Assembly (NCBI RefSeq): GCF_001544355.1 | Contig: NZ_BCQI01000034.1 | Coordinates: 1 to 32,891 of the forward strand | Source: Alicyclobacillus acidiphilus NBRC 100859 | GTDB lineage: Bacteria > Bacillota > Bacilli > Alicyclobacillales > Alicyclobacillaceae | Direction of reading: 5' to 3' | Length of the DNA stretch: 32,891 bases | Part shown: positions 1 to 32,891 of the stretch, one piece after another | Layout of the letters: every line of letters starts with the position of its first letter | Position numbering within the stretch: the stretch's first letter is position 1 | Notes under the pieces: model-generated | The model's input: the letters and a program-made list of their open reading frames with translations, nothing else | The model's database searches: none | What the model was told of the DNA's origin: nothing | Program-made: the position numbers and the translations under genes

Positions 1-4
1 CTCA

Positions 5-62
5 GAGACGCTTATTTTCCCCATTTTGTCTGTTTTTGTTCGAATAAGCGGCCCACGGCCGC
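5..62 (+). repeat. 58-bp direct repeat, copy 1 (partner at 362-419)
   Basis: Bases 5-62 match 362-419 exactly by eye, an offset of 357 bp. The repeat starts inside one palindrome (the GAGACGCTT arm), crosses a T-rich spacer and ends inside a second palindrome (AATAAGCGGCC-CAC-GGCCGC). The duplicated unit therefore includes the sequence between two palindromes, not just a palindrome. Confidence 0.9.
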
Positions 63-361
63 CTATTCGTCCCGCTCCATTCGATCTGCTCCATGTGCGG
101 CGAGTCGGAAGCCGCGCGAGGTGACAAAGTGGCATCGGGACGGCATGGGCAGGCGCGATCGGGCGGATCGCGGGGGCGGCCCGGGTCGTGGGCGGCTCGC
201 AGTGTGGCGTGTGGCGTGTGGTGTGTGACGCGGCAAATAAGCAGCCGTGGGCCGCTTATTTGTGTCGAATCGTCTGATCTGCGATGGACAAGCGGCCCAG
301 GGCCGCTTAAATCGCTCCCAAGGGCCACGCTCCACCCGATTTCGGAGAAATAAGCGTCTCT

Positions 362-419
362 GAGACGCTTATTTTCCCCATTTTGTCTGTTTTTGTTCGA
401 ATAAGCGGCCCACGGCCGC
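362..419 (+). repeat. 58-bp direct repeat, copy 2 (partner at 5-62)
   Basis: Second copy of the 58-bp unit. The first difference after it is T at 420 against C at 63, in the 3' arm of the palindrome. It leads directly into the short tandem repeats at 424-526. Confidence 0.9.
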
Positions 420-423
420 TTAT

Positions 424-526
424 CCGCCGCTCTTATCCGCCGCTCTTATCCGCCGCACCATCCGCCCCACACCATTCGCCGCGCACCATTCGCCCCACAC
501 CATTCGCCCCACACCATTCGCCGCAC
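424..526 (+). repeat. Short tandem repeats (13-bp and 14-bp units)
   Basis: A 13-bp unit (CCGCCGCTCTTAT-like) is repeated between about 424 and 456. Five 14-bp units of the form ACCATTCGCCCCAC follow at 457-470, 471-484, 485-498, 499-512 and 513-526, with small changes. They lie just downstream of the ABC-F stop codon. No coding role is supported. Confidence 0.85.
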
Positions 527-551
527 ACTCCATCCCGCAGCCCTCAGCGGC

Positions 552-2636
552 TCATCCGTCCAGTTCGGCTTGTAACCGCTCCAAGGCCATGGCCGCCTCT
601 TCCCAATTTTGCAGAGCTTCCTCCTGCGCGGTGTGCAGTTGTTCCAATTCCTTCTCCAGCGCGTAAATGCGCTCGACGTCCTGGGCTTGCGCGGCATCGC
701 TGAGGGCTTGGGCCGTTTCGGCTATCTGGGTTTCGATCTCGGCGGATCGGGTCTCCCATGTTTCGACTGTCGCTTCGAGTTTGCGAAGCTCACTGGAGCG
801 GATCCGGCGCCGCCCGCTTGTTGCGGATGCCTCGCTGGGACCGGCGGTTGGTGGATTGCCGATGGGGGTCTGGCCCGCAAGACCAGTTGACTCACCCGCA
901 GCCCCGGCCGTCGGGGCCGCTCGCCTTGTGGGCTGCCTGCTGGGCTGGCTCTGTCTACCGCGAGCCGCCTCTTCGTCGCTGCCTTCGCCGACCTCGTCCT
1001 CGATATTCGCCATGCGCTCGTTTTCCGCGACTTTGTCGCGGTAGTCGGAGTAGTTGCCGATGTACCAGTCGAGGCCATCTTCGTTCAGGACGGCGACGTG
1101 TGTGGCGATCGCGTCGATAAAATAGCGATCGTGCGAGATAAAGAGCAGGGTTCCTTCGTAGCCGCGCAGTGCCCGTTCGAGCGATTCCTTGGAGGGAATG
1201 TCGAGGTGGTTGGTCGGCTCGTCCATAAAAAGCGTGTTCGCCCGCTGCAGCATGAGACGGCACAGGTTCAGGCGGCTGCGTTCGCCGCCGCTGAGACCGG
1301 CGACAGGTTTGTCGACGTCCTCGCCGCGAAAGAGAAATTGGGCGAGTGCGCTGCGAACCGTTGTCCGATCCAGGCGGGGATATTCGTCCCAGACTTGAGC
1401 GAGGACCGTTTTTGATTCGTCGAGATCGGACTGCTCCTGGTCGTAGTAGCCAATTTGGACGTGTTGTCCGAACTCAATCGTGCCAGCGAGCGCGGGAAGT
1501 TGGCCGAGCAAAGTCTTGAGCAGGGTACTTTTGCCGATCCCGTTGGGGCCCAGGATGGCCAGGCGCATTCCGCGTTCGAGGCGGAACGAGATGTGGGAGG
1601 CCAACCGTTTGGTGCCGTAGCCGACGGCGAGATCGCGCACCTGCAGCACGTCTCGGCCCGATGGCCGAGTGGGTTCAAACTGCACATGCACTTGGGCCGA
1701 GTCTCCGAGCGGCCGTTCGATGCGTTCCATGCGCTCCAGCATATTGCGCCGACTCTGGGCGCGTTTGGTCGTCGACGCCCGCGCCAAGTTCTTTGCCACA
1801 AACTCTTCGAGTTTCGCAATTTCCTCCTGTTGCTGGGCGTACTTTTTCGCCTGCTGAATCCGATCCATCATCTTTCTATCGATATAGGCAGCGTAATTGC
1901 CGGGGTAGTGGCGGGTGATCCCGCGTTCGAGTTCCACGGTCTGGTTCGTGATTTCGTCTAGAAAATAACGATCGTGGGAGACCACGAGGATGCTGCCGCT
2001 GTAGCCTTTCAGGAACGACTCCAACCAGGTGAGCGTCTCCGTGTCCAGATAGTTTGTGGGTTCATCCAACACGAGCAGTGTTGGTTTCGCAGCCAGCAGG
2101 CGGGCCAAAGACAGCCGGGTCTTTTGGCCGCCGCTCAACGACGACACTTGCTGTCCATGCATGGCGACAGGGAACTGCAGGCCTGAGAGGACCCGCCGAA
2201 TGTCGGTCTGCCAAGCGTAGCCGCCGGCATCCTCGAACGCTCTGGACAACTTGTCGTACGCGGTGCTGACCTCTTCGAACTTGATTGGATTTTCATATAT
2301 TTCTGGCGACGCCATCTGCGCTTCCAGTTTGCGCAGCCGAGCTTCCATGTCGCGCAATTCGCGCTGAGCTTCGGCGACGAATTCATAGACAGTCAGATGA
2401 TCGTCGACGTCGACGAATTGCGACACATAGCCGATGGTGACGTCCTCGCGCTTCGTGATGAGACCATCGTCCGCTGCCTCTTCGCCTGTGATGATGCGGA
2501 TGAGCGTCGATTTGCCAGCTCCGTTTCCGCCGACCAACCCCACCTTGTCGCCGTCGCGGACGATAAGGGACGCGTCGTACAGGACATCAACGGTGTCGTA
2601 ACTCTTTTTGATATGGCTTGCCTGTAAAACAATCAT
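552..2636 (-). CDS. ABC-F family ATP-binding protein (YdiF/Uup-like)
   Basis: Soluble ABC-F protein of 694 aa with two fused nucleotide-binding domains and no membrane segment; family members act on the ribosome. Domain 1 has Walker A GGNGAGKST (36-44), signature LSGGQ (167-171) and Walker B ending DEPTNYLD (191-198). A charged helical linker spans about 240-320. Domain 2 has GPNGIGKST (363-371), LSGGE (448-452) and DEPTNHLD (472-479). A low-complexity Ser/Pro/Ala stretch (about 550-608) leads to a C-terminal coiled coil (613-692), as in Uup/YdiF types. The chosen ATG follows an AAAGGGG site; a longer frame to 2708 lacks one. It is transcribed divergently from the PAP2 gene, 64 bp away. B. 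subtilis ydiF also lies near groESL. Whether it is a housekeeping translation factor or an antibiotic-resistance type cannot be told; the extension favours housekeeping. Confidence 0.95.
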   Translation of the reverse strand: MIVLQASHIKKSYDTVDVLYDASLIVRDGDKVGLVGGNGAGKSTLIRIITGEEAADDGLITKREDVTIGYVSQFVDVDDHLTVYEFVAEAQRELRDMEARLRKLEAQMASPEIYENPIKFEEVSTAYDKLSRAFEDAGGYAWQTDIRRVLSGLQFPVAMHGQQVSSLSGGQKTRLSLARLLAAKPTLLVLDEPTNYLDTETLTWLESFLKGYSGSILVVSHDRYFLDEITNQTVELERGITRHYPGNYAAYIDRKMMDRIQQAKKYAQQQEEIAKLEEFVAKNLARASTTKRAQSRRNMLERMERIERPLGDSAQVHVQFEPTRPSGRDVLQVRDLAVGYGTKRLASHISFRLERGMRLAILGPNGIGKSTLLKTLLGQLPALAGTIEFGQHVQIGYYDQEQSDLDESKTVLAQVWDEYPRLDRTTVRSALAQFLFRGEDVDKPVAGLSGGERSRLNLCRLMLQRANTLFMDEPTNHLDIPSKESLERALRGYEGTLLFISHDRYFIDAIATHVAVLNEDGLDWYIGNYSDYRDKVAENERMANIEDEVGEGSDEEAARGRQSQPSRQPTRRAAPTAGAAGESTGLAGQTPIGNPPTAGPSEASATSGRRRIRSSELRKLEATVETWETRSAEIETQIAETAQALSDAAQAQDVERIYALEKELEQLHTAQEEALQNWEEAAMALERLQAELDG

Positions 2637-2700
2637 ATGCGATCCCCTTTGTCCATACACTCTAGCAACGCCTCTGACATTTCCACAAGGAGGACTTGCG

Positions 2701-3612
2701 ATGTCCATTCCGTCGTTTCCGTTGCCAAATGGTTTTGGTTGGCAATATCACTTTATCCTATGGATTCAATCATTTCACACGCCACTGTTGGATAAACTAG
2801 CGACTTGGCTGTCCTGGTTAGGCACTGAGTCTGCCTATTTGATTGTACTGCCCATTCTCTTCCTCGCAGTCAATCGAACGCTCGGCATGAGATTGGCTTA
2901 TGTGTTCGTCACCAGCATGTTCGTCAATGCCTGGTTGAAGGACGCGCTCCAAATTGCTCGACCCATCGGGGTTCCAGGTATTCGTTCTGGTTATATCAGT
3001 TCCGCAACCGGTTTGTCGATGCCAAGCGGCCATGCGCAAGGCACGATGACCTTCTTCGCAGGTATATCCAAATGGACCAAGCGCAGGTTCGTGATGTGGC
3101 TTGGGATTGTGCTGGTCGCGGGCATTGGCCTTTCACGAATCTATCTCGGTCTGCATTGGCCGCTCGACGTGTTGGTTGGATGGGGTGTCGGGCTGGTTAT
3201 CGGTGTCGCGGGCTGGCAGATCGGGCGATGGTGGTCATACAGGCAAGTTCCTTTTGCTTACGCCGTGGCGTTCGCCGTCCTCTTTCCGGGCCTGCTGTTG
3301 ACCGTGGACCATCAGGGGGCCGCGGGGCAATACGCCTTGTTCTTGCTGGTCATGGGCTTGGGGAGCGTCTTTGAGCGTCGCTATCTGAACACGCGGATCG
3401 ACGGTGTGTTTTGGAAGCGGATCTGCGTGGCCGTGATCGCGCTGGGTGGGATCGTTGCGATACAATTAGGACTAAAGGTGAAATTGGAAGACGTGCCGTG
3501 GCTCTGGATCCGCGACGGACTGATTGCGCTGTGGGCCACCTTCGGCGCACCGTGGGTATTTTTGAAGCTCGATCTCTATCGAAGAGAGGAAACAGAACCG
3601 TTTGGCAGTTGA
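2701..3612 (+). CDS. PAP2-family membrane phosphatase
   Basis: Integral membrane phosphatase of 303 aa in the type 2 phosphatidic acid phosphatase superfamily, which hydrolyses lipid phosphates or pyrophosphates at the membrane face. All three catalytic motifs are intact: K80-x6-R87-P88, PSGH at 108-111, and S145-R146-x5-H152-x3-D156. Several hydrophobic segments surround and follow them, and the C-terminal membrane part (about 165-290) is longer than in minimal PAP2 proteins. The ATG at 2701 follows AAGGAGG. It is the first gene of the overlapping operon that ends with mobB; its stop overlaps the next start. The substrate could be undecaprenyl pyrophosphate or phosphatidylglycerol phosphate; the sequence does not decide. 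Confidence 0.93.
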   Translation: MSIPSFPLPNGFGWQYHFILWIQSFHTPLLDKLATWLSWLGTESAYLIVLPILFLAVNRTLGMRLAYVFVTSMFVNAWLKDALQIARPIGVPGIRSGYISSATGLSMPSGHAQGTMTFFAGISKWTKRRFVMWLGIVLVAGIGLSRIYLGLHWPLDVLVGWGVGLVIGVAGWQIGRWWSYRQVPFAYAVAFAVLFPGLLLTVDHQGAAGQYALFLLVMGLGSVFERRYLNTRIDGVFWKRICVAVIALGGIVAIQLGLKVKLEDVPWLWIRDGLIALWATFGAPWVFLKLDLYRREETEPFGS

Positions 3613-4210
3613 CAAGACCCAATTGCGAGATCACTTTCGACAAGTTAGGATGAAACTCATAGAAACGGAGCGGCACGAGCGGACGCGGCGGATCGAAAGG
3701 GCTGCGTTTGCATGGCTCGCCGCCCATCTGCGCGAACAGGCCAGGGAGCCTGGGCGTGATCGGATCGTGGCAGGACTGTACGCTCCGATGCCTGGAGAAG
3801 TCGATTTGCTTGGATTCGCGGCACGCCTTCGCGATGAAGGGGTGGCGATTGCGTTTCCGAGAATCCTTCCGGGGCGGCAGATGGTGTTTTGCCTCGTCGA
3901 TCGGTACGAGTCGATGCTCCCCGGGCCGTATGGTATCCTGGCGCCGACGGACGAACATCCTGTGCTGCCAAAACAAGCGATTTCGGCGATCTTTGTCCCG
4001 GGACTGGCGTTTACGCGAGCCGGCGTCCGACTCGGGTATGGCGGTGGTTACTACGATCGGTATTTTGCTGGCATCGGCGAACCGCCGTGGCGCATCGGGG
4101 TCTGTTATGAAGATCAAGTCGCAAACGAATTGCCGGAGTCGCCGCACGACGTCCGCATGCACTGGCTGTTGACGGATGGAGGGATGGTTCGCTGTCAAAC
4201 ACGTGTCTGA
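3602..4210 (+). CDS. 5-formyltetrahydrofolate cyclo-ligase (methenyl-THF synthetase)
   Basis: Cytosolic enzyme of 202 aa that uses ATP to convert 5-formyl-THF to 5,10-methenyl-THF, returning folate to the one-carbon pool that purine synthesis draws on. The family signature GVRLGYGGGYYDR is present in the last third. The N-terminus has the usual basic helix (KTQLRDHFRQVR), and the length is normal for the family. The start is TTG, overlapping the last 11 bases of the PAP2 gene, with AGAGGA about 12 bases upstream; no better start is in frame. It is the second gene in the 2701-6591 operon. Confidence 0.94.
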   Translation: MAVDKTQLRDHFRQVRMKLIETERHERTRRIERAAFAWLAAHLREQAREPGRDRIVAGLYAPMPGEVDLLGFAARLRDEGVAIAFPRILPGRQMVFCLVDRYESMLPGPYGILAPTDEHPVLPKQAISAIFVPGLAFTRAGVRLGYGGGYYDRYFAGIGEPPWRIGVCYEDQVANELPESPHDVRMHWLLTDGGMVRCQTRV

Positions 4211-4845
4211 CAATCGTTCTCGCCGGTGGCCAAAGTCGCCGGATGGCCGAACTGGGTGACAAACTCCTGCTGCCGAGAGACGGCTCTGGACAGCCAATCC
4301 TCGCGCACGTCGCACGAGAGGCCGCAGGTACCGGAGCGGAAGTGGTGATTGCGTACGGGCGTGAGGAGGTTCGCCAAGCCGTCGCGCCGTTTGTTCCATC
4401 GCAAACGAGATGGCTGAAAGACGTCGTTGCCTGGCAAGGCCCTCTCGTCGCAATTGCCAATGTCTTTCGACAATTTGAGGAAATGTCCGCAGACGCGGAG
4501 GATGTCGCGGAATGCTTCCATGTTGTCGCGGGTGATCTGCCGGGGTTGCAGTCGGCGATGCTTCGCCGACTGTCCCATCGATTGCGATCCGGATCGTCGG
4601 ACGTCGCGGCGTACGTTCGCGACGGGCGGCTGCAACCGCTGATTGCGGCCTACCGCTGGCACGTTGGACGACGTTTCATCGATGCGGTAGAGCGGGGAGA
4701 GACGCGGATTTTGCGCGTCCTGGACGACGTTGCCGTCGATCCTGTGGCGGTATCGGCGGCCGAGGCGTGGCGTCTGGAACCGGTCCACACGCCAATCGAC
4801 TACCGAAATTGGGAGATAAGGAGGAGCGCGCGTGAAACGCCTTGA
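4192..4845 (+). CDS. mobA: MobA-like molybdenum cofactor nucleotidyltransferase, probable CTG start
   Basis: NTP-transferase of 217 aa that would attach GMP (or CMP, as in MocA) to molybdopterin. The fingerprint LAGGQSRRM lies at 10-18 with the usual DK slightly displaced (GDKLLL, 22-27). A GDLP motif at about 114-117 matches the metal-binding DMP-type motif, and a HTPxD-like C-terminal motif is present. The first ATG in frame is 4243, inside this fingerprint; starting there would remove the nucleotide-binding loop. Upstream there is no in-frame ATG, GTG or TTG, but a CTG at 4192 sits 8 bases after GGAGGG (4178-4183). I therefore call a CTG start. The gene overlaps the end of the cyclo-ligase gene and the start of the MoeA-like gene. 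Assignment to MobA rather than MocA is moderate. Confidence 0.8.
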   Translation: MSNTCLTIVLAGGQSRRMAELGDKLLLPRDGSGQPILAHVAREAAGTGAEVVIAYGREEVRQAVAPFVPSQTRWLKDVVAWQGPLVAIANVFRQFEEMSADAEDVAECFHVVAGDLPGLQSAMLRRLSHRLRSGSSDVAAYVRDGRLQPLIAAYRWHVGRRFIDAVERGETRILRVLDDVAVDPVAVSAAEAWRLEPVHTPIDYRNWEIRRSARETP

Positions 4846-5827
4846 GGTTCGGGTGGAGGATGCAATCGGGCTTCAACTGGCACACGATATGACCAGAATC
4901 GTTCCTGGTTCGTTCAAAGGTGCCCAGTTCAAGCGAGGCCATGTGATTCGCGAAGAGGACATTCAGACGCTGCTGGACATGGGGAAGCGCCACATCTACG
5001 TCCTGGAATTGGATGACGGCGAACTTCACGAAGACGACGCTGCGCAAATCATGGCCAAAGCCATAGCCGGCCCCGGCGTCACACTCTCGGATGTCGAGGA
5101 AGGCAAAGTGGTACTGAAAGCCAAGACGGACGGCATGCTGTGGGTTGACGCGCGGCGGGTGACCGCGATGAATGGCATTGACGAGATCGCCATCTCCACA
5201 CGGCGGCCGTTTGCCCACGTGAAGGCCGGCACGAGCGTCGCTTCCGTCAGGCCGATTCCGCTCGTGATCTCCCGGCACAAGGTGACGGCCATCGAGGTCC
5301 TGGCCCAACGCGCGCCATCCGGGAAGCCGCTCGTCGACGTGCTGCCGTACGAGCCGCAAAAGGTCGGTCTCGTCACGACAGGCAGCGAAGTGTTGACAGG
5401 GCGGGTGACGGATCGGTTTGGCCCAGTTTTGCGGGAAAAACTCGCGGTATACGGCATTGAGGATTTCGATCAGGTTTTGGTCGGCGACGAACAAGCCGAA
5501 ATCGAGCGGGAAATCGTCCGCTTTTGCGACAACGGCGCCACGCTGGTGCTCGTTTCGGGCGGCATGTCGGTCGATCCCGACGATCGTTCGCCAAGCGCCA
5601 TCCGCGCCGTCGCCACCGAGGTCGTTTCCCACGGCACACCGATGATTCCCGGCTCCATGCTGATGTTGGCGTATCGCGACAATACCGCCATCTTCGGCCT
5701 GCCCGGCGCTGTCATTCACGATCCCGTCACGTCGTTCGATCTCCTGCTGCCCCGCGTGCTCGCAGGCGTTCGCGTGCGCAAGAAGGATATTGCCGCACTT
5801 GGCGTCGGCGGTTGGCTGAACGAATGA
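4832..5827 (+). CDS. MoeA-like molybdopterin-binding protein
   Basis: Protein of 331 aa with a MoCF-biosynthesis (MoaB/MogA/MoeA fold) domain in its second half. Seen there: VGLVTTGSEVLTG near 178, a VSGGMSVDPDD motif corresponding to the family TGGxSxGxxD loop, and GLPGAVIHDP corresponding to the MoeA GLPGNP loop. The N-terminal half differs from full-length MoeA, and the protein is shorter than the roughly 400 aa of true MoeA. It is better called a molybdopterin-binding or MoeA-like protein; insertion of molybdate is possible but not shown. GTG start with AAGGAGG at 4818-4824; its first 14 bases overlap mobA, and its stop overlaps the mobB start (ATGA). Confidence 0.85.
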   Translation: MKRLEVRVEDAIGLQLAHDMTRIVPGSFKGAQFKRGHVIREEDIQTLLDMGKRHIYVLELDDGELHEDDAAQIMAKAIAGPGVTLSDVEEGKVVLKAKTDGMLWVDARRVTAMNGIDEIAISTRRPFAHVKAGTSVASVRPIPLVISRHKVTAIEVLAQRAPSGKPLVDVLPYEPQKVGLVTTGSEVLTGRVTDRFGPVLREKLAVYGIEDFDQVLVGDEQAEIEREIVRFCDNGATLVLVSGGMSVDPDDRSPSAIRAVATEVVSHGTPMIPGSMLMLAYRDNTAIFGLPGAVIHDPVTSFDLLLPRVLAGVRVRKKDIAALGVGGWLNE

Positions 5828-6591
5828 CGCGGGATGGAGCGGGAACGGGGCCCGGTGCGGGAAAGGAAGCGGGAGCCGGTACGGGAGCGCCTGCGCGCGG
5901 CGGCCGAGACGGAAGCGACGGCCGCATGGAAGGCCCGCGGGTGATTGGCATCATTGGCTACCAGGATGCCGGGAAGACGACGGTGGCCGAGGCCCTCATT
6001 CGCATGGCTTCCGCGCGGGGGCTGCGCGTGGCGTTGATCAAGCACGACGGGCATGCGGACGACGGGCGCACGCCCTCCTGGGAGAAGCCGGGATCGGATA
6101 CGGAGCGAGCCGCGGCAGCGGGCGCGCGGTGGACGATGATCGCCAGCCGCGGCGGCTGGCTGTTGCACGATTGGACGGCGTCTGAGCAAGATGCCGAGCA
6201 GTGGCTCGGCGTGTTGCGTCGATCCGTGGGGCATGCGTGGGCCGAGATCGACCTGATTGTCGTGGAAGGCGCGAAACGGAGCCCCTTCCCGAAGGTGGCC
6301 GTGGTGCGCAATGACGCCGAATGGACCCGCTTGGCAGCCGCCTCGCGCGGCGTGGTGGCGATCGTGACGAGTGAAGACACCCGCGATTGCAGCGGATCCG
6401 GCGGGCGGCAGGCAGTCGGTGAGCGGCAGGCAGTCGGCGAGCGGCAGGCAGTCGGTGAGCGGCAGGCAGTCGGTGAGCGGCAGGCAGTCGGTGAGCGGCA
6501 GGCAGTCGGCGTGCCTGTGTTGCGGCCCCACGAGGTCCAGGAACTGCTGAATCTCGTTCTTGCCTCGGCTGTCACCGTGGTAAGAGATTGA
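5824..6591 (+). CDS. mobB: MobB, molybdopterin-guanine dinucleotide biosynthesis adaptor
   Basis: P-loop GTP-binding protein of 255 aa that assists MobA. Walker A GYQDAGKTT (45-53) is followed by the family's IKHDGH motif and by DLIVVEGAKRSPFPKV. The ATG at 5824 overlaps the upstream stop as ATGA and gives a Gly/Ala-rich N-terminal tail of about 34 residues. An alternative ATG at 5926 would give a more usual 221-aa protein, though with a weak ribosome site. Oddity: residues 195-230 are six in-frame copies of the hexapeptide RQAVGE (the last ends in V), from an 18-bp tandem repeat just before the C-terminal helix. The repeat preserves the frame, so the gene appears intact. Confidence 0.9.
   Translation: MTRDGAGTGPGAGKEAGAGTGAPARGGRDGSDGRMEGPRVIGIIGYQDAGKTTVAEALIRMASARGLRVALIKHDGHADDGRTPSWEKPGSDTERAAAAGARWTMIASRGGWLLHDWTASEQDAEQWLGVLRRSVGHAWAEIDLIVVEGAKRSPFPKVAVVRNDAEWTRLAAASRGVVAIVTSEDTRDCSGSGGRQAVGERQAVGERQAVGERQAVGERQAVGERQAVGVPVLRPHEVQELLNLVLASAVTVVRD
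6406..6513 (+). repeat. Six 18-bp tandem repeats inside mobB
   Basis: Units start at 6406, 6424, 6442, 6460, 6478 and 6496 with consensus CGGCAGGCAGTCGGTGAG. Units 2 and 6 have C for T at position 15; unit 6 ends GTG instead of GAG. Near identity at the DNA level, including third positions, points to recent slippage expansion. It encodes RQAVGE repeats. Confidence 0.97.
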
Positions 6592-6602
6592 CGTTCGCGA
6601 TC

Positions 6603-6848
6603 GACTCCGCCGTCTTGGAGGCTTTCCATCGGCTCGCGGCTAGATAAGCGGCTCAAGCAGGCTTATTTGCGTCGAATGGGCGGACTTGAGGAAAATAAGC
6701 GGCCAAGGAACGCTTATTCGCCCTGAAAGGTCCGGAACGGACCGGTTCCAAGCCAAATAAGCGGCCGAGGGCCGCTTATTTCGCCGCGGATGTTTGGATT
6801 CGACACATTTAAGCGGCCGAGGGCCGCTTATTTCGCCACCTTCGATCC
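6603..6848 (+). repeat. 246-bp direct repeat, copy 1
   Basis: Begins GACTCCGCCGTCTTGG and ends CCTTCGATCC. It matches 6885-7130 at an offset of 282 bp with about three substitutions seen by eye (near 6619, 6756 and the second copy's last palindrome). It contains four palindromes of the local family and a GGTCCGGAACGGACC inverted motif. Confidence 0.93.
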
Positions 6849-6884
6849 GTCGTCGTGGCTCTACGACCTGGACTTCGCCACTGG

Positions 6885-7130
6885 GACTCCGCCGTCTTGG
6901 GGGCTTTCCATCGGCTCGCGGCTAGATAAGCGGCTCAAGCAGGCTTATTTGCGTCGAATGGGCGGACTTGAGGAAAATAAGCGGCCAAGGAACGCTTATT
7001 CGCCCTGAAAGGTCCGGAACGGACCGGTTCCAAGCCAGATAAGCGGCCGAGGGCCGCTTATTTCGCCGCGGATGTTTGGATTCGACACATTTAAGCGGCT
7101 GAGGGCCGCTTATTTCGCCACCTTCGATCC
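6885..7130 (+). repeat. 246-bp direct repeat, copy 2
   Basis: Second copy, separated from the first by 36 bp of unrelated sequence (6849-6884). The near identity of non-coding DNA implies a recent duplication or ongoing conversion. Confidence 0.93.
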
Positions 7131-7219
7131 TCCGTCGCCTTCGATCCGCCACCTTGGCCCCACACCTCCCCCGGCCACCCCACGCGAACTCTAAAGTTGA
7201 AAATCTTTTCTACAACGTG

Positions 7220-7248
7220 TTGCACTCTTTGAATCGAGAGATTATTAT
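7220..7248 (+). promoter_or_regulatory. Sigma-A promoter of groESL
   Basis: -35 TTGCAC at 7220-7225, 17-bp spacer, -10 TATTAT at 7243-7248. Initiation would fall near 7255, so the CIRCE operator lies in the start of the transcript. Confidence 0.85.
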
Positions 7249-7259
7249 AGACCTTGGTG

Positions 7260-7286
7260 TTAGCACTCGTTGACGTTGAGTGCTAA
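7260..7286 (+). promoter_or_regulatory. CIRCE operator (HrcA binding site)
   Basis: Perfect match to the family consensus: TTAGCACTC (7260-7268), 9-bp spacer, GAGTGCTAA (7278-7286). It implies heat-inducible control by HrcA, whose gene is not in this window. Confidence 0.98.
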
Positions 7287-7324
7287 CAAATGAAGAATTT
7301 CAAACCATCAGGGAGGTTGTTCAC

Positions 7325-7609
7325 ATGCTGAAGCCGCTCGCTGATCGCGTTGTGGTGCGCCCAGTAGAACGTGAAGAGAAAACTGCTAGTGGCATTTTCC
7401 TTCCGGACAACGCCAAGGAAAAGCCGCAAGAAGGCGAAGTTATCGCTGTTGGACCTGGTAAGGTGGAAGACGGCAAGCGCGTGGATCTCGAAGTGAAGGT
7501 CGGGGATCGCGTGATCTATTCCAAGTATGCTGGCACAGAAATCAAAGTGAACAACGAAGAAGTATTGGTTTTGCGTGAAAGCGACATCTTGGCAATCGTT
7601 GAGAAGTAA
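7325..7609 (+). CDS. groES: Co-chaperonin GroES
   Basis: Co-chaperonin of 94 aa that caps the GroEL ring during protein folding in the cytosol. The N-terminus [13 protein letters not shown] and the mobile-loop region ([19 protein letters not shown]) are typical, as is the ending [12 protein letters not shown]. The ATG at 7325 follows AGGGAGG; an in-frame upstream ATG at 7280 lies within CIRCE and is rejected. It is first in a two-gene operon, with groEL 34 bp downstream behind its own AGGGAGG site. Confidence 0.98.
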
Positions 7610-7622
7610 GTCGACTACATAA

Positions 7623-9269
<1,647 letters not shown>

Positions 9270-9282
9270 TCTGCTCCACACA

Positions 9283-9312
9283 TTGGCGACGAGATCGCGA
9301 TCTCGCCGCCAA
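9283..9312. other. Hairpin after groEL
   Basis: TTGGCG at 9283-9288 pairs with CGCCAA around a perfect 16-bp palindrome, CGAGATCG/CGATCTCG, at 9290-9305. It has no U-tract and lies just before the real terminator; it may protect the 3' end of the mRNA (inference). Confidence 0.6.
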
Positions 9313-9321
9313 TCGTCCGGG

Positions 9322-9365
9322 GGCTGCCATTGGTGAGCGTTGCTGCCGCCGATGGCAGCCTTTTT
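9322..9365 (+). terminator. Rho-independent terminator of groESL
   Basis: GGCTGCCAT (9322-9330) pairs with ATGGCAGCC (9352-9360), followed directly by five T. The loop region contains a second GC-rich pairing possibility. Confidence 0.9.
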
Positions 9366-9454
9366 CGCTGGAACGGACAGAGCCGAGATCGAAGGGCAGG
9401 CGGGCTTGATGATCTCGACTGATCAATTCGATGTTTTTCACTTTAGATTTGTTA

Positions 9455-9484
9455 GTTGCAACAAAAAATTCACTAATTGCAATT
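9455..9484. promoter_or_regulatory. Twin palindromes upstream of the efflux gene (putative operators)
   Basis: GTTGCAAC at 9455-9462 and AATTGCAATT at 9475-9484 are both perfect palindromes with a TTGCAA centre, and their centres are exactly 21 bp apart, two helical turns. A possible promoter (TTGCGT 9483-9488, 18-bp spacer, TATGGT 9507-9512) overlaps the second site. The arrangement suits a dimeric repressor of the MarR or TetR kind. No regulator gene is adjacent, so this is inference. Confidence 0.5.
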
Positions 9485-9612
9485 GCGTATCACTCTAACG
9501 CCATGGTATGGTTAAGATGGTCTTTCGAGTGTGGAAATACTCATTACTCATCACCCGCGCAAACTACCCCTTCACAATAGAATATTTAGAGACAAAGGAG
9601 AGAAAACCACAT

Positions 9613-11139
9613 ATGCAAACCAGAGCAAATTCGACGGCTGAGGTGCGCGTTGCTCCGGTCTTCGGTGTCATGTTGGCGGGTGCGTTCGTCGCATTTTTGA
9701 ACCAAACCTTGATCAATGTCGCGTTGCCGCAGATTATGGATCGACTGCATATTTCAGCGACGACAGGCGATTGGCTGACCACGATTTTCCTGTTGGTCAA
9801 CGGTATTGTCATCCCTATCACCGCGTTTCTCATTCAACGCTTTACCACTCGCCAACTTTATCTGACTGCGCTTGGCCTCTTTACGCTCGGTACAATCGTG
9901 TGCGGAATCAGTCCTACATTCGGCGTGCTTCTTGTAGGGCGTGTCATTCAGGCAACTGGTTCAGGCGTTCTCATGCCAGTCATGATGAATACCATCTTCC
10001 GGCTGTTTCCAGCGGAACGGCGCGGTATGGCGATGGGTATTTTCGGAATCGCGCTCAACTTTGCGCCGGCTGTCGGTCCTACCTTGTCCGGGTGGATCGT
10101 GCAAACCTATTCGTGGCGAATCCTGTTCTTCATCATCGTGCCGATCGCGCTGATCGACTTCATTCTTGCCATCTTTCTGATGCGCAATGTCACGGTCACC
10201 AGTCGACCGAAACTGGACGTGTTTGGCGTGGTGCTCTCGACGTTGGGCTTCGGTGGACTGCTGTACGGCTTCAGTGAAGCGGGAACGGTTGGTTGGAGCG
10301 GGATCGACGTGATCGCAAGCTTGTGCATCGGGGCGGTGAGTCTGATTGGGTTGGTACTGTGGCAATTGCGCACGGACACACCAATCATGGAATTCCGGAT
10401 TTTCCGCTATCCGATGTACGCATTGACGACCGCCATCAACGTCATTCTGTCTGTGGCGCTGTATTCCGGCATGATTTTGATGCCAATTTACATGCAAAAC
10501 GTTCGAGGGTTTTCGCCGCTTCTGTCAGGTTTGATGCTGTTGCCAGGCGGTATTTTGATGGGTGTGATGTCGCCGATCACCGGGCGTTTGTTTGACAAGA
10601 TCGGCGCGCGCTGGCTCTCTGTTGTCGGCCTCGCGATCACGATTGTCACCACGTTCGCCTTGACCCGGCTGCACACGGATACGACGTTCCTGTATTGCAC
10701 CGTCGTGTACACGCTGCGGATGTTTGGCATGTCCATCATGATGATGCCGCTCATGACCGCAGGCTTGAACGAATTGCCGCTGCGTCTGAATCCATATGGC
10801 ACATCGATGCTCAACACGCTGCGTATGGTCTCTGGCGCCGTCGGTATGGCGCTATTGGTCACGGTCATGACGGATCGGGCAAAGACACATGTGAAAGACA
10901 TTATCGTTTCGCAGCACATATTGCCAACCGATAAACTCGCCATGGCGCACGCCACGGCGCAGGGTACGGTCATGGGCATCAACGACGCGTTCACGGTCGC
11001 GGTCTTCACGACCATCGCCGCCTTCTTGATGGCGTTCTTCATTCGCAAGACATCGCCAGCAGAGGATTTTTTGGCGAAGAACGATGCGCCGCGGCAACCG
11101 GCCCCGCCAACCGCCGCCCCTGCCGTAGCCAGGGACTGA
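9613..11139 (+). CDS. DHA2-family multidrug efflux MFS transporter
   Basis: Membrane protein of 508 aa with about 14 hydrophobic segments, the size and topology of the EmrB/QacA/LmrB drug:H+ antiporter branch. Seen near the N-terminus is FLNQTLINVALPQI, the family's D1-type motif with N in place of the common D. Next comes GRVIQATGSGVLMPVMMNTI, then RRGMAMGIFGIALNFAPAVGPTLSGW, which carries the antiporter motif C (GPTLSG). The ATG at 9613 follows AAAGGAGAG; an in-frame upstream ATG at 9508 has no such site and lies over the likely promoter. It is a single-gene unit between the groESL terminator and a repeat block. No adaptor (EmrA) or regulator is adjacent. The substrate cannot be read from sequence. 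Confidence 0.93.
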   Translation: MQTRANSTAEVRVAPVFGVMLAGAFVAFLNQTLINVALPQIMDRLHISATTGDWLTTIFLLVNGIVIPITAFLIQRFTTRQLYLTALGLFTLGTIVCGISPTFGVLLVGRVIQATGSGVLMPVMMNTIFRLFPAERRGMAMGIFGIALNFAPAVGPTLSGWIVQTYSWRILFFIIVPIALIDFILAIFLMRNVTVTSRPKLDVFGVVLSTLGFGGLLYGFSEAGTVGWSGIDVIASLCIGAVSLIGLVLWQLRTDTPIMEFRIFRYPMYALTTAINVILSVALYSGMILMPIYMQNVRGFSPLLSGLMLLPGGILMGVMSPITGRLFDKIGARWLSVVGLAITIVTTFALTRLHTDTTFLYCTVVYTLRMFGMSIMMMPLMTAGLNELPLRLNPYGTSMLNTLRMVSGAVGMALLVTVMTDRAKTHVKDIIVSQHILPTDKLAMAHATAQGTVMGINDAFTVAVFTTIAAFLMAFFIRKTSPAEDFLAKNDAPRQPAPPTAAPAVARD

Positions 11140-11574
11140 GCGGACGGGGCTGGCGGGCAGCCATCGCGATCGCGCCGACCGGATGTGCCGGTGCTGGCGT
11201 GATCGCGGGCGCCGGAGGAGCCGGAGAGCCGGAGAGCCGGAGAGCCGGAGAGCCGGAGAGCCGGAGAGCCGGAGAGCCGGAGGAGAACAAGCCGCCGTCA
11301 GCCGCTTAAACGTGTCGAATCATCTTATTGGCGCCGAATAAGCGGCCCACAGCCGCTTAAGCCGCTGAAATCGCTCGGTTTCGGTGGCGCGGAGTCAAAT
11401 AAGGGGCCCAGAGCCGCCTATTTGCCTTCGACTCGGCCAGTTCGCGGAAATAAGCGGCCCTCGGCCGCTTATTTGCCCCTCCACCGTCACCCACCTTCGC
11501 GATCGCGTTGCTTAGCCGGCCCGTGCCCCGGGCCGCCCCCGCGATCGCGCTGTCCAGCCCGCCCTCAACTTGCG
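11140..11574. repeat. Intergenic palindromic repeat cluster 3
   Basis: No gene is supported. Copies of the TAAGCGGCC palindrome family occur at 11337-11360 (AATAAGCGGC/GCCGCTTAA), 11397-11423 (a degenerate copy with three changed arm bases) and 11448-11474 (a perfect AAATAAGCGGCC-CTC-GGCCGCTTATTT). A half copy next to GTGTCGAATC lies near 11300-11320. GCGATCGC occurs several times between 11165 and 11545. Confidence 0.85.
11221..11280 (+). repeat. Octamer tandem repeat (CCGGAGAG)7
   Basis: Seven perfect units of CCGGAGAG plus a final CCGG, 80 bp after the efflux gene's stop. It is non-coding and a likely slippage-prone microsatellite. Confidence 0.97.
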
Positions 11575-11619
11575 AAAAAGGATGTCAGTTTGGCCAAACG
11601 GCCAACCTGACATCCTTTT
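11575..11619. terminator. Long bidirectional terminator-like hairpin
   Basis: AAAAGGATGTCAG plus TTGGCC pairs with GGCCAA plus CTGACATCCTTTT: a 20-position stem with one mismatch and a 4-nt loop (AAAC, 11596-11599). A-tract on one side and T-tract on the other allow termination on both strands. It lies 92 bp beyond the stop of the minus-strand zinc-ribbon gene and 435 bp after the efflux gene, between two convergent units. Confidence 0.85.
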
Positions 11620-11710
11620 CCTGTACATCCAGCCGCATCCCCAGCTCGCCACGGCCCCATCCGTTCCCGGCCGCGTTCGTGTCCCCAGCCCCGGCCCTAT
11701 CATGCCGAAT

Positions 11711-12208
11711 TTATGATTCCACTTGCGAATTCGCGCCGTCCTGACTGCCATCCAACAACAGCTTTGGTGCGGTCGGCGGGGCGGACATCGATGCTTCTAG
11801 GCTATCGACCTGCAGTGATACACGGTTCCAATCCTTCTCGATCTTCAACCGCTCTTGAAGGGCTTTCAGCCGTTTGCGATACTCGCGCGTCTCTTCGAAG
11901 GTGACGCCGTACGACTTGAGGCTCAGCACGTGTTTCATCCGCTTCTTCGCGGCGCGGTATGCCGCGCGCTGCAACTCGTACGGGGCTGCTTCTTGGTGGG
12001 TGGAGATGGCGAGATCGATACTATCGAAACAGAGTTTGGCCATCATCGAAAATTCGAATTGGCACATCATGCAAAAACGCAATTCGGATGGCATCCGGCA
12101 GCGTTTGCACTTTTTCGCGCTCTTTGGAAAAGGTTGACCTCCGTAAAGCGGTTGCGGCGTTTCTTTGCCGATGGACAGTTGCAGCAAATCTGAAGAGGTC
12201 TTCTCCAT
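11711..12208 (-). CDS. Unrecognised small protein with a CX2C-X8-CX2C zinc ribbon
   Basis: I do not recognise this 165-aa protein. Residues 34-49 hold CKRC...CMMC (C34, C37, C46, C49), the spacing of a small zinc ribbon, with a further Cys at 60. From about 70 to 145 it is strongly helical and basic, with repeated Arg/Lys/Glu (AAYRAAKKRMKHV, EYRKRLKALQERLKIEKDW). The tail is Ser/Pro-rich and looks disordered. There is no signal peptide or membrane segment. The ATG at 12208 follows GGAGG with a 10-base spacer; a longer frame to 12265 would run through the hairpin in the leader. It is a lone minus-strand gene between two plus-strand operons, with its own leader hairpin and 3' terminator. A nucleic-acid-binding role is a guess from the ribbon and basic helices. 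Confidence 0.75.
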   Translation of the reverse strand: MEKTSSDLLQLSIGKETPQPLYGGQPFPKSAKKCKRCRMPSELRFCMMCQFEFSMMAKLCFDSIDLAISTHQEAAPYELQRAAYRAAKKRMKHVLSLKSYGVTFEETREYRKRLKALQERLKIEKDWNRVSLQVDSLEASMSAPPTAPKLLLDGSQDGANSQVES

Positions 12209-12238
12209 GGCGGCGATTCCTCCAAAACAGTTAGGACT

Positions 12239-12271
12239 TATCTTGCGGGGCGAGCCCCTATGCACAAGATA
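12239..12271 (-). promoter_or_regulatory. Structured leader hairpin of the zinc-ribbon gene
   Basis: TATCTTG (12239-12245) pairs with CAAGATA (12265-12271), enclosing GGGGC (12247-12251) paired with GCCCC (12254-12258) across a 2-nt loop, with a 1-nt bulge on one side and 6 nt on the other. In the minus-strand transcript it lies about 15 nt before the GGAGG site, so it could affect translation. No known RNA family is recognised. Confidence 0.5.
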
Positions 12272-12690
12272 TACGAGTTATCTCAAAATCTGGCGGTTTA
12301 TTCAGGAAGACGACAAACCGACACAGCGATTGGAATGAAGTGTTGTTCGCGAATGCGGTCCAAGATTGTCTTTTCCATTGTGATAGTAGCAAATTGAGAG
12401 CTGTTTTGCGAAAGGGGTTTTTTCCATGACTTCCAGAGATCTCGAACGAGGTGTACGGCCGTCCCAAGCAGGTCAGAAAGAAGCTCAATAAAATTACTCC
12501 TTCCATATTCGCTTTGATTGCCATGGATTGGCCATCTTGCCGACCAACACCGATGACGTCGTTGACTGGCGCGAGAACGAGTACTCAAGGTCACTATATT
12601 CCTTCGGTGTCGCTAGATATGATTCCTGCGCCGTGCGGGAAGCCGCGGCCAAAAAGGATCGAGTGTATTGTAAGTTTGATGTGATTTTCC
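12272..12690. other. Gene-free stretch, function unknown
   Basis: AT-richer than its surroundings. Minus-strand frames at 12298-12594 and 12258-12524 overlap in different frames and match nothing I recognise. The first begins at a GTG behind AAGGA, so a small gene is not excluded. No palindromes of the local family occur here. Confidence 0.4.
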
Positions 12691-12695
12691 ATAGC

Positions 12696-12723
12696 CTTAC
12701 AAAAAGCGTTTTGATAGTATGGT
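12696..12723 (+). promoter_or_regulatory. Possible promoter of the moxR operon
   Basis: CTTACA (12696-12701), 16-bp spacer, TATGGT (12718-12723). Four of six bases match the consensus in each box. It lies 32 bp before the moxR GTG. Confidence 0.35.
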
Positions 12724-12755
12724 AATTGAGATGATATCAGGATGGGAGCACCGAT

Positions 12756-13736
12756 GTGACTGACGCACGTTCGCACGTTTTATTCGATCGCGTACATGAA
12801 GAGTTGGATCCGGTTATCCGGAACATCCAGCAGGTGATTGTTGGCAAGGATTCCGTCATTCGCTTGGTTCTCATCGCCTTGCTGGCCGATGGGCACTGTT
12901 TGATTGAAGATGTCCCCGGCGTCGGGAAGACGATGCTCGTCCGGGCCGTGGCGGTGACGCTTGGCTGTCAATTTCAGCGTATACAATTTACACCCGATCT
13001 GCTGCCGTCAGATGTAACGGGTGTATCGATATACAATCAGAAGTCCGGGGTGTTCGAATTCCGCAAAGGGCCTATCTTCGGTCAGATTGTCCTAGCCGAC
13101 GAATTAAACAGGACCTCTCCGAAGACTCAGTCCGCTCTGCTTCAGGCGCTGGAGGAGCACGCTGTGACAGTGGATGGGGAAACGCACGCGCTGCCGAATC
13201 CATTTTTCGTGCTGGCGACGGAAAATCCGATTGATTTTGAAGGGACGTTCGCGTTGCCGGAGGCACAGCTTGATCGGTTCTTGCTCAAGTTCTCCATCGG
13301 GTACCCGAGCCCTCAGGACGAATTGCACATGTTGGCCGCGCAACAACGGAGCCATCCCATTGAGACGTTGCAGCCGGTGACTGACCCGGACGCCATCTTG
13401 CGTTGGCGTCAGCGGGTTCGGGAAGTGCGAGTCGATCCGGCGCTGCTCAGCTACATCGTGGATATTGTGGGGCGGACGAGATCGCATCGGGACATCGCCC
13501 TTGGCGCGAGCCCGCGGGCGAGTCTCGCGCTGCTTCGGACGGCTCGCGCGGCAGCTTTCCTCGCCGGGAGGTCGTACGTGGTGCCGGACGATGTGAAATT
13601 TGCGGCTCCGTACGTGTTGGCCCATCGGCTCCGCCTGACGGCGGACGCGCGGTTTTCCGGCGCCGATGCCGCCCATGTTCTCGACAGCATTCTTCAGCAA
13701 GTCCCGATTCCCGCATCCGCGGGAGCGTGGTCGTGA
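12756..13736 (+). CDS. MoxR-family AAA+ ATPase (YeaC-like)
   Basis: Cytosolic AAA+ chaperone-type ATPase of 326 aa. Walker A VPGVGKT lies at 53-59, the Walker B region LADELNR at about 113-119, and a sensor-1 LATENP follows; the MoxR hallmark NRTSPKTQSALLQALEE is intact. The C-terminal helical lid carries SPRASLALLRTARAAAFL. MoxR proteins with DUF58 and transglutaminase partners are thought to help assemble or activate membrane or secreted complexes. GTG start behind GGGAG. The stop overlaps the DUF58 start (TGATG). The order moxR-DUF58-transglutaminase-guaA matches B. subtilis yeaC-yeaD-yebA-guaA from memory. Confidence 0.96.
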   Translation: MTDARSHVLFDRVHEELDPVIRNIQQVIVGKDSVIRLVLIALLADGHCLIEDVPGVGKTMLVRAVAVTLGCQFQRIQFTPDLLPSDVTGVSIYNQKSGVFEFRKGPIFGQIVLADELNRTSPKTQSALLQALEEHAVTVDGETHALPNPFFVLATENPIDFEGTFALPEAQLDRFLLKFSIGYPSPQDELHMLAAQQRSHPIETLQPVTDPDAILRWRQRVREVRVDPALLSYIVDIVGRTRSHRDIALGASPRASLALLRTARAAAFLAGRSYVVPDDVKFAAPYVLAHRLRLTADARFSGADAAHVLDSILQQVPIPASAGAWS

Positions 13737-14968
13737 TGCGGCTGCGGCAAGTTGCGCTCGCACTGTTGTTGGCGTGTTGCGCCGTTGGCTTGTACGTGTT
13801 TGGCCGCGTGACCGGCGGATTTCTTGCGTGGTTCTTGTTCTATGTGTTCATCACCGGGATCGCGTATGAATGGGCCACCGCTGTCCTGACGTTTTGGGGC
13901 GTGTCTGTTGAAATCGAGGCGCCGCGGCAGGCGTTGGCGGGCGATCACGTCACATTTTCGATTGTCGTTCGCTTCGCCAACATCTGGCCAGTCTTCTGGC
14001 TGCGCGCGTATGAAGTGGTTCCTGTGAAATGGCGGCTGCACATGGAGAACAGTGCGCCGACGGTGGTTCCGTTGTGGCGGCGAGAGGTCACCCTGCGCTA
14101 CGTTGTCAAAGATGTGCCGCGCGGCGTATTCCGTGTCGGCAACGGCCTGATTGAGTCGGGCGATTTGTTTGGACTGAGTCGCGTCCGCCGCAAGGTGCCG
14201 GAAGGACCGATGGTGATCGTCTTGCCCAAAGCGGTGCCTGTTCGTGGATGGAATATCTCGGCGGCGCACGGCGGAGGTGAACGCCGGTCCCTGCAACACA
14301 GTCCGGACGATATTCACCAGGTGATCGGCGCGCGTCCGTATGAACACGGCGACAGACTAAGCCGGATTCACTGGCCAGTCAGCGCGAGGTTGGGCGCGTT
14401 GCAGGTCAAGGAGTTTCAGGGCCACCTGAGCTCGGATGTCGTGGTGGTTCCGGACTGTTCGGCGGGATCGTACGCCAAGTTGAGCGGGGCGTCGGGCGTC
14501 TTCGAACTTGCGATGCAAACCGCCGCCTCGCTGCTGCGGCACGCGTACGGATCTGGGCGGCGATGCGGCTTGGTTGCCGCGGCGGATCCGTACGTCGAGG
14601 TGTCTCCCGCCAACACCATGGACACGCTCGAACGCTGTATGTACACCTTGGCCGCGATGGAGCCGGTCCACCCAGGCCACGTTGTCGAACTGCTCGAACG
14701 CGTCCGGCAGATGAACTTGCGCCATGCCGTGTTGGTCGTGGTGTCGCCGAGGATCGACAGGGACGTCGCGATCGCGCTGACCAATCTGCAGAGCCAGCAC
14801 GCTGTACAAGTATTCGTGCCGCTCGGCTCAAATGTCGGGATCGAGTCTGCGCGTCTCGAGCGGAACCGCCTGCAGGCGATGGGCATCGACGTGCATCTGA
14901 TCCGCAGCGCCGCCGATCTGTCGCGGCTTTCGGGAGAGGGGGGAAGGTATGGTTCGACTTCGATCTAG
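13736..14968 (+). CDS. DUF58-domain membrane-anchored protein (YeaD-like)
   Basis: Protein of 410 aa. Two hydrophobic segments near the N-terminus (about 5-45) anchor it, followed by a beta-rich region and the DUF58 core with [23 protein letters not shown], the family's RxYxxGDxxRxIHW-type motif. The remainder resembles a von Willebrand A-like fold, as usual for the family. No enzymatic residues are known. The ATG at 13736 overlaps the moxR stop by one base with GGGAG upstream. The last 20 bases overlap the transglutaminase gene, so translation is coupled. Its partner roles with MoxR and TgpA are inferred from conserved linkage. Confidence 0.93.
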
Positions 14969-17198
14969 CAGATTCATCACGTTGGCGGCACGGGCGTGGC
15001 TTACCGCGTTGTGGGTGTATCTGCTGATTGTGCCCATGGCTTCCCTCGGACTCGTCTCTGGTCCGCGCACGTTCATGGTGCCTTTGGCCATCTTCGCCCT
15101 CAGCGCGTCGCTGCCATGGTTTTGGTTGAGAGCTGTCGTCGCCGTGATCGTGCCCTTGGGCTATGTGGACGTCTACTGGCGCGAGGCGCCAAGCGTGTGG
15201 ACGGGTGTCTGGCCCGTCTCCAAGACGGTTTGGAGCCAAGGTGTGGGCCTGCTTCACGGCCTGCCGATGCAGGATCCGCTGCAGACGTTCCTGTTTCTAT
15301 GGCTGTTGCTGTTTGTCTACTGGCTCGTTGTGTTTGCGAGTCGGCACACCGCGCTGTGGGTGTTTTACAACATGCTGTCTGTGGCCGGGCTGTCCGTGCT
15401 GGACGCGAACACGTCTATCCACCCAAACATCCCCCTCGTCGTCATGATGGTTCTGTTCTTGCTGGTGCTCGGCATCAATCACTTCGATGTCATTGCGACG
15501 CCCTCGTCCGGTCGAACGGCGGTTCGATTTTTCACGCCATTGCTCGCGCTGCTGGGCGTGATGCTGGGTATCGCCGTCGCTTTGCCGAAAAGCCAGTCGA
15601 CCTGGGCGAATCCGCTTCTGACCGGCCCTGGCGGCAGCGATTCGACCGCGGTTCGGATGGTCGGCTACCAGCTCAACGACGAGCGGTTGGGCGGATCGTT
15701 CGTCGGCAACGACACGCCGGTTCTCACGTTGACCAGTCCGCAGCCGACATATCTTCGCGGACAGACGCTTTCGACATACACGGGGAAGGGCTGGGTATCC
15801 GCTTCGCTGACCGCTGCCGACGTGCAGCAGCAGCGGGTTGGCCAACCGATTTCGAAGTTTTCGATCTCGGCCTTCCACCAACTGCCGACACAGACATTTC
15901 AGCAGACCGTCACGCTGGAGTCGAACGCCGTCAACACGACACGCCTGCTCGGCGGCTACGCCATCTCGAAAGTCGTTCGGTTGCCCGGCCTCTACGGCGG
16001 ACAGTTCGTCGAGGACCTGGTGCAGGCGAACATTCGCGCGCCGCAGTTGTCGGCGCACCAGAGCTACTCCGTCGTGACCAAGGAACTCGAGAGTCCCTAC
16101 AGCGTCCTCGCCAACGACGAGACGCCGTTTCGTGCGGAGGCGGCCAAGATTCCTGCGGCCGTCCGAGCCAATGATTTGCAACTGCCCGCGACGCTGCCGA
16201 AGCGCGTTGCCGCATTGGCGAAACAGATCACCGCGTCCGCCCATGCCACGTCTGAATACGACATGGTCGACAGCCTGGTTTCGTATCTGCAATCGCACGA
16301 AGTGTATCAGACTACCGACATTCCTGTGCCAGGCCCGAATGAGGATTACGTGGATCAGTTTTTGTTTCAGACGCATCGTGGCTATTGCAACAACTTCTCC
16401 AGCGCCTTGGCGGTGATGCTCCGAACGCTCGGCGTTCCGACGCGCTGGGTCACGGGCTACGCGGTCAGCGCCGGCACGGAGACAGCGCCCGGACACAGCG
16501 ACGAGTACATGGTGACGAACGACGACGCCCATGCCTGGGTCGAAGTCTATTTTCCGGACTACGGATGGATACCGTTCGATCCGACTCCGAATTTTCAAAT
16601 CCCGTTCGCAGCCGCGTCCGCCTCGACGAGTCCGATCCCGGGCACGACCTCGCAGCCGCCGGCCAACGCGACCAAGCCGGCCACGACGCCTGGCGGCGCC
16701 AAGACGCCTTCAGGCGCGAGTGGGGCAAACCCTCCAGGCAGCGACACATCGGGGCATACGCCGGGCCTGCGCGGGGGGTGGCTGATGTTGGTCGCCGTGG
16801 TGACGGCCCTCGTTCTCGCCGGCGCCATCGTGGTGTACTATCGATTCTACCGAAGGGGTTTTGGCCTCCGTCGATTGGCGTCCAGGCCTGGCAAAGAGCC
16901 GCAGTGGGCGGTGAGGGAGGTGTGCGAGTTCTTGCTGTCCCAGATGCGGCGCAGATACCGCTTGGGCCGCGGTACGACATTGCGCGAATTGTGGCCAGCC
17001 TTGCGCCAATGCGATGTGAAGCTGGAGGAATTCGAAACTTGGTTGAAGACGGTCGAGGGCGTCCTGTACGGTGGCGCGGGACTGGACGAGAACGCGTCCG
17101 AGTTCGTGCGGGAAAAGGCTCTGGATTGGCTTCAGAGAGCCTCGCGCTCAGGCCGCCGACAGGATTCTCCGATTGACGACATAGAAACGAATCTATAG
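14949..17198 (+). CDS. TgpA-like membrane transglutaminase-domain protein (YebA-like)
   Basis: Protein of 749 aa. About six N-terminal membrane segments (12-212) are followed by an extracytoplasmic region whose transglutaminase-like core holds the full triad: C480 in GYCNNFSS, H528 in [11 protein letters not shown] and D544 in PFDPTP. A Pro/Thr/Gly/Ala-rich linker (about 556-608) leads to one more membrane helix (about 611-634) and a C-terminal cytoplasmic DUF4129-like helical domain ([14 protein letters not shown]). This is the architecture of TgpA/YebA proteins, where substrates are unknown. ATG behind GGGGGAAGG, overlapping DUF58 by 20 bases. The guaA promoter's -35 lies within its final codons, and the stop overlaps the -10. 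Confidence 0.95.
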
Positions 17199-17201
17199 AA
17201 T
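17173..17201 (+). promoter_or_regulatory. Promoter of the riboswitch-guaA transcript
   Basis: -35 TTGACG (17173-17178), 17-bp spacer, -10 TAGAAT (17196-17201). It is embedded in the 3' end of the transglutaminase gene and places the start about 10 bases before the riboswitch. Confidence 0.8.
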
Positions 17202-17218
17202 GAGTGCGTGATTCAGAC

Positions 17219-17289
17219 TCCTCGTATAATGTCGGGAATACGGCCCGACAGTCTCTACAAGGCAACCGTAAATTGCCTGGCTACGAGGT
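17219..17289 (+). ncRNA. Purine (guanine) riboswitch aptamer
   Basis: Three-way junction with P1 CCTCGTA/TACGAGG (17220-17226/17282-17288), P2 GTCGGG/CCCGAC (17231-17236/17244-17249) with a 7-nt loop, and P3 AGGCAA/TTGCCT (17260-17265/17273-17278) with a 7-nt loop CCGTAAA. The specificity nucleotide before TACGAGG is C17281, the guanine-type C74 (adenine sensors have U). J2/3 reads AGTCTCTAC and J3/1 reads GGC, each one base off the usual AGTTTCTAC and GAC. It controls guaA in cis: high guanine should switch expression off. Confidence 0.97.
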
Positions 17290-17410
17290 CGGATGAAGTA
17301 CGTCAGTCACAGACTTCGACTCCCAACGCCTGATTGTGGACCGAGTATTCGCGCATCCTAGCGATATCGGCCCACGCGGGCGGTGGGATCGTTTTGTTCC
17401 GACTGTCGAG

Positions 17411-17455
17411 CCGACCTTCGTGCCCGTATCTTGGGGGTAGAGGTCGGTATTTTTG
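17411..17455 (+). terminator. Riboswitch-controlled intrinsic terminator
   Basis: CCGACCT (17411-17417) pairs with AGGTCGG (17441-17447), followed by TATTTTTG. The same AGGTCGG occurs at 17286-17292, where its first bases form the 3' strand of riboswitch P1. When P1 is not formed, that copy can pair with CCGACCT and act as antiterminator; with guanine bound, P1 forms and the terminator is free. This mechanism is inferred from complementarity. Confidence 0.85.
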
Positions 17456-17491
17456 TTTCGCTGGACAACCCCCACTAAAGGATGTGCCAAC

Positions 17492-19030
17492 ATGCAGGAC
17501 CATGAGGTCGTCGCCGTACTCGATTTCGGCGGCCAGTACAATCAATTGATTGCGCGAAGAATTCGCGAGTTAGGCGTATTTTCCGAGTTGCTGCCGTTCG
17601 ATGTGCCGCTTGCCGAACTGCGTCAAAAGCCCCTCAAAGGCATCATCTTCTCCGGGGGCCCCAACAGCGTCTTCGCGGAAGGCGCGCCAACCGTGGATCC
17701 GGCAATTTTCGATCTCGGCGTGCCGATTCTCGGCATCTGTTACGGCATGCAGTTGATTGCCAAGTTGTTTGACGCCGAAGTATCCCGCGGCGCCGTGCGG
17801 GAATACGGCCGGGCTCACATGCGGATCGAAGCGGGCGGAACCGCGTTGTTCGCGGGGCAGCCGGAGACGCAAAACGTCTGGATGAGCCACAGCGACGTCG
17901 TGACGCGCGTTCCAAGCCGCTTTCAGTTGGACGCGGTGACGGACTCCGGCACGATTGCCGCCATGAGCTGCCCAGAGCAAGGCATCTTCGCCGTCCAATA
18001 CCACCCAGAGGTCCATCACAGCGATCACGGCACGGCTCTGCTGCGCAACTATCTATTCGAGATCTGTCGCTGCCGCGGCGACTGGACAATGCAGGGGCTG
18101 ATTGAAGAGTCCGTCGCCAGCATCCGCGCCCAAGTCGGGAATGCCCGCGTGCTCTGCGCGCTGTCCGGCGGCGTGGATTCGTCGGTCGCGGCGGCTTTGG
18201 TGCATCGCGCCATCGGATCGCAGCTCACCGCGGTGTTTGTCGATCACGGCTTGCTCCGCAAAGGCGAGAGTGACGCCGTGATGCAGAACCTCGGCGGTCA
18301 GCTTGGCATCGACGTCGTCCGCGTCGACGCCCGCAATCGCTTCCTTGGCAAATTGGCAGGCGTCTCCGATCCCGAGCGCAAACGCAAGATCATCGGTGAA
18401 GAATTTATCCGGGTGTTCGAGGCGGAGTCCGAACGTCTGGGACCTTTCGACTACCTTGTGCAAGGAACCTTGTACACGGACATCGTCGAAAGCGGCACAA
18501 AGACGGCCGCAACCATCAAGTCGCATCACAATGTCGGCGGTTTGCCCGAAGATGTCCAGTTTCAGATCATCGAACCGCTGCGCGAACTGTTTAAGGACGA
18601 GGTGCGCAAGCTCGGCGAAGAACTGGGGCTGCCGAGCGAACTCGTCTGGCGGCAGCCGTTCCCTGGCCCAGGTCTGGCGATTCGCGTCATGGGCGACGTG
18701 ACGGAGGAAAAGCTCGCTGTCGTCCGCGAATCGGACGCGATTTTGCGCGAGGAAATCGCGAAGGCGTCGCTCGATCGCGAGATTTGGCAGTACTTCACGG
18801 TCTTGACGAGCAACCGCACGGTCGGCGTCATGGGCGACGAACGGACGTACGCGCACACGTTGGCCATTCGGGCGGTCCACTCCCAGGAGGGAATGACGGC
18901 CGACTTCGCCCGCATTCCGTGGGACGTGCTGGCGCGGATCTCGACGCGCATCGTCAACGAAATCCCGGAGGTCAACCGCGTGGTGTACGACATTACGTCG
19001 AAGCCGCCTGCGACCATCGAGTGGGAATAG
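17492..19030 (+). CDS. guaA: GMP synthase (glutamine-hydrolysing)
   Basis: Converts XMP to GMP with ATP and glutamine; 512 aa, full length. The N-terminal class I amidotransferase domain has nucleophile C83 in GICYGMQ and the His/Glu pair in HPEVHH (H171, E173). The central ATP pyrophosphatase domain has the P-loop LSGGVDSS (224-231). The C-terminal dimerisation domain has [12 protein letters not shown] and ends in PPATIEWE. The ATG at 17492 follows AAAGGAT; an upstream in-frame start at 17453 would lie in the terminator tail. It has its own promoter and guanine riboswitch, so it is feedback-controlled by its end product. It lies directly upstream of the purine operon, separated by 148 bp holding a PurR-type site. 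Confidence 0.99.
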
Positions 19031-19060
19031 ATGCAGGCCGACAGCCTGGCCGTTGTGAAT

Positions 19061-19104
19061 GGTTCCGAACATTTTTGTTGAATTCGATAAAAATGTTCGG
19101 AACC
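19061..19104. promoter_or_regulatory. PurR-type double PurBox before purB
   Basis: A 16-bp perfect inverted repeat: GGTTCCGAACATTTTT (19061-19076) and its complement (19089-19104), with a 12-bp spacer. Each arm contains the CCGAACATT core of the Bacillales PurBox, and the two cores face each other at the distance expected for a PurR dimer. A -10-like TACGAT lies at 19120-19125, so the second box would cover the -35. PurR in this lineage responds to PRPP; purR itself is not in the window. The palindrome lacks a U-tract, so it is not a guaA terminator. Confidence 0.85.
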
Positions 19105-19178
19105 AGGGCTGGTTCGTGTTACGATAGAGAGAGAAACAGGGGAAAACCCTCAACGAGCAGGAGATAGGAGGACGTGGC

Positions 19179-20471
19179 GTGATCGATAGATATAGCCGTC
19201 CGGAGATGGCCAAGTTGTGGACGTTGGAAGCGCGGATGAAATGGTGGCTTGAGGTCGAAATCCTCGCGGTGGAAGCGTGGGCCGAACTCGGGGAGATTCC
19301 CGTCGAGGACGCCAAGAAGATCCGCGAGAACGCCAAGTTTGATGTCAATCGGGTGCTGGAAATTGAACAAGAGACACGACACGACGTCGTCGCTTTCACG
19401 CGGGCGGTGTCAGAATCGCTGGGTGAGGAGAAGAAGTGGGTGCACTATGGACTCACTTCGACCGATGTCGTCGACACCGCGCTGTCCGCTCAACTTCTGG
19501 AACCGATGGAAATCATTCGCAAGGATCTGCAGAGTTTGTTGGCCACCCTTGAGGATTTGGCGAAGGCGCACAAGTACACCATGATGATGGGGCGTACGCA
19601 CGGTGTCCACGCGGAACCGACGACCTTCGGCCTGAAGGCGGCTCTGTGGTACGCCGAGATCGAGCGCGATCTCGAGCGGTTCGACGCGGCCTGCGAACGT
19701 CTGCGCTACGGCAAAATCTCGGGCGCTGTCGGAACGTACGCGAATGTCGATCCGAGGATCGAAGAATCGGTTTGCACGCGCCTGGGGCTCAAACCGGCGC
19801 CAATCAGCACGCAGACACTGCAGCGAGATCGGCATGCGGAATTTATCTTTACACTCTCTTTGATTGGCACGACGCTCGATAAGATCGCCACGGAAATCCG
19901 CGGCCTGCAAAAATCGGAAATTCGCGAATTGGAAGAACCGTTCTACAAGGGGCAGAAGGGCTCATCTGCCATGCCGCACAAGCGCAACCCGGTTTCGTGC
20001 GAGCAGATTTCCGGGCTCTCCCGGGTGTTGCGCGGCTATGTCATTCCGGCGCTCGAAGACGTTCCGCTGTGGCATGAACGAGACATCAGCCACTCGTCCG
20101 TGGAGCGCGTGATCCTTCCCGATGCGACCATCCTGGTCGACTACCTCTTACATCGTATGAACCGCATTTTGACCGATTTGAACGTATATCCAGAGAACAT
20201 GCGCAAAAACATGGAGCGCACGCACGGTTTGGTCTTTTCGCAGCGGGTCCTGACCATGCTTATCGATAAGGGATTGTCGCGCGAAACGGCGTACGACACC
20301 GTACAGCCGCTGGCGATGCAGGCGTGGGAAGAGGCGAGATCGTTCAAGGAACTCGTTCAGGCTTCCGAAACCATCTCAGAGACGCTCAGCCCGGAGGAGA
20401 TCGACGCGTGCTTTGATCCGTCCTGGCACCTCAAACATGTGGACACCATTTTTCAGCGGTTCGGCTGGTGA
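19179..20471 (+). CDS. purB: Adenylosuccinate lyase
   Basis: Bifunctional lyase of 430 aa: it releases fumarate from SAICAR (to AICAR) and from adenylosuccinate (to AMP). The signature [10 protein letters not shown] lies at 262-271 and the catalytic-site [10 protein letters not shown] at 139-148 (H141). STDVVDTA near 95 is also typical. GTG start behind ATAGGAGG. It is the first gene of the pur operon here; in B. subtilis purE and purK precede it, but here guaA and the PurR site do. Confidence 0.98.
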
Positions 20472-20486
20472 TAAGGAGTGGATATC

Positions 20487-21227
20487 GTGAGCGATACGCT
20501 GCTGTATGAGGGGAAAGCGAAGAAGGTGTTTGCCACGGCGGATCCCGGCGTCGTGCGGGTTGCCTACAAAGACGACGCAACGGCGTTCAACGGCTTGAAA
20601 AGGGGGCAGATCCAAGGGAAAGGCGCCATCAACAACCAGATGAGCAACCTCCTGTTTGCCTATCTGCAGGAACACGGCGTTCCCACGCACTTCATCGAAC
20701 AGGTGTCGGAACGCGAGACGCTCGTTCGTAAGGTGCGGATCATTCCGGTCGAAGTCGTCGTGCGCAATCTGGCCGCAGGGAGCTTTTCCAAACGGCTCGG
20801 CGTCGCGGAGGGCACGGATTTGCCGCAGGCGCTCGTCGAATTTTACTACAAGAACGACGAATTGGGCGATCCGCTGATCACGGATGATCACGCCGTCATT
20901 CTCGGCCTGGCCGAACGCGAGGAACTGGAGCAGCTTCGCTCTTTGGCGCTGCGCATCGATCACCTGCTCGTCAGCAAATTCTCCGACTGCGGTCTGCTGC
21001 TGGTCGACTTCAAAGTGGAGTTCGGCCGCACGCCGGACGGCGAGATCGTGCTGGCAGACGAAATTTCCCCGGACACGTGCCGGTTGTGGGATAGCGAGAC
21101 GAGAAAGAAACTCGACAAGGACCGCTTTCGCCAGGACTTGGGAGATGTCGAAGACGCGTACCAAGAGGTGTTCGCGCGCGTCAAGCTGGCCTGCGCGCAG
21201 TTGCCGAGGGAGGGACGATCCGTTTGA
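20487..21227 (+). CDS. purC: SAICAR synthetase
   Basis: Joins aspartate to CAIR with ATP to make SAICAR; 246 aa, standard for the bacterial enzyme. N-terminal [21 protein letters not shown], the [11 protein letters not shown] signature and [13 protein letters not shown] are all present. The GTG at 20487 follows AAGGAG (20473-20478); the alternative GTG at 20478 would overlap that site and is rejected. The stop overlaps the purS start. Confidence 0.98.
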
Positions 21228-21484
21228 AGACGTACGATGTGGAAGTTCGTGTTTGGTTGAAACCATCCGTGTTTGATCCGCAGGGCCACGCTGTCGAACA
21301 AGCTTTGCATACGCTTGGCTTCGAGGGTACAAGCGAGGTTCGCGTCGGCAAATACATGCATTTGAGCATCGGGGCCGCGGACGAATCCGCCGCTCGCAAG
21401 GCCGTCGAGGAGATGTGCGAGCGCGTCCTTTCGAACCCTGTCATGGAGACGTACGCGTACGAGCTGAAGGAGACGGTTCGATGA
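21224..21484 (+). CDS. purS: FGAM synthetase subunit PurS
   Basis: Small subunit of 86 aa that bridges PurQ and PurL in the three-part FGAM synthetase. [21 protein letters not shown] and the ferredoxin-like alternation are typical. The start is TTG inside a TTGA overlap with the purC stop, with GAGGGAGGG upstream. It ends in an ATGA overlap with purQ. Confidence 0.96.
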
Positions 21485-22170
21485 AGTGGGCTGTGGTTGT
21501 GTTTCCGGGATCGAACTGCGATCACGACGCCGCTCAAGCCGTCCGCGACGTCACAGGCGACATGGTGGATCTGGTGTGGCACGATGTGACTGATCTCGCG
21601 GCCTACGACGCCATCATTCTGCCTGGCGGATTCTCCTACGGCGATTATCTGCGCAGCGGCGCGATCGCTCGTTTTTCGCCGGCGGTGGACGCCGTCGCCA
21701 AGGAAGCCGCCGCAGGCAAACTTGTTCTCGGCATTTGCAACGGATTTCAAGTGCTCACCGAGTCGCACCTGTTGCCTGGGGCATTACTCCGCAACGATCA
21801 CCTGCAGTTTCGCTGCGAAACGGTCGAATTGATCGTCGAAAACCACACCAGTCCGTTTACCTGCGCCTACCGTCCTGGCGAGCGCATTCGCATTCCCATC
21901 GCGCACGGCGAAGGCCGCTACTACGCGGACGAGACGCTGCGGCAACGGTTGGCTGCGGATGGGCGCATCGCCTTTCGGTACGCGGACAACCCCAACGGAT
22001 CGGTCGACGCCATTGCCGGCGTCCTCAATGACAGGGGCAACGTGCTTGGATTGATGCCGCATCCCGAGCGGGCTGTCGCGGCGTGGATGACGTCGCAGGA
22101 CGGCAGGCTGTTGTTTGAGTCGATGCACCGTTTTGTCGAGGAGGGATCGTATGCGCGAGCCAACGCCTGA
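21481..22170 (+). CDS. purQ: FGAM synthetase glutaminase subunit PurQ
   Basis: Class I glutaminase of 229 aa that supplies ammonia to PurL. Catalytic C86 lies in LGICNGFQ, and the His/Glu pair (H194, E196) in PHPERAV near the C-terminus. The start overlaps the purS stop (ATGA), and the last 20 bases overlap purL. It is a stand-alone glutaminase, in keeping with the small-type PurL downstream. Confidence 0.98.
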
Positions 22171-24409
22171 GCAAATCCGCGACGAACAGATCTATCGTTC
22201 GCTCGGTCTGACCGACAGCGAGTACGCGTTGGTCGTCGAAAAACTCGGTCGACACCCGAACTACGTCGAAGCGGGCATCTTTGGCGTCCTCTGGTCGGAA
22301 CACTGTTCGTACAAGAGTTCGAAAGCGCACCTTCGCCGTTTTCCGACGAACGGTCGGCAGGTCTTGCAGGGCCCTGGCGAAAATGCGGGCGTTGTCGACA
22401 TCGGCGATGGGATGGCTGTCGCGTTCAAGATGGAGAGCCACAACCACCCGTCCGCCGTCGAACCGTACCAAGGCGCCGCCACTGGCGTCGGCGGCATTCT
22501 TCGCGACATCTTCACCATGGGCGCCCGCCCTGTCGCGTTTCTGGATTCATTGCGCTTCGGTCCTCTCGACGACGTCCGGACGCGGTATTTGTTTGAGCAG
22601 GTGGTTGCCGGCATTGGCGGCTACGGCAACTGCGTCGGCATTCCGACCGTCGGCGGCGAGGTCCAATTCAGTCCCACCTATCGCGGCAATCCATTGGTCA
22701 ATGCGATGTGCGTCGGCATTCTGCCGGCGGACGGCATGATGCGCGGCACTGCCACCGGCGTCGGCAATCCCGTCTTTGTCGTCGGCGCGAGAACGGGTCG
22801 TGACGGCATTCACGGCGCCACCTTCGCGTCGGCGGAGGACCCTGAGGAGAAGGAGCGATCCGCCGTACAGGTTGGCGATCCGTTCCTCGGCAAGCTGCTC
22901 ATGGAAGCGTGTCTGGAACTGATTGCCTCAGGGGCTGTCGTCGGTATTCAAGACATGGGCGCTGCCGGTTTGACATCTTCTTCTGCAGAGATGGCGAGTC
23001 GCGCGGGCGGGGGCATTGAGATGGTGCTGGATCATGTCCCGGTTCGCGAAGACGGCATGACGCCGTACGAAATGATGTTGTCTGAGTCGCAGGAACGGAT
23101 GCTGGTCGTCCTGGAGCGCGGGCGCGAGGACATCGCGTTTGAGATCTTCCGGCGTTACGGGCTCGAAGTGGCGGACGTCGGCCGCGTGACGGACGATGGC
23201 CGCTTGCGACTCTGCTGGCACGGCGAAGTGGTCGCGGATATTCCGGTGACCGCGCTGGTTGACGAGGCGCCAGTCTACGAACGGCCGATAGCGCCGTGGG
23301 CGGGGCCGCAGTTGGAAGACATTCCAACCACCCTCTCCATTCGCGACGCGTGGCTGCAATTGCTCGCGCATCCGAGTGTTGCGGACAAGCGTTGGGTGTA
23401 CCGTCAGTACGACACGATGGTGCGCGCGGCCACCGTGGAAGGGCCAGGCGCAGACGCGGCATTGGTGAAAGTGCCCGGCTTGGACAAAGCCATCGCGATG
23501 GCGACGGACGGCAATTCCCGCTACGTCGCGTTGAATCCCAAACGGGGCGGCCAAATCGCAGTCGCGGAGGCGGTGCGCAATTTGGCGACTGTGGGCGCGA
23601 AGCCGCTCGCCATCACGAACTGCTTGAACTTCGGGAATCCCGAGAAGCCGGACGTGATGCGGCAACTGAGCGATGCCATCGACGGCATGGCGGAAGCGTG
23701 TCTGGCTCTGGACACGCCGGTCGTCAGCGGCAATGTTTCCTTATATAACGAATCGCGCGGTGTCGATATTCAACCGACGCCGGTCGTCGGCGCCATTGGC
23801 GTCCTCGAAGGCATCCAGCGGCGAATCCCATCGACCCCGCCCAAGGCGCTCATCGAGGAACATTGGAGCGATTGGGCGTTGTGGATCCTGGGCCGCGAGG
23901 ACGATTGCCTGGATGGCACCTTGTACGGTGAACTCGCCGTCGGAAGGCCCGTTGGCGATGCGCCATACGTCAACTTGGCCGAAGAGCGCAGAGTACACGA
24001 CTTGCTGCAGACCTTGTCGGCGAAATCGATGGTTGTCGCCGCGCACGATGTCAGCGAGGGCGGCCTTGCCGTGACGGTGGCCGAGATGCTGATGGGTGTC
24101 GACGCGGGCGGCGAGATCGAATGCGCGGACGGGTTCAATCTGCACGGCTGGCTGTTTTCCGAGGCGCAGGGGCGCGTCGTCGTCGTCGTGGATCGCGCGC
24201 GGGCCGAGGCTTTGGGCGCCATCGCGGAAGCTGCAGGTGTGCCGGCTCGGCCACTCGGCAGTCTGGCCGAGCACAAGCAGATCGTGGTCAAGCTGGCGGG
24301 GCAGTCTGTTATGACACTTGGTATCGCGGAACTTCGCCAAGCGTACGAGGAAGCCATTCCTGCGGCGATGGCGGCGCATATCCAAGGCGTTGCGGAAGCG
24401 GGAGACTGA
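22151..24409 (+). CDS. purL: FGAM synthetase subunit PurL (small type)
   Basis: Synthetase subunit of 752 aa, the size of the form that needs separate PurS and PurQ. It converts FGAR to FGAM with ATP and ammonia. Motifs: [14 protein letters not shown] near the N-terminus, [26 protein letters not shown], and a second PurM-like half with [27 protein letters not shown] and [11 protein letters not shown]. The ATG at 22151 follows GAGGAGGG within the end of purQ. A 108-bp gap separates it from purF, the longest inside the operon. Confidence 0.98.
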
Positions 24410-24450
24410 ACGGTTGTCCGAATTGAGCGGTTGTCGATATCGAAGTGATT

Positions 24451-24466
24451 GGCCGGAGGCCCGGCC
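24451..24466. other. Hairpin in the purL-purF gap
   Basis: GGCCGG (24451-24456) pairs with CCGGCC (24461-24466) over a 4-nt loop. There is no U-tract. It may affect processing or relative expression within the operon; weak evidence. Confidence 0.4.
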
Positions 24467-24517
24467 GCAGAGATAGGTGCGTAGCCTCGCGCTGCGCATC
24501 AAAAGGAGTGAGACGGC

Positions 24518-25978
24518 GTGGGTGAGTTGCGTGAACACCATGACACATTCGATCTCGACGCGGATAGACCACACGAGGAATGCGGCGTCTTTGGCATCTA
24601 TGGCCATCAACAAGCAGCTGCGCTCACGTACTATGGATTGGTCGCCCTGCAGCATCGGGGGCAGGAAGCGGCGGGCATCGCGTCGATCGACGGCGATCAC
24701 ATGTACAGCCACAAAGGACTCGGCTTGTTGACGGACGTCTTTCGGGACGGACAGCTGGAGCAGTTGCATGGGTACGGCGCCATTGGCCACGTTCGCTATT
24801 CGACGGCTGGAGCAAACACCATCCAGAACGCGCAACCGATCACGCTGAGCACATACGCCCGCAATTTCGCGATTGCGCACAACGGGAATTTGGTCAATGC
24901 CAAATGGCTGCGCATCCAACTGGAGCAAGACGGCTCGCTGTTTCAGACCACGGCGGATACCGAAGTCATCGCGCACCTTGTCGCCAAAGCTGGCGGCGGC
25001 AATCTGGCCGACGCGGTCGCGCAGGCCGCGAAGCGCATCGAGGGCGGGTTCGCGTTTCTGCTCCTCGGCGACGACGAGTTGATTGCCCTTCGCGATCCGC
25101 TGGGCCTGCGCCCGATGGTCCTGGGCAAGCTCGGCGACGCGTACGTCGTGGCTTCCGAATCGTGCGCGCTCGAGACAGTCGGCGCAACCTTGCTGCGCGA
25201 TGTCGAGCCTGGAGAATTGATCCGCGTGACGAAAGCGGGACTTATGTCGAGCCGTTTCGCCGAGCGTCGGCAGCGGCGCATGTGCACGTTTGAGCACGTG
25301 TACTTCGCACGTCCGGACAGCGACGTCGACGGCTGGAACGTGCACAGCGTGCGCAAGGGGCTGGGCAAGATGCTCGCCGAGAAATACCCCGTGGACGCGG
25401 ACATCGTGATCGGCGTGCCTGATTCGAGCGTGTCTGCGGCAGCCGGGTACGCCGAAGCCAGCCGTCTCCCGTTGGAGATGGGACTGGTCAAGAACAAATA
25501 CATCGCCCGCACCTTCATTCAACCTTCCCAAGATCTGCGGGACACTGGCGTTCGGCTCAAGCTCAACGCGGTGCGCTCCATCTGCGAGGGAAAGCGCGTC
25601 GTGTTGATCGACGATTCCATTGTCAGAGGAACCACCTCCCGCCGCATCGTCCGTCTCCTGCGCGACGCCGGCGCCACCGAGGTTCACGTGCGCATTTCGA
25701 GTCCGCCGTACGTCAGCCCATGTCACTATGGAATTGATACCGCGACGGCGGACGAGTTGATCGCGGCGCAGATGACGGTCGAGGAGATCCGCGACACCAT
25801 CGAGGCGGACAGCCTGGCGTTTTTGACGGTCGACGAACTGATGGAAGGCTTCGGGTTTCCCGCAGAGACGCCGGTACCGTTCTGCAACGCGTGTTTTACC
25901 CGCAGCTATCCGACGGAGTTGGTGGACCAGGACATGAAGCAAGGAAAATCAAACCATCTAGTGCATGCGGGGAGTTGA
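24518..25978 (+). CDS. purF: Amidophosphoribosyltransferase (committed step)
   Basis: Makes phosphoribosylamine from PRPP and glutamine; 486 aa. The N-terminal nucleophile is C22 in EECGVFGI, implying removal of a 21-residue propeptide, longer than the 11 of B. subtilis. The four Fe-S cysteines known from the Bacillus enzyme have counterparts: RMCTFEHVY, SPCHYG and the pair in PFCNAC. The PRPP loop VVLIDDSIVRGTTSRRIV is intact. GTG start behind AAAAGGAG. The oxygen-sensitive cluster type makes this the B. subtilis-like class. Confidence 0.99.
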   Translation: MGELREHHDTFDLDADRPHEECGVFGIYGHQQAAALTYYGLVALQHRGQEAAGIASIDGDHMYSHKGLGLLTDVFRDGQLEQLHGYGAIGHVRYSTAGANTIQNAQPITLSTYARNFAIAHNGNLVNAKWLRIQLEQDGSLFQTTADTEVIAHLVAKAGGGNLADAVAQAAKRIEGGFAFLLLGDDELIALRDPLGLRPMVLGKLGDAYVVASESCALETVGATLLRDVEPGELIRVTKAGLMSSRFAERRQRRMCTFEHVYFARPDSDVDGWNVHSVRKGLGKMLAEKYPVDADIVIGVPDSSVSAAAGYAEASRLPLEMGLVKNKYIARTFIQPSQDLRDTGVRLKLNAVRSICEGKRVVLIDDSIVRGTTSRRIVRLLRDAGATEVHVRISSPPYVSPCHYGIDTATADELIAAQMTVEEIRDTIEADSLAFLTVDELMEGFGFPAETPVPFCNACFTRSYPTELVDQDMKQGKSNHLVHAGS

Positions 25979-25983
25979 CGTGG

Positions 25984-27009
25984 ATGGACGCATATAAGCA
26001 GGCTGGCGTCGATATCGAAGCGGGGAATCAGGCGGCCCTGCGCTACAAGGCGTTGGCGAAGCGCACCGGGCGGCCGGAAGTGCTCGGTCAAATCGGCGGT
26101 TTTGCGAGCGGATTTGCGCTGGATCTCGCCAAGTATCCGAACCCTGTCCTCGTCTCTGGAACAGATGGCGTCGGCACCAAACTGAAAATCGCGTTCGCCG
26201 CAGGGCGGCACGACACCATCGGGATCGACTGCGTCGCCATGTGCGTCAACGACATTCTGACCGTCGGGGCGGAGCCCTTGTACTTTCTCGATTATCTCGC
26301 GACTGGACACCTGGAGGTCGACGTTGCGGAAGCGGTCGTCGCCGGCATTGCCGCGGGCTGTTTGGAAGCCGGCGCCGCCTTGGTTGGCGGCGAAACCGCC
26401 GAAATGCCAGGGATGTACGCGGCAGGCGAATACGATGTCGCCGGCTTCGCGGTCGGGGTCGTGAATCGCGACCAGATGATCACGGGCGACGAGACACAGG
26501 CTGGCGATGTCGTGCTGGGGCTGGCCTCGAGCGGCATCCACTCCAACGGCTATTCGCTGGTCCGCAAGCTGGTGGACGACGCTGGACTTCGCCTGGATCA
26601 AACGTTTCCCGGCGAATCAGCGACCGTGGCCGACGTGCTCCTTCGGCCGACGCGGATCTATGTGAAGCCGATTCAATCTTTGCTCGCTCTTCGGTTACCT
26701 GTGCGGGCAATGGCTCACATTACAGGTGGCGGGATCGTCGAGAACGTGCCGCGCGTACTGCCGGAAGGGCTGGGATTGGAGCTTGCGCGAAGCGCCTGGG
26801 AGCTTCCCAACGTGTTCCAATGGCTGCTGCGGCAGAGCGGCATGGCCTTCGAAGAGGCGGCCCGCGTCTGGAACCTAGGCGTCGGGTTCGTCATCATCAC
26901 CACCGAAGCGGCTGCGAACGACGTCGCGGAGCATCTCGCGGCCTCTGGCGAGACCGTGTACCGTCTGGGCAGGGTCCGGCAGGGGACGTCCGGTGTGCGC
27001 TGGGTCTGA
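25984..27009 (+). CDS. purM: AIR synthetase
   Basis: Closes the imidazole ring, FGAM to AIR, with ATP; 341 aa, standard. LVSGTDGVGTKLKIAF, GIDCVAMCVNDILTVGAEP, LVGGETAEMPGMY and MAHITGGGIVENVPR are all intact. The ATG at 25984 lies about 9 bases after GGGGAG, 5 bases beyond the purF stop. In B. subtilis purN follows; here purH follows after 47 bp. Confidence 0.98.
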   Translation: MDAYKQAGVDIEAGNQAALRYKALAKRTGRPEVLGQIGGFASGFALDLAKYPNPVLVSGTDGVGTKLKIAFAAGRHDTIGIDCVAMCVNDILTVGAEPLYFLDYLATGHLEVDVAEAVVAGIAAGCLEAGAALVGGETAEMPGMYAAGEYDVAGFAVGVVNRDQMITGDETQAGDVVLGLASSGIHSNGYSLVRKLVDDAGLRLDQTFPGESATVADVLLRPTRIYVKPIQSLLALRLPVRAMAHITGGGIVENVPRVLPEGLGLELARSAWELPNVFQWLLRQSGMAFEEAARVWNLGVGFVIITTEAAANDVAEHLAASGETVYRLGRVRQGTSGVRWV

Positions 27010-27056
27010 CGCGGCGGGATCGACACATGAGACAAACATCTCGAGGAGTGGATGAC

Positions 27057-28670
27057 GTGGCAAAATTGGCTTTGGTCAGCGTCTTTGACAAGACGGGGAT
27101 TGTTCCATTTTGTGAAGGATTGAAACGGCTCGGTTACGACATTCTCTCGACCGGCAACACCGCGAAGCATCTCGCGGAACACGGGATTGAGGTCGCGACC
27201 GTCGACGCGCACACCGGTTTTCCAGAGATCCTGGACGGTCGGGTCAAGACGCTGCATCCGAAGATTCACGGAGGATTGCTGGCGCGCCGCGACAACCCAG
27301 AGCATCTTCAGGCTCTGGAGGCCAACGGGATCGATCTCATCGATCTCGTCGTCGTCAACCTGTATCCGTTTCAGTCGACGATTGCGCGCCCGGATGTGAC
27401 GGATGAGGCGGCGATTGAGATGATCGACATCGGTGGACCGTCCATGCTGCGCAGTGCCGCCAAGAATCACGCGTTCTGTCTGCCTGTGATGGATCCGGCG
27501 GATTACGATCGCGTCCTTCAAGCCTTGGAACAAGGCGACCTGTCCGCCGAATTCCGACGCGAATTGGCCGTCAAAGTCTTTGCCGCAACCGCCCGATATG
27601 ACGCCTTGGTGGCCGACTATTTGGCCGGCCGCGTCCAATCCACTGCGGAAGAACTCTCCGAGGCTGGCACGTTCCAAGGTCAGGCGGACGCGTCTGCATC
27701 CGTCGATTGGCCTGGTTTGTTACATATTACAGGAATCTCCAAAATGAAGCTGCGGTACGGCGAAAATCCGCATCAGGCCGCCCATTTCTACATGGAGCCG
27801 GGCGCGTCCGACGCAACGATTGCGCGCGCTGTCCAGTGGCAGGGCAAGGAGCTGTCGTACAACAACATCCAAGACGCCGACGCAGCCTTGAACATCCTGC
27901 GGGCGTTCGACGATTTCGGGGAACCTGTCGCGGTTGCGGTCAAGCATATGAATCCATGCGGCATCGGCCGCGGGGAAACCATCGATGAGGCGTTTGCGCG
28001 GGCGAACGAAGCGGATCCCGTCTCCATCTTTGGCGGCATCGTCGCGCTGAATCGTCCAGTCGGGGAGGCATTGGCGGAACGTCTGGCCAAGCTGTTTTTG
28101 GAGATCGTCATTGCGCCAGCGTTTTCGGAGGAAGCGCAGCGTGTGTTTCACAAGAAGAAAAACCTGCGGCTGCTGACGGTCGACATGGCGCAGCCGTTGT
28201 GGCAGCCCAACGCGACGACGTGGAAGCGCGTGTCCGGCGGCTTTTTGGTGCAATCTGTCGACGTTGCGGGAGGCGAGTCGACAAACGAGTGGCAGGTGGT
28301 CACGAAGCGGGCACCTTCGCCAGAAGAGCACGAGGCGCTCCGCTTTGCGTGGCGAACCGTCCAATTCGTGAAATCGAACGCCATCGTGTTGGCCTCCGCC
28401 ACCATGACACTCGGCATCGGCGCCGGGCAAATGAATCGCGTCGGCGCGGCGAAAATCGCCATCGAGCAGGCTGGCCGCCGGGCCAAAGGCAGCGCCATGG
28501 GATCGGACGCGTTCTTCCCGATGCGCGACACGGTCGATCTCGCCGCAAAAGCCGGCATCACCGCAATCGCGCAACCTGGCGGATCGATCCGCGACGAAGA
28601 GAGCATCCAGGCTGCCGACGAAGCCGGGATCGCGATGGTCTTCACGGGGAGACGCCACTTCTTGCACTGA
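27057..28670 (+). CDS. purH: Bifunctional AICAR transformylase / IMP cyclohydrolase
   Basis: Last two steps to IMP, using 10-formyl-THF; 537 aa. The N-terminal MGS-like cyclohydrolase domain (ALVSVFDKTGIVPF, GRVKTLHPKIHGGLLARR, NLYPF) is followed by the transformylase domain (KLRYGENPHQAAHFY, VAVKHMNPCGIG, SDAFFPMRD). The join between domains (about 185-215) is somewhat longer than usual. The GTG at 27057 follows GAGGAG with an 8-base gap; an ATG at 27027 in frame adds 10 residues but has no site. Confidence 0.98.
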   Translation: MAKLALVSVFDKTGIVPFCEGLKRLGYDILSTGNTAKHLAEHGIEVATVDAHTGFPEILDGRVKTLHPKIHGGLLARRDNPEHLQALEANGIDLIDLVVVNLYPFQSTIARPDVTDEAAIEMIDIGGPSMLRSAAKNHAFCLPVMDPADYDRVLQALEQGDLSAEFRRELAVKVFAATARYDALVADYLAGRVQSTAEELSEAGTFQGQADASASVDWPGLLHITGISKMKLRYGENPHQAAHFYMEPGASDATIARAVQWQGKELSYNNIQDADAALNILRAFDDFGEPVAVAVKHMNPCGIGRGETIDEAFARANEADPVSIFGGIVALNRPVGEALAERLAKLFLEIVIAPAFSEEAQRVFHKKKNLRLLTVDMAQPLWQPNATTWKRVSGGFLVQSVDVAGGESTNEWQVVTKRAPSPEEHEALRFAWRTVQFVKSNAIVLASATMTLGIGAGQMNRVGAAKIAIEQAGRRAKGSAMGSDAFFPMRDTVDLAAKAGITAIAQPGGSIRDEESIQAADEAGIAMVFTGRRHFLH

Positions 28671-28696
28671 ACCATAGGTGGATTGGGAGGATTTCG

Positions 28697-30004
28697 ATGG
28701 CACTGGAAACACGGCATCCGCGCGTCGCGGTGATTGGCCAAGGCGCCCGCGAGCACGCCTTGGTTTGGAAACTGGCGCAAAGCCCGCTTGAACCTGAACT
28801 CTACGCGGTTCCAGGCAATCCAGGCATGTGGCAGCTCGCCAAGCGGGTGGACATCGCTTCCTCGGATATGGAGAGGATCGTCGTGTGGGCGCGGGAGGCC
28901 GGGATCGATCTCGTCGTCGTCGGCCCCGAAGGCCCTCTGGCGGACGGCCTCGTCGACGCCTTGACGGACGCAGGCATCCCGGCGTTTGGCCCATCCCGAG
29001 AAGCTGCCCAACTGGAAGCGTCGAAGGCGTTCTCCAAAGCGCTCATGCGCGACGCGAACGTTCCGACCGCTCGTTTCGGCGTGTTCACCGAGGTGGACAA
29101 AGCCCTCGGTTTCATGCGCACGCTCGGCATTCCGGTCGTGGTCAAAGCCGACGGCCTCGCTGCCGGCAAGGGCGTGGTCGTGGCGCAGTCCTGGGCAGAT
29201 GCGGAGGCAGCGGTGCGGGACATGCTGGAGGGAAACCGCTTTGGCCTTTCCGGGAGCCGCGTCGTGATTGAAGAATATTTGAGCGGAATGGAAGTTTCGT
29301 GCATGTACTTCGTGGACGCGTCGGCAGTCGTTCCGATGCTGCCAGCCCGCGATTTCAAGCGTGCGTACGATGGGGACGAAGGACCGAACACTGGAGGCAT
29401 GGGCGCGTTTGCGCCGGTGCCGAGCGTGACGGACGCCGTGATCGATCGCGTGACAAAGACCATCGTCCAGCCTGTGGTGAAGGCCTTGCGGGACCGGGGC
29501 ATCACGTATCGAGGCGTGTTGTACGCGGGGCTGATGATCACGGACGACGGTCCCAAAGTGATCGAGTTCAACGCGCGTTTCGGCGATCCGGAGACAGAGG
29601 TCGTACTCCCGCTGCTCGCCACGGATCTGCTGCAAATCGCCTGGGCCGTCGCGCATGACGAGTTGTCGACGCTGGCCATTGAATGGCGATCCGACGCCGC
29701 CGTCTGCGTGGTCGTAGCAGGGGGCGATTATCCGGCGGGATCCGACCACGGCACGCCCATCGCGTTGCCTACAGAGGCCGCGGCCGGGCATGTGGCGGGC
29801 CGGGACGGCGAAGTGGTGTTCCACGCAGGCACCGCGCTTCGCGACGACGGCCAGTTGGTGACGGCGGGCGGACGAGTGCTGACGATCAGCGCGATCGCGA
29901 CCGACATTCCCGCCGCCATCGCCGCAGCCTACTCGGCAGCGGAGACGGTCCAATTCGAGCGCATGCACTACCGCCGCGACATCGCGCACAACTGGCGAGT
30001 GTAG
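28697..30004 (+). CDS. purD: GAR synthetase
   Basis: ATP-grasp ligase joining glycine to phosphoribosylamine; 435 aa. The ATP-grasp core is intact (VVKADGLAAGKGVVVA, ARDFKRAYDGDEGPNTGGMGAF, VIEFNARFGDPETEVVLPLL). The N-terminal motif reads GQGAREHAL where most members have G-x-GGREHAL, one Gly to Ala change. The ATG at 28697 follows GGGAGG. It is the last gene of the operon; a weak terminator-like hairpin follows. Confidence 0.98.
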   Translation: MALETRHPRVAVIGQGAREHALVWKLAQSPLEPELYAVPGNPGMWQLAKRVDIASSDMERIVVWAREAGIDLVVVGPEGPLADGLVDALTDAGIPAFGPSREAAQLEASKAFSKALMRDANVPTARFGVFTEVDKALGFMRTLGIPVVVKADGLAAGKGVVVAQSWADAEAAVRDMLEGNRFGLSGSRVVIEEYLSGMEVSCMYFVDASAVVPMLPARDFKRAYDGDEGPNTGGMGAFAPVPSVTDAVIDRVTKTIVQPVVKALRDRGITYRGVLYAGLMITDDGPKVIEFNARFGDPETEVVLPLLATDLLQIAWAVAHDELSTLAIEWRSDAAVCVVVAGGDYPAGSDHGTPIALPTEAAAGHVAGRDGEVVFHAGTALRDDGQLVTAGGRVLTISAIATDIPAAIAAAYSAAETVQFERMHYRRDIAHNWRV

Positions 30005-30016
30005 ACCGAGGCGGAC

Positions 30017-30056
30017 GCGGTGAGGGCTGGCTCTTGCGTTTGCGCCTCACCGCTTT
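30017..30056 (+). terminator. Possible terminator of the pur operon
   Basis: GCGGTGAGG (30017-30025) pairs with CCTCACCGC (30045-30053), followed by only TTTAA. Strong stem, 19-nt loop, short T-tract, so termination may be partial. Confidence 0.55.
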
Positions 30057-30140
30057 AACGTGCTCCTGTGGTCTTTCAAATTCGATTTGGGTATCATACT
30101 TCCTGGCGCTCTGGCAGAGCTGCCAAGAGGAGGATACCCC

Positions 30141-31082
30141 GTGGCCATTTACATTTTGCTCATGCTCATCGCATCCAGCGCGTATGGACTGGTTTCACCG
30201 ATCCTTCGCGATGCCTATCAAGCGGGCCTCGACGTCAATACAGCGACCGACGTGCAGTATGTGTTAGCCGTCGTCGTGCTCTGGATTGTCGTCTTGTTCC
30301 GCCGTCGCGGCAAGCCTGTCCAAGGTGCGCAATGGCTGCTCATTCTCGGCGTGGGTCTGGCCAACGCCGTGTTTTGCTACGCATACTACCAAGCGCTGAC
30401 CGTGTTGCCGGCCTCCATCGGCATCGTCTTCATGTTCCAGTTCGTTTGGATGACCATGGTCATCGATATTATCGTGAAACGCCGGCTTCCCGAGTGGCCG
30501 AAGTGGATAGGGCTGATTCTGATTCTCGCGGGCACCGTGCTGTCCGTCGGGATCGAACCTGGCGCTTGGCACGCCATACCGTGGTGGGCGGCTGGCCTAG
30601 GCTTGCTCGCGGCCTTGTCCTACGCATGTACGCTCTATCTGTCCGGTTACTACGATCCCGACGTGTCCTCGGAACTCCGATCCGCCCTCGTCATGACGGT
30701 CGCGACCGTTTTCATCTTTTTTGTCTTCCCACCGTCCGACATGATGCGCAGTTTCGTCGCCCATCCCGCCCGAACCGTCTACTGGGGCGGCTGGATTGCC
30801 TTGCTCAGCCAGGTTCTACCTACGCTACTCGTCCTGGCTGCTATCCCGCATATCGGCGGGCGGATGGCTGGCGTTCTCGGCACCCTCGAGCTCCCGGTCG
30901 CCGTCTTCGGCGCCTGGCTGATGAATGGCGATCACGTCACTTGGTCCCGCTGGATCGGCGTCGTATTGATTCTTTGTGGGATCGTCATCAGCGAGGCCAT
31001 AAGGTCTCGTCGCCAGGCATTCCGCACGTCCAACGACGCGCGCAAGCCACCCTCTTATGCGTCTGGATCGCGTTCGAAATGA
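30141..31082 (+). CDS. EamA/DMT-family membrane transporter
   Basis: Membrane protein of 313 aa with about ten hydrophobic segments in two EamA repeats (about 1-135 and 150-290), the drug/metabolite transporter layout. Repeat 1 ends with the helix pair around ALTVLPASIGIVFMFQFVW and VIDIIVKRRLP. Repeat 2 ends IGGRMAGVLGTLELPVAVFGAWLMNGD and WIGVVLILCGIVISE. The GTG at 30141 follows AAGAGGAGG; an earlier in-frame start at 30060 lacks a site. A TGGCAG/CTGCCA hairpin (30112-30125) sits just before the ribosome site. The substrate is unknown; being next to pur genes does not by itself show a purine substrate. Confidence 0.92.
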   Translation: MAIYILLMLIASSAYGLVSPILRDAYQAGLDVNTATDVQYVLAVVVLWIVVLFRRRGKPVQGAQWLLILGVGLANAVFCYAYYQALTVLPASIGIVFMFQFVWMTMVIDIIVKRRLPEWPKWIGLILILAGTVLSVGIEPGAWHAIPWWAAGLGLLAALSYACTLYLSGYYDPDVSSELRSALVMTVATVFIFFVFPPSDMMRSFVAHPARTVYWGGWIALLSQVLPTLLVLAAIPHIGGRMAGVLGTLELPVAVFGAWLMNGDHVTWSRWIGVVLILCGIVISEAIRSRRQAFRTSNDARKPPSYASGSRSK

Positions 31083-31408
31083 AGCGACTGGCGCGAGGGG
31101 GCGGTGGATCCCTTAACGGCTAACGGCAGTGAAGGACGCGGGCGCACCAGGTACGATCAGGTACGATCTGGGACAAAAGGTCCGTTCGAGGCAGTGGACG
31201 TGTAGGTGGAACAAACCGGATTTGTAGGGATTTTGGGGATGACGTTCGGTTACAGTTAGGGTTGAATTGTATTCAGTGATCAAATGAATTTGTACTTTCA
31301 AACCTGATACCTTGTGCCGCGATCGGGCAGAAATACGCAGTAGCAATCATATTCAACAATTTAGCAGTTTGACAACCGTGATTGTGGTGCCGAGGAGAAG
31401 TGGCAGTA
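31083..31408. other. Gene-free stretch between the EamA and OCD-family genes
   Basis: The base composition shifts to AT-rich from about 31200. A CAGGTACGAT direct repeat (about 31149-31168) is seen. No convincing promoter, terminator or RNA was found. The shift marks a likely boundary of acquired DNA. Confidence 0.5.
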
Positions 31409-32386
31409 GTGCTATGGCTGAACGAAAACGACATTTCGAAATGCTTGAATGAGAAGAGCTTAATTTGCTCTGTAAAGCGTGGTTTTCAGGTACTTGATCC
31501 TGGTTCGATAGAACCCAAACGAATTAAAGTGGACTTAGGATTGATACATGATGCTCCAAAAGATGCCCAAGCAATGATTTTGGTTCCGGGGGCAGTGCCA
31601 GGAATCCCTGCTTATACAGTTAAAGTACATGCTAAGTATCCAAACAACCCATCCTTTGGGCTTCCCGCAATCCAAGGAGTCATTCAGCTTTTTGATTCAA
31701 AGACGGGTAAACTGTTAGCTCTCCTCGACTCTCCGGTGGTTACGGCTCACAGAACAGCGGCGGCTGGAGCTGTCGCTGTGGATGTTTTAGCAAAGGACAA
31801 CGCTACTACTGTTGCGATGATTGGGGCGGGGGTTCAAGGCGAAGTTCATTTTAGATATCTACAACATATACGGAACGTCAATATGGTTAACGTGTATGAC
31901 CTAAAAGAATCTACAGCAATCGGATACGCTCAACGAAGAAGACAAGAAGGAATCACATGCAATGTTTGCTCGTCGGTGGAAGAAGCAGTCAGAGACGTTG
32001 ACATCATCATTTGTGCTACGTGGGCGAAAGAACCACTCATATTTTTAGATATGGTGAAACCTGGGGTACACATTACTACGTTAGGTCCCGATACGGCTGG
32101 AAAAGTTGAAGTAGCTGAAGATGTGATTTTGAACAGCACGTTTGTATGTGACCATCAACAGATGGCATTTACGATGGGAGCTCTTAGCACCTTTCATCCG
32201 GATGTACACTGTCAGCGTGTATCTACTTTGACGGAAGTGTTAAATGGCAGGGCAAAAGGACGAGAGAGCAACGTTGACCTTACTGTGTTCGGAGCAGTCG
32301 GATTGCCGTTTCAAGACTTGATCGCCGCTTGGGATATCTATAATACTGCAACTTCACTTGGAATCGGTCAGCGGTTACCTGATTGA
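31409..32386 (+). CDS. Ornithine cyclodeaminase / mu-crystallin family protein
   Basis: NAD(P)-dependent enzyme of 325 aa. Residues matching the family's substrate site are K72 (YTVKVHAKYPNNP), R115 (TAHRTAAAG) and D228 (TTLGPDTAGK). The dinucleotide loop is GAGVQG at 139-144, and the C-terminal AVGLPFQDLIAA motif is present. Members include ornithine cyclodeaminase, alanine dehydrogenase and ketimine reductases; the substrate cannot be assigned. The GTG at 31409 lies 11 bases after GAGGAG (31392-31397); earlier in-frame starts are too close to or before that site. Codon use is AT-rich, unlike its neighbours: 31501-31560 has 23 G/C of 60, against 44 of 60 at 29161-29220 in purD. This suggests horizontal transfer. 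Confidence 0.9.
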   Translation: MLWLNENDISKCLNEKSLICSVKRGFQVLDPGSIEPKRIKVDLGLIHDAPKDAQAMILVPGAVPGIPAYTVKVHAKYPNNPSFGLPAIQGVIQLFDSKTGKLLALLDSPVVTAHRTAAAGAVAVDVLAKDNATTVAMIGAGVQGEVHFRYLQHIRNVNMVNVYDLKESTAIGYAQRRRQEGITCNVCSSVEEAVRDVDIIICATWAKEPLIFLDMVKPGVHITTLGPDTAGKVEVAEDVILNSTFVCDHQQMAFTMGALSTFHPDVHCQRVSTLTEVLNGRAKGRESNVDLTVFGAVGLPFQDLIAAWDIYNTATSLGIGQRLPD

Positions 32387-32721
32387 GTTTGATTCAGAAC
32401 CTGAAGTTCTGGCGTTAGCGGGCGCATTAGCAACGCAAGGATATTTTCGAAACGGTACATTGAACGGATAACTCAGTAGACAAGAACTTGAAGTATGCAA
32501 CATGATTTCGCACGATCACGCCCCACCTCGTGAGCCAAGGGCCAAAACTTCCCCTAGCCGGTGCGGTTTCGGGGGCGGGCTCTCCAACGATGCGCCGTGT
32601 TGAATACCTGTTCATGAATATTGGATAGATATTGGTCGGATACTATTGCTCACACTTGGTCTGCAGACACTTCATGACGCAGGTGCGTTTCAACACACGT
32701 AAAAATCTCGCTGAAGAGGTG
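32387..32721. other. Gene-free stretch after the OCD-family gene
   Basis: A small CAGAAC/GTTCTG hairpin (32395-32411) lacks a T-tract. A 62-aa minus-strand frame (32427-32615) has no family resemblance I can name. Nothing else is supported. Confidence 0.5.
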
Positions 32722-32750
32722 TTGACATCGAATTTGAGCGGTGATATAGT
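32722..32750 (+). promoter_or_regulatory. Strong sigma-A promoter P1 near the window end
   Basis: -35 TTGACA (32722-32727), exact consensus; 17-bp spacer; -10 TATAGT (32745-32750). No open frame with a ribosome site follows in the remaining 140 bp. Confidence 0.8.
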
Positions 32751-32859
32751 ACTCGTTGCCGCTGTTCCGGCGGCCGCCCAATATACCCCGTCATCTCGGG
32801 CTTCATCATCTCCTTTCACCCGATCATCTCGCGTGAACATCCGATGAAAAAAGTACCAG

Positions 32860-32889
32860 GTGACAACACATTATCGTCTGTGGTATATT
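32860..32889 (+). promoter_or_regulatory. Second tandem promoter P2 at the window end
   Basis: GTGACA (32860-32865), 18-bp spacer, TATATT (32884-32889). Two strong promoters about 140 bp apart in tandem, with no coding sequence between, resemble stable RNA operon promoters. The gene would lie beyond the window. Confidence 0.65.
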
Positions 32890-32891
32890 GG

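Follow-up and report, generated by a model that had tools for sequence, protein, structure and literature searches.

The window, by which we mean the whole 32,891-nucleotide stretch that was analysed, is contig 34 of the Alicyclobacillus acidiphilus genome, which comprises 3,864,093 bases in 165 contigs. It carries a mobB-like gene, a CIRCE inverted repeat (7260-7286) upstream of groES-groEL, and a purine riboswitch (RF00167, 77.5 bits) at 17202-17303, upstream of guaA and a run of purine biosynthesis genes. A preliminary description of this DNA had reported about sixteen palindromes with a variable loop, lying in three intergenic blocks and in no gene. Palindromes with the core AAATAAGCGGCC-NNN-GGCCGCTTATTT occur 11 times in the window at up to three mismatches, with 0 expected from 100 shuffles, and 220 times genome-wide at the same threshold, with 0 for the reversed-pattern control, showing that the high-copy family is real. 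At up to seven mismatches the window has 17 palindromes plus a half palindrome at 1-17, close to the number first given. All of them are confined to the three intergenic blocks, outside any called gene, and the loop is indeed variable; the start of the third block is corrected from 11337 to 11285. The 17 palindromes form four groups of four and one member of a further group that the contig start truncates, and the starts in the complete groups are 51, 61-62 and 51-52 bases apart. The features are as follows, with bit scores referring to model R1:

1..68, plus strand: unit truncated at the contig start (palindrome 3 as its right half only, linker, and palindrome 4 at 42-68); 5'-cut match to positions 124-191 of 191 of R1; palindrome at 42 with 3 mismatches
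1-17: half palindrome at the contig start
235..425, plus strand: tetrad unit A, palindromes 235-261, 286-312, 348-374 and 399-425, spacing 51-62-51, 160.2 bits
262..271, plus strand: polar box GTGTCGAATC of unit A, box column identity 0.964
456..528, plus strand: C-rich 14-bp tandem repeat, 5.2 copies, right of unit A
6642..6833, minus strand: tetrad unit B, palindromes 6642-6668, 6693-6719, 6755-6781 and 6807-6833, spacing 51-62-52, 149.7 bits
6797..6806, minus strand: polar box of unit B
6924..7115, minus strand: tetrad unit C, tandem duplicate of B, palindromes 6924-6950, 6975-7001, 7037-7063 and 7089-7115, 145.2 bits
7079..7088, minus strand: polar box of unit C
11212..11282, plus strand: G-rich 8-bp tandem repeat, 8.9 copies, abutting unit D on the left
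11285..11474, plus strand: tetrad unit D, palindromes 11285-11311, 11336-11362, 11397-11423 and 11448-11474, spacing 51-61-51, 173.4 bits
11312..11321, plus strand: polar box of unit D

Units B and C are 282 bases apart and show 98% identity over 253 bases, and this tandem duplication is established. Such near-identical neighbours, together with several contigs that end inside units, might raise the suspicion that the pattern is a product of chance or of the assembly of repeated DNA. However, shuffled and reversed controls give 0 or 1, linkers and flanks vary widely, and the same layout is present in three 2-contig genomes (G012, G029 and G033), so that we regard an artefact as hardly credible.

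A repeating unit of four palindromes with a direction

The repeating element is a unit of about 190 bases (190-193) containing four palindromes with start-to-start distances of 51, 62 and 51 bases (±1). We examined 753,965 bases consisting of 20 stretches of 20 kb selected by position, 20 stretches around listed copies, and the window. These contain 174 palindromes at up to seven mismatches in 49 clusters, of which 41 have four palindromes in exactly this layout, two have two and six have one; eight of the 41 units come from the stretches selected by position. Within an allowed range of 45-68 bases, the spacings inside units are 50 (1), 51 (72), 52 (11), 61 (10) and 62 (31), and the fixed geometry is established. 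Among the eight clusters that are not tetrads, three are cut by contig ends (at 42 in the window, at 42 in L045, and in L042), two belong to a single tetrad in L049, the second palindrome of which does not reach the cut-off, and two (L021 and L030) are single 7-mismatch matches for which chance is possible. The eighth is a solo palindrome (L047:12871-12897), with a G-rich left and a C-rich right flank, upstream of a sensor-kinase-like gene; it may be a remnant of recombination between outer palindromes. Adjacent duplicate units are tallied separately throughout, except where distinct gaps are counted.

The half-site core in the A. acidiphilus genome is TAAGC-N11-GCTTA. The polar box GTGTCGAATC is found once per unit beside palindrome 1, with at least 8 of its 10 letters in 41/41 units, so that each unit has a direction. 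The TCGAAT flanks noted earlier are present and are part of this near-invariant box; likewise, the palindromes had been recognised correctly, while the fixed 51-62-51 tetrad that they build had been missed. A search for palindrome 1 plus the box at up to three mismatches gives about 159 units genome-wide (79 + 80; control 1).

Genomic placement and flanking sequences

In the 753,965 bases, 40 of the 41 complete units are clear of called genes, and the remaining one shares 16 bases with a weak ORF. Gene calls are those of a hexamer caller made for the analysis, not a published tool, which gives 82% coding. Gene overlaps of more than 40 bases are absent from units of three other genomes (0/20 in G015, 0/30 in G029 and 0/20 in G033), and the intergenic restriction is established in the stretches examined. 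The neighbour genes of 40 A. acidiphilus units are tandem for 21, divergent for 8, convergent for 6 and unknown for 5. The gaps of at least 60 bases in the same stretches are tandem in 230 cases, divergent in 71 and convergent in 50, and the distinct gaps that hold units are tandem in 15, divergent in 6 and convergent in 6. The orientation of genes flanking units thus resembles that of other gaps in this genome, and the suggested association of copies with gene ends is not borne out. The units of G033 and G029 lean to convergent gaps (6/11 and 4/10 gaps, respectively). A partner gene shared by the neighbourhoods was rejected, as the neighbours are varied and none was seen to be common to the 14 loci surveyed, 13 of which have called genes; this survey was read by eye, with a caller trained on the A. 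acidiphilus genome and with some loci that hold weak matches only.

Beyond the outer palindromes, the A. acidiphilus sequences are unrelated between units and consist mostly of tandem repeats, and a short tandem repeat is found no more than 200 bases away from 35 of the 41 units. G exceeds C on the left side (+0.32 in 40 bases) and C exceeds G on the right side (-0.42), whichever direction the unit points, and this skew fades over about 150 bases. The skew was rejected as a general part of the element; it is strong in A. acidiphilus, G029 shows it too, G033 weakly and G015 not at all, and three units of G191 have it reversed.

Constraint on the half-sites

The 41 units have a mean identity of 70%. 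Only nine pairs exceed 90% identity, namely eight between neighbours and one (96%) between units separated by 6.3 kb, and all remaining pairs are at most 87% identical. Pairwise column identity over 32 units is 0.95 in the core TAAGC/GCTTA and 0.96 in the box, compared with 0.71 in the inner arms, 0.50-0.57 in the linkers and 0.40 in the loop. The nine close pairs differ at 2/360 core, 2/90 box, 13/288 inner arm, 5/108 loop, 7/216 outer and 33/658 linker positions, and the difference between core and linker is significant (Fisher P 5e-5). The cores are nearly unchanged and the linkers vary, which means that the half-sites are kept in place as the linkers drift.

This constraint was measured on units found in part by their palindromes, a bias that is lessened, with an intact box still required, by a search for the box alone. 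At up to one mismatch, that search gives 110 boxes, 41 with palindrome 1 and 69 without it. Palindromes 2-4 beside the former match 27-30 of 30 core letters, and the other 69 reach at most 15, so that no half-decayed unit was met among the 110 boxes. The half-site constraint is established.

The same layout with other letters in related genomes

Tetrads in other genomes were recognised by a spacing-and-symmetry score. With this score, 15 shuffled stretches reach 57-62, 12 real stretches free of units reach 58-64, and one place in the window reaches 65; the cut-offs are 67 (64 for G033) or 66, and the lowest-scoring units also rest on a model match. Model R1 matches at least 11/61 genomes at E 0.01 when up to 42 candidates per genome are scored. 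The broader model R2, at E 0.001 with up to 63 candidates per genome scored, matches at least 13/41 genomes of the family, A. acidiphilus included, in 7/16 genera, and gives no match in 12/14 congeners. The further copies anticipated in the genome and in relatives therefore exist, and recurrence in other genera is established. Among 398 genomes sampled from the phylum, at least one besides A. acidiphilus, G191 of another family, matches at E 1e-4 with up to six candidates scored in each. Because of these limits on candidates, the genome counts are lower bounds and weak relatives are missed.

The letters of the half-sites change between these genomes and the spacing stays. Congener G012 has tetrads in 5/7 loci with half-sites TAAGGCA at 51-62-51, and the same half-sites and spacing are found in one unit of G006 (2/4 loci). 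G015 has 20 units with half-sites TAAGSGNCC at 51-62-51 (19) or 51-61-51 (1), and G029 has 30 units with half-sites TAAGCNCNT at 51-61-51 (24) or 51-62-51 (6), and three of these 30 form one array. The 19 units of G033 carry TAAGCNGC at 52-62-52 or 52-61-52, and those of G191 carry TAAGCCCA half-sites at 52-62/63-51/52 in 5/5 loci. The letters common to genomes with the layout are mainly TAAG, kept at 71-100% per position in five other genome sets.

Some further loci were noted. One more tetrad of G033 (L066:4119-4310, score 74) has half-sites TAACGTC in the same genome as the TAAGCNGC kind. G019 contains arrays of at least six palindromes (L069:896-1202 and L178) in which spacings of 52/62 or 51/62 alternate, as if the repeat were made up of pairs. 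G028 has tandem arrays of about 52 bp (L073:64-540 and L094) with a TAAGCCG...CGGCTTA-like palindrome and GGCGCGATCGCGCC, a different type of regular array of palindromes; these were rejected as secure tetrads, the matches being mostly to the plain 52-bp tandem array. Outside these groups, a scan of genome contigs shows the exact palindrome as three single palindromes in unrelated organisms, and the viral contigs, plasmids and phages scanned gave no match. The box GTGTCGAATC resembles a tRNA T-loop, and AGCGG the Chi sequence of B. subtilis; both likenesses were dropped, as these letters are not kept in other genomes.

Gain and mobility

The distance from the mobB stop codon to CIRCE is 669 bases in A. 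acidiphilus, where it includes two tetrads, and 57-96 bases in 13/14 congeners; in the 14th (G014), the pattern search gave no CIRCE. No tetrad scoring 70 or more was found at the mobB-groES locus of the 14 congeners, in which mobB is about 50% identical. The block is thus present at one locus where the congeners lack the element, and it was either gained in the A. acidiphilus lineage or lost in all others.

These copies, found at mobB-groES in A. acidiphilus only, would fit a purely selfish miniature mobile element, in which the tetrad is recognised by a transposase or recombinase in trans and the copies have no role in the cell. The patchy distribution of R2 matches over the family and its genera, the tandem duplicates and the 96% pair 6.3 kb apart point the same way. 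In addition, a G015 tetrad is enclosed in an element of roughly 447 bp (L140:1071-1517) whose inverted ends are TGAGACTGTC...GACAGTCTCA, and the end motif also stands inverted just before palindrome 1; the mobility in G015 may therefore belong to the larger inverted-repeat element. However, no conserved ends or terminal inverted repeats were seen outside the tetrad in the A. acidiphilus genome, and resident copies, even in close pairs, keep their cores while the linkers change, with no half-decayed unit met. Recent long-range movement was not seen among the 41 units, in which copies that are not neighbours are at most 87% identical apart from the one pair.

The search for transposases bears on the same question. 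Y1 transposase genes (PF01797) are present in G015 (4 matches, some broken) and G030 (3), which would agree with a selfish element, and G033 has 1 fragment, but none is found in the A. acidiphilus genome, which is 99.96% complete, or in G012, G019, G028, G029 and G031. On contig 318 of G030, a Y1 match (8616-8969) lies about 1.4 kb from a tetrad (10337-10527); the linked Y1/RAYT gene that the preliminary description had proposed to look for is absent from the A. acidiphilus genome itself. G029 has IS1182-family genes with an end similar to the inverted ends of G015. IS1182 was rejected as a general mobiliser, as its transposase is not detected at E 1e-20 in A. acidiphilus, G015, G019, G028, G030 and G031, which also speaks against the selfish element. 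Taken with the constraint on the cores, we regard a purely selfish element as unlikely, with perhaps one chance in four in its favour.

The Y1 genes of G015, G030 and, as a fragment, G033 also bear on the possibility that the palindromes are REP/BIME sequences spread by a RAYT transposase that has since been lost or is unassembled; the high copy number and the ordered groups of intergenic palindromes are as in BIMEs. The likeness to REP/BIME elements drawn at the outset holds in so far as the palindromes are dispersed, intergenic and of high copy number. It finds no support in the strict sense, since PF01797 was not found in the six genomes named above, no GTAG or CGTC tail stands on the palindromes in the 32-unit consensus, and a fixed tetrad stands in place of variable dimers or clusters. 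This origin is therefore very improbable.

Hairpins or sites in duplex DNA

Near-perfect GC-rich palindromes that are followed by TTATTT in many copies of the A. acidiphilus genome, with mismatches in only 3% of core stem positions, suggest at first sight a transcribed RNA of four hairpins, acting as a REP-like mRNA stabiliser, a processing site or bidirectional terminators. The arms do covary, as had been proposed, but the effect is small. Standard pairs fill 88.8% of arm cells in A. acidiphilus, compared with 87.2% after shuffling, an excess of 1.6 points, and the covariation score is 0.111 compared with 0.081; neither value is reached in any of 500 shuffles. A common arm mismatch lies in palindrome 3 at columns 121/137, in 18/32 units. 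Across 25 units of several genomes, the covariation is 0.261 compared with 0.159, as would be the case if a single recognition sequence governed both half-sites; a hairpin would give the same.

Core stem mismatches rise to 16-27% in four other genome sets and to 10% in G191, which argues against RNA hairpins, as does the small pairing excess within the genome. No Rfam family matches over a unit at the gathering score in the window and five loci. Bidirectional terminators, one of the first suggestions, find no support in A. acidiphilus, since 8 of the 35 units whose neighbour genes could be classified stand between divergently oriented genes and the arrangement as a whole is much like that of gaps generally. 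A terminator-like call overlaps 1 of the 17 window palindromes, in a scan that is blind to T runs inside the arm, as in TTATTT. That one overlap and the convergent lean of the G033 and G029 units remain on the side of RNA hairpins, which we judge improbable overall. We read the palindromes, from their sequence and short of proof, as dyad sites that would be used in duplex DNA rather than as hairpins.

A candidate complex of four phased dimer sites

The same geometry persists from genus to genus and extends to one genome of a second family, while the letters are consistent inside a genome and vary from one genome to the next. This combination indicates a trans-acting DNA-binding protein that should be findable by pull-down. 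We infer a bound protein, its cooperative occupancy of the sites, their phasing on one face and a role for the complex as follows. By arithmetic at 10.2-10.4 bases per turn, the spacings of 51, 62 and 51 bases correspond to about 5, 6 and 5 helical turns, which would place the four sites on the same side of the helix. A dimeric sequence-specific protein could fill the four sites (eight half-sites) together, and the filled element would fold or wrap into one compact nucleoprotein complex. If the specificity of the protein differs between lineages, the half-site letters would change and the geometry would stay. The element would enter new intergenic places as non-autonomous DNA and increase locally by tandem duplication, and the complex might serve the mobilisation of the element, the organisation of the chromosome, or both. 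A spreading gene-free element with four helically phased dimer sites for a candidate DNA-binding protein of lineage-varying specificity is the explanation we favour, and we put its chances at about even. Weighing against it are the pairing and covariation above all 500 shuffles, the fact that no recent long-range movement was seen, the larger inverted-repeat element of G015, the Y1 genes of G015 and G030, and the convergent lean of units in G029 and G033.

Interspersed palindromes of bacteria are commonly linked with RAYT transposases or regarded as repeats in decay. We propose, more tentatively, that the tetrad may represent a novel class of bacterial DNA element, with four phased dyads at 51-62-51 or 52-62-52, up to about 159 copies, and half-sites rewritten between genomes in step with a putative fast-evolving protein that forms four dimers. 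Such a class would offer a natural series for the joint change in specificity of a multi-site nucleoprotein complex and its sites. A full-text literature search, which included passages of PMC12306157, PMC3733652 and PMC2267715, yielded no description of such a tetrad, in keeping with the initial impression that the family is not a described one.

Comparison with known systems

In REP/BIME and REPIN families, according to passages of PMC3733652, a GTAG or CGTC tetranucleotide stands at one end of the palindrome. As those passages present them, these families share with the tetrad the short high-copy intergenic palindromes (20-40 bp in REP/BIME elements), the regular linkers and the tandem duplication with flanks. 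The tetrad differs in its one fixed 51-62-51 geometry, in the lack of such a tail, in that no RAYT gene was found in the A. acidiphilus genome, and in half-site letters that change between genomes while the geometry stays.

Prokaryotic MITEs such as BOX, RUP and Correia elements are small, gene-free, dispersed, intergenic and patchy among relatives, and the tetrad is all of these. In contrast to MITEs, no terminal inverted repeats are seen around it in the A. acidiphilus genome, and its internal dyads are strongly constrained; the G015 element has longer inverted ends. The parS sites, Noc sites and sopC repeats are short palindromes bound by dimeric proteins, arrayed or dispersed over the chromosome, and they resemble the tetrad in the number and arrangement of short dyad sites. 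Unlike these, the tetrad groups its sites by four, in proposed helical phase, on a 190-base element that spreads, and the protein that would bind them is a candidate. In the Lrp/AsnC octamer, four dimers wrap DNA over several phased sites, and the proposed tetrad complex would resemble it in this; the known Lrp sites are closer together than the tetrad palindromes.

Other features of the window

An 18-bp tandem repeat lies at 6400-6510, near the 3' end of the mobB-like gene. An inverted repeat at 11576-11619 (20 nt, loop of 4 nt, ends rich in A/T, complementarity 95%) has no relation to the tetrads and may be a terminator.
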